Source: Arthrobacter sp. zg-Y238
GTDB lineage: Bacteria > Actinomycetota > Actinomycetes > Actinomycetales > Micrococcaceae
NCBI RefSeq assembly: GCF_024385525.1
Contig: NZ_JANFLU010000006.1
Coordinates: forward strand, 62,001 to 126,000
Direction: 5' to 3'
DNA length: 64,000 nucleotides
The translations under genes and the position numbers were made by a program. Under the pieces are notes generated by a model. That model was not told where the DNA came from. It saw only the letters and a list, made by a program, of their open reading frames with translations, and made no database searches. Positions 1 through 64,000 of this stretch are shown here, piece after piece. How positions within the stretch are numbered: the stretch's first letter is position 1; every line of letters starts with the position of its first letter.

Positions 1-199
1 GAATGCCGCGTGTTCGGCAGCGAAGCTGACCAGACTCTGCGTGGATTCTTCTTTACATAAGGCACCCAGCAGATTCGCCTTTCTCCGGCCATCGGGCCGG
101 TAGTAGGCGAACCCTGACCCAATGTCTGATTTTGGGACCAGGGCCAATCACCGCGGCCGGCATTGCGCCGGACCGCCCGACGAGGGGGAAGGATCCTTC
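1..199 (+). promoter_or_regulatory. region upstream of rho
   Basis: No complete gene is visible. An open frame covering positions 1-60 and ending at TAA 58-60 could be the tail of an upstream gene, but it is too short to identify. A hairpin with arms CCGGCC/GGCCGG lies at 85-100, about 100 nt before the rho start, and could end the upstream transcript or belong to the rho leader. The rho ribosome site GGAAGGA is at 187-193. An in-frame ATG exists at 122 but has no comparable ribosome site. Confidence 0.4.
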
Positions 200-2416
200 G
201 TGACAGATACCACTAGCCTGACTGCAGGCGTGGATTCAGCATCCGCCGGTTCAACCGGCGAGAACGCATCAAAGAGCGCAGGCCTTGCAGGCCTTAAGCT
301 CGCGCAGCTCCAGGCGCTTGCCGGCCAGCTCGGCATCACCGGCGGTTCCCGCATGCGTAAGGGAGATCTGGTTACAGCCATCTCCAACCACCAGCGCGGC
401 GGCGCAGTAGCCGACCGGCCGGTCCGCGGTTCCCGCGGCGAGGCAGGCGACGACGCAGCCAAGGGTGCCTCGGCGCCCGAGAAGGCGGCAGCAGCACCCG
501 CGGAGCAGACCGGCGAGGCCGAAACGACCCGCCCTACGCGTACCCGTAACCGCAACCGGCGTGCAGCCAGTGACGGCGTCGTCACTTCCGCTCCCGCGGA
601 AACTGCAGCGGCCGAGGCACCGGCACCCGCCGCCTCGCCCGAAGCAGAGACGGCTCCCGCCCGGAACCGCGAGGCACGCGAAGACAACGGACGCGAAGAG
701 GGCCAGCGCGAGCGCGGCAACCGCCGCAGCCGCAACCGCCGCAGCGACTCCAACGAGTCCAACGGCACGGTCAGCAACGCTTCCTCCGAGGCACCTGCAG
801 AGGACGCCTCCAGCAACGGTGCTGCCAACAACAACAGTGCTGCCAACAACAACGGTGCTGCTTCCAGCAACGGCGTTGCCAACGGCGCCGAGACCCGGAC
901 CCAGGGCGACGACGAGCGCGGCGAACGCCGTGAGCGCCGTGACCGCAACCGTTCGGACCGCGACAACGGCGGCAACCGGGATCGCGACAATAACCGCGAC
1001 AACGGCGGCAACCGCGAGAACAACCGGGACCGCGACAACAACCGCGACAACGGCGGCAACCGCGAGAACAACCGCGACCGCGACAACAACCGCGACGACA
1101 GCGACGAGAACGGGCGCGGGCGCAACCGCCGCAACCGGAACCGCAACGAGCGTAATGACCGCAACGACCGCGGTGACCGGAACGATCGTTTCCGCGACCG
1201 CAACGAGCGCCGCCGCAACCGCAACCAGAACCCCGAGGTCGACGACGTCGAGGTCACCGAAGACGACGTCCTGCTGCCCGTAGCCGGCATCCTCGACGTC
1301 CTGGAAAACTACGCCTTCGTACGGACTTCCGGTTACCTGCCGGGCCCGAACGATGTCTACGTTTCCCTCGCCCAGGTGAAGAAGTACAACCTGCGCAAGG
1401 GCGACGCCGTCGTCGGCGCCATCCGCGCCCCGCGTGAAGGCGAAAACCAGGGTGGAAACCAGCGCCAGAAGTTCAACGCACTGGTCCGCCTCACCTCCGT
1501 CAACGGCAAGCCCGCCGAGGACAACAAGGACCGCGTGGAGTTCTCCAAGCTGGTTCCGCTGTACCCCTCCGAGCGCCTGCGCCTGGAGACGTCCGCCAAG
1601 GTGATCGGCCCGCGTGTCATTGACCTCGTGGCACCGATCGGCAAGGGCCAGCGCGGCCTCATCGTTTCCCCGCCGAAGGCCGGAAAGACGCTGATCCTGC
1701 AGGCAATTGCCAATGCGATCACGATCAACAATCCTGAGGTCCACCTCATGATGGTCCTCGTGGACGAGCGTCCCGAAGAAGTTACGGACATGCAGCGCAC
1801 GGTCAAGGGCGAGGTCATTGCCTCCACCTTCGACCGCCCCGCCGATGACCACACCACCGTCGCTGAACTCGCCATCGAGCGCGCCAAGCGCCTGGTGGAA
1901 ATGGGCAACGACGTCGTGGTGCTGCTTGACTCCATGACCCGCCTGGGACGTGCCTACAACCTGGCCGCTCCGGCGTCGGGCCGTATCCTCTCCGGCGGTG
2001 TGGATTCGTCCGCCCTGTACCCGCCCAAGCGTTTCTTCGGTGCTGCCCGCAACATCGAAAACGGCGGCTCGCTGACCATCCTGGCTACGGCCCTGGTGGA
2101 GACCGGGTCCAAGATGGACGAGGTCATCTTCGAGGAATTCAAGGGCACCGGCAACATGGAGCTGCGCCTGTCCCGCAACCTTGCGGACAAGCGCATCTTC
2201 CCGGCCGTGGATGTCAACGCGTCGGGTACCCGCCGCGAAGAGAACCTGCTCTCCCCGGATGAAGTCAAGATCATGTGGAAGCTGCGCCGGGTCCTGTCCG
2301 GCCTGGACACCCAGCAGGCGCTGGAACTGCTCACCGGAAAGATCCGGGAGACGCAGTCCAACGTCGAGTTCCTGATGCAGGTCCAGCAGACCACCCTGGG
2401 CACCAAGGACAACTAG
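200..2416 (+). CDS. rho: transcription termination factor Rho with large Arg/Asn-rich insertion
   Basis: Rho is the hexameric RNA-dependent ATPase that ends transcription. I start it at GTG 200, six bases after GGAAGGA, giving 738 residues against about 420 in E. coli. A Rho N-terminal helical region (around residues 30-60) is followed by roughly 290 residues rich in Arg, Asn, Asp and Gly, then the cold-shock-like RNA-binding domain (from about residue 362) and the ATPase core with Walker A PPKAGKT near residue 491 and the downstream DSMTRLGRAYN segment. The insertion contains a 16-residue tandem repeat. Long basic insertions are known in actinobacterial Rho (Micrococcus, Mycobacterium). It appears monocistronic, with a hairpin just after the stop. 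Confidence 0.97.
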   Translation: MTDTTSLTAGVDSASAGSTGENASKSAGLAGLKLAQLQALAGQLGITGGSRMRKGDLVTAISNHQRGGAVADRPVRGSRGEAGDDAAKGASAPEKAAAAPAEQTGEAETTRPTRTRNRNRRAASDGVVTSAPAETAAAEAPAPAASPEAETAPARNREAREDNGREEGQRERGNRRSRNRRSDSNESNGTVSNASSEAPAEDASSNGAANNNSAANNNGAASSNGVANGAETRTQGDDERGERRERRDRNRSDRDNGGNRDRDNNRDNGGNRENNRDRDNNRDNGGNRENNRDRDNNRDDSDENGRGRNRRNRNRNERNDRNDRGDRNDRFRDRNERRRNRNQNPEVDDVEVTEDDVLLPVAGILDVLENYAFVRTSGYLPGPNDVYVSLAQVKKYNLRKGDAVVGAIRAPREGENQGGNQRQKFNALVRLTSVNGKPAEDNKDRVEFSKLVPLYPSERLRLETSAKVIGPRVIDLVAPIGKGQRGLIVSPPKAGKTLILQAIANAITINNPEVHLMMVLVDERPEEVTDMQRTVKGEVIASTFDRPADDHTTVAELAIERAKRLVEMGNDVVVLLDSMTRLGRAYNLAAPASGRILSGGVDSSALYPPKRFFGAARNIENGGSLTILATALVETGSKMDEVIFEEFKGTGNMELRLSRNLADKRIFPAVDVNASGTRREENLLSPDEVKIMWKLRRVLSGLDTQQALELLTGKIRETQSNVEFLMQVQQTTLGTKDN
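959..1096 (+). repeat. 48-bp in-frame tandem repeat inside rho
   Basis: Two nearly identical 48-bp units lie at 992-1039 and 1040-1087, with a 9-bp start of a third at 1088-1096 and a degenerate shorter copy before them at 959-991. Each unit encodes NRDNGGNRENNRDRDN. The units differ by a single visible substitution, so the duplication is recent or homogenised, and the unit is a multiple of three, so copy-number change would keep rho in frame. Confidence 0.85.
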
Positions 2417-2423
2417 CTGCCTT

Positions 2424-2480
2424 ACGAGCCGCTCATGCTCCCTCCCGCTGAACAGCGGGCAGGGAGCCTGGGCGGCTCGT
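2424..2480 (+). terminator. hairpin after rho
   Basis: Outer arms ACGAGCCGC (2424-2432) and GCGGCTCGT (2472-2480) enclose an inner stem GCTCCCT/AGGGAGC and CCCGCT/AGCGGG. There is no strong U tract, as is common for GC-rich actinobacteria. It lies 8 nt after the rho stop and before prfA. Confidence 0.7.
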
Positions 2481-2561
2481 GCGTTAACGCCTGGGGACCG
2501 ACGGGCGCGCGAACCGATAAACTTCCCTGTGGGAAACACAGCCGAAAGAGGAATCTAAAAC

Positions 2562-3641
2562 ATGTTTGAGTCCATTCAGGGCCTGTTGGATGAGCACGCT
2601 GAACTCCAGCTGCGCCTGTCCGACCCGGCAGTGCACGCGGACCAGGGCCTGGCCCGCCGGCTGGGACGGCGCTACGCCGAACTGAGCCGGATTGTGGACG
2701 CCTACAACCGCTGGCACGGACTCGAGGATGACCTTGCCGCCGCTGCCGAAATGGCGGATGAGGATCCGGAATTCGCCGCCGAGGTGCCCGTGCTCAAGGA
2801 GCAGCTGGAGGATGCGCAGGAGAAGCTGCGCCGCCTGCTGATCCCGCGTGACCCCAATGACGGACGTGACGTCATCATTGAGGTCAAGGGCGGCGAAGGC
2901 GGCGACGAAGCGGCCCTGTTCGCCGGGGACCTGCTGCGCATGTACACCCGCTATGCGGAGCACCGCGGCTGGCGTACGGAAATCATCTCCGCCACCGAGT
3001 CGGACCTGGGCGGCTACAAGGACGTTGCCATGGCCATCAAAGGCAACTCCAACGATCCTGCCGAAGGCGTGTACGCCCGCCTGAAGTACGAGGGCGGCGT
3101 GCACCGCGTGCAGCGAGTTCCCGTCACCGAGTCCCAGGGCCGGATCCACACTTCGGCTGCCGGCGTCCTGGTGCTGCCCGAAGTGGACGAGCCCGAAGAG
3201 GTCGCAATCAGCCAGAACGACCTCAAGATCGACGTCTACCGTTCCTCCGGTCCCGGCGGACAGTCGGTGAACACCACCGACTCGGCTGTACGCATCACCC
3301 ACCTGCCCACCGGCATTGTGGTGGCCATGCAGAACGAAAAGTCGCAGCTGCAGAACCGCGAAGCGGCCATGCGCGTGCTGCGCTCCCGCATCCTGGCGCA
3401 CGAGCAGGAGAAGATCGACGCCGCGAACTCCGACATCCGGAAGTCGCAGATCCGCACCATGGACCGTTCGGAACGGATCCGGACCTACAACTACCCGGAA
3501 AACCGGATTGTGGACCACCGCACCGGCTACAAGGCCTACAACCTGGACACCGTGCTGAACGGCGAGCTTGAAGCAGTGGTGCAGGCAGCCATTGAAATGG
3601 ACGAGCAGGCACGGCTGGACGCCATCGGTGACGAAAGCTAA
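2562..3641 (+). CDS. prfA: peptide chain release factor 1
   Basis: RF1 reads UAA and UAG and triggers hydrolysis of peptidyl-tRNA on the ribosome. The 359-residue product has the usual family length. The universally conserved GGQ is in [15 protein letters not shown] near residues 230-233, and the C-terminal region carries the [11 protein letters not shown] signature. ATG 2562 follows AGAGGAA. The rpmE gene that sits between rho and prfA in mycobacteria is not present here. The next gene, prmC, overlaps by 14 nt; its product methylates the Gln of the GGQ motif, so the pair is functionally as well as translationally linked. Confidence 0.97.
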
Positions 3642-4548
3642 TAGCCTCACCGGCTCCGCGTCCGGTGCCGGCGGCACCCTTGCCGAGGCGCTGCGTCGTG
3701 CGACGGCGGAACTCGCCGCCGCCGGGGTGCCGTCCCCGCGGGTGGACGCTGAACTGCTGGCGGCGCACCTGCTGGGAGAAACCCCCGGCCGGATCCGGGC
3801 GCTGGCCTTCACCGATGTGCCGGCACCTCAGGGCTACGCCGCACTGGTGTCCGAACGCGCCGCGCGGGTGCCGTTGCAGCACCTGACGGGAAAGGCGCAT
3901 TTCCGGTACCTCGAGCTTTCGGTCGGTCCCGGGGTCTTCGTGCCGCGGCCGGAAACCGAAACGGTGGCGCAGCTGGCAATCGATGCGGCGCGCCGGGCTG
4001 GTTCGGCCAAGGTTGTGGACCTCGGCACCGGCTCCGGCGCCATCGCGGCTGCGGTGGCATCCGAGGTTCCCGCAGCCGAGGTGCACGCCGTCGAACTAAG
4101 CCCCCTCGCCTTCGCCTGGGCGGAACGGAACCTGGCTCCGCTGGGCGTCCACCTGGTCCTGGAAGACCTGCGGACCGCCCTGCCCGGCCACGAATCCAGC
4201 TTCGATGTGGTGGTGTCCAACCCGCCGTACATCCCTGCCGAAGCCGTCCCGAACGAACCCGAGGCCGCCGAGCATGATCCTGCCATGGCACTGTACGGCG
4301 GGGGAGCGGACGGCCTGGAACTGCCGATGGCCGCGGCACGGACCGCGGCACGGCTGCTTACCGAAGGCGGCTACTTCGTGATGGAACATGCCGAAGTGCA
4401 GGCGCCGGCCATTGCCCGGCTGCTGGCCGACGATCCGGCCTGGACCGATGTCCAGTCCCACCGTGACCTCAATGACCGCCCGCGGGCGACGTCGGCCGTC
4501 CGTCGGCCCGCACCGAAGACGTGCCCTAGTGAAAGAATGAAAACGTGA
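3628..4548 (+). CDS. prmC: release factor glutamine methyltransferase PrmC
   Basis: PrmC (HemK) uses S-adenosylmethionine to methylate the glutamine of the GGQ motif of RF1 and RF2. I start it at GTG 3628, inside the 3' end of prfA, giving 306 residues. The N-terminal helical domain is followed by the SAM loop [10 protein letters not shown] (about residues 131-140) and the substrate Gln-binding motif SNPPYIP (about 197-203). The normal family end, DLxxRPRATSA, is followed by about 15 extra residues running into the next gene, whose GTG start overlaps this stop in a GTGA arrangement. Earlier in-frame starts lie inside prfA and are rejected. Confidence 0.95.
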
Positions 4549-5261
4549 GCACCAGTTATGACTGCAGTAATCCCGACGAACTCAGCGAGGGCCTGGCGGC
4601 AGCCCAGCGCGCCATAGCCGCCAAATCCTGCGTGGTGCTTCCCACCGACACCGTGTACGGAATCGGTGCCGACGCTTTTTCCCCGCAGGGAGTGGCTACC
4701 CTGCTCGCAGCCAAGGGGCGCGGCCGGAGCATGCCCCCGCCCGTGCTGATCCCGCGCCTGCAGACCATGGACGGCCTCGCCACGGATATTTCCGAGGACG
4801 CCCGCAGCCTGGCCCGTACGTTCTGGCCGGGCGGGCTGACACTGATCTTCCACGCCCAGCCGTCCCTGAGCTGGGACCTGGGCGACACCATGGGAACGGT
4901 GGCGCTGCGGATGCCCGATGACAGGGTTGCCCTGGACCTGCTGGCCGTCACCGGGCCGCTGGCTGTGTCCTCGGCCAACCGCACGGGATCCCCTGCAGGA
5001 CAGACCGCGGCGCAGGCACGTGAACAGCTGGGCGAATCCGTGGAGGTCTATCTGGAAGCCGGACACCGTCCGGTGGCCGGCAGCGACGGAGTGCCCTCGA
5101 CGATTGTGGACGCCACCAGCGAACCGATGCGGGTGGTGCGCAGCGGTGCGATCAGTACTGCCGCCCTGCGTGAAGTCGTTCCGGGAATCCTGGATCTGGG
5201 CGAAGAACCCGCACCCGGCGGTACCGCACCTTCCCTGGCCAAAGACCAGAAGCCGGTTTAG
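4545..5261 (+). CDS. L-threonylcarbamoyladenylate synthase (Sua5/YwlC/YrdC family)
   Basis: This enzyme makes threonylcarbamoyl-AMP from threonine, bicarbonate and ATP for the t6A37 modification of ANN-decoding tRNAs. The 238-residue product has the YrdC fold signatures: LPTDTVYGIGADAF near residues 32-45, the KGR-type segment, GTVALRMPD and the SSANRTGSPA loop. It has a short tail after the YrdC domain rather than a full Sua5 C-terminal domain. It begins at GTG 4545, overlapping the prmC stop, as in the conserved actinobacterial prfA-prmC-sua5 group. Its stop overlaps by 4 bp the stop of the convergent epimerase gene. Confidence 0.94.
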   Translation: MSTSYDCSNPDELSEGLAAAQRAIAAKSCVVLPTDTVYGIGADAFSPQGVATLLAAKGRGRSMPPPVLIPRLQTMDGLATDISEDARSLARTFWPGGLTLIFHAQPSLSWDLGDTMGTVALRMPDDRVALDLLAVTGPLAVSSANRTGSPAGQTAAQAREQLGESVEVYLEAGHRPVAGSDGVPSTIVDATSEPMRVVRSGAISTAALREVVPGILDLGEEPAPGGTAPSLAKDQKPV

Positions 5262-6232
5262 TTCCGGGAGGCTGCCAGGACCTCGCGGACGCGGGGTTCC
5301 GGGACGTTGCCCGTGGCCTCGGCCCAGCCGGGCTCCTGGCGCTGCCCGAACCACATCATCTCCACCCGGCGCAGTGCTCCGTGCAGCCGCTCCCCGGCCA
5401 GCGAGGAGAGCGCATAGCCGGACCGCAGCGCCGTGCGGCAGAACCAGACCGGCAGACGTGCCGGCCGCCGGCCGCCCGCTGCTTCAAGCACGGAGGACAC
5501 CGACGCCTGTTCCCAGGGCTGCAGCACCACTGCAGGAACCGGGCCGGTGTGTGAACCTACCCGCAGGACGAAGTCGACCAGTGAATCTACTGAACTTACC
5601 GGGCTGGGCGCGGTTCCGGGCCCGGCGACGGATGCCAGCGGCGAGGCCGCGAGCCGGCTTAGCTTAGCCGTCGTCGCCCGGCCCGGTCCCTGGACCGAGG
5701 TGGCGCGCACTGTGGAAACGCTGCAGGACCCGCTGTGCCGGGCGGAAAGGACCTGTTCGCCGAGCGCCTTGGAACGGGAGTAGGCCGAAAAGGGTTCCAC
5801 GTGCGGGCTTTCGTCCAGGAACGGACGGTGCCCCTGCACCGCGGCGCTGCTTAGGTGTACGAACCGGCGGACACCGGCGGCGTCCGCGGCATCGGCGACC
5901 AACGCAGGCAGCAGCGAGTTCGCACCCCGGAGTTCGGGGGAGTCCGTTGCTCCCGGCGTCGCCAGTCCGGCAGCATTTACCACCACGTCGACCCCCGCGA
6001 AGGCGTCGGCCAGCCGGCGGCGTTCCGTGTCCAGCGCTGCGGCCTCTTTCAGCAAACCGGTTACGTCCGCAGCATCGGTACGCAGCCGGGGAGCGGACAC
6101 GGCCCGGATCTCGACCCCGCGCGCAGCCAGGGCGGAGCGGACGGCCGAGCCGATGAAGCCGGTGCCGCCGAGGACCGCCCACACCGAGGGTGTGCCGGAG
6201 GAAGGGGCGGGGCCGGGAGAAGGAGTGCTCAA
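5258..6232 (-). CDS. NAD-dependent epimerase/dehydratase (SDR family)
   Basis: A 324-residue extended short-chain dehydrogenase/reductase. The Rossmann motif GGTGFIG is at residues 22-28, a middle HLSSAAV strand carries the catalytic Ser region, and the catalytic pair Tyr-x3-Lys is in AYSRSK. The substrate is not evident; context with glycosyltransferases suggests a nucleotide sugar. It starts at TTG 6232, which shares bases with the TGA of the upstream glycosyltransferase (TTGA), so it is translationally coupled to it. Longer in-frame extensions upstream run through that gene and look non-coding. Confidence 0.85.
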   Translation of the reverse strand: MSTPSPGPAPSSGTPSVWAVLGGTGFIGSAVRSALAARGVEIRAVSAPRLRTDAADVTGLLKEAAALDTERRRLADAFAGVDVVVNAAGLATPGATDSPELRGANSLLPALVADAADAAGVRRFVHLSSAAVQGHRPFLDESPHVEPFSAYSRSKALGEQVLSARHSGSCSVSTVRATSVQGPGRATTAKLSRLAASPLASVAGPGTAPSPVSSVDSLVDFVLRVGSHTGPVPAVVLQPWEQASVSSVLEAAGGRRPARLPVWFCRTALRSGYALSSLAGERLHGALRRVEMMWFGQRQEPGWAEATGNVPEPRVREVLAASRN

Positions 6233-7221
6233 ACCTGCTGCTTTCGTGTTTCCGGTAAGGGCTGCCCGGACGCGGACAGCGGAGCCATCGGGGACCAGGT
6301 CTGGTCCCGGAGGATGCGTCGGGCACCGCGCCAGCCGGCCCAGAGACGCCCGGCACCCCGAAGTGAATGTTCTACGGCAACCAGCCTGAGCAGTTCCTTC
6401 CCGGCGGTCAGGAAAGTTCCCAGACCGAATCCGTACCGGTGATACCGGCCGTGGACCTGCAGGTACCGGGCTGTATGGCCGCGGTTGCGCATGGCGGTGA
6501 AGCGGCCAAGGTCGCTGGAATCGTTCAGGTGCCGGATGCCGAGGTCGATCTGTCTCTGCACCCGGACCTTGCGGATGACGAAGTCGTTGACGTAGGCCAC
6601 CGGCCGGTCCAGGGAGGCAAGCCAGCCGTAAACTACATCGTCGCCGTTGATGAAGTAGCGGGCATCCGGCAGGCCTATCCGGCGCACCTGATCCGCGCTG
6701 ATCAGCATTCCCTCGAAGCAGCCCACATTGGTGTCGAAAACAGGGGAATCGCGGAAAACGTTGCCCGGCACCGGCAGGTGGACGCCCAGGAAGGGGACGA
6801 AGCGGTGCTGCCAGAAGAACGGTGCGCCGCCGGCATCGAACCGCCGGCCGTGGATGCAGTCGTAACTGCCGGTCCACTTGCGCAGCGCAGCCACGGCACC
6901 GGGGAGGACCTCGACGTCGTCGTCCATCAGCCACAGCCACTGCGCGCCGGCGTCCAGGGCAGCTTCGACACCGGCGGCAAACCCGCCGGCCCCGCCGGTG
7001 TTGGCCTCCAGCCGCAGGATTGCCAGCGGGACGGGGAACCCGGCGCGGGCCGCTTCCAGGACCTCGGGCGTCTCATCGGTGCTGGCATTGTCCACCACGA
7101 CAACCGCCGCAGGTGCGGGGTCGAGCCGCTTGACGCTCTCCAGCAGGGCGGTGAGGTAGCTGGAGCGGTTGAACGTCGTGATGACGATTGTCAGCGGGGC
7201 CGGTTCCTGGACGACGTCCAT
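6229..7221 (-). CDS. family 2 glycosyltransferase
   Basis: A 330-residue GT-A fold glycosyltransferase. The N-terminus has the nucleotide-sugar-binding strand TIVITTFNR and VVVVDNASTD, and the metal-binding motif is in LWLMDDDVEV. The NTGGAGGFAAG segment is typical of the rhamnosyl/galactofuranosyl-transferase-like branch (GlfT1-like), so transfer of galactofuranose or a similar sugar onto a lipid-linked glycan is possible but not shown. No membrane helix is evident, so it is probably cytoplasmic or peripheral. It is separated by one base from the upstream paralogue and overlaps the epimerase downstream. Confidence 0.88.
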   Translation of the reverse strand: MDVVQEPAPLTIVITTFNRSSYLTALLESVKRLDPAPAAVVVVDNASTDETPEVLEAARAGFPVPLAILRLEANTGGAGGFAAGVEAALDAGAQWLWLMDDDVEVLPGAVAALRKWTGSYDCIHGRRFDAGGAPFFWQHRFVPFLGVHLPVPGNVFRDSPVFDTNVGCFEGMLISADQVRRIGLPDARYFINGDDVVYGWLASLDRPVAYVNDFVIRKVRVQRQIDLGIRHLNDSSDLGRFTAMRNRGHTARYLQVHGRYHRYGFGLGTFLTAGKELLRLVAVEHSLRGAGRLWAGWRGARRILRDQTWSPMAPLSASGQPLPETRKQQV

Positions 7222-7222
7222 G

Positions 7223-8122
7223 TCAGAACCCGAAGTCCGACGGCGGACCGAAGCGGCGCCCGCCCATGCCTGCCGCGTAGGCGCGCAGCCAGTTGGCGAA
7301 GCCGCGGGGATCCCGGGTTCGAGCGAAGTGGATGGGGTAGCCCACGGCGTCGGCTACGAAGGACTTCACCCTTGTGTAGCGGCGGGTGAGGTGGCCCCGG
7401 TTGCGGTAGAAGTAGAACTGCTTGAACGGCGTCTCGGGAACCAGGACGTGCATCCGGTCACCCAGGACGGGCTGCACTTCGGCCCAGGCAGCCGGGTGGG
7501 TCAGGGCCACCGTGGTGACCGTGCCGAATTCGATGCCCGCCCTGCGCAGCCGGATCATGAAGTCCGTCTCGTCGCCGCGGATGAACAGGCGGAGGTCCGG
7601 CAGTCCCACCCGGTAGAACACATCGGCCCGGATCAGGGCGCCGTTGAAGAAGTGCCCCACGTTGGGCAGGAACCCGCGGGCAGCCACTTCGGCCCGGTCG
7701 TGGGTGAGCTTCCCGTCGAGGCGGAAGTGGAAGGACAGCGTGTCCGGCGCCCCCGGGGCAACCACGAGCGGCAGGACGACGTCGAGGCCGCGTTCCTTCG
7801 CTGCAGCCAACAGGGTGGCGACACATTCGGGATCCTCGGGATGGGCGTCGTCGTCCATGATCCAGATCCACTCGGCTCCGGACGCCATGGCTGAAAGGAT
7901 GGCCAGCGAAAATCCACCGGCTCCGCCAAGATTGGTGTTTGACCGGATGTAATTGACCGGCGCCGATGAGGCTTCAGCGATATCCGACACCGGGCTTTTG
8001 CCGGAGTCCACCAGCGCCACGGACGTGATGTTGCCGCTCTGCGCGGCCAGTGCCTCCAGTAGGATCTTCACGTCGTCGGGACGGTCGAAGGTCACTGCTG
8101 CTACGGCCACGGAGTCCGGCAA
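7223..8122 (-). CDS. family 2 glycosyltransferase
   Basis: A roughly 299-residue GT-A glycosyltransferase, paralogous to the next gene. It carries NLGGAGGFSLA and the metal-binding IWIMDDDAHPED, plus a C-terminal FYRNRGHLTRRY segment matching the neighbour's AMRNRGHTARY. I choose TTG 8122 because GAAAGGA lies five bases upstream (8128-8134 on the opposite strand); TTG 8140 is an alternative without a ribosome site and would add six residues. It heads a three-gene minus-strand operon divergent from the CapD-like gene. Confidence 0.87.
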   Translation of the reverse strand: MPDSVAVAAVTFDRPDDVKILLEALAAQSGNITSVALVDSGKSPVSDIAEASSAPVNYIRSNTNLGGAGGFSLAILSAMASGAEWIWIMDDDAHPEDPECVATLLAAAKERGLDVVLPLVVAPGAPDTLSFHFRLDGKLTHDRAEVAARGFLPNVGHFFNGALIRADVFYRVGLPDLRLFIRGDETDFMIRLRRAGIEFGTVTTVALTHPAAWAEVQPVLGDRMHVLVPETPFKQFYFYRNRGHLTRRYTRVKSFVADAVGYPIHFARTRDPRGFANWLRAYAAGMGGRRFGPPSDFGF

Positions 8123-8140
8123 GATGGTCCTTTCAGGCAA

Positions 8141-8270
8141 CCCGGGGGATCGGCCAAAACCGAAACCGGAGAGGGTGTGCAGTTAGTATGCTGAATAGAT
8201 TCCAGTCTATTACACCGGATTCTTCCGCCAGCTCTTCGCATCACCGAGAAGAAAGCCGGGTACCTACCCG
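8141..8270 (+). promoter_or_regulatory. divergent promoter region of the polysaccharide module
   Basis: This AT-richer gap separates the minus-strand glycosyltransferase operon from the plus-strand CapD-like gene. It holds a TAGTAT hexamer at 8184-8189 and an inverted repeat AATAGA-N6-TCTATT at 8194-8211 that could be an operator acting on both directions. Assignment of -35 elements is not possible by eye. Confidence 0.45.
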
Positions 8271-10211
8271 TTGAGGACCATGAGGCAAAAACCTACGGAC
8301 AACAGTCGCGTTCCCAGGGAGGAAAAGCCCGTCCTGTGGCTCTGGTCGCAGTACATGCTGGACTCCCTGGCCTGGATCGTGTCCATCGGCCTCGCGCTGG
8401 TGCTGCGCTACGAACTCACGGTTGAGCAGATCAACCCGGGCGGCCTGGCCGTCTTCTGCGGCGTGGCGGTCCTTACCCAGCTGATAGTCGGCTATTCGTT
8501 TGCCCTCTACCGCGGACGCTACAGCTTCGGCAGTTTCCACGAGATGCGGCTGCTCGCGGTGGTGACGCTCATTGTCTCCGCCATCCTGGTCCTCGCAAGC
8601 GCCTTGTTCGGGCTAGTGATAGATATCCCGCGCAGCACCGGAATGATCGCCTTCCCCTTCGCCTGCCTGTTCATGGCGGCAATCCGGTACCTCAAGCGGA
8701 TGTACGTGGAGAGCAAGGCGCGGCCCGGCGAGGAAGCCCAGCGTGCCCTCGTGTACGGCGCGGGTTTCCTTGGCGGTTCCCTGGTGTCACGGATGATGAA
8801 GGATCCGGAGTCGCCGTACTACCCGGTTGGCCTGGTCGACGACGATCCGGCCAAGAAGCACCTGAGGCTGGCCACTGTTCCGGTGCTCGGCAAACTCGTA
8901 GACCTTCCCGAACTGGTGCAGCGGACCCGCGCCACGGTGCTGGTCGTGGCCATTGCCGATGTGGAAGCGAAGCAGGTTCGAGAGATTTCGGATCTCGCCG
9001 AAGGCCTGGACCTGCGCGTCCTGGTGCTTCCGCCGCTCAAGGACATGCTCTCGAAGGGCGACGGCGCCGGCCTGGGCGATTTCCGCGATGTGGCAGTCGA
9101 AGACCTCATCGGGCGCAGGCCGGTCGACATCCATGTGGACGAAGTGGCCGGCTACCTGTCCGGGAAGAAGGTCCTGGTCACGGGGGCAGGCGGTTCCATC
9201 GGCTCCGAACTCTGCCGCCAGATCACCGCCTTCAATCCCGGCGAACTGATCATGGTGGACCGGGACGAGACCGGCCTGCAGCTGACCCAGCTTTCCATCA
9301 CCGGCCGCGGCCTGCTCGACGGCCCGGACACGGTCCTGGCGGACATCCGCGACCCCGAAGCGCTGGACCGCATTTTCCGCGAACGCCGCCCCGACGTCGT
9401 TTTCCACGCCGCAGCCCTGAAGCATGTTTCCCTGCTCGAGCAGTACCCGCAGGAAGCCTGGAAGACCAATATCATCGGCACCGCGAATGTGCTGGCTGCA
9501 GCCCGCAAGGCGAACGTGCGCCACTTCGTGAACATCTCCACCGACAAGGCAGCCAACCCCACCACCGTCCTCGGCCATTCCAAGCGCGTGGCCGAAAAGC
9601 TGACTGCCTGGATGGCCCGCGCCACCGGCGAGCAGTATGTCTCCGTGCGCTTCGGCAATGTGATCGGCAGCCGGGGATCCATGTTGCCGCTCTTTAGCGA
9701 ACAGATCCGGCAGGGCGGACCGGTCACCGTGACCGACCCGGAAGTGACCCGGTTCTTCATGACAATCCCCGAGGCCTGCCAGCTGGTGATCCAGGCCGGT
9801 GCAATCGGCCGCGGGGGAGAGGTGATGATCCTGGACATGGGTGAGCCCGTGAAGATCCTCGACGTCGCCCGCCGCATGATCGCGATGTCCGGCAAGGACA
9901 TCGAAATTGTCTTCACCGGACTGCGCCAGGGCGAAAAGCTGCACGAGATCCTTGTTGGCACCGGAGAAGAGGACTCCCGTCCCCTGCATCCGAAGATCTC
10001 CCACGCCGCGGTTGCCGTGCTGGATCCCGATGAGCTGGACCTGGCCGACTGGCTGCGGCGCTGCGGGATCGAACCCGGCAGCGTGCCGACGGACGGGGCC
10101 GCAACCGACGCCGGCGAGATAGTGCGGATTCCGGGTGCCCGCCATCCCGGCGCCCCCGGTGACGCCGCGAATGAGTCCGGGGAACCCTACAGTGAACGGC
10201 GGACCGGCTGA
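8271..10211 (+). CDS. CapD/FlaA1-like UDP-sugar 4,6-dehydratase, membrane-anchored
   Basis: A 646-residue polysaccharide biosynthesis protein. Four membrane helices occupy about residues 20-140, followed by a CoA-binding-like Rossmann region (VYGAGFLGGSL, about 163) and the catalytic SDR domain with VTGAGGSIGSELC near residue 303. The STDKAANPTTVLGHSKR segment near 423-440 matches the family active-site region, and HAAALKHVSLLE is the usual companion motif. Members (WbpM, PglF, CapD) act on UDP-GlcNAc to start synthesis of deoxy or diamino sugars. TTG 8271 or ATG 8280 may be the start; neither has a well-spaced ribosome site. The stop overlaps the ATG of the next gene. Confidence 0.9.
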   Translation: MRTMRQKPTDNSRVPREEKPVLWLWSQYMLDSLAWIVSIGLALVLRYELTVEQINPGGLAVFCGVAVLTQLIVGYSFALYRGRYSFGSFHEMRLLAVVTLIVSAILVLASALFGLVIDIPRSTGMIAFPFACLFMAAIRYLKRMYVESKARPGEEAQRALVYGAGFLGGSLVSRMMKDPESPYYPVGLVDDDPAKKHLRLATVPVLGKLVDLPELVQRTRATVLVVAIADVEAKQVREISDLAEGLDLRVLVLPPLKDMLSKGDGAGLGDFRDVAVEDLIGRRPVDIHVDEVAGYLSGKKVLVTGAGGSIGSELCRQITAFNPGELIMVDRDETGLQLTQLSITGRGLLDGPDTVLADIRDPEALDRIFRERRPDVVFHAAALKHVSLLEQYPQEAWKTNIIGTANVLAAARKANVRHFVNISTDKAANPTTVLGHSKRVAEKLTAWMARATGEQYVSVRFGNVIGSRGSMLPLFSEQIRQGGPVTVTDPEVTRFFMTIPEACQLVIQAGAIGRGGEVMILDMGEPVKILDVARRMIAMSGKDIEIVFTGLRQGEKLHEILVGTGEEDSRPLHPKISHAAVAVLDPDELDLADWLRRCGIEPGSVPTDGAATDAGEIVRIPGARHPGAPGDAANESGEPYSERRTG

Positions 10212-11206
10212 TGCTTCTGGCGCTGTGCGTCGCCGCGGCTTTCCTGTCGAGCCTGCTGCTGCCCTTCCTTTTTATCCCCGTCCTGCGCCGGCTGGGTGTC
10301 CTGGACATCCCCAATGAGCGGTCCTCGCATACCAAGGCTGTCATCCGCGGGGTGGGCGGAACCACTGCCGCCGGCGTCCTGGCCGGCCTCCTGCTGGCGC
10401 TGGTGACAGGCCTGGTGGCCGTTGACCGTTCCGTGCTTGCCATCTTGATTGCCGTGATCGGCGCGGCATCCCTGCTGGGCTGGATCGAGGACTGGCGCGG
10501 CGTCTCCGTCCGGACGCGGGCGGCTACCCAGCTGGCCATCGGCCTGCTTGGCACGGCCGGCCTGGCCTGGACCATGGAGCAGAGCTGGTGGTGGGTCCCC
10601 GTCGGCGGCCTTGCAATCGCCGCCTACATCAACGTCGCCAACTTCATGGACGGCATCAACGGAATCTCCGGGCTGCACGGGCTGGTCGTGGGGGCCATGT
10701 ACTCCATCAGCGGCGTGCTGTCGGACCACCTCTGGCTGACCGTGACCGGAGCAGTGGTGGCCGCGGCGTTCGCCGCGTTCCTGCCCTGGAACCTGGGCAG
10801 GGGACAGGTCTTCCTGGGAGACGTGGGCAGCTACCTGCTGGGGTCATCAATTGCCGGTATTGCCGTTGCCGCGTTCCTGGCCGGTGTCTACGTGGAGTAC
10901 CTCCTGTTCCCGATCGTTATCTATCTGGCGGACACCTTCACCACTCTCCTGCGCCGGATGCGCCGCGGGGAGCGGTGGTACTCGGCGCACCGCCAACACG
11001 TCTACCAGCGGCTGACCGACACCGGCCTGAGCCACGTCCAGGTGTCGCTGATTGTCACCGGCTGCACTGTGGCCGTCGGAGTTACGGGGCTGCTCACCGC
11101 CGGTGCCGGTACCGGTGCCACGGTAGCCGGGGTCCTCTTCGCCGTCGCGGTCCTGGCCTTCTACCTAGCCTCGCCGCGCCTGTTCGCCCGGCGGACGGTG
11201 GCCTGA
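10211..11206 (+). CDS. WecA/MraY-family undecaprenyl-phosphate sugar-1-phosphate transferase
   Basis: A 331-residue polytopic enzyme with about ten membrane helices. The conserved cytoplasmic loops are visible: IPNERSSHTKAVIRGVGG near the N-terminus, NVANFMDGINGISG at about residues 138-151, FLGDVGSYLLG near 200 and the histidine loop HRQHVYQRL. Such enzymes move GlcNAc-1-P or a related sugar phosphate onto undecaprenyl phosphate to begin teichoic acid, arabinogalactan-like or capsule chains. The same position, before the atp operon, is held in M. tuberculosis by rfe/wecA (Rv1302). ATG 10211 shares a base with the TGA of the CapD-like gene. Confidence 0.92.
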   Translation: MLLALCVAAAFLSSLLLPFLFIPVLRRLGVLDIPNERSSHTKAVIRGVGGTTAAGVLAGLLLALVTGLVAVDRSVLAILIAVIGAASLLGWIEDWRGVSVRTRAATQLAIGLLGTAGLAWTMEQSWWWVPVGGLAIAAYINVANFMDGINGISGLHGLVVGAMYSISGVLSDHLWLTVTGAVVAAAFAAFLPWNLGRGQVFLGDVGSYLLGSSIAGIAVAAFLAGVYVEYLLFPIVIYLADTFTTLLRRMRRGERWYSAHRQHVYQRLTDTGLSHVQVSLIVTGCTVAVGVTGLLTAGAGTGATVAGVLFAVAVLAFYLASPRLFARRTVA

Positions 11207-11250
11207 CCAGGGGCGGCGCACGCCCTGCCGGGGACGTCTTCTATGTACTG

Positions 11251-11256
11251 TAGAAT
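11251..11256 (+). promoter_or_regulatory. candidate -10 of the atp operon
   Basis: TAGAAT at 11251-11256 lies about 76 nt before the start of the first AtpI-like gene in a GC-rich gap. No convincing -35 is seen at the usual distance. This would give the atp genes a promoter separate from the glycan genes upstream. Confidence 0.4.
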
Positions 11257-11332
11257 TCAAGGGTCGCGGTAGCCCGCCCCGTCACGAAGCCCTCCGGCTC
11301 CAGCAAAACCAGCAAGGAAGATTGCCTCCACC

Positions 11333-11815
11333 ATGAGATCCGCAGACGGTACCCGCCCCGGCGGATACCTGACCCCCTCCGGGCCAACGAAGGCCCCCTG
11401 GCTGGGGATCCTCGGGAAGGCCCTTGCCGTGACCGGCTCCGCCGCAGTCCTGGCGGCAGTCGCGGCGGCTCTCACGACGGACCTGTTTGCAGCGGCGAGC
11501 TCCCTTCTGGGCTGGTTCCTCATTGCCGCATTCTTCGGAATCAGCCTCCTGGTCGGCCACGTCGTCGGACGTAGCAATCCCTCCGGAGCCATCGGAATGT
11601 TCGCGGTTACCTATGCCATAAAGGTTGTGGGCTTTGCCGTCATTCTTTTCGGGCTCGGAACACCTGTTTGGCTGCACCGGGAATGGTTTGCCCTGACTGC
11701 CGTTGGCGCCGTGGTCCTTTGGCAGGCAGCGGAAATCCGTGCCTTCTCGAGGACCCGTCACCTGATTTACAACGATGCTGACGATTCCAGTCCCCAAGGA
11801 GGCGCAAATGCCTAA
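11333..11815 (+). CDS. ATP synthase protein I-like membrane protein
   Basis: A 160-residue protein with four predicted membrane segments (about residues 28-48, 55-77, 90-112 and 116-136) and a hydrophilic tail. Position and size match the Rv1303 product that precedes atpB in mycobacteria, which is an AtpI homologue; AtpI-type proteins are thought to help assemble the c ring and aid Mg2+ uptake. Sequence similarity alone is too weak for certainty. The start is ATG 11333. Its last codons overlap the next gene by 8 bp. Confidence 0.75.
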   Translation: MRSADGTRPGGYLTPSGPTKAPWLGILGKALAVTGSAAVLAAVAAALTTDLFAAASSLLGWFLIAAFFGISLLVGHVVGRSNPSGAIGMFAVTYAIKVVGFAVILFGLGTPVWLHREWFALTAVGAVVLWQAAEIRAFSRTRHLIYNDADDSSPQGGANA

Positions 11816-12083
11816 GAATCGGCCCTCGTCCGGCCCTGCGGCGTTCCAGGAACCGTCCTCCCGGCGGCGCGCTCTGCTCCAGTATGTCCTTGCGGGAATC
11901 ATCGCCCTGGGTTTGATAGGGTGGAGCCTGGATAGTCTCCTGGGAACTCGCTGGATTTTACCGGCCGGTATCGTTCTGGGCGCGGTCAGTGGCTACTATG
12001 TGGCCTCCGCGCACAGGCGCACCTCGGGTGCAGACCGACCCGTCACGGGCGGAAAACAGCCGGATACGGATAAATCGAATTGA
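11808..12083 (+). CDS. AtpZ/AtpI-type small membrane protein
   Basis: A 91-residue protein starting at ATG 11808 behind a strong AAGGAGG, overlapping the previous stop. It has two hydrophobic segments (about residues 25-45 and 52-70) with a basic N-terminus and hydrophilic C-terminus, the layout of AtpZ. AtpZ partners AtpI at the head of atp operons. Having both a four-helix and a two-helix protein here fits that pairing. A weak hairpin follows at about 12102-12124, before atpB. Confidence 0.7.
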   Translation: MPKNRPSSGPAAFQEPSSRRRALLQYVLAGIIALGLIGWSLDSLLGTRWILPAGIVLGAVSGYYVASAHRRTSGADRPVTGGKQPDTDKSN

Positions 12084-12168
12084 TTTCACAAAACCGAATT
12101 AATGGGCGCACATCATGCGTGCCCACCAATGATATGCCCAACGATGGACACAGCAGAGAGGAAACGCG

Positions 12169-12972
12169 TTGATCGCGCTTGCGCTTCCCGCCTCCAATGA
12201 CGAGGGATTCGTCGCACCTACCCTCGAAGACATGCACCTCCCTGAGATCCTTCCCTGGGGCGCCGAAAGCGGTGAAGGATTCGGAAAGCAGATGCTGCTT
12301 ATCCTCCTTTCCGTCATCCTTATCGGGTGGTTCTTCGTAGCCGCAGCCCGCAAGGGCCAGATGGTCCCGGGCCGGCTGCAGTTCCTGGGCGAATGGAGCT
12401 ATAACTTCGTCCGCAACTCGATCGGCCGGGACATCATCGGTGAAAAGGACTTCCGGTCCTTCACTCCGCTGCTGTTCGCGCTGTTCTTCTTCATCCTGAT
12501 CAACAACCTGTGGGGCACCATCCCGCTGGCCCAGCTGCCGACCACGTCGCACGTGGGCACGGCCTATGCACTGGCCGCGATTGTCTACTTCACCTGGATT
12601 ATCGTCGGGATCCGGAAGCACGGTCTGGGTTACTTCAAGTTCGCCACCGTCCCGTCCGGCGTGCCGATGGCCATCCTGCCCCTCGTGGTGCTGATCGAAA
12701 TCATCTCCACCTTCCTGGTCCGTCCGATCACGCACAGCCTGCGACTCTTCGCGACCATGCTGTCGGGCCACCTCATCATCATGCTTGCCGGCAGCGGAAC
12801 CGCGTTCCTGCTGCTCGAGGCTGAAGGACTGTTGAAGCCGCTGGGTGCGCTCACCCTGGTAGGCGGCGTCGCCATGTTCCTGTTCGAAGTTTTGATCCAG
12901 GTCCTGCAGGCCTACGTCTTTACCCTGCTGACCGCGATCTACATCCAAGGCTCCCTGGCCGAGGAACACTAA
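12169..12972 (+). CDS. atpB: F0F1 ATP synthase subunit a
   Basis: Subunit a forms the proton half-channels against the c ring. The 267-residue product has five to six membrane helices and the essential arginine in the helix reading PITHSLRLFATMLSGH, which is strongly conserved. It starts at TTG 12169 after AGAGAGGAAA. It is the first structural gene of the atp operon and lies 72 nt before atpE. Confidence 0.97.
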   Translation: MIALALPASNDEGFVAPTLEDMHLPEILPWGAESGEGFGKQMLLILLSVILIGWFFVAAARKGQMVPGRLQFLGEWSYNFVRNSIGRDIIGEKDFRSFTPLLFALFFFILINNLWGTIPLAQLPTTSHVGTAYALAAIVYFTWIIVGIRKHGLGYFKFATVPSGVPMAILPLVVLIEIISTFLVRPITHSLRLFATMLSGHLIIMLAGSGTAFLLLEAEGLLKPLGALTLVGGVAMFLFEVLIQVLQAYVFTLLTAIYIQGSLAEEH

Positions 12973-13044
12973 ACCTCCCCTCACCGGGGAACCCCCTGAA
13001 CCATGCAACCTGCCCAATGGGCATCTTGAAAGGAACAAAACCAA

Positions 13045-13266
13045 ATGACTGGTGTTTTGGATATCGAAGGCAACATCAACCTCGTCGGCTACGGCCTGTC
13101 CGCTATCGGCGGCGCCATCGGCGTGGGCCTGGTCTTCGCGGCCTACATCAACGGCGTTGCCCGCCAGCCTGAAGCGCAGCGCGTTCTTCAGCCGATCGCC
13201 TTCCTGGGCCTGGCGCTGACCGAAGCACTGGCTATCCTTGGTCTGGTTTTCGCGTTCGTTCTCTAA
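13045..13266 (+). CDS. atpE: F0F1 ATP synthase subunit c
   Basis: The 73-residue c subunit has two membrane helices joined by the polar loop [10 protein letters not shown]. The proton-binding carboxylate is the Glu in [12 protein letters not shown] (about residue 60). No sodium-type Gln/Ser ligand set is evident, so proton coupling is expected. The leader is A-rich, with AAAGGAACAAAACCAA before ATG 13045, and a small hairpin TGCCC/GGGCA just upstream, consistent with high translation for the most abundant subunit. Confidence 0.97.
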
Positions 13267-13295
13267 CTTCAGCGCGTATTTTCCTAACCAAGTAG

Positions 13296-13858
<563 letters not shown>

Positions 13859-13859
<1 letters not shown>

Positions 13860-14674
13860 TGGCAGGTATATCGAGCGAGTCACTGGCCGCGGCGCAGGAG
13901 AAGCTGGAAGCAAAGCTTCCCGGCGCAACCCTGACCCTGGCCGAGGAACTCTTTGGAATTCTGGGCCTGCTGGACAGCGACGCTGGACTTATGCGTGCCC
14001 TGACGGATCCGGCTCGTGAAGCCTCTGCCAAGGCAGCCCTGGTCTCCAAGCTGGTCGGCGGCAAGGTTTCGGCCGACGCTGAGCAGCTGGTTGCTTCTCT
14101 GGTGGAGTCCCGGTGGCGCACTTCGCGTGACCTGGGCGATGCCCTTGAAACCCTGGGTGCAACGGTTGTCTCCGCTGTCGCGGAGAACAAGGGTCCCGGC
14201 CTGGCCGGCCTTGAAGCACTGGAAAGCGATTTGTTCCGCTTCAACCAGACCGTTGCAGCCAACCACGAGGTGCAGCGTGCCCTGCAGGAACCGCAGGCAT
14301 CGGCCGAGGCCAAGTCCGTACTGGCGCAGAAGCTGGTACCGGGCATGGGCGCCGAAGCAAAGGTGCTGGTCACGCAGGCAGTAACCGCCCCGCGCGGCCT
14401 GCGTCCTGCAGCACTGGTCAACCGTTTCATGGAACTGGTAGCCGGTCGCCAGCAGCGGTGGATTGCAGAAGTGCAGTCCAGCCGCCCGCTGACGCAGGAA
14501 CAGCAAAAGCGTCTGCAGTCCTCTCTCAACGGACTGTATGGCCGCGAGCTGAAGATCAACGTCAACGTGGACCCGGCGATTCTCGGCGGCATTCGTGTCA
14601 CAGTGGGGGATGAAGTAGTTGATTCCACCGTTACGACGCGCCTGACTGAACTTCGCCGAAAGCTCGCTGTCTAG
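13859..14674 (+). CDS. atpH: F0F1 ATP synthase subunit delta
   Basis: Delta (OSCP) joins the b stalk to the top of F1. At 271 residues it is about 90 residues longer than E. coli delta, which is usual for Actinobacteria. The C-terminal family signature lies in [26 protein letters not shown]. It begins with an ATG overlapping the atpF stop. A terminator-like hairpin with a short U run follows before atpA. Confidence 0.95.
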
Positions 14675-14680
14675 TCACCT

Positions 14681-14710
14681 TGATGGCCCTAGAAGGCCGT
14701 CAGAATTTTT
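14681..14710 (+). terminator. terminator-like hairpin between atpH and atpA
   Basis: Arms TGATGGCC (14681-14688) and GGCCGTCA (14695-14702) with one G-T pair enclose a 6-nt loop and are followed by GAATTTTT. This is the shape of an intrinsic terminator, yet it sits in the middle of the atp operon, 7 nt after the atpH stop and about 65 nt before atpA. It may be an attenuator or a processing site. Confidence 0.6.
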
Positions 14711-14774
14711 GAGAACCAATCACGGTCATCGGCTTTTACGCGATGATCACAACATAGGAGAGCAGGGACTGCAG

Positions 14775-16412
14775 ATGGCCGAATTGACCATCAACGCCGA
14801 CGACGTCCGTAATGCGTTGAACGAATTCGCGGCGTCCTACGAACCCGGAAACGCAGAGCGCGTTGAAGTTGGCCGCGTAACAACCGCCAGCGACGGCATT
14901 GCCCGTGTGGAGGGCCTGCCCTCCGTTATGGCGAATGAGCTGCTTCGGTTTGAGGACGGCACGCTGGGCCTCGCCCAGAACCTTGACACCCGTGAAATCG
15001 GTGTCGTAGTACTTGGCGATTTCGCCGGTATTGAAGAAGGCCAGGAAGTTCACCGCACCGGTGAAGTCCTGTCCGTACCCGTAGGCGACGCCTTCCTGGG
15101 CCGCGTTGTCGACCCGCTGGGCGAGCCGATGGATGACCTCGGCCCGATCGCCGCTGAGGCGCGCCGTGCACTGGAACTCCAGGCACCGGGCGTTACCCAG
15201 CGCAAGTCGGTTCACGAGCCGCTTCAGACCGGCCTCAAGGCAATCGACGCCATGATCCCGATCGGCCGCGGCCAGCGCCAGCTGATCATCGGTGACCGCA
15301 AGACGGGTAAGACCGCCATTGCCGTTGACACCATCCTGAACCAGAAGGCCAACTGGGATTCCGGCGACGTCCAGAAGCAGGTTCGCTGCATCTACGTAGC
15401 CATCGGCCAGAAGGCTTCCACGATCGCTGAAATCAAGCGCACGCTGGAAGACAAGGGCGCCATGGAGTACACCACGATCGTGGCCTCCCCGGCATCCGAC
15501 CCCGCCGGCTTCAAGTACCTGGCACCGTACGCCGGCTCGGCCATCGGCCAGCACTGGATGTACGGCGGCAAGCACGTCCTGATCATCTTTGATGATCTGT
15601 CGAAGCAGGCTGAAGCCTACCGCGCCGTGTCGCTGCTGCTGCGCCGCCCGCCGGGACGCGAAGCCTACCCGGGCGACGTCTTCTACTTGCACTCCCGCCT
15701 GCTGGAGCGTTGCGCCAAGCTCTCCGACGAGCTCGGTGCCGGCTCGATGACCGGTCTACCGATCATCGAAACCAAGGCAAATGACGTCTCGGCCTACATT
15801 CCGACCAACGTTATTTCCATCACCGACGGCCAGATCTTCCTCCAGTCGGACCTCTTCAACGCCAACCAGCGCCCCGCCGTCGACGTCGGTATCTCCGTCT
15901 CGCGCGTCGGTGGTGCTGCACAGCAGAAGGCCATGAAGAAGGTCTCCGGTACGTTGAAGCTGGAACTGGCCCAGTACCGCGACATGCAGGCATTCGCCAT
16001 GTTTGCCTCGGACCTGGATGCCGCTTCGCGCCAGCAGCTGACCCGCGGTGCACGCCTGATGGAACTGCTCAAGCAGGGCCAGTACGCCCCGTACCCGGTG
16101 GAAGACCAGGTGGTCTCCATCTGGATGGGCACCAACGGCTACCTGGATGACGTCCCCGTAGAGGACGTCCGCCGCTTCGAGTCCGAGTTCCTGGAACACG
16201 TACGCCACTCCTCGTCCGTCATGACCGTCCTGGCCGAGACGAACAAGCTCGAGGATTCCACGGTTGATGAGATGAAGAGCCTCATCACCAAGTTCAAGCA
16301 GGGTTTCTTCGGCGAAGGTGACGACCGCATGGTCGCCGCCGGCAACGAAGCTACCTCCGCCTTGGACGAGGACGCCGTAGACCAGGAAAAGATCGTCAAG
16401 CAGAAGCGCTAG
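14775..16412 (+). CDS. atpA: F0F1 ATP synthase subunit alpha
   Basis: Alpha is the non-catalytic nucleotide-binding subunit of the F1 head. I start it at ATG 14775 ([10 protein letters not shown]), behind AGGAGAGCAGGG, giving 545 residues; an in-frame ATG at 14709 lies in the leader hairpin zone. Walker [10 protein letters not shown] is near residues 172-180 and the alpha signature [20 protein letters not shown] is complete. The gene begins a second half of the operon after a 100-nt gap that contains a terminator-like hairpin. Confidence 0.97.
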
Positions 16413-16422
16413 CGGCTTTGAA

Positions 16423-16457
16423 GTTCCGCTGCCGGGCCCTGGGTCCGGCAGCGGAAC
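16423..16457 (+). terminator. stable hairpin between atpA and atpG
   Basis: Perfect 13-bp arms GTTCCGCTGCCGG (16423-16435) and CCGGCAGCGGAAC (16445-16457) with a 9-nt loop lie 10 nt after the atpA stop. There is no U run, so it is more likely an mRNA stability or processing element that protects the alpha message than a full terminator. It lies inside the operon. Confidence 0.55.
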
Positions 16458-16511
16458 CTTAGGCCATTGCCTTAGCCCCTAGCTTCAACGCTAGGAACTG
16501 AAAGGAAGAGT

Positions 16512-17405
16512 ATGGGAGCCCAAATTCGGGTCTACCGCCAGAAGATCGCGTCGACCACGTCGATGCAGAAGATCTTCAAGGCGATGGAGCTGATTGCTGC
16601 CTCTCGCATTGGAAAGGCGCGCACCCGTGTGGCTGCGTCACTGCCTTACTCCAATGCGATCACCCGTGCCGTTTCTGCTGTGGCATCCCAGTCGGAGATC
16701 GATCATCCGCTGACCACCGAACCGGAGCAGATCCGGCGCGCAGCCGTGGTCATCATGACCTCCGACCGCGGTCTTGCCGGATCGTACTCCGCCGGTGTCC
16801 TCAAGCAGGGCGAAGCACTCAATGAATTGCTCCGTGACGAGGGCAAGGAAGTTAAGACCTACCTTGTTGGACGCAAGGGGCAGGCGTACTACGAATTCCG
16901 GAACCGTTCAGTAGAACGGGTCTGGACCGGCGGTACCGACGCACCCGAGTTCGAAACAGCCCGTGAAATCGGCAAGGCACTCCTCGATGACTTCAACACG
17001 GCCTACGAAGACGGCGGCGTGGACGAAATCCACATCGTCTACACGCGCTTCAAGTCCATGGTTATTCAGGAACCTGCGGTCATCCGACTGCTGCCGCTGG
17101 AGGTAGTGGAGGAAGAAGCCCAGTCAAACGCTGAGTTCCTGCCTCTCTACGAATACGAGCCCGAGCCGGAAAAGGTCCTGGACGCACTGCTGCCGCGCTA
17201 CATCGAGTCGCGCATCTTCGCAGCCATGCTCCAGGCCGCCGCTTCCGAGCTTGCTGCCCGCCAGCGCGCCATGAAGGCCGCAGGGGACAACGCCACGGAC
17301 CTGATCAAGAAGTACACGCGACTTCGCAACAACGCCCGTCAGGCCGAAATCACCCAGGAACTTTCCGAGATCGTCGCCGGTGCGGACGCGCTCAGCGCCT
17401 CCTAG
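16512..17405 (+). CDS. atpG: F0F1 ATP synthase subunit gamma
   Basis: Gamma is the central rotor shaft of F1. The 297-residue product has the N-terminal helix [14 protein letters not shown] that inserts in the alpha/beta hexamer and the conserved C-terminal helix with [21 protein letters not shown] 16512 follows GAAAGGAAGAG. It sits between atpA and atpD in the usual F1 order. Confidence 0.96.
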
Positions 17406-17464
17406 CCTGCCCCGCTCGAAGATAAGTTCAAACGCATAAAAAACTTAGTCCACACGCCATCTAA

Positions 17465-18946
<1,482 letters not shown>

Positions 18947-18951
18947 GCCCC

Positions 18952-19245
18952 ATGGCGGACGCTGCTGAACTCGAAGTTGAGATTGTTGCTGCCGACCACT
19001 TCGTGTGGTCGGGAGCGGCAAAGATGGTCAAGGCCCGCACCAGCGACGGCGAGATCGGGATCCTTCCCGGGCACTCACCGGTGCTGGCCATCCTGGCAGA
19101 GGGCGGACTGGCCATCGAACCGGTGTCCGGTTCCCGCATTGAGGTAAGCGTCGACGGCGGATTCTTCTCCGTCGACAACAACCGGGTGGTCATCGTGGCG
19201 GACAATGCCAAGGTGACCAACGAAGCAACCGCCGGGACCCGCTGA
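18952..19245 (+). CDS. atpC: F0F1 ATP synthase subunit epsilon
   Basis: Epsilon regulates rotation and seals the shaft. The product is 97 residues from ATG 18952, or 100 from GTG 18943, which overlaps the atpD stop as GTGA. It has the N-terminal beta-sandwich domain (VEIVAADHFVWSG, GEIGILPGHSPVLAIL) but almost none of the C-terminal helical hairpin of E. coli epsilon. Short epsilon subunits are known in several Actinobacteria, and loss of the helices would remove the ATP-sensing brake. Confidence 0.93.
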   Translation: MADAAELEVEIVAADHFVWSGAAKMVKARTSDGEIGILPGHSPVLAILAEGGLAIEPVSGSRIEVSVDGGFFSVDNNRVVIVADNAKVTNEATAGTR

Positions 19246-19254
19246 CTCCTTCCG

Positions 19255-19683
19255 ATGGACAGCTCCTATGTGTTCATTGCGTTGGCCGCCCTCTTCGGGC
19301 TGCTCGTCCTTGCAGTAGTGCTCTTCGGGGTGCGCCGCAGCCAGCTGCGGCGCGCCCTGGGGACCTTCGATGCCTCCATCTGCCTCCCCCCTGCGGGGTG
19401 GCGGATGGGGGTTTGCCGTTATACGGACACCCATTTGGAATGGCTGCGCCTGGTCTCGCTGAGCCCGCGTCCGCCGTACCGTTTCCTGCGCAGTTCGCTG
19501 GAGATGGCCGGCTGGCGGGAGCCCACTGAAGCCGAGCGTGCGCGTATCCAGCCCGGTGCCGTCGTCGTCAGCTTGAACTACCAGGGCAGCATCATCCTGG
19601 TGGCCATGAAATACGAGGCCTATACGGGCTTGTCTTCATGGGTGGAAGCCGGCCCCGTGGTCGGCATCGGTACCTGGCGCTAG
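19255..19683 (+). CDS. DUF2550 family membrane protein
   Basis: A 142-residue protein with one N-terminal membrane helix (about residues 5-25) and a soluble domain rich in aromatic residues. Family DUF2550 proteins directly follow atpC in many Actinobacteria (Rv1312 in M. tuberculosis), and this gene has that place, 9 bp after atpC. The function is unknown. A strong intrinsic terminator follows, so it is the last gene of the atp transcript. Confidence 0.85.
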   Translation: MDSSYVFIALAALFGLLVLAVVLFGVRRSQLRRALGTFDASICLPPAGWRMGVCRYTDTHLEWLRLVSLSPRPPYRFLRSSLEMAGWREPTEAERARIQPGAVVVSLNYQGSIILVAMKYEAYTGLSSWVEAGPVVGIGTWR

Positions 19684-19715
19684 ACGCCGGGCCGGCAGGA
19701 AAAAGCTTTGCTTAG

Positions 19716-19747
19716 AAGGCACAGGGAATTGTCCCTGTGCCTTTTTT
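19716..19747 (+). terminator. intrinsic terminator of the atp operon
   Basis: Arms AAGGCACAGGGA (19716-19727) and TCCCTGTGCCTT (19732-19743) with loop ATTG are followed by a run of six T. This is a canonical rho-independent terminator after the DUF2550 gene. Confidence 0.92.
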
Positions 19748-19776
19748 GCTGCCCGCGGGTGCCTGTCCCGTCCGCC

Positions 19777-19782
19777 TACTAT
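19777..19782 (+). promoter_or_regulatory. -10 element of murA
   Basis: TACTAT at 19777-19782 ends six bases before ATG 19789. The transcript would begin at or next to the start codon, so murA is probably leaderless. It lies downstream of the atp terminator. Confidence 0.6.
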
Positions 19783-19788
19783 GGAGTA

Positions 19789-21054
19789 ATGGAAGACGTC
19801 ATTGTTGTTACCGGCCCGTCCACCCTTCACGGAGCCGTTACTGTCCCGGGTGCCAAGAACAGCGTCCTGAAGCTGATGGCGGCGACGCTGCTTGCGCAGG
19901 GCCGATCCGTCATCACGAATGTCCCCAACATCCAGGATGTCTGGATCATGGCGGAGCTGCTGCGCCGGCTGGGATGCTCGGTGGATTACGACGTCGACGC
20001 CGCGTCCGTTGCCGTAGACGTCCCCCAGGAGCTGGGCCACCAGGCGGACTATGACCTCGTCCGCGCCATGCGTGCCTCCATCTCCGTGCTGGGACCGCTG
20101 GTGGCCCGCTGCCGGCGCGCAGAGGTGGCGCTGCCGGGCGGAGACGCCATCGGTTCCCGCGGACTGGACATGCACCGCGCCGGGCTGGAACTCATGGGCG
20201 CCGAGATCGGCATCGACCACGGGTACCTGGTTGCCTCGGTCCCGGAAGGCCTGCACGGCGCAGACCATATCCTGGACTTTCCCTCCGTAGGCGCCACCGA
20301 GAACCTCATGATGGCCGCCACCCTGGCCCGCGGACGCACCGTGATCGATAACGCTGCCCGGGAACCGGAAATCACGGACATTGCCCGCATGCTCAACGGC
20401 ATGGGCGCGCAGATCAGCGGCGTGGGCACCAACACGCTCGTTATCGACGGAGTTCAGGAACTGCACCCGGTGGAACACCGCGTGGTGCCGGACCGGATTG
20501 TCGCCGGCACCTGGGCCTTCGCGGCAGCGATCACCGGCGGGGAGATCGAGGTGCGTTCCGCGGATGCATCGGCGCTGGCCGTGGTACTCGACAAGCTCAC
20601 CCAGGCGGGCTGCGAAGTCAGCACGGGGGAGGACGGCTTCACCGTGAAGGGGCCGGCCCGTCCGGAGCCCATCAATGTCTCCACACTGCCGTATCCCGGG
20701 TTCCCGACCGACCTGCAGCCCTTCGTGGTGGCCCTCAACGCCGTCTCAAACGGCTCGGGCATGGTCACCGAGAACGTTTTCGAAGCGCGCTGGGGCTTCA
20801 CCTCCGAACTGGCGCGGCTCGGAGCGGTGGTACGCCTCGACGGGCACCACGCCCTGATCCAGGGCGTCGAGCTGCTCTCCGGTGCACCCGTGGTGGCCAA
20901 CGACATCCGGGCCGGCGCGGCCCTTGTCATAGCGGGCCTGGCCGCTGACGGAACCACGGAAGTGCGGGGCGTGGACCATATTGACCGCGGGTATGAAAGA
21001 TTCATGGAGAATCTCCGGGGTCTCGGTGCGAACGTGGTCCGCCGGCGCGGGTAG
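19789..21054 (+). CDS. murA: UDP-N-acetylglucosamine 1-carboxyvinyltransferase MurA
   Basis: MurA transfers enolpyruvate from PEP to UDP-GlcNAc, the first committed step of peptidoglycan synthesis. I start it at ATG 19789 ([15 protein letters not shown]), giving 421 residues; an upstream in-frame start falls in the preceding terminator. Motifs [14 protein letters not shown] and [14 protein letters not shown] are typical. The catalytic loop reads [13 protein letters not shown], with Asp119 (codon 20143-20145) where E. coli has Cys115. The Cys to Asp change, known from M. tuberculosis MurA, prevents covalent inactivation by fosfomycin. A terminator shared with the convergent cold-shock gene follows. 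Confidence 0.96.
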
Positions 21055-21069
21055 CGGAATCAATAACTA

Positions 21070-21099
21070 GAAAGCCCCCGGCATTTGCCGGGGGCTTTC
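21070..21099. terminator. bidirectional terminator between murA and cold-shock gene
   Basis: Perfect arms GAAAGCCCCCGGC and GCCGGGGGCTTTC surround an ATTT loop, followed by TTATTTT on the plus strand. It separates the convergent murA and csp genes and can serve both. Confidence 0.9.
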
Positions 21100-21130
21100 C
21101 TTATTTTCCTGCGAAGAAAGTGCGGGAACC

Positions 21131-21334
21131 TTAGAGGGCGGTTACGCCGGTGGCCTGGGGGCCCTTGGCGCCCTGGCCGATCTCGAAGGAAACGCGCTGG
21201 TTTTCGTCGAGGGTCTTGAATCCGTTGGTCTGGATTTCGGAGTAGTGAACGAAGACGTCGCCGTCGGAGTCGTCCGGGGTGATGAAGCCGAAGCCCTTTT
21301 CGGCGTTAAACCATTTGACGGTACCCTGAGCCAT
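21131..21334 (-). CDS. cold-shock domain protein
   Basis: A 67-residue single cold-shock domain that binds single-stranded RNA or DNA. RNP1 is KGFGFI and RNP2 is VFVHY; basic and aromatic surface residues KWFN are present. It starts at ATG 21334 after GAGGAGA. It resembles CspA/CapA-type proteins of Arthrobacter, where they are abundant RNA chaperones. The upstream 233 nt are unusually AT-rich and structured. Confidence 0.95.
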
Positions 21335-21567
21335 TTGTTTCTCCTCATAATGTGGAACTTACCTGCACAGTCCGTGCCGGATATGTTACTGAAGCAAGAA
21401 AGCCCAAGTTCTTGCCGTTCAGCAGTTCCTTGAGGAGCTTCTCACTCGCAACGGTCTTGCGAGCATGAAAAAACACCTACACAAAGACTTGGTAACAGCG
21501 TTGCATAACCGAAATGTCTGGTCAATGGTCGAAACGAAATATTTGGAACTTTTTTTTCCGTGCTTTT
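21335..21567 (-). promoter_or_regulatory. long leader/promoter of the cold-shock gene
   Basis: This AT-rich stretch has a perfect 7-bp hairpin CTCGCAA-N5-TTGCGAG at 21445-21463, tracts of A and T at 21467-21473 and 21548-21557, and a possible promoter around TTGACC near 21522-21527. The layout recalls cspA leaders of other bacteria, whose long 5' UTRs change fold with temperature; that function is inference here. Confidence 0.55.
21345..21476 (-). other. possible 43-codon leader frame before the cold-shock gene
   Basis: A frame from GTG 21476 to TGA 21345-21347 encodes 43 residues including KLLKELLNGKNLGFLASV. It ends 10 nt before the cold-shock ATG and covers its ribosome site, so its translation could control access to that site. 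No ribosome site for the GTG is seen and the codons may only reflect RNA structure. It is reported as a candidate, not as an established gene. Confidence 0.25.
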
Positions 21568-22785
21568 CTAAACCGGTAGCCACGTTCCGCAGCGCAGGAC
21601 CGCGTGCAGCTCCAGGTCCGGCGAGACCACCAGTGCATCGGCGCGCAGACCGCGGCGCAGGGCACCCACTTCATCGGCGAGCCGCAGCACGTCTGCGGGC
21701 ACCGCAGTGGCAGCACCCACGGCGTCGGCGAGCGGCACACCGGCAGCGACAGCCGTGCGTACGCACTGGAGCAGCGTGGCCGTGCCGCCGGCCAGCGTGC
21801 CGTCGGGCAGGCGGGCCGTCCCGTTCCCCACCACGACGTCGGCAGAGCCAAGCCGGTAGGTGCCGTCGCCCAGCCCGGTGGCCGCCATGGAATCACTCAC
21901 GAGGGCCACGTTGGCACCGCCTACAAGCTCGAAGACGGTGCGTACGAGGGCGGGGTCCAGATGCGCCCCGTCGGCGATAAGCTCCACCACGGCCGCCCCG
22001 CTGCGTGCGGACCGCAGACTCGCTGCGACTGCGCCGGGGGAGCGGTGGTGCAGCGGATCCATGCCGTTGAACAGGTGCGTCACCGTGGGGCGGGGGGCGT
22101 AGCCGCCGAAGCCGGCCTCTTCCATTTCCTCCCGGGCGGACTCCAGCGACTCGGCAGCAACGGGGTCCGCGGCGGCGGTATGCCCCAGCGACGGCGTCAC
22201 GCCGTGCAGGACCAGGCGGTCCACCAGATCGTCTGCACCGGGGAGCTCGGGAGCATAGGTCATGGTGACCAGTTCGCTGTCCGCGGCCTCTATCAGCTCA
22301 TCCACGAAGCCCGGGTCCGGCGGGATCAGGAACCTCGGGTCCTGCGCGCCGCAGCGCTCCGGCGCGAGGAACGGCCCTTCGGCATGGATTCCGGCAATGA
22401 GCCCTTCCCTCGCCAGGGCCCCGAGCCGTGCGGCAGCAGCAAGCAGGTCCGGACGGGACGCGGATACCGTGCTGGCGAGCAGCGTGGTGGTTCCCGCCGA
22501 ATGCAGGAAGGCAGCTGCCCGCCGGATTCCCCCGGCATCGGAGCTGGTGAAATCGCTTCCCGCTGCGCCGTGGCAGTGCAGGTCCACGAGTCCGGGAAGG
22601 ATGAGCGAACCGGCCGGCAGGGGCGCGGGCTCCGGCCAGCCGGCGTCGTCAAAACCGCCGGCCGGGCCGGCGTAGGTGATCCGGTCCCCGACAAACGCGA
22701 GTGCGCCGTCGGGAACCAGCTCGTCCGGGGTCAGCAGGCTGCCTCGGAGGTAGCCGCGGTCCCGGCTGCGCGCTGTGGGGTTCAT
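21568..22785 (-). CDS. nagA: N-acetylglucosamine-6-phosphate deacetylase
   Basis: NagA removes acetate from GlcNAc-6-P during amino-sugar use and wall recycling. The 405-residue amidohydrolase has the metal site LVDLHCHGAAG, the HAEGPFLAPER segment with a metal-binding Glu, SLGHTAA and THLFNGMDPLHHR, and the catalytic Asp in ALVSDSMAATG. It starts at ATG 22785, with TAGAAT six bases upstream (22792-22797), so it is probably leaderless. No nagB or PTS gene is adjacent. Confidence 0.93.
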   Translation of the reverse strand: MNPTARSRDRGYLRGSLLTPDELVPDGALAFVGDRITYAGPAGGFDDAGWPEPAPLPAGSLILPGLVDLHCHGAAGSDFTSSDAGGIRRAAAFLHSAGTTTLLASTVSASRPDLLAAAARLGALAREGLIAGIHAEGPFLAPERCGAQDPRFLIPPDPGFVDELIEAADSELVTMTYAPELPGADDLVDRLVLHGVTPSLGHTAAADPVAAESLESAREEMEEAGFGGYAPRPTVTHLFNGMDPLHHRSPGAVAASLRSARSGAAVVELIADGAHLDPALVRTVFELVGGANVALVSDSMAATGLGDGTYRLGSADVVVGNGTARLPDGTLAGGTATLLQCVRTAVAAGVPLADAVGAATAVPADVLRLADEVGALRRGLRADALVVSPDLELHAVLRCGTWLPV

Positions 22786-22834
22786 GCACCGATTCTAGGC
22801 ATGTTGCCCGGCGGCCGGGAGCGGGGCGGGGGAG

Positions 22835-23530
22835 TCAGAAGAGGCGGGAATCCCGGTCATCCACGCCGCGCATCGCGTCGTAGTCGAGCGTGAGGCAGGT
22901 GATCCCGCGGTCCTCGGCCAGCACGCGGGCCTGGGGCTTGATCTGCTGGGCGGCGAAAATACCGCGGACCGGAGCCAGCAGCGGGTCCCGGTTGAGCAGT
23001 TCCAGGTAGCGGGTCAGCTGCTCCACGCCGTCGATGTCTCCACGCCGCTTCAGTTCCACGGCCACCGTGGCGCCCGTGGCGTCGCGGGCCAGGATGTCCA
23101 CGGGGCCGATGGCCGTCATGTATTCGCGGCGGATCAGCGTGTGGCCCTCGCCCAAGCGGTTGATCTGTTCGGCCAGCAGGCGCTGCAGGTCTGCTTCCAC
23201 GCCGTCCTTGATGAGGCCGGGATCGGTTCCGAGGTCATGGGAGACGTCCGAGAACCGCTCGTGGATGCTGATGATCAGGCGGTCGTCGGTCTTCGCGCTT
23301 TGGACGTTCCAGACTTCCGTGACGCCGGCTTCGGCGTCCGTCTCGTCCGGTTCGAGGCTGCGCATGGTGGCCGGCGGGCTCATCCAGTTCAGCGGTTTGT
23401 AGGATCCGCCGTCGGAATGGATCAGGACGGAACCGTCGGCCTTCACCATGAGCAGCCTTACGGCCAGGGGCAGATGGGCACGGAGGCGGCCGACGTAGTC
23501 AACGGAGCATCGGGCTATTACTAAACGCAC
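22835..23530 (-). CDS. nucS: mismatch-specific endonuclease NucS/EndoMS
   Basis: NucS cuts both strands at mismatches and replaces MutSL in most Actinobacteria. The 231-residue product has the N-terminal dimer domain and a C-terminal RecB-like nuclease domain with catalytic residues in VDILARD and AVELKRRGD. The extreme C-terminus DSRLF resembles the clamp-binding motif of the family. GTG 23530 lies six bases from a TAAAGT hexamer (23537-23542), suggesting a leaderless message. It is divergent from a small zinc-site protein gene with only 31 bp between starts. Confidence 0.94.
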
Positions 23531-23561
23531 AGTTGCACTTTACCGGCTGAACTACGGCAAA

Positions 23562-23915
23562 ATGACTTCTATGCCCCGTTCGAACCATCCCCGCCGCACG
23601 CCTGCCGCCGGCAGTGCTGCCGGCCGGAACGCCCGCCGCAAGTGGGCTTCCGCCCCGCCGGAAGGGGATCTGGAACGCACGCGTGCCGGTATTCCGCGCC
23701 GTGAAAGCGGTCCCGACGGCGAATGGTCGGTGCGGCAGATCACGGCCGGCAACGCCGCAAAGGACTATCGGTGCCCCGGCTGCGGGCAGATCATCCCGCC
23801 CGGAACCGCGCACCTCGTCGTGTGGCAGGAAGACTCGCTGCTGGGCCGCCAGACCGCCGTCGAGGGTCGGCGGCACTGGCACAACCACTGCTGGCGGATC
23901 CGCCGCAGATACTGA
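23562..23915 (+). CDS. conserved actinobacterial protein with Cys/His zinc-like site
   Basis: A protein of 117 residues (114 from ATG 23571) with a basic N-terminus and a C-terminal domain YRCPGCGQIIPPGTAHLVVW followed by RHWHNHCW. The CxxC and HxxxC spacing resembles an HNH-type or treble-clef zinc site. Similar small proteins next to nucS in other Actinobacteria are often labelled ATP/GTP-binding without proof. No catalytic role can be assigned. It is divergent from nucS and convergent with the AI-2E-type gene, with 4 bp between stops. Confidence 0.75.
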   Translation: MTSMPRSNHPRRTPAAGSAAGRNARRKWASAPPEGDLERTRAGIPRRESGPDGEWSVRQITAGNAAKDYRCPGCGQIIPPGTAHLVVWQEDSLLGRQTAVEGRRHWHNHCWRIRRRY

Positions 23916-23919
23916 CGGG

Positions 23920-25266
23920 CTACTGCCGGTCCTGCCGGGCGATGAAGACTTCCTTGAGCAGCAGCAGGGTGGCGGCCGCCGTCGGGATGGCTATCAGCGC
24001 CCCCAGTACTCCCAGCAGGCTGCCGCCGGCAATCACGGCGATGACGGCGACGGCGCCGGGCACTGCCACGGCCCGCTGCATCACGCGGGGGGAGACGAAG
24101 TAGGCCTCGAACTGCAGGTAGGCCATGTAGAGGATGGCGAAGACCACCGCCGTCTGCCAGCCCTCCGTCAGGGCCACCAATGAGACCAGCACGAGCGCTA
24201 TGGGCGGGCCCACCAGCGGGATGAATGCGAGCAGCGCCACCAGGAAGGCCAGCAGCACCGAGAACGGCACGCCGGTGATGGTCATCACGATGAAGGCATA
24301 GGTGGCGTCCAGCAACGCGACCAGGCCCTGGCCGATCACGTAGTTGCCGACGCTGCCGGTGATTTCCTCTGAGAGGGCCTCCACCCGGCGGCGGCGGCTG
24401 CGCGGGGCAAGCCGGTAGGCCCACTTCTTCATCGACGGAAGGGAGGCCAGGAAGTACAGGGTCAGGACCAGGATGATCAGGGCACCGAACAGGCCGTTGG
24501 CAATCACCGTCCCCACGCTGAGGACCCCGCCGAAAATGCCGCCCACGGCGGAGCTGTTAGAGAAGAAGCTGCCGACTTCCTGCTCGATGCGGTCACGGAT
24601 CTGGAACTGCTTGTCGATGTTGACGAAGAAGTCCGAGGCAAGGAAGTTGTTGATATAGCCCGGAGCGTTGGCGATGATTTCCGTCGACTGGCTGACGATG
24701 GTGGGGATCAGCGTCGCAAAGAAGGCCGTAACGACGCCGGCGAGCACCAGCACGGTGATGGCGATGCCGGCGGGGCGGGGGATCCGCCGCGCGGCCAGCC
24801 AGCGGACCACCGGATCCAGTCCCAGGGCAATGAACAGGGCGGCGCCGATCCAGACCAGCAGCTCGCCGACGTTGGTGATGACGAAGAACAACAGCAGGGC
24901 CAGGCCAACGCCGACCGTGAGCATAAAACCAAAGTAGATGGGATGGGCGCGCAGGCTCCCGCTTTCCGGGTCATGCCCCTGCCCGCTGCCGCTGACGCTG
25001 AGCCGTTCATCGGGAAGCCGCACGTCCTCGTCGACCGTGATCTCCGGACCGGCTGCGTCCTCGGGCGGAAATTCGAAGCGCGGCCGCGGCCGGGCGCCGG
25101 GAACGCCGTGGCGCAGGCTGTAGCGGACACGGTCCGCAGCGGTGGAAAGGAATCCGGGCAGAGGGGTGCGGGGCGCATTCCCGTCAGGGGCATTCCCGTC
25201 CGCCGCTTTTTTGTCCGCAGGGCCGGGGAGCGGCGCGTGGACGGGCACGTCCTCGTTATCGCTCAT
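23920..25266 (-). CDS. AI-2E family transporter-like membrane protein
   Basis: A 448-residue protein of the TqsA/PerM family, whose members include exporters and proton-coupled antiporters; the substrate is unknown. I start it at ATG 25266 (MSDNEDVPV), after GGAGAAACG. The first 130 residues are hydrophilic and Pro-rich, longer than usual. Eight membrane segments follow, in two blocks around a large extracellular-type loop, with family motifs near GNYVIGQGLVALLDA and LAFIPLVGPPIA. A longer upstream in-frame extension is rejected because it lies in the intergenic region. Confidence 0.85.
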   Translation of the reverse strand: MSDNEDVPVHAPLPGPADKKAADGNAPDGNAPRTPLPGFLSTAADRVRYSLRHGVPGARPRPRFEFPPEDAAGPEITVDEDVRLPDERLSVSGSGQGHDPESGSLRAHPIYFGFMLTVGVGLALLLFFVITNVGELLVWIGAALFIALGLDPVVRWLAARRIPRPAGIAITVLVLAGVVTAFFATLIPTIVSQSTEIIANAPGYINNFLASDFFVNIDKQFQIRDRIEQEVGSFFSNSSAVGGIFGGVLSVGTVIANGLFGALIILVLTLYFLASLPSMKKWAYRLAPRSRRRRVEALSEEITGSVGNYVIGQGLVALLDATYAFIVMTITGVPFSVLLAFLVALLAFIPLVGPPIALVLVSLVALTEGWQTAVVFAILYMAYLQFEAYFVSPRVMQRAVAVPGAVAVIAVIAGGSLLGVLGALIAIPTAAATLLLLKEVFIARQDRQ

Positions 25267-25558
25267 TTCGCGCGTTTCTCCTCTGCCTGATTGGGCTGCC
25301 GATACGAACCGAAACCTTACCAGCCGGCGCGCCGCCGAAACCGTTTTCCGCTTACGCGCATCCGGCGGTAACCGCGCCGGTTCATCACCCGAATGGGTGC
25401 TCTGGAGGGATTTCGTTACCATTGGGTTACCAAGTGCCAGGACATCAATGACCAGCTGCGAATTAGCCGCCGCATTCCGGCGCCCGCGTTCGGGCCTGCC
25501 GGTTCGGAAAATCCGCCGCCCTGCCATGTCATTTGCCCAGACTGAAGATAGGTAAGTT
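25267..25558. promoter_or_regulatory. divergent promoter region with 11-bp-spaced GTTACCA repeats
   Basis: The 292-bp gap separates the AI-2E-like gene and a plus-strand membrane protein. GTTACCA occurs at 25415-25421 and again at 25426-25432, one helical turn apart, a pattern typical of a regulator binding one face of DNA. No other gene is seen. Confidence 0.4.
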
Positions 25559-27253
25559 GTGCGAAACAAATTTGCGGTTCCGCTGATCGTCCTCGGGGTG
25601 CTGCTGATGCTGATAGGCATTGGCCAGCGCACGTTCTGGGCGCCACCCGAGACACAGTCGGTTTCCATGGAAGCCGAGGGCACCGAGGGTGCCGTGGTCA
25701 CCGTACTGGAACCGGAACTGCTGGCCGAATACTCCGACGGCGTGGACATCACCGTCCGTTCGGATGCTCCCTTCACGCTGGCGGTTGGCCGGGCCAACGA
25801 TGTCCAGGCATGGGTGGCCGACGCCGCCGCCACCCGGCTTAGTCCGGGAGACGGCAACTCGGACCTAACCGTCGGCACCGACAAAACCGGCAAGACCGCT
25901 CCGAATCCTGCCGGTTCTGACCTCTGGGTCATTGAAGAGTCCGGTGAAGGCGAACTGTCCTACGACTGGGAGGCGCCGGGCGAGGGCGACTGGCGGATGC
26001 TGCTCGCCACGGACGGCACCGCTGCCGCCCCCACCGACGTGACCCTGACCTGGGCGAATGACGCCACCCGTCCGTTCGCCGTGCCGCTGATTGTCATCGG
26101 TGCCCTGCTGGCCGTCCTGGGCCTGGCCCTCGCCTTCCTGCGCAGCGGCTCCGACGGTCCGCGACGCAGCAGCCGCCGCAGCGCCGGTCCGGAGACCGGG
26201 CCTGCTGACAAGCAGCCCAGCGTCTCGGGAACGACGTCGGCCTTCACCGCCGCCGCCCCCAACCGCCGTCGTCCGGCCTTCCTGGCCGCTGCTGCCGCCG
26301 CCGTTCTGGCAGCGGGCTCTGCCCCCGCAGCGGCGCTGGCTGCCGACGAGTCCGCCGCCGGGAGCCAGCCGGTAATTGTGGATTCCCAGCTGACCCGCAT
26401 CCTGGATTCCGTGGCCGGCACGGTCGAGGCGGGCGACGCGGCCAAGGATGCGTCGATGCTGAAGCCGCGCGTCGGCGGCGCCGCCTACGCCATGCGTGCT
26501 GCGAACTACGCCGTGGCCGCGAAGTCCGCCGACCATGAAGCCCCTGTGCCGGTGGCCGCGGAAACGCTGCGGACCCAGTCGATCGGCACCGCCGCCGACT
26601 GGCCGCGCACCGTCGTCGCTGTGACCCAGGGCGAGGAAAACCCGGTGCCCCAGGCGCTGCTGCTGGTCCAGGACTCGGCCAGGGACAATTACAAGCTCGT
26701 TTCCGCTGTCCAGATGCTGCCTGCCAGCACCTTCCCGCAGCCGCCCGCTGCCACCGAAGGCTCGGCCCAGATTCCCGCAGACTCGGACAACGGACTGGCC
26801 ATGTCGCCGCAGGACGCCGTCGCTGCGCTGGCAGACTCCCTGACCAATCCGGAGGGCGAGAACAAGGACACCTTCGGCGCCAACCGGTTCAGCGAGGACG
26901 TGGTCAAGTTCCAGCAGCAGGTGCAGAGCGACCCGAAGAATGAGTTCGCCACCAACACGTTCCAGCATGCCGCCGATCCGAAGGAAACGTACGCACTGCG
27001 GACCGAGGACGGCGGGGCCATCGTGTTCGGCTACCTGTCCAACACGTTCTCCAGCACACCCAAGGAAGCCGGCGACTCGGTCAACCTTGAAGGCACCGTC
27101 TACCAGGCATTGACCGGCGAGACGAACACCGACAAGGGCATCGACGTCACCCACGGCGAAGCCGTAATGCTTTACGTTCCGGCTTCCGGCGGCACCAGCC
27201 AGGCCCTGGTAGTGGGTGCAGCGCAGGAACTGCTGTCCGCGAACCTTTTGTAG
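25559..27253 (+). CDS. conserved actinobacterial membrane/exported protein of unknown function
   Basis: I do not recognise a characterised family with certainty. The 564-residue product has a membrane helix at residues 4-25, an extracellular-type beta-rich segment, a second helix at 173-195 that repeats the first (FAVPLIVLGVLLMLIG versus FAVPLIVIGALLAVLG), a basic linker, and a third hydrophobic stretch near 240-265 resembling a signal/anchor. The remaining 300 residues are polar with no visible catalytic motif, so a surface domain is likely. The start is GTG 25559. The next gene, a thioredoxin-like protein, follows after 52 bp. Confidence 0.75.
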   Translation: MRNKFAVPLIVLGVLLMLIGIGQRTFWAPPETQSVSMEAEGTEGAVVTVLEPELLAEYSDGVDITVRSDAPFTLAVGRANDVQAWVADAAATRLSPGDGNSDLTVGTDKTGKTAPNPAGSDLWVIEESGEGELSYDWEAPGEGDWRMLLATDGTAAAPTDVTLTWANDATRPFAVPLIVIGALLAVLGLALAFLRSGSDGPRRSSRRSAGPETGPADKQPSVSGTTSAFTAAAPNRRRPAFLAAAAAAVLAAGSAPAAALAADESAAGSQPVIVDSQLTRILDSVAGTVEAGDAAKDASMLKPRVGGAAYAMRAANYAVAAKSADHEAPVPVAAETLRTQSIGTAADWPRTVVAVTQGEENPVPQALLLVQDSARDNYKLVSAVQMLPASTFPQPPAATEGSAQIPADSDNGLAMSPQDAVAALADSLTNPEGENKDTFGANRFSEDVVKFQQQVQSDPKNEFATNTFQHAADPKETYALRTEDGGAIVFGYLSNTFSSTPKEAGDSVNLEGTVYQALTGETNTDKGIDVTHGEAVMLYVPASGGTSQALVVGAAQELLSANLL

Positions 27254-27305
27254 GAGGAAGCGTTGGGCTTGCCGGTGGACGGGCGAGGCGTAATAAGGTG
27301 AAGAA

Positions 27306-28268
27306 ATGAGCACACCGAACCATCGCCCGTCACCGGCAGCCCCCTCCTCGATGAACCTGCGGGGTGCAGTTGACCTCTCCGCCCTCAAGGCACGTTCCAC
27401 GGCCCCGGCGGCCCCCGCAGCCCCGGGTGGAGCTGCCCCCGGAGCCGCTCCCGCGCCGTCACCGTTCGTGGTGCAGGTCTCGGAACAAACCTTCCCCCAG
27501 ATTGTCCAGCTTTCCGCCGAAGTTCCGGTGGTCATTGACCTGTATTCCGATGCGAGCCCCGACTCGCAGCAGGTCTCCGCAATCCTGGCGTCCATCGCCG
27601 TGGAACAGAACGGCCGGATGCTGCTGGCACGGGTGGACGCGGAAGCTTACCCGCAGATTGCACAGGCCTTCTCCGCCGTCACCGTTCCCACCGTGGCCGC
27701 AGTGATCAAGGGCCAGCCGGTGCCGCTCCTGGACCGGCCGATGCCGGAGGAACAGATCCGTGCCCTGGTCGGCGAGCTGATGCAGGTGGCCGCCGCCAAC
27801 GGTGTCAACGGGTCCCTGGAAGGCGGTACCCCGGAAGAGGCGCCGGAAGCGCCGCTGCCCCCGCTCCACCAGGAAGCCTTCGACGCCATCAACGCCGAGG
27901 ACTACGACGCCGCGGCTGCGGCCTACCGCCGGGCACTTGCCGAGCAGCCCGCCGACGCGGAAGCCAAGGCCGGCCTGGCGCAGGTGGAACTCATGGCCCG
28001 GCTGCGTGACGCTGACGCGGAGGCCGTCCGACGGGCAGGCGCCGAAGAGCCTGACAATGTGCAGGCGCAGCTTGCCGTCGCGGACCTGGACATTGCCGGC
28101 GGGCACGTCGAGGATGCTTTCCGCCGGATCACCGGCCTGATCGGCAGGGTGCACGGCGAAGACCGTGAAACCGCCCGGCTGCGGCTGCTTGACCTCTTCG
28201 AAGTGGTGGGCATCGCCGATCCACGGGTCACCAAGGCCCGTTCCGCCCTCGCCCGGGCACTGTTCTAG
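27306..28268 (+). CDS. thioredoxin-fold/TPR protein (YbbN/CnoX-like)
   Basis: A 320-residue protein with an Ala/Pro-rich N-terminus, a thioredoxin fold (about residues 55-160) and a C-terminal TPR region (about 190-320) including HQEAFDAINAEDYDAAAAAYRRAL. The CxxC that would follow the LYSDAS strand is replaced by SPDS; the protein contains no cysteine. It is therefore not a redox enzyme and, like CnoX, may act as a holdase/co-chaperone. ATG 27306 has TAAGGT six bases upstream (27294-27299), which can serve as -10 and partly as ribosome site. Confidence 0.88.
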   Translation: MSTPNHRPSPAAPSSMNLRGAVDLSALKARSTAPAAPAAPGGAAPGAAPAPSPFVVQVSEQTFPQIVQLSAEVPVVIDLYSDASPDSQQVSAILASIAVEQNGRMLLARVDAEAYPQIAQAFSAVTVPTVAAVIKGQPVPLLDRPMPEEQIRALVGELMQVAAANGVNGSLEGGTPEEAPEAPLPPLHQEAFDAINAEDYDAAAAAYRRALAEQPADAEAKAGLAQVELMARLRDADAEAVRRAGAEEPDNVQAQLAVADLDIAGGHVEDAFRRITGLIGRVHGEDRETARLRLLDLFEVVGIADPRVTKARSALARALF

Positions 28269-28284
28269 GCTGCGGGGCCTTTCC

Positions 28285-29388
28285 TTGGACACGTCATCGC
28301 TTTTTGACCCCGTCACCCTGCGCGGAATGGAGCTGGCCCACCGCGGATGGGTGGCCGCCATGTGCCAGTATTCCGCGGACGCCGCCCATGCGCCCGGCGT
28401 ACCCAATGACTGGCACCTGATGCATCTGGGCTCCTTCGCCGCCGGCGGGGCCGCCCTGATCATCACCGAGGCCGCTGCGGTTCAGCCGGAAGGACGGATC
28501 AGCCCGCAGGACGCCGGGATCTGGAACGAGGCGCAGGCCGCCGCCTGGCAGCGCATCACGGATTTCGTGCACCGGCACGGCGCCGTCCAGGCGCGCATCG
28601 GCATCCAGCTGGCCCACGCCGGGCGCAAGGCCTCCACTTATGCTCCGTTCGCTGCCGGCACAGGCAGCGTGCCGCAGTCCGACGGCGGCTGGCAGACCGT
28701 CGGACCGACGGCGGACCCGTTCGGCAGCTACGCGGCTCCCGCCGCCCTGGATGAAGCGGGTATCCGGCAGATAATCCGCGACTTCGCCGATGCGGCTGTC
28801 CGCTCGGTCGACGCGGGCTTCGACACCATCGAAATCCACGGCGCGCACGGCTACCTGCTGCACCAGTTCCTCAGCCCGCTGGTCAATACCCGCACCGATG
28901 CGTGGGGCGGGGACGAGGCGGGGAGGAACCGGCTGACCCTCGAGGTCATCGACGCGGTACGGGCTGTGATTCCCGATTCCATGCCGCTCCTGCTGCGGAT
29001 CTCCGCCACGGACTGGATGCCCGGGGGAGTGGACGCCCAGTCCTCGGTGGTCCTGGCCCGGGCTGCGCGGGAACACGGAGTGGATCTGGTGGATGTTTCC
29101 ACCGGCGGAGCCGTTCCCGGGGCCACGATCCCCGTCGGACCGAATTACCAGGTGGAGTATGCCGAAGCGGTCCGGCACGGCGCAGGAGTGCCTACCGCCG
29201 CCGTCGGACTCATCGATTCCGGTACGCAGGCGGAGAAGATCCTGCAGGCCGGCTCCGCGGACGCGGTCCTCATTGCCCGTGCCGCCCTGCGGGATCCGCA
29301 CTGGTGGATGCGTGCAGCGGCGGAGCTGGACGCCAAGCTGCCCTGGGTGCCGCAGTACGAGCGGGCCGCTCGGCGCGGCATGTTCTAG
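28285..29388 (+). CDS. old yellow enzyme-type NADH:flavin oxidoreductase
   Basis: A 367-residue FMN-dependent TIM barrel of the YqjM class that reduces activated alkenes. The N-terminal VAAMCQYSAD places the class-specific cysteine near FMN, and the substrate His pair is in QLAHAGRKAS and IEIHGAHGYLLHQF. LSPLVNTRTDAWGG and the C-terminal AVGLIDSG FMN-phosphate loop are present. I start it at TTG 28285 (LDTSSLFDPVTLRG); in-frame starts further up lie inside the preceding gene. The substrate is unknown. Confidence 0.9.
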   Translation: MDTSSLFDPVTLRGMELAHRGWVAAMCQYSADAAHAPGVPNDWHLMHLGSFAAGGAALIITEAAAVQPEGRISPQDAGIWNEAQAAAWQRITDFVHRHGAVQARIGIQLAHAGRKASTYAPFAAGTGSVPQSDGGWQTVGPTADPFGSYAAPAALDEAGIRQIIRDFADAAVRSVDAGFDTIEIHGAHGYLLHQFLSPLVNTRTDAWGGDEAGRNRLTLEVIDAVRAVIPDSMPLLLRISATDWMPGGVDAQSSVVLARAAREHGVDLVDVSTGGAVPGATIPVGPNYQVEYAEAVRHGAGVPTAAVGLIDSGTQAEKILQAGSADAVLIARAALRDPHWWMRAAAELDAKLPWVPQYERAARRGMF

Positions 29389-29404
29389 CCGGTACGGCGA
29401 TGGC

Positions 29405-29410
29405 TAGGCT
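29405..29410 (+). promoter_or_regulatory. -10 element of the ABC exporter operon
   Basis: TAGGCT at 29405-29410 ends six bases before ATG 29417. This favours ATG 29417 over the in-frame ATG 29411 and suggests a leaderless message. Confidence 0.55.
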
Positions 29411-29416
29411 ATGGCC

Positions 29417-30190
29417 ATGACATCGACACCGGATCCCGTCCCGGCTCTCGCCGTCCGGGGACTAGCCAAGCAGTTCGGCCGGAAGACTGCCGTCAACGGC
29501 ATCAGCCTCGAAGTGCCGCAGGGCTCGTTCTACGGGCTGGTCGGCCCAAACGGAGCCGGCAAGACCACCCTGTTGTCGCTGGCCACCGGGCTGCTGCGTC
29601 CGGATGCGGGCTCCGCCTGGGTACACGGCACCGATGTGTGGGCCCGTCCCTTGGAGGCCAAGCGGTTGATGGGCATACTGCCGGACGGTGTCCGGCTCTT
29701 TGACCGGCTGACCGGCGAACAATTGGTGACGTACGCCGGCCTGCTTCGCGGGATGGACCGGGAAACGGCGCATTCCCGCACGAAGGACCTGCTGGCCGCC
29801 ATGGATCTTGCTGCCGATGCAGGCACCCTTGTGGTGGACTACTCCGCCGGCATGACCAAAAAGGTGGCCCTGGCCTCGGCCCTGATCCACGCTCCCCGCC
29901 TGCTGGTGCTGGATGAACCGTTCGAAGCAGTGGATCCCGTCTCGGCCGCCAACATCCGCGACATCCTCTCCGACTATGTCGCCGCCGGCGGCACGGTGAT
30001 TGTTTCCAGCCACGTTATGGACCTGGTCCAGCGGATGTGCGACCACGTGGCCGTAGTGGCCGGCGGAAACCTGCTGGCCGCGGGAACGCTGGACGAGGTC
30101 CGCGGCGACACCAGCCTGGAGGACCGCTTCGTTTCACTGGTCGGCGGGCGCACCCACGCGGAGGGGCTGGAATGGTTGCGCACCTTCTAA
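29417..30190 (+). CDS. ABC transporter ATP-binding protein (ABC-2 exporter type)
   Basis: A 257-residue ATPase. Walker A is GPNGAGKTTLL, the Q loop follows, the signature is the divergent YSAGMTKKVALA, Walker B is LLVLDEPFEAVDP and the switch His is in SSHVMD. The pattern fits exporters of the drug/lantibiotic-immunity or membrane-maintenance type. It overlaps the permease gene by 19 bp, so they form one transporter. The substrate is unknown. Confidence 0.9.
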   Translation: MTSTPDPVPALAVRGLAKQFGRKTAVNGISLEVPQGSFYGLVGPNGAGKTTLLSLATGLLRPDAGSAWVHGTDVWARPLEAKRLMGILPDGVRLFDRLTGEQLVTYAGLLRGMDRETAHSRTKDLLAAMDLAADAGTLVVDYSAGMTKKVALASALIHAPRLLVLDEPFEAVDPVSAANIRDILSDYVAAGGTVIVSSHVMDLVQRMCDHVAVVAGGNLLAAGTLDEVRGDTSLEDRFVSLVGGRTHAEGLEWLRTF

Positions 30191-31746
30191 GGCTGAAGCT
30201 GCTGCTGCTGCGCAACTCTTTGAAGCGCAGTCCCTGGCAGTTGGTGGGGATCATACTCGGCGGCCTGTATGCGCTGTCCCTGCTGGTTGTCCTGGCGGGA
30301 GCCCTGTTTGTTTTCGGAGCCGATCCCGCCCTTGCCCGGACTGCGGTGATCCTGGCAGGGAGCACAGCCGTGGTTGCCTGGGCAGTGATTCCCGTGGCAT
30401 CGTCGGGGCTGGACCTGACCCTGGACCCGGCGCGCTTCACCACCTATGCCGTCCCGGTGCCGCAGCTGCTCGCGGGCCTGGCCGCGGGCGGGCTCATCGG
30501 CATTCCGGGCACCGTCACGCTGCTTGCCGTGCTGGCGCAGGCCGCAAGCTGGTACCGCTCGCCGGCTGCGCTGGCCGCAGCGCTTGTACTCTCGGCCGTT
30601 GCAGTCTTCACGTGTCTTATCGCCGCCCGGGTGGCCGTGGCAGCAGCCGTCTCCCTGACCGGCTCCCGCAGGTTCCGCGAATTCACCGGACTGCTGCTGA
30701 TCATTCCGCTTGTTCTGCTGGGGCCCATCATTGCCGGTGTTGCCGACGGGATCCGGGCCGGCGCAGAGTTCCTTCCAGGCCTCGCCGAGGTGCTGTCCTG
30801 GACGCCGCTGGGCGCGGTGTGGGCGGTCCCCGGAGACATTGCCATTGGCCACTACGGTGCTGCTGCGGCGAAGACCCTTATCAGCGCGGCCTTCCTGGCA
30901 CTCCTGGTGCTGGCTTGGAAAACCCTGCTGCTGAGGGCCCTGGTCCGCCCGCCGCAGGCCGGCGCCGGGCGCAAGGCTGCAGGCCTGGGGCTGCTCGCCC
31001 GTTTCCCGGCCACTCCCACCGGTGCCGTGGCCGCCCGGTCGCTGATTTACTGGCTGCGGGACCCGCGCTACAGCGCTTCGCTGCTGATCCTCCCGCTGCT
31101 CGTTGTGGTCCTGCTGTTCGCGGGCAACAACGCCGGTGCGGAAGCGGGCCTGATGGTACCGCTGGCGCTGGGGCCGCTGGTGGCTTTTATGCTGGGCTTC
31201 TCCATCAGCGCGGACGTTTCCTATGACAGCACGGCGTTCGCGCTGCATCTGGCCACCGGCGTGTCCGGACGGGCGGACCGTGCCGGCCGGGCACTGGCCT
31301 GCGCAGTGCTGAGCGTGCCGGCCGTGCTTGCCGCAGCCGTCCTTCCGGCGGCCCTGACCGGGCACGCGGACCTCATAGCCCCCGTACTGGGGGTTTCCCT
31401 GGCGGCGCTGATGATCGGGCTGGGGGTTTCCAGCGCAGTGTCTGCGCGCTACACCTACAACGTGCCGCTGCCGGGGGAAAACGCATTCAAGACCCCGCCC
31501 GGTTCCACCGGCCGGGCCCTGCTGGTCCAGGGTGCCTTCAGCCTCGTGACCTTTGCGTTGCTGGTGCCCGTGCTCGTTCCGGGAGTGCTCGCCGTCGTGC
31601 TGGAAAGCACTCTGTGGGGAGTTGTGACACTGCTCGCGGGACTGCTGCTGGGTGCGGCGGTGCTGATCCTCGGGATCCGGCTGGGCGGACGGTGGCTGGA
31701 CGCGCGCGGGCCGGAACTGCTGCAGCAGGTCTCCATCAACAAGTAG
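30172..31746 (+). CDS. ABC transporter permease
   Basis: A 524-residue polytopic protein with about twelve to fourteen hydrophobic segments. It starts at ATG 30172 (MVAHLLRLKLLLLRNSLKR) behind GGAGGGG inside the 3' end of the ATPase gene. The N-terminal basic amphipathic segment followed by WQLVGIILGGLYAL resembles large two-domain permeases found beside ABC-2-type ATPases in Actinobacteria. No substrate can be inferred. Confidence 0.87.
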   Translation: MVAHLLRLKLLLLRNSLKRSPWQLVGIILGGLYALSLLVVLAGALFVFGADPALARTAVILAGSTAVVAWAVIPVASSGLDLTLDPARFTTYAVPVPQLLAGLAAGGLIGIPGTVTLLAVLAQAASWYRSPAALAAALVLSAVAVFTCLIAARVAVAAAVSLTGSRRFREFTGLLLIIPLVLLGPIIAGVADGIRAGAEFLPGLAEVLSWTPLGAVWAVPGDIAIGHYGAAAAKTLISAAFLALLVLAWKTLLLRALVRPPQAGAGRKAAGLGLLARFPATPTGAVAARSLIYWLRDPRYSASLLILPLLVVVLLFAGNNAGAEAGLMVPLALGPLVAFMLGFSISADVSYDSTAFALHLATGVSGRADRAGRALACAVLSVPAVLAAAVLPAALTGHADLIAPVLGVSLAALMIGLGVSSAVSARYTYNVPLPGENAFKTPPGSTGRALLVQGAFSLVTFALLVPVLVPGVLAVVLESTLWGVVTLLAGLLLGAAVLILGIRLGGRWLDARGPELLQQVSINK

Positions 31747-31770
31747 TCGGCGGGTACTAAGATGGAACGC

Positions 31771-32079
31771 ATGAGCCTGCCTCCCGATCCTTTCGAAAAC
31801 GATCCACGCCGCCTGGATGACAACGGTACGTCCACGGCAACCATCGAGCGCGAAGAACTGCGCGAAGAGCTGGAACCCGGCGACAGCGAACGCTTTGCCC
31901 ACTATGTGCGCAAGGAAAAGATCATGGAATCGGCGCTTTCGGGCGAACCGGTTATTGCTCTGTGCGGCAAGGTCTGGACGCCAGGCCGGGATCCCCAGAA
32001 GTTCCCCGTCTGCCCCACCTGCAAGGAAATCTACGAGGGCCTGCGTCCCGAAGGCGACAATCCCAAGGGCAAGAAGTAG
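31771..32079 (+). CDS. DUF3039 family protein
   Basis: A 102-residue acidic protein with ALCGKVWTPGRDP and PVCPTCKEIYE, a likely zinc site of three cysteines. DUF3039 proteins are conserved in Actinobacteria and have no known function. I choose ATG 31771 because TAAGAT (31758-31763) ends seven bases before it; ATG 31762 would add three residues. It precedes a helicase gene by 166 bp, and a link between the two is possible but untested. Confidence 0.85.
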   Translation: MSLPPDPFENDPRRLDDNGTSTATIEREELREELEPGDSERFAHYVRKEKIMESALSGEPVIALCGKVWTPGRDPQKFPVCPTCKEIYEGLRPEGDNPKGKK

Positions 32080-32245
32080 TTCGTCGCTCCGTTTCCCAGC
32101 CTTCCTGTGTGAAGGCAGTTAGTCCTGATGCCTGCATGACCTATGTGTTTACGCCTGCGCCCGTGCGCAGTCGCTCAGCGCTGCGCCCGTCCGGTGCCCG
32201 CACGGCAACAACCAATCGAGAAATGAGAAAGGTTGCGTTCCCCGC

Positions 32246-34042
32246 GTGAGTTCCGAAACCCTGTTCGGCGCCGGTGCGTCCCTGCCGCCCGCCTACCCCG
32301 AGCGCGCCGCCTGGGGCACCGCCCCGAAGCTGCGTCAGTGGCAGGCGGAGGCGCTGGAGAAGTACTTCGCATCCAATGCCAGCGACTTCCTCGCCGTCGC
32401 CACCCCCGGCGCCGGTAAAACCACCTTCGCCCTGCGTGTGGCCAACGAGCTGGTGGAGCGTGGAATCGTCAACCGCATCACCGTTGTCGCCCCCACGGAC
32501 CACCTGAAACGGCAGTGGGCCGACGCCGCCGCAAAGGTGGGCCTGGCCATCGACCCGAACTTCAAGAACGCCGACGGACGGCACGGGCACGGCTTCATCG
32601 GCGTGGCCGTCACCTACGCGCAGGTGGCGTCCAAGCCCATGCTGCACCGTGCCAAGACCGAGGCAGCCCGCACCCTGGTGATCCTGGACGAGATTCACCA
32701 CGGCGGTGACGCCCTGTCCTGGGGTGACGGCATCCGCGAAGCGTTTGAGCCTGCCGTCAAGCGGCTTTCCCTGACCGGTACGCCGTTCCGCTCGGACACC
32801 GCCGCCATCCCGTTCGTGGAGTACGTCGAGGACCGGGACGGCATCCGCCGGTCCAAGGCGGACTACACCTACGGCTACGGCCAGGCGCTGAAGGACCACG
32901 TGGTCCGCCCGGTGATGTTTATGGCCTATTCCGGGCAGATGCGCTGGCGAACCAGCGCCGGTGACGAAATGGCTGCGTCGCTGGGCGAAGCCGCGGTGAC
33001 CAAGGACATCACGGCGCAGGCCTGGCGCACCGCCCTGAACCCCACCGGGGAGTGGATCCCCGCAGTGTTGGCCGCAGCGGACCGCCGCCTCACCGAGGTC
33101 CGCCGGTCCGTGCCCGACGCCGGCGGGCTCGTGATCGCAACGGACCACGACGACGCCCGTGCCTACGCCGGCTGGCTGAAGAAGATCATGGGCGAATCAC
33201 CCACGGTCATCCTGTCCGACGATGCCAAGGCCTCGGAAAAGATCGAGGAATTCTCCGCCGGCACCCAGCGCTGGATGGTAGCCGTGCGGATGGTGTCCGA
33301 AGGCGTGGACGTGCCGCGCCTCGCCGTCGGCGTGTATGCCACCTCCACCGCCACCCCGCTGTTCTTCGCACAGGCCGTGGGACGTTTTGTGCGTGCCCGC
33401 AAGCGCGGCGAGACGGCGTCGGTGTTCCTGCCCTCCGTGCCGAACCTGATGGCGCTGGCCAACCAGATGGAAGTCGAACGCGACCACGCGCTGGACCGCC
33501 CGGACAACCATCTGGAGGAGGAAGGCTTCGGCCTCGAGGACAGCCTGATGGAGGCGGCTAACCGGGAGGAAAAGGCCTCCGGCGAGCTGACCAAGCAGAA
33601 GTTCGAGGCCCTGGAATCCCAGGCGTCCTTCGATCGCGTACTGTTCGACGGCGGCGAGTTCGGCACCGGTGGTGCGCTGGGCAGCGAGGAAGAGCAGGAT
33701 TTCATCGGCATCCCCGGTCTGCTGGACGCGGACCAGATGAGTACGCTGCTGCGCCAGCGCCAGCATGAGCAGCTTTCCCGCAGGGGCCGCCGTTCCGGTG
33801 CCGCCGCTGAGGCAGCGCCCGCGGAAGCCCCGGAAGTGGTGGACCACCGCCGGCTGACCGAACTGCGGGGTGAGTTGGCGAAGAACGTTTCCGCCTGGTC
33901 CGCCCGCTCCGGCATGCCGCACGGCGTGGTACACAGCGAGCTGCGCCGGATCTGCGGCGGACCGCCCGTGGCCCAGGCCAACGAGGAACAGCTCAATAAG
34001 CGGCTGAAGAAGCTGCAGGACTGGTTCATCGGCCGGAAGTAG
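32246..34042 (+). CDS. superfamily 2 DEAD/DEAH-box helicase
   Basis: A 598-residue helicase. Motif I is ATPGAGKTTFALR (about residues 51-63), motif II is LDEIHHGGD (DEIH), motif III SLTGTPFRSD, and the second RecA domain has motif V MVSEGVDVPRL and motif VI QAVGRFVRARKRG. The arrangement resembles type III restriction/UvrB-like SF2 helicases, followed by about 190 residues with no known fold. The start is GTG 32246; the ribosome site GAAAGG is distant, so the start is provisional. The 166-nt leader holds no clear gene. Confidence 0.9.
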   Translation: MSSETLFGAGASLPPAYPERAAWGTAPKLRQWQAEALEKYFASNASDFLAVATPGAGKTTFALRVANELVERGIVNRITVVAPTDHLKRQWADAAAKVGLAIDPNFKNADGRHGHGFIGVAVTYAQVASKPMLHRAKTEAARTLVILDEIHHGGDALSWGDGIREAFEPAVKRLSLTGTPFRSDTAAIPFVEYVEDRDGIRRSKADYTYGYGQALKDHVVRPVMFMAYSGQMRWRTSAGDEMAASLGEAAVTKDITAQAWRTALNPTGEWIPAVLAAADRRLTEVRRSVPDAGGLVIATDHDDARAYAGWLKKIMGESPTVILSDDAKASEKIEEFSAGTQRWMVAVRMVSEGVDVPRLAVGVYATSTATPLFFAQAVGRFVRARKRGETASVFLPSVPNLMALANQMEVERDHALDRPDNHLEEEGFGLEDSLMEAANREEKASGELTKQKFEALESQASFDRVLFDGGEFGTGGALGSEEEQDFIGIPGLLDADQMSTLLRQRQHEQLSRRGRRSGAAAEAAPAEAPEVVDHRRLTELRGELAKNVSAWSARSGMPHGVVHSELRRICGGPPVAQANEEQLNKRLKKLQDWFIGRK

Positions 34043-34078
34043 CTCCGGCCGCAGGGAACAGCAACAGGGAACAGCAGA

Positions 34079-34104
34079 GGGCCGGCCGCAGCAGCGGCCG
34101 GCCC
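34079..34104. terminator. hairpin between convergent helicase and pncA
   Basis: A perfect 11-bp stem GGGCCGGCCGC/GCGGCCGGCCC with loop AGCA lies between the two convergent stops. There is no U tract. It can act on both strands. Confidence 0.7.
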
Positions 34105-34135
34105 ACGCGTTGCGCCCCTGCGCACGGTCGATGTT

Positions 34136-34738
34136 CTACACCCCGGGGGGGTCGAGTTCGGGCCAGGCCGCGAGCGTGGTCTCGCGCTTGATGCCGCGGC
34201 ACAGCTCCGGGATCACCGCGGTGGTGTACCCGGCAGCGATCGCGTCCAGAGCGGTGGCGCGTACGCAGTAGTCAGCGGCAAGGCCCAGCACCACCACCTC
34301 GTCCACGTCGTTGTCCCGCAGCCAGTCGTCCAGGCTTAATGTCTCGGCGTCTGTCTCCGGCTCGGCTTCCGGCTCCCCGAGGGGCACCTCAACGTCCGGC
34401 GCCAGGACGCCCTCAAAACCGGAATACGCGGCTTCGTACTGGCCCTTGCGGAAGAAGGCATCCACCAGTTCGGTGTCCAGGTCCGGGTGCGGCTGGGCGC
34501 CGGGGGTGCCGGCCACGCAGTGCCTCGGCCAGGAGTCCACGAAGTCCGGCGTTTCAGAGAAATGCGCACCGGGATCGATGTGCCAGTCCTGGGTGGCGGC
34601 GACCAGATCGTACCGGCCGGCGGAGGTTTCCACGTAGTCGGTGATTTCCCCCGCGAGGTCGGCCCCGCCGGCCACAGCCAGCGAGCCGCCTTCACAGAAG
34701 TCGTTCTGCACGTCGACAATTATCAGGGCGCGGGCCAT
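34136..34738 (-). CDS. pncA: nicotinamidase
   Basis: PncA converts nicotinamide to nicotinate in NAD salvage and activates pyrazinamide in mycobacteria. The 200-residue isochorismatase-fold protein has the catalytic triad Asp in IIVDVQNDF, Lys in FFRKGQYEAAYS and Cys in AADYCVRATALDA, plus the metal residues in the AATQDWHIDPGAHF region. It begins three bases after the pncB stop and is co-transcribed with it, so the pair performs consecutive salvage steps. Confidence 0.94.
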   Translation of the reverse strand: MARALIIVDVQNDFCEGGSLAVAGGADLAGEITDYVETSAGRYDLVAATQDWHIDPGAHFSETPDFVDSWPRHCVAGTPGAQPHPDLDTELVDAFFRKGQYEAAYSGFEGVLAPDVEVPLGEPEAEPETDAETLSLDDWLRDNDVDEVVVLGLAADYCVRATALDAIAAGYTTAVIPELCRGIKRETTLAAWPELDPPGV

Positions 34739-34741
34739 TGC

Positions 34742-36067
34742 TTACTCCTCGTATTCGGTGGGGATGACCGGCTCGCCGCGCTGCAGGCGGTTCACCGAGG
34801 TTGGCAGTTCGGCAAGGGACGCTTCGTGCTGCTTGGCAGCACGCGTCACGGCCTCCGGTCCCGTCCAGCCGGGCAGGACTTCGCCGTCGGCCACGAACTG
34901 GTGCAGCAGCGTACGGTCGTTGCCGTCGTCCGCCGGCGCGTGGCCGATGCCGATCACCTCGGCGGTTGCCGTGCCGTGTTCGTCCAGCCGGCGCAGTGCG
35001 TACTTGCGCCCGCCGAGCGAGACCTTGTTCTTTGCGGCCTTGGCCACGGAAACGAACTCGTGGTCGTCTCCCTCGCGGCTGACCAGTTTGTAGACCATGC
35101 CGGCGGTGGGTGCCCCGGAGCCGGTGACCAGGGAGGTGCCGACGCCGTAGGCATCCACGGGAGCCGAGGCCAGGGCTGCTATCGCAAACTCATCGAGGTC
35201 GGACGTGACCATGATGCGCGTTTTGGTGTTGCCCAGCTCATTGAGCAGGTCGCGGACCCAGCGGGCCTGCGCCACGAGGTCGCCGGAATCCAGCCGCACG
35301 CCGCCCAGCGCCGGTCCGGCGACTTCCACCGCGGTGCGGACCCCGCGCTCGACGTCGTACGTGTCCACCAGAAGTGAGGTGCCAAAGCCCAGGGACGCCG
35401 TCTGTGCGGTGAAGGCTTCCTTCTCGGAATCGTGCAGCAGGGTGAAGGAATGCGCGGCCGTGCCCACGGTTTTCAAGCCGTAGCGCAGGCCCGCCTCGAG
35501 GTTGGACGTGCTGTCGAAGCCGGCGATCACAGCCGCGCGGGCTGCGGCAACGGCGGCTTCCTCATGGGTGCGGCGCGAACCCATCTCGATGCAGGGACGT
35601 CCGTCGGCTGCGGAAGTCATGCGGGATGCTGCGGAGGCAATGGCACTGTCGTGGTTGAGCATGGACAGGATCATGGTTTCGAGGATGCAGGCTTCGCCGA
35701 AGGTGGATTCAACGATCAGCAGGGGCGACTGCGGGAAGTACGCCTCACCCTCGGCGTAGCCGTAGATGTTGCCGGAGAAGCGGAAGTCCGCGAGCCACTC
35801 AAGCGTGCGTTCGTCCACCACGTTGGTCCTGGCCAGGAAATCCAGCTGCGGTTGTTCGAAGCGGAAATTCTCCAGGGCTTCAAGAATGCGGCCCGTTCCG
35901 GCAGCGATGCCGTAGCGGCGGCCCTCCGGCAGCCGCCGGGCAAAGACTTCGAACACGGACCGGCGGGAAGCCGTACCCGAGTGGAGGGCGGCCTGGAGCA
36001 TGGTGAGCTCGTAGTGGTCCGTATAAAGGGCTGAATTCGGGGTGTGCCGGACGGCGGGACTGTTCAC
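34742..36067 (-). CDS. pncB: nicotinate phosphoribosyltransferase
   Basis: PncB turns nicotinate and PRPP into nicotinate mononucleotide. The 441-residue product has the N-terminal TDHYELTMLQAALHSG motif and the later VRLDSGDLVAQARWVRDLL and TSDLDEF phosphate-site segments. I start it at GTG 36067 (VNSPAVRHTPN), with TAGAGT seven bases upstream (36075-36080), indicating a leaderless mRNA. A longer in-frame extension upstream would overlap the divergent clpS and is rejected. Confidence 0.94.
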   Translation of the reverse strand: MNSPAVRHTPNSALYTDHYELTMLQAALHSGTASRRSVFEVFARRLPEGRRYGIAAGTGRILEALENFRFEQPQLDFLARTNVVDERTLEWLADFRFSGNIYGYAEGEAYFPQSPLLIVESTFGEACILETMILSMLNHDSAIASAASRMTSAADGRPCIEMGSRRTHEEAAVAAARAAVIAGFDSTSNLEAGLRYGLKTVGTAAHSFTLLHDSEKEAFTAQTASLGFGTSLLVDTYDVERGVRTAVEVAGPALGGVRLDSGDLVAQARWVRDLLNELGNTKTRIMVTSDLDEFAIAALASAPVDAYGVGTSLVTGSGAPTAGMVYKLVSREGDDHEFVSVAKAAKNKVSLGGRKYALRRLDEHGTATAEVIGIGHAPADDGNDRTLLHQFVADGEVLPGWTGPEAVTRAAKQHEASLAELPTSVNRLQRGEPVIPTEYEE

Positions 36068-36154
36068 AGGCAAAACTCTAACCCGCGGATCCCCATTGAG
36101 TAGAAGGCTGCACGGTGGAGGATCGCAAACCGATTCCTCACTACAATTGGACCC
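36068..36154. promoter_or_regulatory. divergent leaderless promoters of pncB and clpS
   Basis: On the minus strand TAGAGT (36075-36080) lies seven bases from the pncB GTG; on the plus strand TACAAT (36142-36147) lies seven bases from the clpS ATG. Both spacings place the transcription start on or next to the start codon. Confidence 0.6.
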
Positions 36155-36463
36155 ATGGCTACCAGCACCGCGCCCGGAACGGACACCCTGACACGTGAGG
36201 AGACGGATACCCTCACGTCTTCGGACGTTCCCTGGGTCGTGATTGTCTGGAACGACCCGGTTAATCTCATGAGCTATGTCAGTTACGTCTTCCAGAGTTA
36301 TTTCGGCTATTCGGAGTCCAAATCCCACAGGCTCATGCTGGAGGTCCACCAGGCAGGGAAGTCCGTAGTGGCCACCGGATCCCGGGAATCCGCGGAACGC
36401 GATACCGTCGCCATGCATTCCTACGGGCTGTGGGCCACCTTCCAGAAGGCGGACGCGGCCTAG
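36155..36463 (+). CDS. clpS: ATP-dependent Clp protease adaptor ClpS
   Basis: ClpS delivers N-end-rule substrates to ClpAP/ClpCP. The 102-residue protein has the N-degron pocket strands VVIVWNDPVNLMSYV, the helix with HRLMLEVHQAGKS and the C-terminal strand HSYGLWATFQKADAA. The variable N-terminus is Thr-rich. It is followed by DUF2017, as in other Actinobacteria. Confidence 0.95.
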   Translation: MATSTAPGTDTLTREETDTLTSSDVPWVVIVWNDPVNLMSYVSYVFQSYFGYSESKSHRLMLEVHQAGKSVVATGSRESAERDTVAMHSYGLWATFQKADAA

Positions 36464-36520
36464 CGCCGCCTGCACCGCCTGCACCGCCCGACCCTGAACA
36501 CAGAACAGAAACGGATATTC

Positions 36521-37078
36521 GTGGCCACCGGCTTCAAGCTCACCCGTAAGGGCATTACCGCCAACCTGGAACCGGGGGAGCGGGACCTGCTCCGCAAGCT
36601 CTTCTCCGATGTGCAGTCCTTGCTGGAACCCGACACCGCCGCGGATGCCGATCCCCTCGCGGCCATGGTCGGCATCGACCCGTCGGCGGCCGTTCCGGAT
36701 GACTCCGCCCTGCTGAGGCTCCTCCCCAACGGCACCACGGGGAACGACGACGACGCCCTGGAGTTCCGGCGGTTCACGGAACGAACGCTGCGCGAATCAA
36801 AACAAGCCGCCCTGCGCGCCGCCGCGCTGCAGCTGGAGACGGCACCGCTTCGACTGGACACCGAGCAGGCGCAGCTCTTTGCCCGCGCCTTGAACGATGT
36901 CCGGCTGGTGCTGGCCGACCGCCTGGGGCTGGAAAATGATGAAGACGCCGAGCGGCTGCATGACATCACCGATCCGTCCAAGGCCGAGGACTTGGACGGC
37001 TACCTTGCTCTGGTGTACAACTTCGTCACATGGCTGCAGGAGACACTGATGCAGGCGCTGCTCGGCTCCCTGAAGTGA
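36521..37078 (+). CDS. DUF2017 family protein
   Basis: A 185-residue soluble, mostly helical protein starting at GTG 36521. DUF2017 proteins follow clpS across Actinobacteria (Rv1332 in M. tuberculosis), so a role in the ClpS/Clp pathway is often suspected, but none is proven. The C-terminus has LDGYLALVYNFVTWLQETLMQAL, a likely amphipathic helix. No catalytic motif is visible. Confidence 0.85.
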   Translation: MATGFKLTRKGITANLEPGERDLLRKLFSDVQSLLEPDTAADADPLAAMVGIDPSAAVPDDSALLRLLPNGTTGNDDDALEFRRFTERTLRESKQAALRAAALQLETAPLRLDTEQAQLFARALNDVRLVLADRLGLENDEDAERLHDITDPSKAEDLDGYLALVYNFVTWLQETLMQALLGSLK

Positions 37079-37172
37079 CAAGGACTCCATAGCACCGGCA
37101 GTCGACTATGTGAGCAACGGCACGGGGCGGTGAATGTGCCCGCGCGCAGGGGAGGACTATGGTCGTTACATT

Positions 37173-38174
37173 ATGAGTTCGAACCCGGCCAGCCCCTCCA
37201 CCCATCCACTGGGCACGTCTGTGCACGAAACAGTCCGGGTCAAGGACCCGGACGCCCCGATCGGCATCTTTGACTCCGGCGTCGGCGGGCTGACCGTGGC
37301 ACGCGCGGTCCTTGACCAGCTGCCCAACGAAGCCGTCATGTACGTGGGGGATACCGCCAACGGGCCCTACGGACCCCTGCCGATCGCCGAAGTGCGGGCC
37401 AAAGCGCTGGGTGTGATGGACGAACTGGTGGATTCGGGCGTCAAGCTCCTGGTGATTGCGTGCAACTCCGCCTCCGCAGCCGTCCTGCGCGATGCCCGCG
37501 AGCGCTACACGCACCGATACGGCATCCCCGTCATCGAGGTCATCCAGCCGGCCGTCCGCCGCGCGGTGGCTGCTACCCGGACCGGACGGATCGGCGTCAT
37601 CGGAACGGCTGCCACCGTTGGTTCGCGGGCCTACGACGACACCTTTGCCGCGGCCCCGCACCTGCAGGTGTCTTCGGTGGCCTGCCCGGCGTTCGTGGAG
37701 TTTGTCGAAGCCGGCATCACGTCCGGGCCCGACGTGCTGGCCACTGCCGAGGAATACCTGGCTCCGCTGAAGGCCCGTGACGTGGACACCCTGGTCCTGG
37801 GCTGCACCCACTATCCGCTGCTTACCGGCGTGATTTCCTATGTCATGGGCGACGGCGTCACGCTCGTGTCCAGTGCCGAGGAAACCGCGAAGGATGTCTA
37901 CCGCGCCCTGATCTCGCACGGGATTGAACGGCGCTCGCAGACCGCGCCGCAGCATACCTTTGTTGCCACCGGAGACTCGGCCTCCTTCGAACTGCTTGCC
38001 CGGCGTTTCCTGGGTCCCGAGGTGCTCAGCGTCCAGCAGGTGGAACATGTGGCCGCGCATTACCCCACAGGCAGCATGGCGCGGGTAACCCCGCAGATGA
38101 TTGCCGCAGCCCGGGCTGATGCCCCTGAACGCACGGAGGCGCACAGCGGCGCTTCCTGGAACGGCACGGTATGA
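37173..38174 (+). CDS. murI: glutamate racemase
   Basis: MurI makes D-glutamate for peptidoglycan. I start it at ATG 37173 ([12 protein letters not shown]), giving 333 residues with a roughly 35-residue N-terminal extension before [16 protein letters not shown]. The two catalytic cysteines lie in IACNSASAA and LGCTHYPLL; the usual CNTA is CNSA here, a conservative change. [14 protein letters not shown] is typical. The stop overlaps the next ATG (ATGA). Confidence 0.93.
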
Positions 38175-39022
38175 AACTGACCATTGTGGGCTGCAGCGGA
38201 TCCTTCCCCGGCCCGGCCTCGCCGGCGTCGTGCTACCTCGTGACCGCCAACGACGGCGTCCGGGACTGGCGGATACTGCTGGACCTCGGCAACGGTTCGC
38301 TGGGTGCGCTGCAGCGCTACATGGACCTGCGGGACATCGACGCCGTCCTGCTGACCCACCTGCATCCGGACCACTGCATGGATCTGTGCGGCCTCCACGT
38401 AGCCGTGCACTGGGACCCCTCCGGCTGGAACCGGGACCGGATCAAGGTTTGGGGCCCGGCGGCAACGGCGGACCGGATGGCAACGGCCTACGGGCTGGAG
38501 CTGGATCCGGGCATGCACGAGGATTTCGAGTTCTCCAACTGGACCGCCGGCAGCGCAGTGCAGATCGGGCCGTTCACCGTGACCCCCTACCCGGTGCGGC
38601 ACCCGGCCGAAGAGGCCTACGCCCTGCGCGTGGAGGCCCGCACCGTGGACGCCGACGGCGAACCCGTACTCCGGACGCTGGCCTATTCCGGAGATACCGA
38701 TTCCTGCCCCGGGCTGGAAGATGCTGCCCGCGACACCGACGTTTTCCTCTGTGAAGCTGCGTTCCATGAGGGCCGCGACGACGCCATCGAAGGCGTGCAC
38801 CTGACCGGCCGCCGCGCCGGAGAAGCAGCCACCGCAGCGCAGGCCCGGCGGCTGCTCCTCACGCACCTGCCGGTCTGGAACGACGCCAGCGTCAGCGTCT
38901 CGGAAGCGCGCGGAACCTACAGCGGGGACCTCGCCGTCGCCGTGGCCGGTGTCTCCTACGACGTCGGCAGCCCCTTCACCGCGCCGCTCGCCGTGCAGGG
39001 CGGGGCGAGGGAAGCGGGATAG
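38171..39022 (+). CDS. metallo-beta-lactamase-fold hydrolase (RNase Z-like)
   Basis: A 283-residue metal hydrolase with the HLHPDHCMD motif, a later [13 protein letters not shown] His, YSGDTDSC Asp and the terminal LLLTHLPVW His. This matches the ElaC/RNase Z-like branch and the Rv1339-type gene found between murI and rph in Actinobacteria; Rv1339 has been reported as a cyclic-nucleotide phosphodiesterase. The actual substrate here is unknown. It is translationally coupled to murI. Confidence 0.88.
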
Positions 39023-39030
39023 GCCCGCCG

Positions 39031-40437
39031 TCAGCGGCCCTTTCCATGTCCGTGTCCGTGTCCATGTCCGTGGCCGGAGCCGGGATCCTGCGGGTAGCTC
39101 CGGTCGTTGACGAATTCTTCGGGGCGGTACCTGATGAAGTCCGCCTCGCCCAGTCCCAGTGATTCGGCTGCCCGGTCAAGCTGCCGGGGCTCGGCCAGGT
39201 TTCCCCAGCGTCCGGTGGCAAGGCGTTCGTCCATGGCCAGCACGGCGCCGACCCGCTCCGCGTCGGTGAAGGTGCAGTGCCCGGTCCGTTCGACGTAGGA
39301 CTGGCGCAGCAGCGCTCCGGCCCCGGCGTCCCGAACCGTCTCCGCATACTCCTCCATGTACTGAACCGGCGCCAGGATGTCGGCCAGGGTATGCATGGTC
39401 AGCACCGGCATCAGGAGGTCTCCGTGCGGGGTCGAGGTGCGGTCCATCCAGTCCAGGGCTTCCGGATCCGGCGCAATGTCCGCGGTGGAGGTGAGGGTAT
39501 GCAGGTCCCGGCGCAGATCCAGGCCGGCACTGCGGTACAGCGCCTTGACCTGCTGCCGCTGCGCCGAGTCCCGCAGCAGGGAACGGTAATCCACCCCTTC
39601 GTTCCAGCCGCTGTCACCGTTTGCGGCGTTGACAATCGAGGCACGCGATCCGACCACAAACGGGATCGTCTGCAGCAGCCAGTTGTACTGCGCCTCCTGC
39701 TGTGCGGCGAAGTCCTTCCGATCCGGTTCCATGTCTCCGCTGAACCAGGTTGGTGTGTTCATCAGGGCCGCCGCCAATGCCAGCCGGGCCCGGCCCTCCG
39801 GCGTCGCCTGTGCCTGCTGTACCGCACCCATCAGGGCATCGATGGTGACACCGGCTTCCTCGGCGGTGCGGAATCCCGTCAACTGCAGGTCCGTTCCGGG
39901 CAGAAGCAGTTCAGCGAGCGCGTGGATTCCGTCCAACTGGTAATTGTTCAGGTTGATTCCGCCGCCCAGCAGCCCGCAGGTGCTCACCGCTCCATCCACG
40001 CCGCTGTCCGGGGTTTCGGCGATGAGGCTGCTGACCAGGCCGCCCATCGAGGTGCCGAAGGCGATGGTCCGGACCGGCTCGCCCGCCGCGGCCGAGAAGG
40101 CGGCCAAGGTGCCCAGCTGGTCCTCGACCGCTGTGCCGAGTGCCCAGCCGGCGGATGCATAGGACGAGGATGCGACCGCGAATCCCCGGCCAGTCAGCGC
40201 CTGCGCGGTGGATTCGAAGCCCGGGTCCTCTGCCGGGTTGTCGGGTCCGGGCCGGAAGCCGTGGCTGTAGAGCACCAGCTTGCCGTTCCAGTCCTGCGGC
40301 ATTTGTGCTGCCCACGTTGCCCCGCCGGGAAGTGTCCCCCCGAGCTCCGTGACATCAGGCTCCGCCGCTGTTGCCGTTGCCGGGGCCGTTGCCAGGGCCA
40401 GCGAAACGGCAACCCCCAAAGATGAAAGTCTGCGCAT
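39031..40437 (-). CDS. secreted alpha/beta hydrolase with Gly-His tail
   Basis: A 468-residue exported hydrolase starting at ATG 40437 after AAAGGA. A signal peptide (MRRLSSLGVAVSLALATAPA) ends near ATAAEPD. The nucleophile elbow GTSMGGL, an oxyanion segment LVLYSHGFRPG and a late TGHCTFTDAE His indicate a serine hydrolase. The substrate is not known; similar actinobacterial proteins are annotated alpha/beta hydrolase or peptidase. The C-terminus is GSGHGHGHGHGHGKGR, possibly metal-binding, encoded by hexanucleotide repeats. It is convergent with the MBL gene. Confidence 0.85.
   Translation of the reverse strand: MRRLSSLGVAVSLALATAPATATAAEPDVTELGGTLPGGATWAAQMPQDWNGKLVLYSHGFRPGPDNPAEDPGFESTAQALTGRGFAVASSSYASAGWALGTAVEDQLGTLAAFSAAAGEPVRTIAFGTSMGGLVSSLIAETPDSGVDGAVSTCGLLGGGINLNNYQLDGIHALAELLLPGTDLQLTGFRTAEEAGVTIDALMGAVQQAQATPEGRARLALAAALMNTPTWFSGDMEPDRKDFAAQQEAQYNWLLQTIPFVVGSRASIVNAANGDSGWNEGVDYRSLLRDSAQRQQVKALYRSAGLDLRRDLHTLTSTADIAPDPEALDWMDRTSTPHGDLLMPVLTMHTLADILAPVQYMEEYAETVRDAGAGALLRQSYVERTGHCTFTDAERVGAVLAMDERLATGRWGNLAEPRQLDRAAESLGLGEADFIRYRPEEFVNDRSYPQDPGSGHGHGHGHGHGKGR
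39043..39072 (-). repeat. hexanucleotide repeat encoding (Gly-His)n
   Basis: Five tandem units of TCCRTG on the plus strand encode alternating His and Gly at the C-terminus of the secreted hydrolase. Gain or loss of a unit changes the tail by one Gly-His pair without a frameshift. Confidence 0.8.
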
Positions 40438-40592
40438 GTGTGTGCCGATCCTTTCTGCGTCATTGCAGGAGGTCTGGGTCAGACGGTACGGCGCCACCCT
40501 AGGAGCAGCGCAGCGGACAGGGAAGGGTGGAAGCGCATTATCGTCGGCGCCAGCCCGCCGGGCGCGGACCGTCCGGCCGATAGACTGGGCCC

Positions 40593-41366
<774 letters not shown>

Positions 41367-42011
41367 ATGCCGCAGCCAACAGCGCGTCTGGTCCTGGCCA
41401 CCCGCAACCCGGGCAAGCTGCGCGAACTGCGGGAACTGCTCCGCGGGCAGGTGCCCGGCCTCGACGTCGACACGCAGGTGATCGACGCCGCCGCGGCCGG
41501 TGTCCCCGACGTCGCCGAAACCGGCGTGACCTTTGAACAGAACGCCCTGCTCAAGGCCCATGCGGTAGCCGCAGCCACCGGCCTGCCCGCCGTTGCGGAC
41601 GATTCCGGGCTGGCCGTTGACGTCCTGGGGGGAGCGCCCGGGATTTTTTCGGCACGCTGGTCCGGCCGGCACGGCGACGACGCCGCGAACCTCGAACTGC
41701 TCCTGGCCCAGCTGGGTGACATTCCCGCCGAGCACCGCGGAGCGGCCTTCGTCTGCGCTGCTGCCCTGGCCCTGCCCGACGGCGGCGAGACCGTGGAACG
41801 CGGCGAGCTGCGCGGAACACTGCAGGAAGCGCCGCGGGGAGCGGGCGGCTTCGGCTACGATCCGATCCTGCAGCCGGCCGGACTGGACCGCACCTGCGCG
41901 GAACTGAGCAGTACGGAAAAGAACGCAATCAGCCACCGCGGCCAGGCCTTCCGCGCCCTGCTGCCTGCCATCATCCTCGCGCTGGCAGAGGGGACTTCGC
42001 ACGTTTCCTGA
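41367..42011 (+). CDS. rdgB: RdgB/HAM1 family XTP/dITP pyrophosphatase
   Basis: This enzyme removes non-canonical purine triphosphates from the nucleotide pool. The 214-residue product has LVLATRNPGKLRELRELL at the N-terminus, the catalytic and metal-binding VADDSGLAVDVLGGAPGIFSAR, and the GGFGYDPILQP loop. Its ATG directly follows the rph stop. Confidence 0.95.
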   Translation: MPQPTARLVLATRNPGKLRELRELLRGQVPGLDVDTQVIDAAAAGVPDVAETGVTFEQNALLKAHAVAAATGLPAVADDSGLAVDVLGGAPGIFSARWSGRHGDDAANLELLLAQLGDIPAEHRGAAFVCAAALALPDGGETVERGELRGTLQEAPRGAGGFGYDPILQPAGLDRTCAELSSTEKNAISHRGQAFRALLPAIILALAEGTSHVS

Positions 42012-42106
42012 CCCGCGGCCGGGTTGTGTGATGTGTCCCAAACACGCCGGGCAGGGCAGCTCCGATTCTTCCCCGCCGGGGGGCCTAGGGCAGAATTGAG
42101 CGCGAG

Positions 42107-42805
42107 ATGACTATTACACAAGCCGTTACCCCAGCCACCTCCGTCCTCGCCGAAGCCTCAGGCGACCCCTCAGCCCTTGGGGGTGTGGCGGACTGGGCGG
42201 TCGGCATGATGGAAAGCATCGGCGCTCCCGGCGCAGGGCTGGCCATTGCCCTGGAAAACCTTTTCCCCCCGCTGCCGAGCGAAATCATCCTGCCGCTGGC
42301 CGGCTTCACCGCCAGCCAGGGCAACTTCTCCATTGCCGCCGCGCTCTTCTGGACCACGCTGGGCTCCGTCGTCGGCGCTCTGGCACTCTACGGCCTCGGC
42401 GCATGGTTGGGCCGGAACCGGATGCGCCGGCTGGTCGCGAAGGTGCCGCTGGTGGACCTGGAGGACGTGGACAAAGTGGAGGCCTGGTTCGGGCGGCACG
42501 GCAACAAGGCGGTGTTCTTCGGCCGGATGATCCCGCTGTTCCGCAGCCTTATTTCGATTCCTGCCGGCATCGAACGGATGCACCTGCTGACCTTCACGGC
42601 ACTTACCACTGCGGGCAGCCTGATCTGGAACGCAATCTTCATCGCGGCCGGTTATTACCTGGGCGAAAGCTGGCACATCGTTGAACAGTACGCCGGCGTT
42701 TTCCAGAAGATCGTTATCGTGGCGGTAATTGCTGCGGCTGTATGGTTCGTGGTTTCCAAGGTGCGTAGCTCGAGGCGGAAGCAGGCGGCCCGCGGCAATG
42801 CCTGA
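42107..42805 (+). CDS. DedA family membrane protein
   Basis: A 232-residue protein with five to six hydrophobic segments. The family signatures ENLFPPLPSEIILPLAGF and FFGRMIPLFRSLISIPAGIERM are clear. DedA/UPF0126-like proteins act as undecaprenyl-phosphate or phospholipid flippases and support membrane potential and envelope integrity; which lipid is moved here is not known. Its last codons overlap the exonuclease gene by 8 bp. Confidence 0.92.
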   Translation: MTITQAVTPATSVLAEASGDPSALGGVADWAVGMMESIGAPGAGLAIALENLFPPLPSEIILPLAGFTASQGNFSIAAALFWTTLGSVVGALALYGLGAWLGRNRMRRLVAKVPLVDLEDVDKVEAWFGRHGNKAVFFGRMIPLFRSLISIPAGIERMHLLTFTALTTAGSLIWNAIFIAAGYYLGESWHIVEQYAGVFQKIVIVAVIAAAVWFVVSKVRSSRRKQAARGNA

Positions 42806-43814
42806 TGCAGGGCTCTGTTTTACCGCAATAGATTTTGAAACAGCCAACGGTTTCCGGGGTTCGCCCTGTTCCGTTGGGCTTGTAAAGGTCCGGGGCGGCC
42901 AGGTTGTCGAGGAAGCGTCCTGGCTGATGCGGCCTCCGGAGGGGCACGACTACTTTGACCCGCGCAACGTGCGGATCCACGGCATTGAACCCGAAATGGT
43001 GGCGGGGGCTCCGCGCTTCGGTGAACTCTTTCCGGAGATCGGTGCCTTCATCGGCGATGACCTGCTCGTGGCGCACAATGCCGCTTTTGACCTTGGCGTT
43101 ATCCGTTCCGCGCTTGAGGTTTCCGAGCTGGCTGGACCGGCGTATGACTACACCTGCACAGTGGTCCATTCACGGCGTACCTACCAGCTGCCTTCGCATT
43201 CGCTGCCTTTCGCCGCGGAAGCGGCCGGAGTGCCCCTGCTGAACCACCACGACGCCACCGAGGACGCACGTGCCTGCGCCGGGATCATGGTGGATATTGC
43301 CCGGCGCAGCGGAGCACAGTCCATGCCGGAGTTTTTCCTGCGCGACGGCCGGCCGGCGTCCCACCTCCCGGCCTACGTGCCGGGGCAGCATCCGCTTTCC
43401 AAAGCCACGCGGGACGCACTGGCGCGTGGCACCGGTACGCCGGCTGCGGCAGGCGGCGTCTGGCAGGGCTGGCCTTCGGAAGGCGAGAATCCGCCGCCTA
43501 ATCCGTTGGCGGACCCGGCGCATCCGCTGTTCGGCCAGACTGTTGTGTTCACCGGCAACCTGGGCATGGCCCGGCAGACCGCCAAGGACCGGGCCGCAGA
43601 GGTCGGCGCCCGCACTGCCAGCAACGTCACCCGCGCCACCAGTGTGCTGGTGGTCGGCGACGGTTTCGAGCCCGGGGACCTGCGCAGCGGACGCCTGACC
43701 GGCAAGGCACGGCGGGTACTGGACCTGCACGAGCGCGGCCAGCGCATTGAAGTCCTGTCGGAAGCCGAATTCCTGCAGACCCTCGGCGGCATCTGGCCGC
43801 GGGCATCACAGTAG
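42798..43814 (+). CDS. DnaQ-like 3'-5' exonuclease fused to BRCT domain
   Basis: A 338-residue protein starting at ATG 42798 within the DedA 3' end. The exonuclease motifs are Exo I FTAIDFETANG, Exo II LVAHNAAFDLGVI and Exo III HHDATEDARACA (DEDDh type), covering about residues 1-180. A linker is followed by a BRCT domain from about residue 245 with GQTVVFTGNLGMAR and RATSVLVVGDG. This is a proofreading or repair nuclease; the BRCT may bind DNA ends or partners. Similar fusions occur in other Actinobacteria. Confidence 0.9.
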   Translation: MPDAGLCFTAIDFETANGFRGSPCSVGLVKVRGGQVVEEASWLMRPPEGHDYFDPRNVRIHGIEPEMVAGAPRFGELFPEIGAFIGDDLLVAHNAAFDLGVIRSALEVSELAGPAYDYTCTVVHSRRTYQLPSHSLPFAAEAAGVPLLNHHDATEDARACAGIMVDIARRSGAQSMPEFFLRDGRPASHLPAYVPGQHPLSKATRDALARGTGTPAAAGGVWQGWPSEGENPPPNPLADPAHPLFGQTVVFTGNLGMARQTAKDRAAEVGARTASNVTRATSVLVVGDGFEPGDLRSGRLTGKARRVLDLHERGQRIEVLSEAEFLQTLGGIWPRASQ

Positions 43815-43851
43815 CGGCAGCAAAGTCTCCCAGGGGTCTCCTAGGGGTCTC

Positions 43852-44892
43852 CTAGGGCGCGACCGTTGCGGCAACGAACCCCGAGGCCAGTTTTTCAATG
43901 ACGCCGCGTTCCCGCAGCGTCTCGAGGTCGGTTTCCGGAAGGGTGCCGTACCGGGTCCCCAGCAGGCTTCCCGTCACGACGGCGGCCGGTGTGCCGCCCG
44001 CCGTTGCGGCGTCCCGGATGGCAGCTCCTGTTGCGGCACTGAGGTTACCGTCTCCCGGGGCAGCGTCGGCTGCGTCTTCCACGGCCTGTGCGGCGTGCAG
44101 CCCGATCGCCAGGGCTTCTTCCGATGTGGGTGTTCCGCCCGAGGTGCCGGCCGCTGCCGCGCCCGCACCGCCGTCGTCGTCCAGTACCGCCTGCAGCCGG
44201 TCCGCGAGCTCCGGAACTCCGTTAGCCCGGGCCTGCGCCAGTGCCTCCGTTGCCGCGCTGCGGAGCGTTGCCCCCGGTGCCAGCAGGCCGTGGACCATCG
44301 AAGCGAAGACTGCGGCGCTGTGCCTTGCCGAAGGATGTCCGTGCGTCAGCGAGGCAGCGTCAAGGGCCAGCTTGTAGACCGTTTCCGTCTGGACGTAGGG
44401 GAGCAGCCCGAACGGAGCCGAGCGCACCAGCGCAGCAGGAGTGTTGACGCCGGTGTGGAGCGGGCGCTGCCGGGTACCCATTTCCCCCGTGGAGAGCGCC
44501 TGCAGGACGTCGGGATCCAGGTCTGCGTCCCCCTCGGTTCCGGCAGGCTGCAGCAGCGGCTCCGCATCAATGGGGCGGGGCAGCGGTGACGGACCGTTCT
44601 CGGGGAGCGACAGGCCCCGGCCTCGCATCCAGCGGAGATACGCCAGCCAGATGCATGCCGTCTCGTCCGCTCCTACTCCCTGATTTGCCCATTCAATGGC
44701 TTCAAGCAGCCCGTCGAGGGAATACAGGGCCAGCTGCGTGTCCGCGGTGATCGACGTGCTGGATGCGGATGCGGGCCCGGAGGCTGCGGCTGCCGCATCG
44801 CCCAGTGCGCCGCCGAGCAGGCAGCCGCGGATCTTTGCCGACAGGGCAGCGGAGGAGAGGAAAACAGGGGCGGAATCGGGTTCGGGGATCAC
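43852..44892 (-). CDS. ADP-ribosylglycohydrolase-fold protein lacking canonical metal motifs
   Basis: A 346-residue protein starting at GTG 44892, with TATGCT six bases upstream (44899-44904). It has GCLLGGALGDA near the N-terminus, the HTGVNTPAALVRSAPFGLLP and SLTHGHPSARHSAAVFA segments and the C-terminal GSLLGTRYG of the DraG/ARH fold. The usual TDDT is TADT (residues 49-52) and the usual GGDTDT is GGTPAA (299-304), so the Asp ligands for Mg2+ are mostly missing. It may bind but not hydrolyse ADP-ribose, or have another activity. Upstream lies a 620-bp repeat-bearing gap. Confidence 0.82.
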   Translation of the reverse strand: MIPEPDSAPVFLSSAALSAKIRGCLLGGALGDAAAAASGPASASSTSITADTQLALYSLDGLLEAIEWANQGVGADETACIWLAYLRWMRGRGLSLPENGPSPLPRPIDAEPLLQPAGTEGDADLDPDVLQALSTGEMGTRQRPLHTGVNTPAALVRSAPFGLLPYVQTETVYKLALDAASLTHGHPSARHSAAVFASMVHGLLAPGATLRSAATEALAQARANGVPELADRLQAVLDDDGGAGAAAAGTSGGTPTSEEALAIGLHAAQAVEDAADAAPGDGNLSAATGAAIRDAATAGGTPAAVVTGSLLGTRYGTLPETDLETLRERGVIEKLASGFVAATVAP

Positions 44893-44972
44893 TCCTCCAG
44901 CATAGGCGCTGGGTCCGGAGCGGTCCGTCGGGCTGCGGTTCCCTGGGCTGGGGCCGGGTGTGGGGCTGGCAT

Positions 44973-45140
44973 GGTCCAAGCAGCACAGCGTCCCAGCATG
45001 TGGGGAGGAAGTGCCCTGGTATGGTCCCACTGGCAACAGCAGCACCACCGGGTGGGACCCTGTGTTCGAGGCCGGGTCCAGGCAGCACAGCGTCCCAGCA
45101 TGTGGGGCTGGAGTGCTCTCGGGTGGTCCCACTGGCAGCT
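44973..45140. repeat. imperfect direct duplication, period 102 bp
   Basis: A 33-nt core at 44973-45005 (GGTCCAAGCAGCACAGCGTC...) recurs at 45075-45107 with one mismatch, and similarity continues into TGGTCCCACTGGCA in both copies (about 45022-45035 and 45125-45138). The two copies are separated by 102 bp. Confidence 0.8.
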
Positions 45141-45179
45141 GCGCGGACCAGCAGAGCGCCTCGGTCGGGAAAAGCCCTT

Positions 45180-45300
45180 CGGTTTGTCGCGATCCCAGCG
45201 GTTTGTGACAATTCCTGCGCCGCGCGGTGCGGGGATCCGGACATACTGCGGGGATTCGGACACACTGCGGGGACAATCGGCGGGAATCCGGACATGCTGC
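45180..45300. repeat. array of 19-bp degenerate repeats
   Basis: GGGGATCCGGACATACTGC (45231-45249) is followed directly by a second copy with two changes (45250-45268) and, after 13 bp, by a third (45282-45300). Two further 19-bp units starting CGGTTTGT occupy 45180-45198 and 45199-45217, so the same period runs through the block. There are no unique spacers. Confidence 0.75.
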
Positions 45301-45512
45301 AGTATCACCGGGCGGGCCCCTGTGTCCCTGGTGTACAGGGCAAATTCAGGAAGTTCACAGCCTGCGCTGACACGGTGGGGTAGTTTGTAGTGAGTTCGCG
45401 CATGTCTGCTTCCGCACCGTTCGGTGCAGGCCATGTCGCAGTACCACTTCTGTTCTTATACCGGCGGCCGTGAATCCGGCGTCGCCACCCACACGTTAGG
45501 AATCCTTCTTCC

Positions 45513-46526
45513 ATGTCATCTGAGTCCTTACCACTCAGCGGAGCCCGAGCCGTTGTGCCCGCCCGCGATGCAGCGCCTGCGAACGGTGGCTACAACTACG
45601 GGTTTGTCGGACGGACGGTAGCCGAGGCTATTGGTTCGTTCCTGCTTCTCTTCGTCGGCATCGGGATTGCCATCTTCGGCAACACCGCCGGCGGCGGCAT
45701 CGGCTCGCCGCTGGCCTTCGGCCTGGCCCTTGCAGGTGCCATGGCGGCTTTCGGCTTCATTTCCGGCGGCCACTTCAACCCCGCGATCACCCTCGGCAGT
45801 GCAGTGGCCGGACGCACGGCGTGGAAGTTCGTCCTGCCGTACATCCTGGCCCAGCTGGTGGGCGCCGTACTCGGTGTTGCAATCCTTTGGGTGGTCATCA
45901 CCGGCCATGACCAGATCGGTGAGCAGGCCCGCCAGTTCCTGAGCGGCACGGCCAACGGTTACGGGGAGCACTCGACAAACCTCTTCCCGCTTCCGAGCGC
46001 GCTGCTCATGGAGGTCGTTGGCGCGGCCCTGCTGACCGCCGTCTTCCTCGGCGCAGCATCCCGCAAGGCAGGCACGGGCTCCCGCAAGTCCCTCGCCGTT
46101 TCCGGCGCATTCGCCGTCGGCGTGACCTACGCGGTCCTGCTGACCGTCCTTGTTCCCGTCACCAACGGCGGCATCAACCCGGCCCGTTCCACCGCCGTCG
46201 CCATCTTCTCCGAAGGCTGGGCACTGGAGCAGCTGTGGCTGTTCTGGGTTGCACCGCTGCTCGGCGCAGTGATTGCCGGCCTCATCTTCCGCAGCGTCGA
46301 CATGACCATTGACGCACACAGCAACAACGCTGCCGCCGCCCTGGACGAGGATGCGGACGACACCGACACCGTGAAGCCCGTTGCCGCCAAGCCGGCCAAC
46401 CCGGCATCCGATGCCGGGAGCACGACGCCGGTTGTGGACGAGGAAGCCCGAGGCTTCTTCGACAAGCCCGCAGACGGCACCGGCACAACCCGTCCGGAGG
46501 ACGGCACGCCGGGCAACCGCGCCTAA
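45513..46526 (+). CDS. MIP family aquaporin
   Basis: A 337-residue channel with six membrane helices and the two half-helix NPA motifs, GGHFNPAITLG (about residue 90) and GGINPARSTA (about 222). The arrangement is closer to AqpZ water channels than to the larger glycerol facilitators, though selectivity cannot be settled by eye. About 30 residues precede the first helix and about 75 acidic, Ala/Thr-rich residues follow the last one, which is unusual for AqpZ. ATG 45513 is the start. Confidence 0.9.
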   Translation: MSSESLPLSGARAVVPARDAAPANGGYNYGFVGRTVAEAIGSFLLLFVGIGIAIFGNTAGGGIGSPLAFGLALAGAMAAFGFISGGHFNPAITLGSAVAGRTAWKFVLPYILAQLVGAVLGVAILWVVITGHDQIGEQARQFLSGTANGYGEHSTNLFPLPSALLMEVVGAALLTAVFLGAASRKAGTGSRKSLAVSGAFAVGVTYAVLLTVLVPVTNGGINPARSTAVAIFSEGWALEQLWLFWVAPLLGAVIAGLIFRSVDMTIDAHSNNAAAALDEDADDTDTVKPVAAKPANPASDAGSTTPVVDEEARGFFDKPADGTGTTRPEDGTPGNRA

Positions 46527-46556
46527 GAGCTTAAGCACTAAACAGCAGGACCCCCC

Positions 46557-46584
46557 GGGGGCAGCGGCACGCGCCGCTGCCCCC
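46557..46584 (+). terminator. hairpin after the aquaporin gene
   Basis: A perfect 12-bp stem GGGGGCAGCGGC/GCCGCTGCCCCC with loop ACGC lies 30 nt after the stop. It lacks a U tract. Confidence 0.7.
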
Positions 46585-46611
46585 GATCCGTTAACTGTCG
46601 GAGCCGGGCTG

Positions 46612-46617
46612 TAGTTT
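46612..46617 (+). promoter_or_regulatory. -10 element of sbcDC
   Basis: TAGTTT at 46612-46617 ends seven bases before the sbcD ATG; TTAACT at 46591-46596 is a possible -35 with a 15-bp spacer. The message is probably leaderless. Confidence 0.5.
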
Positions 46618-46624
46618 TTAAGAC

Positions 46625-47788
46625 ATGCGTTTACTGCACACTTCAGACTGGCACCTGGGCCGTTCCTTCCACGGCGTGGGGATGCTCGACGCCCAGGCGG
46701 ACTTCATCGACGCCCTGGTGGACACTGTCCGGGAACAGCGGGTGGATGCCGTGCTGATTGCAGGGGACGTGTATGACCGCGCGCTTCCGGCGGTGGACAC
46801 CGTGCGCCTGCTGGATTCGGCACTGGAACGCATCACCGGGGCCGGCGCGGTGGTGGTGCTGTCCAGCGGCAACCATGATTCCGCCGCCCGGCTGGGATTT
46901 GGCAGCGCACTTTTCGAGCGGGCCGGCGTGCACCTGCGCACGCGGTATGAGGACATTGCCCGGCCCGTGATCCTGCCCGCCGAGGGCAGGCCGGTGGCCG
47001 TCTACGGCATCCCGTACCTCGAGCCCCGCCTCGCCGCCGGGGAGCTGGGGGTTGAGGTCCCGAACCACTTCTCCGTCACCGCGGCGGCCGTACAGCGGAT
47101 CCGCGAAGACATCCTTGCCCGTGAACGTGCGGGCGAACCCGTCGCTTCCGTGGTCATGGCCCATACGTTCGCCAGCGGCGGCATCAGCAGCGACAGCGAA
47201 CGAGACCTGGCTGTGGGCGGCCTTGGGGCCGTCCCCCTGGACCTCTTCGAAGAGTTCTCCTACACAGCCCTGGGACACCTGCACGGCCGCCAGCAGCTCA
47301 GCCCCACGGTCCGCTACAGCGGCTCACCGCTCCCGTATTCCTTCTCCGAGGCACGGCAGGCCAAGGGCGGATGGCTGTTGGAGTTCGACGGCGGCGGCGT
47401 CGCTTCCGTGGAGGCGGTCACCTGGCCGGCCCGGCGCCGGCTGGCGGTGCTGCGCGGCAAGCTCGAGGACCTGCTGGCGGACCCGGACCTTGCCGAGGCC
47501 GAGGAAGCCTACTGCCAGGTCACCCTGACGGACAGCCAGCGGCCGGCCAAGGCCATGGAACTGCTCCGCACGCGGTTCCCCGACACCCTGGTTCTGGCTT
47601 TTGACCCGGAGGGCGGCGCCCGGGGACCGGCCCAGACATACAGCCAGCGGCTGGCAAAGGCCACCGACGATCTCGACATCTGCTGCGGCTTCCTTGAGCA
47701 TGTCCGCTCGCGCAGTGCAGCGGATGAGGAAAAGGACCTCTTCATCGAAATCCTGAACAAGGTCCGCGAAGCAGAGGCCGCACAGTGA
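46625..47788 (+). CDS. sbcD: exonuclease subunit SbcD
   Basis: SbcD is the Mre11-like nuclease of the SbcCD complex, which opens hairpins and cleans DNA ends. The 387-residue product shows the calcineurin-type metal motifs TSDWHLGRSFHG, IAGDVYDR, SSGNHDS, VMAHTFASGG and GHLHGRQ. The stop overlaps the sbcC start (GTGA). Confidence 0.95.
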   Translation: MRLLHTSDWHLGRSFHGVGMLDAQADFIDALVDTVREQRVDAVLIAGDVYDRALPAVDTVRLLDSALERITGAGAVVVLSSGNHDSAARLGFGSALFERAGVHLRTRYEDIARPVILPAEGRPVAVYGIPYLEPRLAAGELGVEVPNHFSVTAAAVQRIREDILARERAGEPVASVVMAHTFASGGISSDSERDLAVGGLGAVPLDLFEEFSYTALGHLHGRQQLSPTVRYSGSPLPYSFSEARQAKGGWLLEFDGGGVASVEAVTWPARRRLAVLRGKLEDLLADPDLAEAEEAYCQVTLTDSQRPAKAMELLRTRFPDTLVLAFDPEGGARGPAQTYSQRLAKATDDLDICCGFLEHVRSRSAADEEKDLFIEILNKVREAEAAQ

Positions 47789-50700
47789 GAATCCACCGCT
47801 TGGAAATGCAGGCCTTCGGTCCGTTCGCAGACCGGCAGGTTATCGACTTCGATGAGCTGGGCACCCACGGGCTCTTCCTGTTGAACGGACCTACGGGGGC
47901 GGGGAAGACCAGCGTGCTGGACGCCATCTGCTTCGGCCTCTACGGCACCGTCCCCGGTGCCCGCCAGCAGGGACGCCGGCTGCGCAGCGACCACGCTGCC
48001 CAGGACACCCCACCCGAAGTGGTCTGCGAGTTCAGTTCCGGGGTCCGTCGTTTCGAAGTTGTCCGGAGCCCTCAGTGGGAACGTCCGGCCAAGCGCGCGG
48101 GCGGGAAGGGCACGGTCACCGAGCAGGCCAAGACGCTGCTGCGCGAGTTCGTTGACGGCGCCTGGGTCCAGAAGTCATCCCGCAACGACGAAGCCTCTGC
48201 GGAAATCACCGAGCTGCTCGGGATGAACCGGGACCAGTTCACCCGCGTGGTGATGCTGCCGCAGGGGGATTTTGCGGCCTTCCTGCGCGCCGATGCGGCC
48301 TCGCGCGAGCAGCTGCTGCAGCAGCTCTTCGGCACCTCCCGGTTTGAAGACATTGAACGTCGCCTCAAGGCCGAGCTTGTCGAAGCCACCGACCGCTTTG
48401 AGACGGCGCAGGAGCAGTCCGAGCATGTGCTGCGTCGTGCACGTGACGAAATCCGGCGCTACCGCGGCGAAACGGCAGACGGCAACGGGCCGGATGACGG
48501 CGTCGAGGCCGAGGGCGGGGAAACGGAGCTCGAACAGTTCCAGGCGGAGCTCGACTCCCGGACCGCCGCTGCCCGCAAGGAACTCGCGGAGCTGATGACG
48601 GCGCGGGAAAGCGCCGAGAAGCACCTGCAGGAATTCGAGCACCGCCGTGCCCGCGGCGTGGCCCTGCAGCAGCTGATCCGGGACGAAGCAGAACATGCCG
48701 CGTCCGAAGCGGAGATTGAGCCCCAGCGGGCCGCGCTTGCGACCCACGCTGCCGCTTCCCTGCTGGCAGGCAGCGTACGGGCTCAGGAAGCCGCCGCCGG
48801 GCGGGCGGAAAACCGCCGCTCCGAAGCCGCAGTGACCCTGCAGGCGCTGGCCGACCATGTGCTGGCCCCTGCTTACCCTGTGGCGTCCTACACCGTGTCG
48901 TCGGCCGCAGAGACACCGCTGCCGGACGGTTTGGAGGCCCGCGTGAGCGCGGATCTCGCAGCTGCGCGTGCTGCGAGAGAAGACGAAGAACGCACCGAAG
49001 CCCTGCTCGCCCGCGCCGGAGCGGAGACGGACGCTGCCGAAGCATTCCGGGTACAGGCCGTCGACGCCGACGCATCGCTGGACTCCCTACGGGCGGAAGA
49101 GGCGGAGCTGGCCGGCGAAGCCGCCGCGCTGGGACGGCTGGCGGAAGGCGAAGCGCGGGCCGAAGCAGCCTTGGCCGCCGCCGAAGAACTGGTCGCGACC
49201 ATCAGCAGTTATGCCGCGGCAAACGAGCGTGCAGCGGTGACGGAGAAGGCGGCTGCCGACGCACGCCAGGAGTATCAGGATCTGCGGCAGCGGTGGCAGG
49301 ATCTGCTGCAGTCACGCCTGGACCAGGCAGCTGCGGAACTGGCACAGGAACTTGCAGACGGCACGCCGTGCCCGGTGTGCGGGGGACTCGAGCACCCGCG
49401 TCCGGCAGAGCTGCCGGACGGGGAGGCTCCGGTCACCCGCGAAGCCGAACAGGCAGCCAAGGCACGCGCTGGCAAGGCCGAAGCGGCCTACGAAGAAGCC
49501 CGGCGTTTGGCCGGTACCGCTGCCGAGGAGGCTGCAGCCCTTCGTGCCCGCGGGGGTGCAGGGGATGCCGCCTTCGCACAGGACCAGCTCGATGCGGCCC
49601 GCGCAGAGTTGGAGGATGCCCGCGGGGCCGTCCGGGCGCTGGCCGAAGCAGACCGCCGGCTCACTGCAATCGCTGTTGAACTCGCGGCCGCCGAGGCTGC
49701 CCGGTCCGAGGCGCTCATTTCCGCGGCACAGGCGGATTCCCGTGCCGCGGCGGCCCGCGAACAGGCGGCGGAACTGTCGGAGCGCCTGCGGGAGGCGCTC
49801 CAGGGCTTCCCGAGCATCAGTGAACGGGTCCAGTCCCTGGCCTTGTTCGCGAAGCTCGCCGCCGCCGCGCGCGAGGCAGCAGGCGCGGTCGCCGCGGCCG
49901 AAGAGGAGCTGGACCGGGTGAGCGCTGAACTGGACGCTGCCCTGGCTGGAACGACCTTTGCCTCGGCGGCCGAGGTTACGGCTGCATTGCTCGACGCCGC
50001 CACCGCAGACGCCTATGCGCTGGCTGTTTCGGACTGGGAAGAGCAGGGCCGCAGGCTGCTGCTGCGGCGGGAATCCCAGGCAGCGGCCGGCCCGGACGAC
50101 GCCGCGGGGGAGCCGCTGGCCGTGCCGGACGAGGAAGACGTGGCGGAGGCGGCAGACGCGGCCGCGGCTGCACGGAAGGAACAGGAAGAGGCCGCCCTGC
50201 TCGTCCGCCTGCTGGAAGGCTCGGCGGTGCGGCTCGCGGAATACTCTGCCGAGCTGGAGGCGGCGCTTGAGCGCACCGCGCCCCTTCGCGCCCGGCGGGA
50301 CCTGCTGCAGTCGGTGGCAGACACTGCCCGGGGCGGTGGCGAAAACCAATACAAGATGACGTTAAGTACCTACGTCCTGGCAGCCCGGTTGGAGCAGGTG
50401 GCAGCGGCTGCCACGGAACGGCTGGCGGCTATGACCGGAGGCCGGTACGCGCTGGTACACAACGATTCCAAGTCCGGAAACCGCAAGGCCGGCCTGGGCC
50501 TGCACGTCACTGACGAGTGGACCGGACAGCACCGGGATACTTCCACCCTCTCCGGCGGCGAAAGCTTCATGGCCTCCCTGGCCCTGGCCCTGGGGCTGGC
50601 CGACGTGGTCCAGCAGGAAGCGGGAGGGGTGAACATTGAAACCCTGTTCGTGGATGAAGGGTTCGGCAGCCTCGACGAGCAGTCTCTGGAACAGGTCATG

Positions 50701-50850
50701 GACGCGCTGGAAGGACTGCGCGACGGCGGCCGTGTGGTCGGGCTCGTCAGCCATGTGGCGGAAATGAAACAACGGATCCCGGCGCAGCTCCAGATCCTCA
50801 AGGGCCGCAACGGTTCCTCGGTCCGTTACAGCGCCGGCGTTCCCGGTTAG
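47785..50850 (+). CDS. sbcC: exonuclease subunit SbcC
   Basis: SbcC is the Rad50-like SMC-type ATPase partner of SbcD. The 1021-residue product has Walker A NGPTGAGKTSVLDAI near residues 35-49, two long Ala/Glu-rich coiled coils, the zinc hook CPVCGG near residue 530, the signature LSGGESFMASLALALG near 921-936 and Walker B ETLFVDEGFGSLDE. The start GTG 47785 overlaps the sbcD stop. The coiled-coil arms are typical in length for Actinobacteria. Confidence 0.96.
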   Translation: MRIHRLEMQAFGPFADRQVIDFDELGTHGLFLLNGPTGAGKTSVLDAICFGLYGTVPGARQQGRRLRSDHAAQDTPPEVVCEFSSGVRRFEVVRSPQWERPAKRAGGKGTVTEQAKTLLREFVDGAWVQKSSRNDEASAEITELLGMNRDQFTRVVMLPQGDFAAFLRADAASREQLLQQLFGTSRFEDIERRLKAELVEATDRFETAQEQSEHVLRRARDEIRRYRGETADGNGPDDGVEAEGGETELEQFQAELDSRTAAARKELAELMTARESAEKHLQEFEHRRARGVALQQLIRDEAEHAASEAEIEPQRAALATHAAASLLAGSVRAQEAAAGRAENRRSEAAVTLQALADHVLAPAYPVASYTVSSAAETPLPDGLEARVSADLAAARAAREDEERTEALLARAGAETDAAEAFRVQAVDADASLDSLRAEEAELAGEAAALGRLAEGEARAEAALAAAEELVATISSYAAANERAAVTEKAAADARQEYQDLRQRWQDLLQSRLDQAAAELAQELADGTPCPVCGGLEHPRPAELPDGEAPVTREAEQAAKARAGKAEAAYEEARRLAGTAAEEAAALRARGGAGDAAFAQDQLDAARAELEDARGAVRALAEADRRLTAIAVELAAAEAARSEALISAAQADSRAAAAREQAAELSERLREALQGFPSISERVQSLALFAKLAAAAREAAGAVAAAEEELDRVSAELDAALAGTTFASAAEVTAALLDAATADAYALAVSDWEEQGRRLLLRRESQAAAGPDDAAGEPLAVPDEEDVAEAADAAAAARKEQEEAALLVRLLEGSAVRLAEYSAELEAALERTAPLRARRDLLQSVADTARGGGENQYKMTLSTYVLAARLEQVAAAATERLAAMTGGRYALVHNDSKSGNRKAGLGLHVTDEWTGQHRDTSTLSGGESFMASLALALGLADVVQQEAGGVNIETLFVDEGFGSLDEQSLEQVMDALEGLRDGGRVVGLVSHVAEMKQRIPAQLQILKGRNGSSVRYSAGVPG

Positions 50851-50948
50851 GTTCACCGGCCCGGCATGGGTAAAATCGACGGGTTACAAGGGTTGTGCGC
50901 ACCGGGAGGGGGGACGGTGCGCGGTTCGACGTATCTGGATACCGCACC

Positions 50949-52283
50949 ATGACCCAAGACACCTCCACCCCCACTCAGGCACCAAGCCCTGACTCCACGC
51001 CTGCCGACCCGGGGAAGACTCCGTCCGCCGGCGGCCGCTACCAGGCCATCTTCGCCCTGGCCGGCAAGTCATTCTTCCCCATCGCCTTCCTCGCACGGCT
51101 TCCCCTGGCCATGCTCACCGTCGGTGCACTTACCCTCATTACCGAGGTTTCCGACTCGTACGCGCTCGGCGGCCTCGCCGCAGGCGGCGTCGGTGTCGGC
51201 TCCGCGGTGGGTGCCCCGCTGCTGGGGTACCTCGCGGACCGGATCGGACAGCGCCCCGTCCTCCTGGGCACCGCCGTCCTGAACCCCGTGGCCATCGGCT
51301 TGTTCCTCCTATCCGCCGCGCTTCTGGATCCGGCCGACGCGCCGTTCTGGATGCTGGCAGCCGCATTGTTTATGGGTGCTTCCTGCCCCCAGGTGGGGCC
51401 CATGGCACGCGTCCGCTGGATGGCAATGACCGCCCGCCGTCCGCAGGGCCGCGAGATGGACACCGCCCTCGCCTACGAAGGAACCGCGGACGAACTGACC
51501 TTCGTGCTCGGGCCGGCCCTCGTGGGCCTGCTCGCCGCCGCCGTCGCCCCCTGGCTGCCGCTTGTGCTGGCGGCAGTGCTGACGGTCACCATGGTGACCG
51601 CCTTTGCCGTACACCACACCGTGGAACACGTTGTCCCCACCTCGCGCCGCCCGAAGATCGCCCGCAAGGGAGCAGCGCAGGGCATGCCGGATCCGGAAGC
51701 GCCGGCCCCGCGGGAACGTCCGCAGTGGCTGCTGATCATGGTTCCGGTACTCGGCATGGTCGCCATGGGGTCGTTCTTCGGTTCCACCCAGACCAGCCTC
51801 ACGGCGTTCGCCGGCAGCTTCGGCATGGCCACTTCCGCAGGCCTGATCTACGCGGCCATGGCTTTGAGTTCCGCCGTTGCTGCCCTGTCCGTGGCCTTCT
51901 GGCCTGAGCGGTTCGGCACTGCAGGCCGCTGGGTCCTGTGCGCCGCGGCGATGCTGGCGTTCACCCTGCTCCTGTTCCTGCCCTCGAGCATCGGCACCAT
52001 GGTTGTTGTGCTGCTGATTCTGGGTCTCCCCGTGGGGCCGACCATGGTCAGCATCTTCGGCATCGGCGCCATCGTGGCCCCGCGCGAGCTGATGGGTACC
52101 GTAATGACCCTGCTGGCCAGCGGCGTCGTCACCGGCCAGGCGCTGGGTTCCTCCGTGGCTGGCGGACTGGCGGATTCCTTCGGCCACAGCCACGCCTTCA
52201 TCGTTCCGACTGCTTCAGCGGCAGCCCTGCTGCTGCTGAGCCTGGTCGCTGTCCGCGCAGCCCGCAAACGTTCTGCGGCCTGA
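50949..52283 (+). CDS. MFS transporter
   Basis: A 444-residue protein with twelve predicted membrane helices. The loop between helices 2 and 3 reads GYLADRIGQRPVLL, the MFS signature. The N-terminal 40 residues are hydrophilic and Thr/Pro-rich. I choose ATG 50949; an in-frame GTG at 50895 lies in the leader. The substrate is unknown; the family branch resembles efflux permeases. Confidence 0.87.
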   Translation: MTQDTSTPTQAPSPDSTPADPGKTPSAGGRYQAIFALAGKSFFPIAFLARLPLAMLTVGALTLITEVSDSYALGGLAAGGVGVGSAVGAPLLGYLADRIGQRPVLLGTAVLNPVAIGLFLLSAALLDPADAPFWMLAAALFMGASCPQVGPMARVRWMAMTARRPQGREMDTALAYEGTADELTFVLGPALVGLLAAAVAPWLPLVLAAVLTVTMVTAFAVHHTVEHVVPTSRRPKIARKGAAQGMPDPEAPAPRERPQWLLIMVPVLGMVAMGSFFGSTQTSLTAFAGSFGMATSAGLIYAAMALSSAVAALSVAFWPERFGTAGRWVLCAAAMLAFTLLLFLPSSIGTMVVVLLILGLPVGPTMVSIFGIGAIVAPRELMGTVMTLLASGVVTGQALGSSVAGGLADSFGHSHAFIVPTASAAALLLLSLVAVRAARKRSAA

Positions 52284-52330
52284 ACAGGGCGGCTGCCGAA
52301 CCCATCGGCAGGTGTTGGCCGGGCCACAGT

Positions 52331-52356
52331 TGGCCTAGTATCGAATAAGTAGGCCA
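52331..52356 (+). promoter_or_regulatory. inverted repeat before the small acidic gene
   Basis: TGGCCTA (52331-52337) and TAGGCCA (52350-52356) form a perfect 7-bp inverted repeat with a 12-bp AT-rich centre that contains a TAGTAT -10-like hexamer at 52336-52341. It lies 25 bp before the ATG and may be an operator or part of the leader. Confidence 0.45.
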
Positions 52357-52381
52357 GCGAGCACCACAAAGGAGAAACACC

Positions 52382-52552
52382 ATGGGAAATACCGAAAAGG
52401 AAGCCGGCCAGGGGGATCAGTCGAAGACGGGTTCGCAGGGCGGCCCCGAAGGCACCATCCCCCAGAGCGAGGACGGGATCGCTGCGGCGAGCACCGAAGA
52501 AGCCTCGAACTTTGAGCCCGAAGAGGATGAAGCGGCCGACGACGGCAAGTAG
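52382..52552 (+). CDS. small acidic protein of unknown function
   Basis: A 56-residue protein, MGNTEKEAGQGDQSKTG onward, starting at ATG 52382 behind AAAGGAGA. It is hydrophilic, rich in Glu, Asp, Gly and Ser, with no hydrophobic core, so it is probably intrinsically disordered. A good ribosome site, an inverted repeat upstream and a strong terminator directly downstream support a real, separately expressed gene. No family is recognised. Confidence 0.7.
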   Translation: MGNTEKEAGQGDQSKTGSQGGPEGTIPQSEDGIAAASTEEASNFEPEEDEAADDGK

Positions 52553-52566
52553 CCTTTCCTGACTTC

Positions 52567-52604
52567 AAAAAAACGGATCGGTCCCGCGGGACCGATCCGT
52601 TTTT
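52567..52604. terminator. bidirectional intrinsic terminator
   Basis: A perfect palindrome with arms AAAAACGGATCGGTCCCG and its complement is flanked by A and T runs, so it works on both strands. It separates the small acidic gene from the convergent kinase gene. Confidence 0.95.
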
Positions 52605-52627
52605 GTGTCTCTCCAGGCTAGCCCGGC

Positions 52628-53593
52628 CTAGCCCAGACTGGGGGCATGCTGCGGCGGGGCCGGAATATAGATGTTGCCCGTGGTAGCGCCGCCCGTTGCG
52701 GATTCTCCGGTGTCCGGATCGCCGAAGGCGGAGCTGCCCGGCGACGGGACAGGTCCGTCCAGCACCATGGCTTCGGAAGCCAGGGAACGAAGCGCCACTG
52801 CCACTTCGTGTGCCTCGGGGCGTGCGTCCACGAGGCGGGATGTCATGGCCCGAAGGATGCCGGTCCAATCCGGTCCCACCCACTCGGGAATCTCGGGGTC
52901 ACGGAGCAGGCGTGCCACGGCTGCTTCCACAATCGGGCCGGGGAATGCCTTTTCCCCGGTAAGGCATTCCAGGAGCACCAGGCCCAGTGAGTAGACGTCG
53001 GTCCGCGGATCCACGGCAGCCCCCTGTGCCTGTTCCGGGCTCAGGTAGTTCGCGGTTCCGATGGTCGCACCGTTGGCGGTGGCTACGGTGGCCTCGACCA
53101 TCCTGGCGATCCCGAAGTCGGTGAGCCGCGGGTACAGGCGGGTGTCCATGTCTTCCTGCGGGAAAAGCAGGATGTTCGCAGGCTTTACGTCGCGGTGGAT
53201 CACGCCGTTGCTGTGCACGTAGTTCAGCGCGTCGGCCAGATCGGCGCCCAGCGCCGCCGTTGCCGAGGAGGAGAGGGGGCCTTCCTTGAGCGTGCCGCGC
53301 AGGTCCGGTCCGTCCACCAGCTCCATCACGAGGAAGCTGGAGCTGCGGCCCTCGTCATCAACGTTGACGCCGGCGTCCAGCAGGGTGACCAATCCCGGAT
53401 GGTTCAGGGTTGCCAGCAGCTGCATTTCGATCTGCTGGCGGCGGGTTTCGTCATCCTCTCGGAACCCGGCGTTGAAAAGCTTGACGGCTACTTCCCGCCC
53501 AAGGTTCTCGTCGACTGCACGGTAGACGGCAGCAGCACCACCGGACCCTATGAGTTCGGTGGTGCGGTACCGGTGCCCCAGGAGTACATCCAC
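52628..53593 (-). CDS. soluble PknB-like Ser/Thr protein kinase
   Basis: A 321-residue kinase starting at GTG 53593 behind GGGAGGACACCC. The glycine loop is IGSGGAAAVYRA, the ATP-binding Lys is in EVAVKLF, the catalytic loop is HRDVKPANIL, the metal motif DFGIA and the activation segment end GTANYLSPEQ. After the domain there is a Gly/Thr/Pro-rich tail and no membrane helix or PASTA repeats, so it is cytoplasmic, unlike PknB. An upstream in-frame ATG at 53644 lacks a ribosome site. The target is unknown. Confidence 0.9.
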   Translation of the reverse strand: MDVLLGHRYRTTELIGSGGAAAVYRAVDENLGREVAVKLFNAGFREDDETRRQQIEMQLLATLNHPGLVTLLDAGVNVDDEGRSSSFLVMELVDGPDLRGTLKEGPLSSSATAALGADLADALNYVHSNGVIHRDVKPANILLFPQEDMDTRLYPRLTDFGIARMVEATVATANGATIGTANYLSPEQAQGAAVDPRTDVYSLGLVLLECLTGEKAFPGPIVEAAVARLLRDPEIPEWVGPDWTGILRAMTSRLVDARPEAHEVAVALRSLASEAMVLDGPVPSPGSSAFGDPDTGESATGGATTGNIYIPAPPQHAPSLG

Positions 53594-53640
53594 GGGTGTC
53601 CTCCCTTGAGGGTCAAAGATGAAGCAGGGAATCTCGCGGA

Positions 53641-53666
53641 ACATTAATCAGTAGGCTGATCAATGT
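53641..53666 (-). promoter_or_regulatory. inverted repeat upstream of the kinase gene
   Basis: ACATTAATCAG (53641-53651) and CTGATCAATGT (53656-53666) pair at 10 of 11 positions around TAGG. It lies about 48 bp before the kinase start and overlaps likely promoter sequence. A second short hairpin GGCTAG-CCCC-CTAGCC follows at 53669-53684. Confidence 0.45.
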
Positions 53667-53745
53667 CCGGCTAGCCCCCTAGCCTTTTCATCTTAGCGTG
53701 CACCCGGAAATGCTGGCGGAATAACCCGCCGCCGTAACCAAGCTG

Positions 53746-54558
53746 TTATTCGCCGGCCAGGAACTCCACTGCAGCGTTTTTGAACGCCCGGGAGGTTATG
53801 GCGTTCGTGTGGGTGCGGGCGGGAAGGGATACCAGCTCGGCCTGTCCGCTCAGGGCTGCCAGCTTGGGCGCTGTCGCCGCGAGGTCGTCGCGTTCCCCGG
53901 CAACCAGGAGCAGCGGCATGGAAGGAACCGCCGCTGCGGGGGAGAAGGGTTCCTCCTTGATGGCTTCGATCATCCGGAACAGGGCGGCCAGGTTATTCTG
54001 CGGAACCAGCTGGGCCATGCGCAGCAGTTCGGCGGTGCGGGGATCCGCCACCGGTGCCCCGCCCGCGGCTGCTTCACGGGCGGCATCGAGGTCGAAGTCC
54101 GCCAGCGGGTCTCCGCTTCCCGGCCCTCCGAGCACCATGCGGTGCACGAGTTCGGGCTGGGTCGCACCGAATTCCCAGGCGAGGCGGGAACCGAGGGAGT
54201 AGCCCACCACGTCCAGGCCGCTGGCCGGGTCGCCGTCGGCCAGCGGAGCAACACCCGCGTCCTGAAGTACCTGCAGCAGGTCCGCGCGGATGCGGCTGGG
54301 GCGGTAGGAATCGAGGTCCTCCGGTGCTGCACTGCCGCCGTGGCCGGGCAGGTCCACGGTAATGATCCGGCGTCCCGCAGCGGTCAGTGCCGTGATCCAC
54401 CCAGAGTCGTGCCAGTTCAACTGCGCACTGGAGGCGAAGCCGTGCAACAGGAGGACGGGACGCAGCGCCGTCGTGCCCGCAGCACCGCCGGCAGGGTCGA
54501 TAATCTCCACCGAAAGGCGGGGATCGGTGCCTTCCACCAGGGAGCCGTAGTCGGCCAC
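53746..54558 (-). CDS. alpha/beta hydrolase of the 2-oxoacid dehydrogenase operon (AcoC C-terminal-like)
   Basis: A 270-residue hydrolase starting at GTG 54558, three bases after the lipoyl gene stop. The oxyanion loop is LLLHGFASS, the nucleophile Ser121 is in GYSLGSRLA, the acid is Asp224 or Asp225 in GERDDLA and the base His250 is in ARTHTN. In acetoin dehydrogenase E2 (AcoC), a lipoyl domain is fused to such a hydrolase; here the two parts are adjacent separate genes. It may release or transfer the acyl group carried by the lipoyl protein, but the activity is unknown. Confidence 0.85.
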   Translation of the reverse strand: MADYGSLVEGTDPRLSVEIIDPAGGAAGTTALRPVLLLHGFASSAQLNWHDSGWITALTAAGRRIITVDLPGHGGSAAPEDLDSYRPSRIRADLLQVLQDAGVAPLADGDPASGLDVVGYSLGSRLAWEFGATQPELVHRMVLGGPGSGDPLADFDLDAAREAAAGGAPVADPRTAELLRMAQLVPQNNLAALFRMIEAIKEEPFSPAAAVPSMPLLLVAGERDDLAATAPKLAALSGQAELVSLPARTHTNAITSRAFKNAAVEFLAGE

Positions 54559-54561
54559 TGC

Positions 54562-54891
54562 CTAGTCCTCGTCCAGTGCGGCGGTCAGCCGGACCCGGCG
54601 GCGTGCCGGAGCTTCCTGCGGCACGGTGCCTACGATGCCGGCGGTGTTGTCCGGAACCTCGAAGACGATAAGCGGTTCGCCCACGTTGATCGTTTCCCCG
54701 GGCTCGCCGTAGGTGCGTGCAACGCGGCCGGCCTGCGGGGAGGGCAGCTCCACCGCGGATTTGGTGGTTTCCACCTCGACCAGCGGCTGGTTGCGTTCCA
54801 CCTGATCACCCACGGACACCAGCCATTCCAGCACGGTGGCCTCGATCAGGCCTTCGCCGAGGTCGGGAAGGGGGAAGGGGATTTCAGCCAC
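54562..54891 (-). CDS. stand-alone lipoyl-domain protein (truncated E2-like)
   Basis: A 109-residue protein starting at GTG 54891, overlapping the E1-beta stop by 8 bp and preceded by GGAG. It is a single lipoyl domain: FPLPDLGEGLIEATVLEWLV, then the lipoylation site EVETTKSAVE with Lys44, and GEPLIVFEV. About 30 residues follow the domain. There is no peripheral-subunit-binding domain and no acyltransferase domain with HxxxD, so it cannot act alone as a complete E2. It would carry the acyl group made by the E1 encoded just upstream. Confidence 0.9.
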   Translation of the reverse strand: MAEIPFPLPDLGEGLIEATVLEWLVSVGDQVERNQPLVEVETTKSAVELPSPQAGRVARTYGEPGETINVGEPLIVFEVPDNTAGIVGTVPQEAPARRRVRLTAALDED

Positions 54892-55990
54892 GCCGGTACT
54901 CCAATACTCGCTGGATCCCGAACAGGATGCGGTCGATGTTCGGGATGTATTCGTCTTCAAGATCGCCTGAGGGATACGGTACGTCGAATCCCGTGACCCG
55001 CCCAACCGGAGCGCGCAGGGTATCGAAGCAGCGTTCCGTGATCAGGGCGGCCACTTCGGCGCCGAGACCGGAGGTCAGCGGCGCTTCGTGGACGACGACG
55101 GCGCGCCGGGTCCGGGCGACGGAGGCGGCCAGCCCCTCGGCGTCGATCGGCTTGAGCCACCGCAGGTCCAGGACCTCCACCTCGATGCCGTCCTCGGCAG
55201 CCAGCTCGGCTACGGAGAGGCAGCGGGCCACCATGGCACCCCATGCCACCAGCGTGACGTGCTTGCCCGGACGGACCACCTTGGCACCCTCCACGGGGCC
55301 GGCGTCGTCCAGGAACACGTCGCCCTTCTGCCAGTAGCGGGACTTCGGTTCCATGAAGATCACCGGGTCCGGAACGGCTACGGCATGCTTCAGCAGATGG
55401 TAGGCCTCGTGCGGGCTGGACGGGGAAACCACTTTCAACCCCGGAACGTGGGCGAAGAGCGCCTCCAGCGACTCGCCGTGGTGCTCGGGGGCGCGGATGC
55501 CGCCGAAGCTGGGTACCCGCAGGGTCACCGGCATCGGCATGGTGCCCCGGCTGCGGTAGTTCATCCGGGCCAGCTGGGTGACTATCTGGTTCACCGCCGG
55601 ATACGCGAAACCGTCGAACTGCACCTCCGGGATCGGATGGAAACCGGCCATGGCCAGCCCCACGGACATGCCGAGAATGCCCGACTCCGCCAGCGGGGTA
55701 TCGAAAACGCGGTCGGCGCCGAAGCGCTGCTGCAGGCCGTCGGTGATGCGGAAGACACCGCCGAGCCGTCCCACATCTTCGCCCAGGACAACGGCCCGAG
55801 GATCCTCGGCCAGTGTTTCGGCCAGGGCACGGTTGAGGGCCGCCTGCATCGAGAGGTTTTCCACCCGGCCGTCGCAGTCCTCCGGGGACGGGGCCAGGGG
55901 GGACTGCTCCTGCGCGGCGGTCTGCTCCGTGTTCCGGGCAGCGGCTTCCAGGTCGGAGGACGCCACGGCGTCGCTTAGCTGCTCAGACAT
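54884..55990 (-). CDS. 2-oxoacid dehydrogenase E1 beta subunit
   Basis: A 368-residue transketolase-type beta subunit starting at ATG 55990 behind GGGAGGA and overlapping the E1-alpha stop by 8 bp. Motifs include MQAALNRALAETLAEDPRAV, VLGEDVGRLGGVFRIT, FDTPLAESGILGMSVG and RVPSFGGIRAPEHHGESLEA. About 47 hydrophilic residues precede the fold. It resembles branched-chain 2-oxoacid, pyruvate and acetoin dehydrogenase E1-beta subunits; the substrate cannot be fixed from sequence alone. Confidence 0.93.
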   Translation of the reverse strand: MSEQLSDAVASSDLEAAARNTEQTAAQEQSPLAPSPEDCDGRVENLSMQAALNRALAETLAEDPRAVVLGEDVGRLGGVFRITDGLQQRFGADRVFDTPLAESGILGMSVGLAMAGFHPIPEVQFDGFAYPAVNQIVTQLARMNYRSRGTMPMPVTLRVPSFGGIRAPEHHGESLEALFAHVPGLKVVSPSSPHEAYHLLKHAVAVPDPVIFMEPKSRYWQKGDVFLDDAGPVEGAKVVRPGKHVTLVAWGAMVARCLSVAELAAEDGIEVEVLDLRWLKPIDAEGLAASVARTRRAVVVHEAPLTSGLGAEVAALITERCFDTLRAPVGRVTGFDVPYPSGDLEDEYIPNIDRILFGIQRVLEYRRG

Positions 55991-57002
55991 GTTCGGATTC
56001 CTCCCGCCAGGCGCGGGCCTGGGCTTTGAGTGCTTCGGTGGGCTCGGCGAAAACAAAGTCGAACATTTCCCGTCCGGGCCGCGGGCCGAGCGCCATGACA
56101 CCTTCGCGGACGGCGTCCGCGTTGGTCTTGGCATCCTGCAGCGCGGTGTCCAGGAACGCGTCGTCGGCTATCCCGTCGGCGAGCAACCGGTCTGCCAGCA
56201 GCTGGACCGGATCCGCGCCTTCGTCGCGCCGTTCCTCCGCCAGGCTCCGGTACCGGCCGGGATCGTCGCTGGTGGAGTGCGGGCCGCGGCGGTAGGTCAT
56301 GGCCTCGATCAGTACCGGTCCGTGTCCGGCCCTGGCGTGAGCGGCGGCCTCCCGCGTGGCGAGGACGACGGCGGCGGCGTCGTTGCCGTCCACGGTGATG
56401 GCCTTCATGCCGTACCCGGCGGCACGGGCGGCGACGGTTCCGCCGGCCACCTGGGCCTCGGTGGGCAGGGAAATGGCCCAGCCGTTGTTCTGGACGAAGA
56501 AAATGACCGGCGCCTTCAGGACGCCGGCGAAGTTCATTGCTTCATGGACGTCGCCCTGGGAGCTGGCGCCGTCGCCGAAGTAGGTCAGGGCCACGCCGGG
56601 GTTCCCGGCGAGGGTCTGGCCGTGGGCCCAACCCACGGCGTGCAGTACGGATCCGCCGACCACTGCCTGAATCGGGGCGAGCCGGGTCTGCACCGGGTTG
56701 TAGAGGCCGCCGTGCCAGCTGGCCTTATGGGTGGACATATAGGCGGTCATGTCCACGCCCATGGTCAGAGCCACCCCCATTTCCCGGTAGGTGGGGAAAA
56801 CGAAGTCATGCTCGGGGTCCATGGCGAAGGCGCTGCCCACCTGGGCGGCTTCCTGGCCCAGTTCCGGGGCATACCCGGGGATGATGCCCTGACGCTGCCA
56901 GGCGATTGCGGCGAGGTCCAGCTGCCGGACGGCGGTGACCAGGCGGTACAGCTCCCGGAGTTCCTCCGCCGGCAGGGCCGCAGGTTGCAGATTATTGTCC
57001 AT
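55983..57002 (-). CDS. 2-oxoacid dehydrogenase E1 alpha subunit
   Basis: A 339-residue thiamine-diphosphate subunit. The ThDP motif begins GDGASSQGD (residues 143-151) and ends at NN 172-173; the GPHSTSDDPGRYR phosphorylation-loop-like segment is present. I choose ATG 57002 because TAAATT ends seven bases before it; TTG 57011 would add three residues. It is the first gene of a four-gene operon (E1-alpha, E1-beta, lipoyl protein, hydrolase). No E3 (dihydrolipoamide dehydrogenase) is encoded in the window. Confidence 0.93.
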   Translation of the reverse strand: MDNNLQPAALPAEELRELYRLVTAVRQLDLAAIAWQRQGIIPGYAPELGQEAAQVGSAFAMDPEHDFVFPTYREMGVALTMGVDMTAYMSTHKASWHGGLYNPVQTRLAPIQAVVGGSVLHAVGWAHGQTLAGNPGVALTYFGDGASSQGDVHEAMNFAGVLKAPVIFFVQNNGWAISLPTEAQVAGGTVAARAAGYGMKAITVDGNDAAAVVLATREAAAHARAGHGPVLIEAMTYRRGPHSTSDDPGRYRSLAEERRDEGADPVQLLADRLLADGIADDAFLDTALQDAKTNADAVREGVMALGPRPGREMFDFVFAEPTEALKAQARAWREESEHV

Positions 57003-57009
57003 AGTCCGC

Positions 57010-57038
57010 AATTTAGTGGTTCACGCCACAGTCAGCAA
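57010..57038 (-). promoter_or_regulatory. promoter of the E1-alpha operon
   Basis: On the minus strand TTGCTG (57033-57038), a 17-bp spacer and TAAATT (57010-57015) make a good housekeeping-type promoter; the start codon lies seven bases after the -10, so the mRNA is probably leaderless. Confidence 0.7.
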
Positions 57039-57063
57039 ACAGCGCCCCGAACATGACACAGTC

Positions 57064-57072
57064 TGTACAAAT
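57064..57072 (+). promoter_or_regulatory. TGTACAAAT site upstream of the E1-alpha operon
   Basis: TGTACAAAT at 57064-57072 lies about 26 bp upstream of the -35. The same 9-mer occurs in reverse orientation in front of the nearby Lrp/AsnC gene (58692-58700). It is a candidate binding site for that regulator. Confidence 0.4.
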
Positions 57073-57108
57073 GTGGCATTCGGCAGTCGACTGTGCTTGG
57101 CAGTTTGC

Positions 57109-58545
57109 CTATCCGGCCTGGTTGCCTCGGTCCGCGGGTGCGGTGCGGACCTTGGCGGCGCTGCGCCGCTCGAAGGACCAGGCCAGCAGTACCAGCACGG
57201 TGCTGAGGGCCGCCGTCGCCAGCAGTTGGATACGCACATCGGGGTCGAAGAAGCCCAGGACCACGATTCCTGCGAGCAGTGCCAGCGCAAAGTAGGAGAG
57301 CCAGGGGAAGGCCCACATCTTGAACGTGAGTTCGACGCCGGCCGCTTCCGCCCGCCGCCGCAGGATGATCTGCGAAACAATGGAGATGCCCCAGACCACC
57401 AGGCAGGTGGAGCCGACGGTGTTGAGCAGGATCATCAGCACCGTGTCGGGGTAGAGGTAGTTCAGCACCACGGCGATGAAGCCGAAGACCACGGACGCCA
57501 GCACGGCCCGGCGGGGCACTCCGCCGGAGCCGAGGCGGCCCAGGGCAGCCGGAGCCCGGCCGCGCTCGCCCAGGGAGTAGATCATCCGGGACGCGCCGTA
57601 CAGGTTCGCGTTCATGGCGGACAGCAGTGCAATGACGATGACGACGGCCATGACCGTGTCCGCGCCGGGTACCTTCGCTGCGTGCAGGACGGCTACGAAC
57701 GGCCCGGTGCTCAGCGCTTCACTGTCCCAGGGCAGCACGGTGACCATCACCAGCACCGAACCGATGTAGAAGACCAGGATCCGCCAGATCACCGAGTTAA
57801 TGGCTCCGGCAATGTTCTTGGACGGCTCTTCGGTGTCCGCCGCCGCGATGGTGATGATCTCGGTGCCGCCGAAAGCGAAGACCACCAGCAGCAGTCCTGA
57901 GGCCACCCCGGTCAGCCCGTTGGGCATAAAGCCGCCGTTGTCGAAGAGGTTGGAGGTGCCCGGCGACGGGACGCCCGGAAGCAGTCCGGCCACAAAGGCG
58001 ACGCCGACCGCCAGGAAGATGATGATGGCCGCCACCTTCAGGATGGCAAACCAGTACTCGAATTCACCCAGACTGGCAGCCCCGGCCAGGTTGACGGCGG
58101 TAAACACGATGATGAACGCCAGCGCCAGCATCCACTGCTCGACGCCTGGGATCAGGGAAGCGACGATGGCCGCGGCGGCCGTGGCCTCCGCGGCTATGAC
58201 GATCACAATCTGGAACCACCACATCCACCCGACCGTGGTGCCCGCCGTGCGCCCCAGGGCTTTCTCGGCATACACGGAAAACGCACCGCTGCTGGGATCT
58301 GCCGCCGCCATCTCGCCCATCATGCGCATGATGAGAATCACCATGGTTCCGGCAATCAGGAAGGAGATCAGCACTGCGGGACCGGCGGCTGCGATACCTT
58401 CGCCGGACCCTACAAAGAGGCCGGTGCCGATGGCACTGCCGAGGCTCATCAGGACAAGGTGCCTCGGCTGCATCTTCTTCGCTCCGGACGGTTCCCCGGC
58501 CGGAAGTGCAGTATCAGTGCTGGACGGGCGGGCGGAACTGGGCAT
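57109..58545 (-). CDS. APC superfamily amino acid permease
   Basis: A 478-residue transporter with twelve predicted membrane helices. Helix 1 carries MSLGSAIGTGLFVGSGEGI, the substrate-binding break of the amino acid/polyamine/organocation family; GPAVLISFLIAG and the loop 6 region FGGTEIITIAAADTEEP are also typical. I start it at ATG 58545 (MPSSARPSS). Relatives move amino acids such as Asn, Pro, GABA or aromatic residues. It lies between the E1 operon and an Lrp-type regulator, so an amino acid whose breakdown feeds the dehydrogenase is plausible. Confidence 0.88.
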   Translation of the reverse strand: MPSSARPSSTDTALPAGEPSGAKKMQPRHLVLMSLGSAIGTGLFVGSGEGIAAAGPAVLISFLIAGTMVILIMRMMGEMAAADPSSGAFSVYAEKALGRTAGTTVGWMWWFQIVIVIAAEATAAAAIVASLIPGVEQWMLALAFIIVFTAVNLAGAASLGEFEYWFAILKVAAIIIFLAVGVAFVAGLLPGVPSPGTSNLFDNGGFMPNGLTGVASGLLLVVFAFGGTEIITIAAADTEEPSKNIAGAINSVIWRILVFYIGSVLVMVTVLPWDSEALSTGPFVAVLHAAKVPGADTVMAVVIVIALLSAMNANLYGASRMIYSLGERGRAPAALGRLGSGGVPRRAVLASVVFGFIAVVLNYLYPDTVLMILLNTVGSTCLVVWGISIVSQIILRRRAEAAGVELTFKMWAFPWLSYFALALLAGIVVLGFFDPDVRIQLLATAALSTVLVLLAWSFERRSAAKVRTAPADRGNQAG

Positions 58546-58730
58546 AACAGGGGAGGCCTTAGAACGAACGGATGGGCTGCCGGTGCGGGCACCGGCCGGC
58601 AGGGATGCTGCCGCGGGTCTGTACACCGGATTCCATCTTAAGGCCGGTTTGTGTGTCCTCTGTTCCGGCAGTCGGCCGTGCTGCCTTTACAATTTGTACA
58701 CTGCCTGTGCTTAGTCCCGGAAAGGACCCC
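58546..58730. promoter_or_regulatory. divergent promoter region of permease and Lrp gene
   Basis: The 185-bp gap holds TTTACAATTTGTACACTG at 58686-58703, which includes ACAATTTGTACA (58689-58700) and a TACACT -10-like hexamer at 58697-58702. The AT-rich imperfect palindrome looks like an Lrp-type operator controlling the permease, the regulator itself, or both. Confidence 0.5.
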
Positions 58731-59207
58731 ATGCCCACCGACGCGCTGGACGCCCGTATCGTCACCCTGTTTACCGACAACCCGCGTATGTCGGTGCTCG
58801 AGGCCTCGCGCCGGCTCGCCGTTGCCCGGGCCACCGTGCAGGCACGCTTGGACCGGATGCAGGAGACCGGAGTAATTGCCGGGTGGGGTCCGCGGATCGA
58901 CGCCGAGGCCCTGGGCTACGACGTCATCGCCTACTGCTCGCTCACCATCCGCCAGGACACAGGCCACGACGCAGTGGTTGCGGCACTGTCCCGGATTCCG
59001 GAAATCCAGGAGGTGCATACCGTCTCGGGGGAGAGCGACCTGCTGGCGCGCGTGGCGGCGCGGTCCAATTCTGACCTGCAGCGGGTGATTGACGCGATAG
59101 TCGCCACCAACACCGTCCTGCGGACCTCCTCGGTGATTGTGCTGAACACGCACTTCCAGGGGCGGATGCTGCCCCTGCTGAATGCCGCAGCAACACCGGA
59201 AGCCTGA
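58731..59207 (+). CDS. Lrp/AsnC family transcriptional regulator
   Basis: A 158-residue regulator starting at ATG 58731 behind GGAAAGGA. The N-terminal helix-turn-helix contains ALDARIVTLFTDNPRMSVLEASRRLAVARATVQARLDRM, and the C-terminal RAM domain has VHTVSGESDLLARV, the usual ligand-binding Gly region. Members respond to amino acids and often control adjacent transport or catabolic genes, including branched-chain 2-oxoacid dehydrogenase operons (BkdR). The neighbouring permease and E1 operon are the obvious targets. Confidence 0.92.
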   Translation: MPTDALDARIVTLFTDNPRMSVLEASRRLAVARATVQARLDRMQETGVIAGWGPRIDAEALGYDVIAYCSLTIRQDTGHDAVVAALSRIPEIQEVHTVSGESDLLARVAARSNSDLQRVIDAIVATNTVLRTSSVIVLNTHFQGRMLPLLNAAATPEA

Positions 59208-59230
59208 GCTGTGATGCACCGCACAGCCGT

Positions 59231-59236
59231 TACACT
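59231..59236 (+). promoter_or_regulatory. -10 element of the M20 peptidase gene
   Basis: TACACT at 59231-59236 ends six bases before ATG 59243, another probable leaderless start. Confidence 0.5.
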
Positions 59237-59242
59237 CGCCCC

Positions 59243-60643
59243 ATGCTCAGCTCTCCCACGGCGCTATCCGCCGCTGCACTCGGCCGCGCGGCCGCCCCGA
59301 AGCTTGCCCGGCTCCTGACGTACCGCACCGTTTCCTCGCGGGTGCCCGAGGAAATGGAGCCGGACCAGTTCGAAGCCTTTATTGCAGCGCTTCCGGAACT
59401 CTTCCCCCTGGTTTCCGCCGCCCTGCAGCTGGAACGGGTCAACGGATTCGGGCTGCTGTACCGCTGGCCCGGGACAGCGTCACCGGAGGCCTCACCGGAA
59501 GCTGCGGCGGGGGATCCGGCGGACGGCAGGGGTCCCGCGGTGCTGATGGCCCACTATGACGTGGTCCCTGTGGAGGACCCGTCGCGCTGGGACTACCCGC
59601 CGTTCGCCGGCACGGTCACGGAAACCTCCATCGAAGGCCGCGGCGCCCTCGATGACAAGGGTGCGCTGGCTGCCGTCCTCGAAGCGGCTGAACAGCTGCT
59701 CGCTGAGGGGTTCGCACCCGCAGGGGACATCTACTTCTCGTTCGGCAACAACGAGGAAACGGCCGGCGATACGGCTGCTGCTGCCGCTGCCCTGCTCGCG
59801 GAACGCGGCATCCGTCCCTGGCTGGTGCTGGATGAAGGGGGAGCGGTCGCCTCGGGTGCCTTCCCGTTCGTGTCTGCGCCGCTCGCCGTCGTCGGCGTCT
59901 CCGAAAAGGGCATCCTCGACGTCGAACTGGCGGTCGAGGACGCCGGCGGGCATGCGTCCACGCCAAACCGGATGGGCGCAACGGCGCGGCTGGCCCGCGC
60001 CGTCGTCCGCCTGGACCGCCGTCCTTTCCCGGCGTCCCTTCCGGAGGTAAGCGTGGAAATGGTCCAGCGGCTGTCCGGCTCGGCACCGCTGCCGCTCCGC
60101 CTGGTGCTGGGCAACGCCGCCCACCTGCGCGGTGCGCTCACCCGGGTGTTCGGCCTGCTCGGCGGGGAGCCCAACGCCATGACCCGCACCACGGTGGCGG
60201 TGACCCAGCTGCGGGGAAGCAAGGGATCCAATGTCCTGGCCACGCGCGCTACGGCCAATGCCAATATCCGGGTGGCCGTGGGTGAGACGGTGGCGTCCAC
60301 GGTGTCGCGGCTGCGGTCGATCATCCGGGACCCCCAGGTGAGCCTGCGCGTGGTGGAGGGCAACGAGCCGTCGCCGGTCTCCGCAACGGACAACGCCCAG
60401 TTCGCCCTGCTGGAGGAAACCATCCGGACCTGCTTCCCGGATGCCGTCCCGGTGCCGTACATCATGCTGGGCGGAACCGATGCGCGCCGCTTCACCTCCA
60501 TCTGCGACGCGGTGTACCGTTTCGCCCCCTTCCGGATGAGTGCTGCGGACCGGGCCAGCATCCACGCCGACAACGAACGGCTGGGCATTGAAACGTTCGG
60601 TGAGGGCATCGCGTTCTACAAGGCCCTGATGGGTGCGCTCTGA
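59243..60643 (+). CDS. M20 family metallopeptidase
   Basis: A 466-residue dinuclear zinc carboxypeptidase/deacylase. Metal and catalytic residues appear in LMAHYDVVPVE, IEGRGALDDKGALA, FGNNEETAGDT and LVLDEGG, with a late HADNERLGIE His. The dimerisation (lid) domain lies around residues 215-345. The resemblance is to the PM20D1/Gly-X carboxypeptidase branch. It forms an operon with the following MFS gene, whose ATG overlaps its stop. Confidence 0.9.
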   Translation: MLSSPTALSAAALGRAAAPKLARLLTYRTVSSRVPEEMEPDQFEAFIAALPELFPLVSAALQLERVNGFGLLYRWPGTASPEASPEAAAGDPADGRGPAVLMAHYDVVPVEDPSRWDYPPFAGTVTETSIEGRGALDDKGALAAVLEAAEQLLAEGFAPAGDIYFSFGNNEETAGDTAAAAAALLAERGIRPWLVLDEGGAVASGAFPFVSAPLAVVGVSEKGILDVELAVEDAGGHASTPNRMGATARLARAVVRLDRRPFPASLPEVSVEMVQRLSGSAPLPLRLVLGNAAHLRGALTRVFGLLGGEPNAMTRTTVAVTQLRGSKGSNVLATRATANANIRVAVGETVASTVSRLRSIIRDPQVSLRVVEGNEPSPVSATDNAQFALLEETIRTCFPDAVPVPYIMLGGTDARRFTSICDAVYRFAPFRMSAADRASIHADNERLGIETFGEGIAFYKALMGAL

Positions 60644-62106
60644 TGTCCGCGCCGTCCCTGCCCGGGCTGCGCATGATCGGCCCCCTCGTGGGGTTCCTGG
60701 TGCTGGTGGAAATCACCAGCGGCATCCTGCAGGGCTACTACACGCCGCTGCTCACTGACATTGCCCGCAATTTGGGGATCGACGACGGCGACGTCAACTG
60801 GTTTGAATCCGCCCAGCTGATGCTCAGCGCCCTGGCCGTGCCCATCCTGGCGAAGCTGGGGGACATCTACGGGCACAAGCGCATCCTGCTGGTCTCCACG
60901 GTCCTGACGGCGGCGGCTTCCTGGGGAGTTGCCGTGGCACCGGACTTCTGGACGTTCCTGGCCGCGTGGTCGCTCCAGGGGTTCTACGTGGTCTGGCTGC
61001 CGATGGAAATCGCCCTGATCTTCAGCCGGGTGCGCCACACCCCGAACCGGGCCGTGCTGACCCGCAAGGCGGCAGGCCTGCTGGTCGGCGCACTCGAGCT
61101 GGGCGTGATCGGCGGAGCCCTGCTGGGTGGAGTGCTGGTGGAGCACCTCCCGCTCTGGCTCACGCTGTGCGTGCCCGCCGCCGCGGTGACGCTGTGCATT
61201 TTCGCCGTGCACTTCGGAGTGCCGGAATCCAGCTCCCTGGACGGCGGGACGGTGGACCGCACCGGCTTCGTCCTGCTGGCGGTCGGGCTGCTGCTGCTTA
61301 CCTCCGGGCTGACCTTCCTGCGGATCAACGGTCCGGATACCTGGTGGGTGTGGGCGGTCCTTGCCGCCGGTGCCGCCGCGTTCATTCCCTTTGTCCGTTA
61401 CGAGCTCGGGCAGAAGGATCCGCTGGTGGACTTTCGGATGCTGCGCAGCCCGTCCATGTGGCCGGTCCAGCTGACGGCGGGGCTGTTCGGCATTTCGGTG
61501 CTTGGCGCCCAGGCGCCCATGTCCACGTTCGCCCGCACCGATCCCGGACTGCACGGCTACGGCCTGGGACTGGCGGCGTCGCAGGTGTCCATCATCATCG
61601 GCACCTACGTCTTCGCGCTGCTCGCCGGCGCGCTGCTCTTCCCCCTGGCAGCCCGGAGGACCACCCCGAGGAACACCTTGGTAGGTGCGTCGCTCCTGGT
61701 CGGTGTCGGCTACGGGCTCTTCCTGCCCTTCCATGACACCCTGCCGCAGGCCCTAATGAACATGGTGGTCGCCGGGCTGGGGTCGGGGGCGTTGGTGGCT
61801 GCGCTTCCCTCGGCTGCTGCCGCGGCGGCGCCGCTGAACAGAACCGGCATGGCAACCGGACTGACCAACACCACCAAGACCATCGGCGGGTCCTTCGCTT
61901 CGGCGGTCTTCGGAATTGCGCTGGCAGGCGCAGCTGCGGACGCTCTCTCGAGTTCAGCCGCCGACGCCGGGACGGTGGCACCGCTGGAGGGCTACCTGAC
62001 GGTCTGGGCAGTGTGTTCGGTGACTGCGTTTATTGCCGCGGCCCTCCTGCTGCTGGTGCCCCGGCTGGCATTCGCCGATCCGCCGCTGACGGAGGCGGCC
62101 GCCTAG
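60643..62106 (+). CDS. MFS transporter
   Basis: A 487-residue permease with about fourteen membrane segments. Loop 2-3 reads AKLGDIYGHKRILLVST, the MFS signature, and the layout fits the DHA2 drug:H+ antiporter branch. Its ATG shares a base with the peptidase TGA, so the two are coupled; the peptidase product or substrate may be carried, but that is inference. Its stop overlaps by 4 bp the stop of the convergent MarR gene. Confidence 0.87.
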   Translation: MSAPSLPGLRMIGPLVGFLVLVEITSGILQGYYTPLLTDIARNLGIDDGDVNWFESAQLMLSALAVPILAKLGDIYGHKRILLVSTVLTAAASWGVAVAPDFWTFLAAWSLQGFYVVWLPMEIALIFSRVRHTPNRAVLTRKAAGLLVGALELGVIGGALLGGVLVEHLPLWLTLCVPAAAVTLCIFAVHFGVPESSSLDGGTVDRTGFVLLAVGLLLLTSGLTFLRINGPDTWWVWAVLAAGAAAFIPFVRYELGQKDPLVDFRMLRSPSMWPVQLTAGLFGISVLGAQAPMSTFARTDPGLHGYGLGLAASQVSIIIGTYVFALLAGALLFPLAARRTTPRNTLVGASLLVGVGYGLFLPFHDTLPQALMNMVVAGLGSGALVAALPSAAAAAAPLNRTGMATGLTNTTKTIGGSFASAVFGIALAGAAADALSSSAADAGTVAPLEGYLTVWAVCSVTAFIAAALLLLVPRLAFADPPLTEAAA

Positions 62107-62558
62107 TCCGTCAGGCTGGCCAGGACCTTGTCCGTCAGTTCCTTCAGGCGTGCCAGCTCAGCGTTGTCCAGGGCCGGCGTCAGCAGTTCGTGGATTCCGC
62201 GTACGTGGATGCGGCCCAGCCGCCGTTGGACAGCCCGCCCCTCATCGGTCAGCGAAAGTTCCACGCCGCGCTGGTCCTGTTGTGCCGGCCGGCGCTGCAC
62301 CAGGCCCCGGGCTTCAAGCCGGTCCACCATCCGGCTCAGGCTGGGCTGGCTGATGAGCAGGTGCTCGTTGAGCTCGTTGAGCCGTAACCAGCCGCCGGGG
62401 CAACGCGTCAGGTTGAACAGGACGTCGTACTCCCGCATGGTGAGCTCCCGGAATTCCGGATCCCGCTGCAGCCGCCGCATGACGCCGACCTGGACCCGGA
62501 ACAAGGATTCCCACGCTTCGGCTGCCTGTTTCGCCGTGACGTCGTTTGTTGAGTGCAT
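62103..62558 (-). CDS. MarR family transcriptional regulator
   Basis: A 151-residue winged-helix regulator. The recognition region includes LRLNELNEHLLISQPSLSRMVDRLEARGLVQRR and the wing DQRGVELSLTDEGRAV. TAGGCT (62565-62570) lies six bases from ATG 62558, overlapping the stop codon of the upstream LLM gene, so MarR may have its own leaderless promoter as well as read-through from the LLM gene. The likely target is the LLM promoter and perhaps the convergent MFS gene. Confidence 0.92.
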   Translation of the reverse strand: MHSTNDVTAKQAAEAWESLFRVQVGVMRRLQRDPEFRELTMREYDVLFNLTRCPGGWLRLNELNEHLLISQPSLSRMVDRLEARGLVQRRPAQQDQRGVELSLTDEGRAVQRRLGRIHVRGIHELLTPALDNAELARLKELTDKVLASLTD

Positions 62559-62567
62559 TGTCCCAGC

Positions 62568-63692
62568 CTACTGAACCGCAGGAGACGGCGATGCAGATGA
62601 CGAGGCAGGCTTCACATCTGCCTTCCGTGCTGCCACCCGTGCGGCGTGGGTAGGTCCTTCGGGAACGTCGTCCGGACGGCGGGAATCGAATTCCCTCCGC
62701 AGTTCCGGCAGCACGTACTCGCCGAAGAGGTCCAGCTGCTCCAGCACCGTCTTGAGGGGCAGTCCTGCATGGTCGATCAGGAACAGCTGGCGCTGGTAGT
62801 CACCGAAGTACTCCTGGAAGCTCAACGTTTTCTCCAGTACCTCCTGCGGGCTGCCCACCGTCAGCGGGGTCTGTGCGGTGAAGTCCTCCATGCTTGGCCC
62901 ATGGCCGTATACCGGGGCGTTGTCGAAGTACGGGCGGAACTCGTTGACGGCGTCCTGGGAGTTCTTGCGCATGAAGAACTGTCCTCCGAGTCCCACAATG
63001 GCCTGATCGGCGCGGCCGTGGCCGTAGTGTTCGTAGCGCTCGCGGTACAGGCCGATCAGCTGCATGTAATGCTCCTTCGGCCAGAAAATGTTGTTGGCGA
63101 AGAATCCGTCTCCGAAGTAGGCGGCAATTTCGGCCACCTGCGGCGTACGGATGGAGCCGTGCCAGACGAAGGGGGCGACGTCGTCGAGCGGGCGTGGCGT
63201 GGCCGTGAAGTTGTGCAGCGGGGTGCGGAACTTGCCCTGCCAGTTCACGGTTTCGTTGTCCCACAGCTGGCGCAGCAGGTTGTAGTTCTCTACTGTCAGT
63301 TCCACCGAGTCCTGCGGATCCTTGCCGAACCAGGGGTAGACAGGCGCGGTGTTGCCGCGGCCAAGGACCAGATCCACCCGGCCGTCCGCGAGGTGCTGGA
63401 GCATCGCGAAGTCTTCCGCGATCTTCACCGGGTCATTGGTGGTGATCAGCGTTGTGGTGGTGGAGAGGATGATCCGCTCCGTTTGTGCGGCAATGTAGCC
63501 CAGCAGAGTGGTGGGGGAGCTGGCATAGAACGGCGGATTGTGGTGCTCGCCGGTGGCGTAGACATCCATGCCGATTTCTTCGACCTTGCGGGCAATGGCC
63601 ACGGCGGCCTTGATGCGCTCCGCCTCGGTCGGGATTCGTCCGGTGACGGGATCTCGGGTGATGTCGCTGACGCTGAAGACGCCGATCTGCAT
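62568..63692 (-). CDS. LLM class flavin-dependent oxidoreductase
   Basis: A 374-residue bacterial luciferase-like monooxygenase starting at ATG 63692 (MQIGVFSVSD) behind GGAGGCAACC. Family features include MDVYATGEHHNPPF, TTTTLITTNDPVKIAEDFAMLQHLADGRVDLVLGRGN and ARG-type flavin contacts. These enzymes use FMNH2 from a partner reductase; the substrate is unknown. An in-frame ATG at 63743 lies in the operator region and is rejected. It is followed by marR after 9 bp. Confidence 0.9.
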   Translation of the reverse strand: MQIGVFSVSDITRDPVTGRIPTEAERIKAAVAIARKVEEIGMDVYATGEHHNPPFYASSPTTLLGYIAAQTERIILSTTTTLITTNDPVKIAEDFAMLQHLADGRVDLVLGRGNTAPVYPWFGKDPQDSVELTVENYNLLRQLWDNETVNWQGKFRTPLHNFTATPRPLDDVAPFVWHGSIRTPQVAEIAAYFGDGFFANNIFWPKEHYMQLIGLYRERYEHYGHGRADQAIVGLGGQFFMRKNSQDAVNEFRPYFDNAPVYGHGPSMEDFTAQTPLTVGSPQEVLEKTLSFQEYFGDYQRQLFLIDHAGLPLKTVLEQLDLFGEYVLPELRREFDSRRPDDVPEGPTHAARVAARKADVKPASSSASPSPAVQ

Positions 63693-63722
63693 GGTTGCCT
63701 CCGGAAGTTCGGGTGTTTCTAA

Positions 63723-63740
63723 AGTATATGCATATGCATA
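63723..63740 (-). promoter_or_regulatory. AT-rich palindrome and promoter of the LLM gene
   Basis: ATGCATATGCAT at 63728-63739 is a perfect 12-bp palindrome in very GC-rich DNA. On the minus strand TATACT (63723-63728) is a likely -10, and TTAGGT about 18 bp upstream a weak -35, so the palindrome fills the spacer. This is where a MarR dimer would block transcription. Confidence 0.6.
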
Positions 63741-64000
63741 CATCTCACCTAACCGTTACGGGATTCGGTTCATTCCCGGTCCGGGCTCCGGTTCGGTGGG
63801 TGCGGGTGCGGGTGCGGGGTGGGTGCGGCGGTGTTAGTGGTGCGGCATCGTTCGGTTGGGGTGCGGCCTGTGGGGTCGGGGCGCTCGGGTGTGCGCTGGG
63901 TGGGCGACGACGGTCCGGTCACGTTGCGGGGGAATGGCGCGGCCGGTGGACGACGCTGGCGTGGCGGTTCGATTGCTGCCGCTGGACGCGAAAATCGTTT
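63741..64000 (+). other. right-edge region with GGGTGC repeats and a possible partial gene
   Basis: GGGTGC occurs three times in tandem at 63798-63815 in a G-rich strand. From GTG 63831 a frame stays open to the window end (56 codons, including RSGVRWVGDDGPVTLRGNG), but its third-position GC is lower than that of neighbouring genes, and the opposite strand is also open over most of the stretch. I see no family. It is either the 5' end of a gene cut by the window or non-coding. Confidence 0.2.

Follow-up and report, generated by a model that had tools for sequence, protein, structure and literature searches.

Several described systems come close to the locus discussed here. The acetoin dehydrogenase protein AcoC combines a lipoyl and an alpha/beta-hydrolase part in one chain, and the OdhA/KGD proteins of actinobacteria are reportedly two-in-one E1-E2 enzymes with acyltransferase and E1 in a single chain. 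LbpA of sulfur oxidisers is described as a stand-alone lipoyl protein (PMC6067878) and ABHD11 as a mitochondrial (mammalian) glutaryl-lipoyl thioesterase (PMC12643935; PMC7426941). In Arthrobacter and a number of soil bacteria related to it, one form of E1 comes with a separate, core-less carrier protein, and our search of open-access papers returned no description of this module, which may still be in print.

The module was found in the window, that is, the whole 64,000-nucleotide stretch of DNA analysed here. Open reading frames and Pfam matches bear out the first-pass annotation in its list of four genes: E1-alpha (E1a), E1-beta (E1b), a lipoyl-only protein (LIP) and a hydrolase (HYD), as given in Table 1. 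Overlaps of 8 bases join E1a to E1b and E1b to LIP, and the reported gap of 3 bases between the LIP stop and the HYD start is indeed there. It had been argued from this gap that no E2 catalytic domain was lost between the two genes; such an argument fails, because a 3-base gap cannot prove the absence of any past E2-domain loss. Across 74 locus records, in which some genomes are counted twice, the distance between LIP and HYD lies anywhere between -35 and +301 bases. No 2-oxoacid_dh domain (PF00198) was found at the locus, the six matches of the genome (in five genes) all lying outside the window, and the same genome has three other E1-alpha/E1-beta/E2 loci. The best NCBIfam match of E1-alpha is the PDH-type model TIGR03181 (380 bits, below the cut-off of 411), and its nearest PDB entry is the PDH E1-alpha of G. 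stearothermophilus; for E1-beta, the nearest entries are the E1-beta chains of T. thermophilus and G. stearothermophilus. The permease upstream is often syntenic with the module, yet it is not essential to it: none was detected between the Lrp and E1a genes in genomes G010 and G017, both of which keep the module.

Table 1. Features of the module and its surroundings (positions in the window)
Feature	Position	Strand	Description
E1-alpha	57002-55983	minus	339 aa; ThDP-dependent 2-oxoacid decarboxylase subunit; Pfam E1_dh 254 bits
E1-beta	55990-54884	minus	368 aa; Pfam Transket_pyr + Transketolase_C
LIP (lipoyl-only protein)	54891-54562	minus	109 aa, GTG start; Pfam Biotin_lipoyl 66 bits, residues 6-76
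HYD (alpha/beta-hydrolase)	54558-53746	minus	270 aa, GTG start; Pfam Abhydrolase_1
E1-beta Arg326 codon	55013..55015	minus	position non-acidic throughout the clade
LIP Lys44 codon	54760..54762	minus	lipoylation lysine in ETTKS
Amino acid permease	57109..58626	minus	upstream of module; Pfam AA_permease; NCBIfam GABA permease model 473 of 678 bits
Lrp/AsnC-family regulator	58734..59207	plus	divergent; Pfam AsnC_trans_reg

When searched for across genomes, the four-gene order recurs. Orthologues of E1a and LIP are present in 26 of the 59 near genomes (own genome included) and in 15 more genomes of a 296-genome class sample, and they accompany HYD at 27 of 80 named HYD-seeded loci. Given this recurrence in all three sets, the four-gene arrangement is not due to chance. 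The module occurs in Micrococcaceae, Microbacteriaceae and Nocardiopsidaceae, and HYD adjoins LIP in every one of the 41 genomes where LIP was found (26 near genomes and 15 from the class sample), which disposes of the concern that hydrolase homologues might never occur with lipoyl genes. The adjacency holds over all three families, with HYD identity falling to 36-45%. Paenarthrobacter aurescens TC1 is among the strains with the complete set of four genes. Genomes that have LIP, E1a and E1b show strong purifying selection on all three (dN/dS 0.017-0.125, 8 pairs). Among plasmids, E1a matches 626 records, all below 60% identity and the best at 48%, while HYD reaches at most 33% identity among the matches listed.

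The sampled E2-less E1s compose one clade (50 rows, including one identical pair; SH-aLRT 99), apart from nine comparison E1s. At E1-beta column 326, an aspartate or glutamate is found in 27 of 28 E2-linked E1-betas, many of them closely related to one another, versus none of the 50 clade rows, which have Arg (17), Lys (17), Ala (14), Leu (1) and Ser (1). Halorussus L236, with no E2 gene beside its E1, was removed from the initial 29 comparison rows; if it is included, 28 of 29 are acidic. Columns 162, 172, 244 and 278 also separate the clade cleanly from the E2-linked sequences. Column 326 aligns with a glutamate of Geobacillus PDH (index 285 of the G. stearothermophilus chain), which we take to be a PSBD contact. 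Not every E1-beta outside the clade is acidic here: the column holds Leu in T. thermophilus and Ala in one of the E2-linked E1-betas of the own genome (L077). The absence of the acidic residue at this presumed contact throughout the clade makes it probable that its E1 has departed from the E2 core.

LIP consists of a lipoyl domain (approximately residues 1-80) and a conserved, linker-like tail (81-109). Its structure model is confident up to about residue 80 and then drops to pLDDT 50-55, with the tail modelled without structure. Both the conservation of the tail and the invariance of Lys44 are seen in two alignments, A1 (15 of 15 sequences for Lys44) and A6 (26 of 26). Neither a PSBD nor an acyltransferase is present in LIP, as judged from Pfam, which gives no domain beyond Biotin_lipoyl, and from the unstructured residues 81-109 of the model; LIP also falls short of the GCV_H family (16.1 bits, cut-off 22.2). 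By eye, the tail sequence (GIVGTVP...RRVRL) looks like the linkers that follow the lipoyl domain in the E2s of the same genome (LVGYGAVP...RRRR). Such a resemblance most likely indicates that LIP descends from a truncated E2. A phylum sample of 396 genomes, searched with the L106 LIP at E <= 1e-24, yielded 24 matches besides the own genome, every one in an open frame of at least 327 aa; thus, judging by frame length, no stand-alone LIP is apparent in this sample outside the class.

HYD is generic in both sequence and fold. Its model has a pLDDT of 94, Foldseek returns generic alpha/beta-hydrolases such as esterases and perhydrolases, and the NCBIfam matches are scattered over MenH, PcaD, AcoC, haloalkane dehalogenase and others, all far under cut-off. 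Ser121, Asp224 and His250 are kept in 125 of 125 rows and, to judge from fold and motif, are likely the catalytic triad. Micrococcaceae that repeatedly lost E1 and LIP retain HYD with this triad intact, and dN/dS of HYD is 0.044-0.172 in HYD-only lineages (14 pairs) versus 0.039-0.172 in lineages with the module (8 pairs). As HYD stays intact and the purifying selection on it is no different once E1 and LIP are lost, it has work independent of them. HYD-only calls at named loci refer to flanks of up to 7 kb, some of them truncated where a contig stops; in the near-genome set, the check for a LIP orthologue covered whole genomes. Of four loci with remnants upstream of HYD, three give weak matches (E 0.002, 0.03 and 0.14) and L064 a clearer one (E 1e-5); L066 and L067 show none. 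The HYD tree was built quickly and has several long branches; the frame-shifted copy of G013 (decay or a sequencing error) was excluded from it. In Agromyces and Cryobacterium flavum, more distant relatives of HYD adjoin nicotinamidase and PBP4 genes, not lipoyl genes. Since HYD is often retained without LIP, the adjacency of the two may reflect inherited gene order.

The first-pass annotation had proposed that a lipoyl carrier plus a free hydrolase replaces the classical E2, either as a split acetoin-type enzyme or as a system whose hydrolase releases the acyl group. A conserved lineage of E1, lipoyl-only protein and hydrolase with no E2 core at the locus is supported; HYD as a simple stand-in for E2 is not, being kept in Micrococcaceae after E1 and LIP were lost, and the strict form, in which HYD is an obligate E2 substitute, was dropped. 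Keeping in mind that HYD outlasts E1 and LIP and is not specifically AcoC-like, we consider both the replacement of E2 by the hydrolase and the split acetoin enzyme too strong. Release of the lipoate-bound acyl group by the hydrolase may still apply, with mammalian ABHD11 as a precedent (PMC12643935).

The interpretation that we prefer, held tentatively and at somewhat less than even confidence, is an E2-core-free, carrier-type 2-oxoacid oxidative decarboxylase in which HYD acts on acyl-lipoyl groups and is not LIP-specific. We think it fairly probable that E1 and LIP function apart from the E2 core; that HYD acts on acyl-lipoyl groups is possible, though we would not give it even chances. In this scheme, the E1 heterotetramer would decarboxylate a 2-oxoacid on ThDP and reductively acylate the lipoyl group on Lys44 of LIP. 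Because LIP has neither PSBD nor acyltransferase and E1-beta has no acidic residue at the expected PSBD-docking surface, LIP may shuttle freely, like H-protein, rather than swing on an E2 core. HYD, as a serine hydrolase, would attack the acyl-lipoyl thioester and pass the acyl group on, with water or some other molecule as acceptor, be it as the principal route of release or for rescue, and a general lipoamide dehydrogenase would reoxidise LIP. Where LIP is missing, HYD could perhaps act on lipoyl groups of other complexes, as ABHD11 does in mitochondria. It is tempting to go further and suppose that the hydrolase is the normal exit of the cycle: with E1 off the E2 core and the carrier cut from an old E2, 2-oxoacids would be turned into free acids, or the acyl group passed to a non-CoA acceptor, and NADH formed via E3. 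We regard this extended version as unlikely.

Two alternatives leave the transfer to CoA with an E2 in trans. According to one, E1 acylates LIP and a complete E2 encoded elsewhere moves the acyl group to CoA, HYD being a housekeeping neighbour with its own substrate. A core of this kind could be available to LIP in trans, with 4-7 PF00198 matches in all 24 module or ex-module genomes checked; the own genome, with its five other genes containing the acyltransferase domain and its three further E1-alpha/E1-beta/E2 loci, fits as well, and so does the persistence of HYD without LIP. However, LIP without HYD occurs in 0 of 41 genomes, Diaminobutyricibacter (L187) keeps HYD beside LIP although the Lrp gene moved, and the acidic residue is gone from the presumed docking surface of E1-beta, all of which makes this alternative rather doubtful to us. 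The other restricts HYD to lipoyl maintenance: an E2 acting in trans again makes the acyl-CoA, and the part of HYD, in the manner of ABHD11, is to rid LIP and further lipoyl proteins of acyl groups that are wrong or have stalled. ABHD11 takes glutaryl off lipoate and keeps OGDHc active (PMC12643935; PMC7426941), and maintenance would account both for HYD beside every LIP and for HYD outliving LIP. It is nonetheless quite improbable in our estimate, with HYD limited to some families while lipoyl proteins are general, and with the likeness of HYD to ABHD11 being one of suggested function only.

A split acetoin dehydrogenase, with LIP and HYD as the two halves of AcoC and E1 acting on acetoin, would explain why the AcoC model matches the lipoyl part in LIP and the hydrolase part in HYD, with all 15 of 15 HYD members matched (best E 5e-20). 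Nevertheless, the scores are only 55 bits for LIP and 46 for HYD where the cut-off is 307, the hydrolase part of AcoC gives 157-170 bits with other actinobacterial hydrolases, and the best E-value of HYD members is even better for PcaDC. Across the 296 class genomes, no AcoC was found above cut-off; the proximity of E1-alpha to TIGR03181, although below that model's cut-off, and the survival of HYD without LIP speak against this explanation too. We therefore rejected a split AcoC on model scores and consider it very improbable. Least credible of all, and close to negligible, is a decaying remnant, that is, a broken BCKDH operon heading for loss. E1 and LIP are indeed lost or broken in several Micrococcaceae, but the dN/dS values of LIP, E1a and E1b given above and the conservation of the lipoyl-only form over three families led us to reject it.

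If E1 and LIP do work without an E2 core, they would represent an actinobacterial exception to the rule of a multi-subunit acyltransferase core in 2-oxoacid dehydrogenases, and the replacement step would be testable in a four-gene system. If HYD strips lipoate of its acyl groups, bacteria would have a counterpart to the recently described ABHD11 activity, with genetics far easier than in mitochondria. Natural strains in which HYD is always present and E1-LIP present or absent make the two roles separable. Overall, this might be a well-known enzyme complex assembled in a new way, although the hydrolase, often kept after the rest of the module was lost, is not simply a replacement part.

With BCKDH/PDH-type complexes, the module shares the E1-alpha/E1-beta folds, a lipoyl domain with a conserved lysine and the E2-linker-like tail of LIP; it differs in lacking both a PSBD and an acyltransferase at the locus, in the changed docking-surface residue and in the hydrolase gene beside LIP. 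As in OdhA/KGD, E2 functions are unusually split between proteins, although here the acyltransferase is missing from the module. The glycine cleavage system likewise relies on a small stand-alone lipoyl carrier, its H-protein, whereas LIP is E2-like rather than H-like and has a 2-oxoacid E1 as its partner. The latter also distinguishes LIP from LbpA, another small stand-alone carrier (PMC6067878). HYD, a putative functional analogue of ABHD11, is like it a serine alpha/beta-hydrolase linked to lipoyl proteins; what sets HYD apart is its genetic tie to a free lipoyl carrier. Finally, lipoyl and hydrolase parts adjoin E1 genes here as in AcoC-type acetoin dehydrogenase, but LIP and HYD are separate proteins, far under the AcoC cut-off, and HYD persists where LIP is gone.

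The four-gene arrangement described in the first-pass annotation was confirmed: genes for E1-alpha, E1-beta, the lipoyl-only protein LIP and the alpha/beta-hydrolase HYD are packed closely on the minus strand. The source assembly (3.55 Mb, 20 contigs, completeness rating 100%) contains six matches to the E2 acyltransferase domain in five genes, all away from this module, and three further E1-alpha/E1-beta/lipoyl-E2 loci on contigs C16, C1 and C4, with E1-alpha 40-44% identical to that of the module. Thus, the module locus is the fourth 2-oxoacid dehydrogenase-type paralogue of the genome and lacks an E2. Upstream (5') of it lie an amino acid permease gene and a divergent Lrp/AsnC regulator gene; the labels SbcC, MFS, M20, MarR and LLM used for neighbours were assigned by eye. 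The Ser/Thr kinase gene after HYD is syntenic with HYD in many Micrococcaceae, including those without E1 and LIP. Several Arthrobacter relatives also carry a small conserved ORF with a basic end (GKSIKDKRAEKRAK...KKRKGQ) between the permease gene and E1-alpha or HYD; its L069 copy gave no Pfam match at E <= 0.1.

Coordinates of the module genes (window) and of neighbouring features (window, or loci of relatives, L-codes)
Feature	Position	Strand	Remark
E1-alpha	57002-55983	minus	Pfam E1_dh
E1-beta	55990-54884	minus	Pfam Transket_pyr with Transketolase_C
LIP	54891-54562	minus	Pfam Biotin_lipoyl alone
HYD	54558-53746	minus	Pfam Abhydrolase_1
Ser/Thr protein kinase gene	52628-53644	minus	downstream of HYD
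Small conserved ORF	L069:9966-10223; L068 near 6331-6600		also permease-HYD gaps of L062, L063, L064, L065, L067

In a tree of joined E1-alpha and E1-beta sequences, the 50 E2-less rows formed a single clade (SH-aLRT 99) against nine comparison rows. Column 326 of E1-beta is acidic in 27/28 E2-linked proteins (D in 10, E in 17); in the 50 clade rows it is R (17), K (17), A (14), L (1) or S (1). It aligns with index 285 of Geobacillus stearothermophilus E1-beta, Glu285, which we take to be a contact of the E2 domain PSBD; the aligned residue in T. thermophilus is Leu. A passage of PMC2663715 places the PSBD at the E1 two-fold axis. The clade also carries F at column 162 (G in 28/29 comparison rows), H at 244 (D or E in 29/29), W at 278 (S or T in 29/29) and, in 49/50 rows, G at 172 (S in 28/29). 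We read the clade's E1 as one with an altered (presumed) docking surface, apparently freed from E2-core binding. Halorussus, the 29th comparison row, carries E at column 326 but has no adjoining E2 gene, and was left out of the 27/28 count; on its plasmid (L236:3935-5990), E1-alpha and E1-beta genes are followed by a gene annotated as alcohol dehydrogenase, and no E2 gene adjoins them within the stretch examined.

In the structure model of LIP, confidence is high across the lipoyl domain and drops to pLDDT 50-55 beyond residue 80. Despite this, the tail is conserved, with G85, I86, G88, P91, R98, R99, R101 and L102 invariant in both alignments (15 and 26 sequences). By eye, it is similar to the linkers that follow the lipoyl domain in the genome's own E2s, so LIP looks like an E2 truncated before the PSBD. 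The joint loss of PSBD, acyltransferase and the acidic E1-beta residue is the sharpest new evidence.

LIP and E1-alpha orthologues co-occur in the same 26 of 59 near genomes (own included), and HYD adjoins LIP in all 26. LIP matches at E <= 1e-24 were found in 22 of 296 genomes of the class, 16 of them lipoyl-only: our own, one of the order and 14 of family f35, presumed to be the Nocardiopsis group because the HYD of one member (G233) is identical to that of Actinorugispora endophytica. All 15 fetched class genomes with lipoyl-only LIP keep the order E1-alpha, E1-beta, LIP, HYD, with HYD adjoining LIP. This adjacency persists even where HYD is only 36-45% identical to the window HYD, and in Diaminobutyricibacter (L187), which has its Lrp gene on the opposite side. 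Of 80 named loci that were seeded with HYD (the best of 571), 27 hold all four genes, in Arthrobacter, Paenarthrobacter (including P. aurescens TC1), Pseudarthrobacter oxydans, Sinomonas, Kocuria polaris, Cryobacterium, Diaminobutyricibacter, Actinorugispora, Nocardiopsis, Allosalinactinospora and one uncultured Micrococcaceae. No lipoyl-only-looking match outside the class appeared in a phylum sample of 396 genomes.

The earlier model, in which a lipoyl carrier and a free hydrolase replace the classical E2, is partly upheld: the E2-less E1, the lipoyl-only carrier and HYD beside LIP favour it, but HYD survives the loss of LIP, which is the sharpest evidence against it. Six of the 59 genomes (G001, G003, G013, G019, G021, G036) have a HYD orthologue and none of LIP or E1-alpha; in five, the flanking gene order is intact and the E1-LIP block is gone, and G036 retains permease-HYD. 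A remnant of the E1-beta end lies directly upstream of HYD in L064 (E 1e-5), with weaker ones 5' of HYD in L062, L063 and L065. In named strains L148, L156 and L172, LIP is broken or shortened beside an intact HYD, and E1-alpha and E1-beta were not found at these loci. Within the same best 80 of 571 loci, 50 belong to the HYD-only type: 33 of these have >=55% identity and 17 have <48%. Of the 125 HYD rows placed in a tree, 64 carry the module and 61 lack it (G013 left out); along this tree, the module label switches at least 16 times, or at least seven counting only well-supported branches. Ser121, Asp224 and His250 are retained in 64/64 and 61/61 rows, respectively, and HYD dN/dS spans 0.044-0.172 in 14 HYD-only pairs versus 0.039-0.172 in eight module pairs. 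In G013, a genome without E1 and LIP, HYD (L067:8160-8963) is frame-shifted in its second half, through either decay or sequencing error.

The HYD model (pLDDT 94) matched generic esterases, perhydrolases and MenH in Foldseek. Its NCBIfam matches are many and weak (MenH 54 bits and AcoC 46 bits for the window HYD), and 15/15 HYD members match the PcaDC, AcoC, PcaD and MenH models. No protein in the 296 class genomes passed the AcoC cut-off; other hydrolases there reach 157-170 bits on the hydrolase part of that model. In Agromyces and Cryobacterium flavum, the genes ahead of distant HYD relatives encode a nicotinamidase, a PBP4-type carboxypeptidase and a Gfo/Idh/MocA oxidoreductase; at L181:3606-7708 and L188:3858-7693, the relative overlaps the nicotinamidase-like gene by 4 bases.

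One reading is that HYD may act on acyl-lipoyl groups generally, which would accommodate both the need of LIP for a nearby HYD and the independence of HYD from LIP. HYD would then serve either as the regular exit from the cycle or purely in rescue. A precedent for such putative action is ABHD11, which, according to PMC12643935 and PMC7426941, strips lipoate of glutaryl and keeps OGDHc functional. The glycine cleavage system has a carrier plan similar to that of the module, yet Pfam does not assign LIP to the H-protein family. LbpA, as portrayed in PMC6067878, also has a carrier plan resembling that of the module's LIP.
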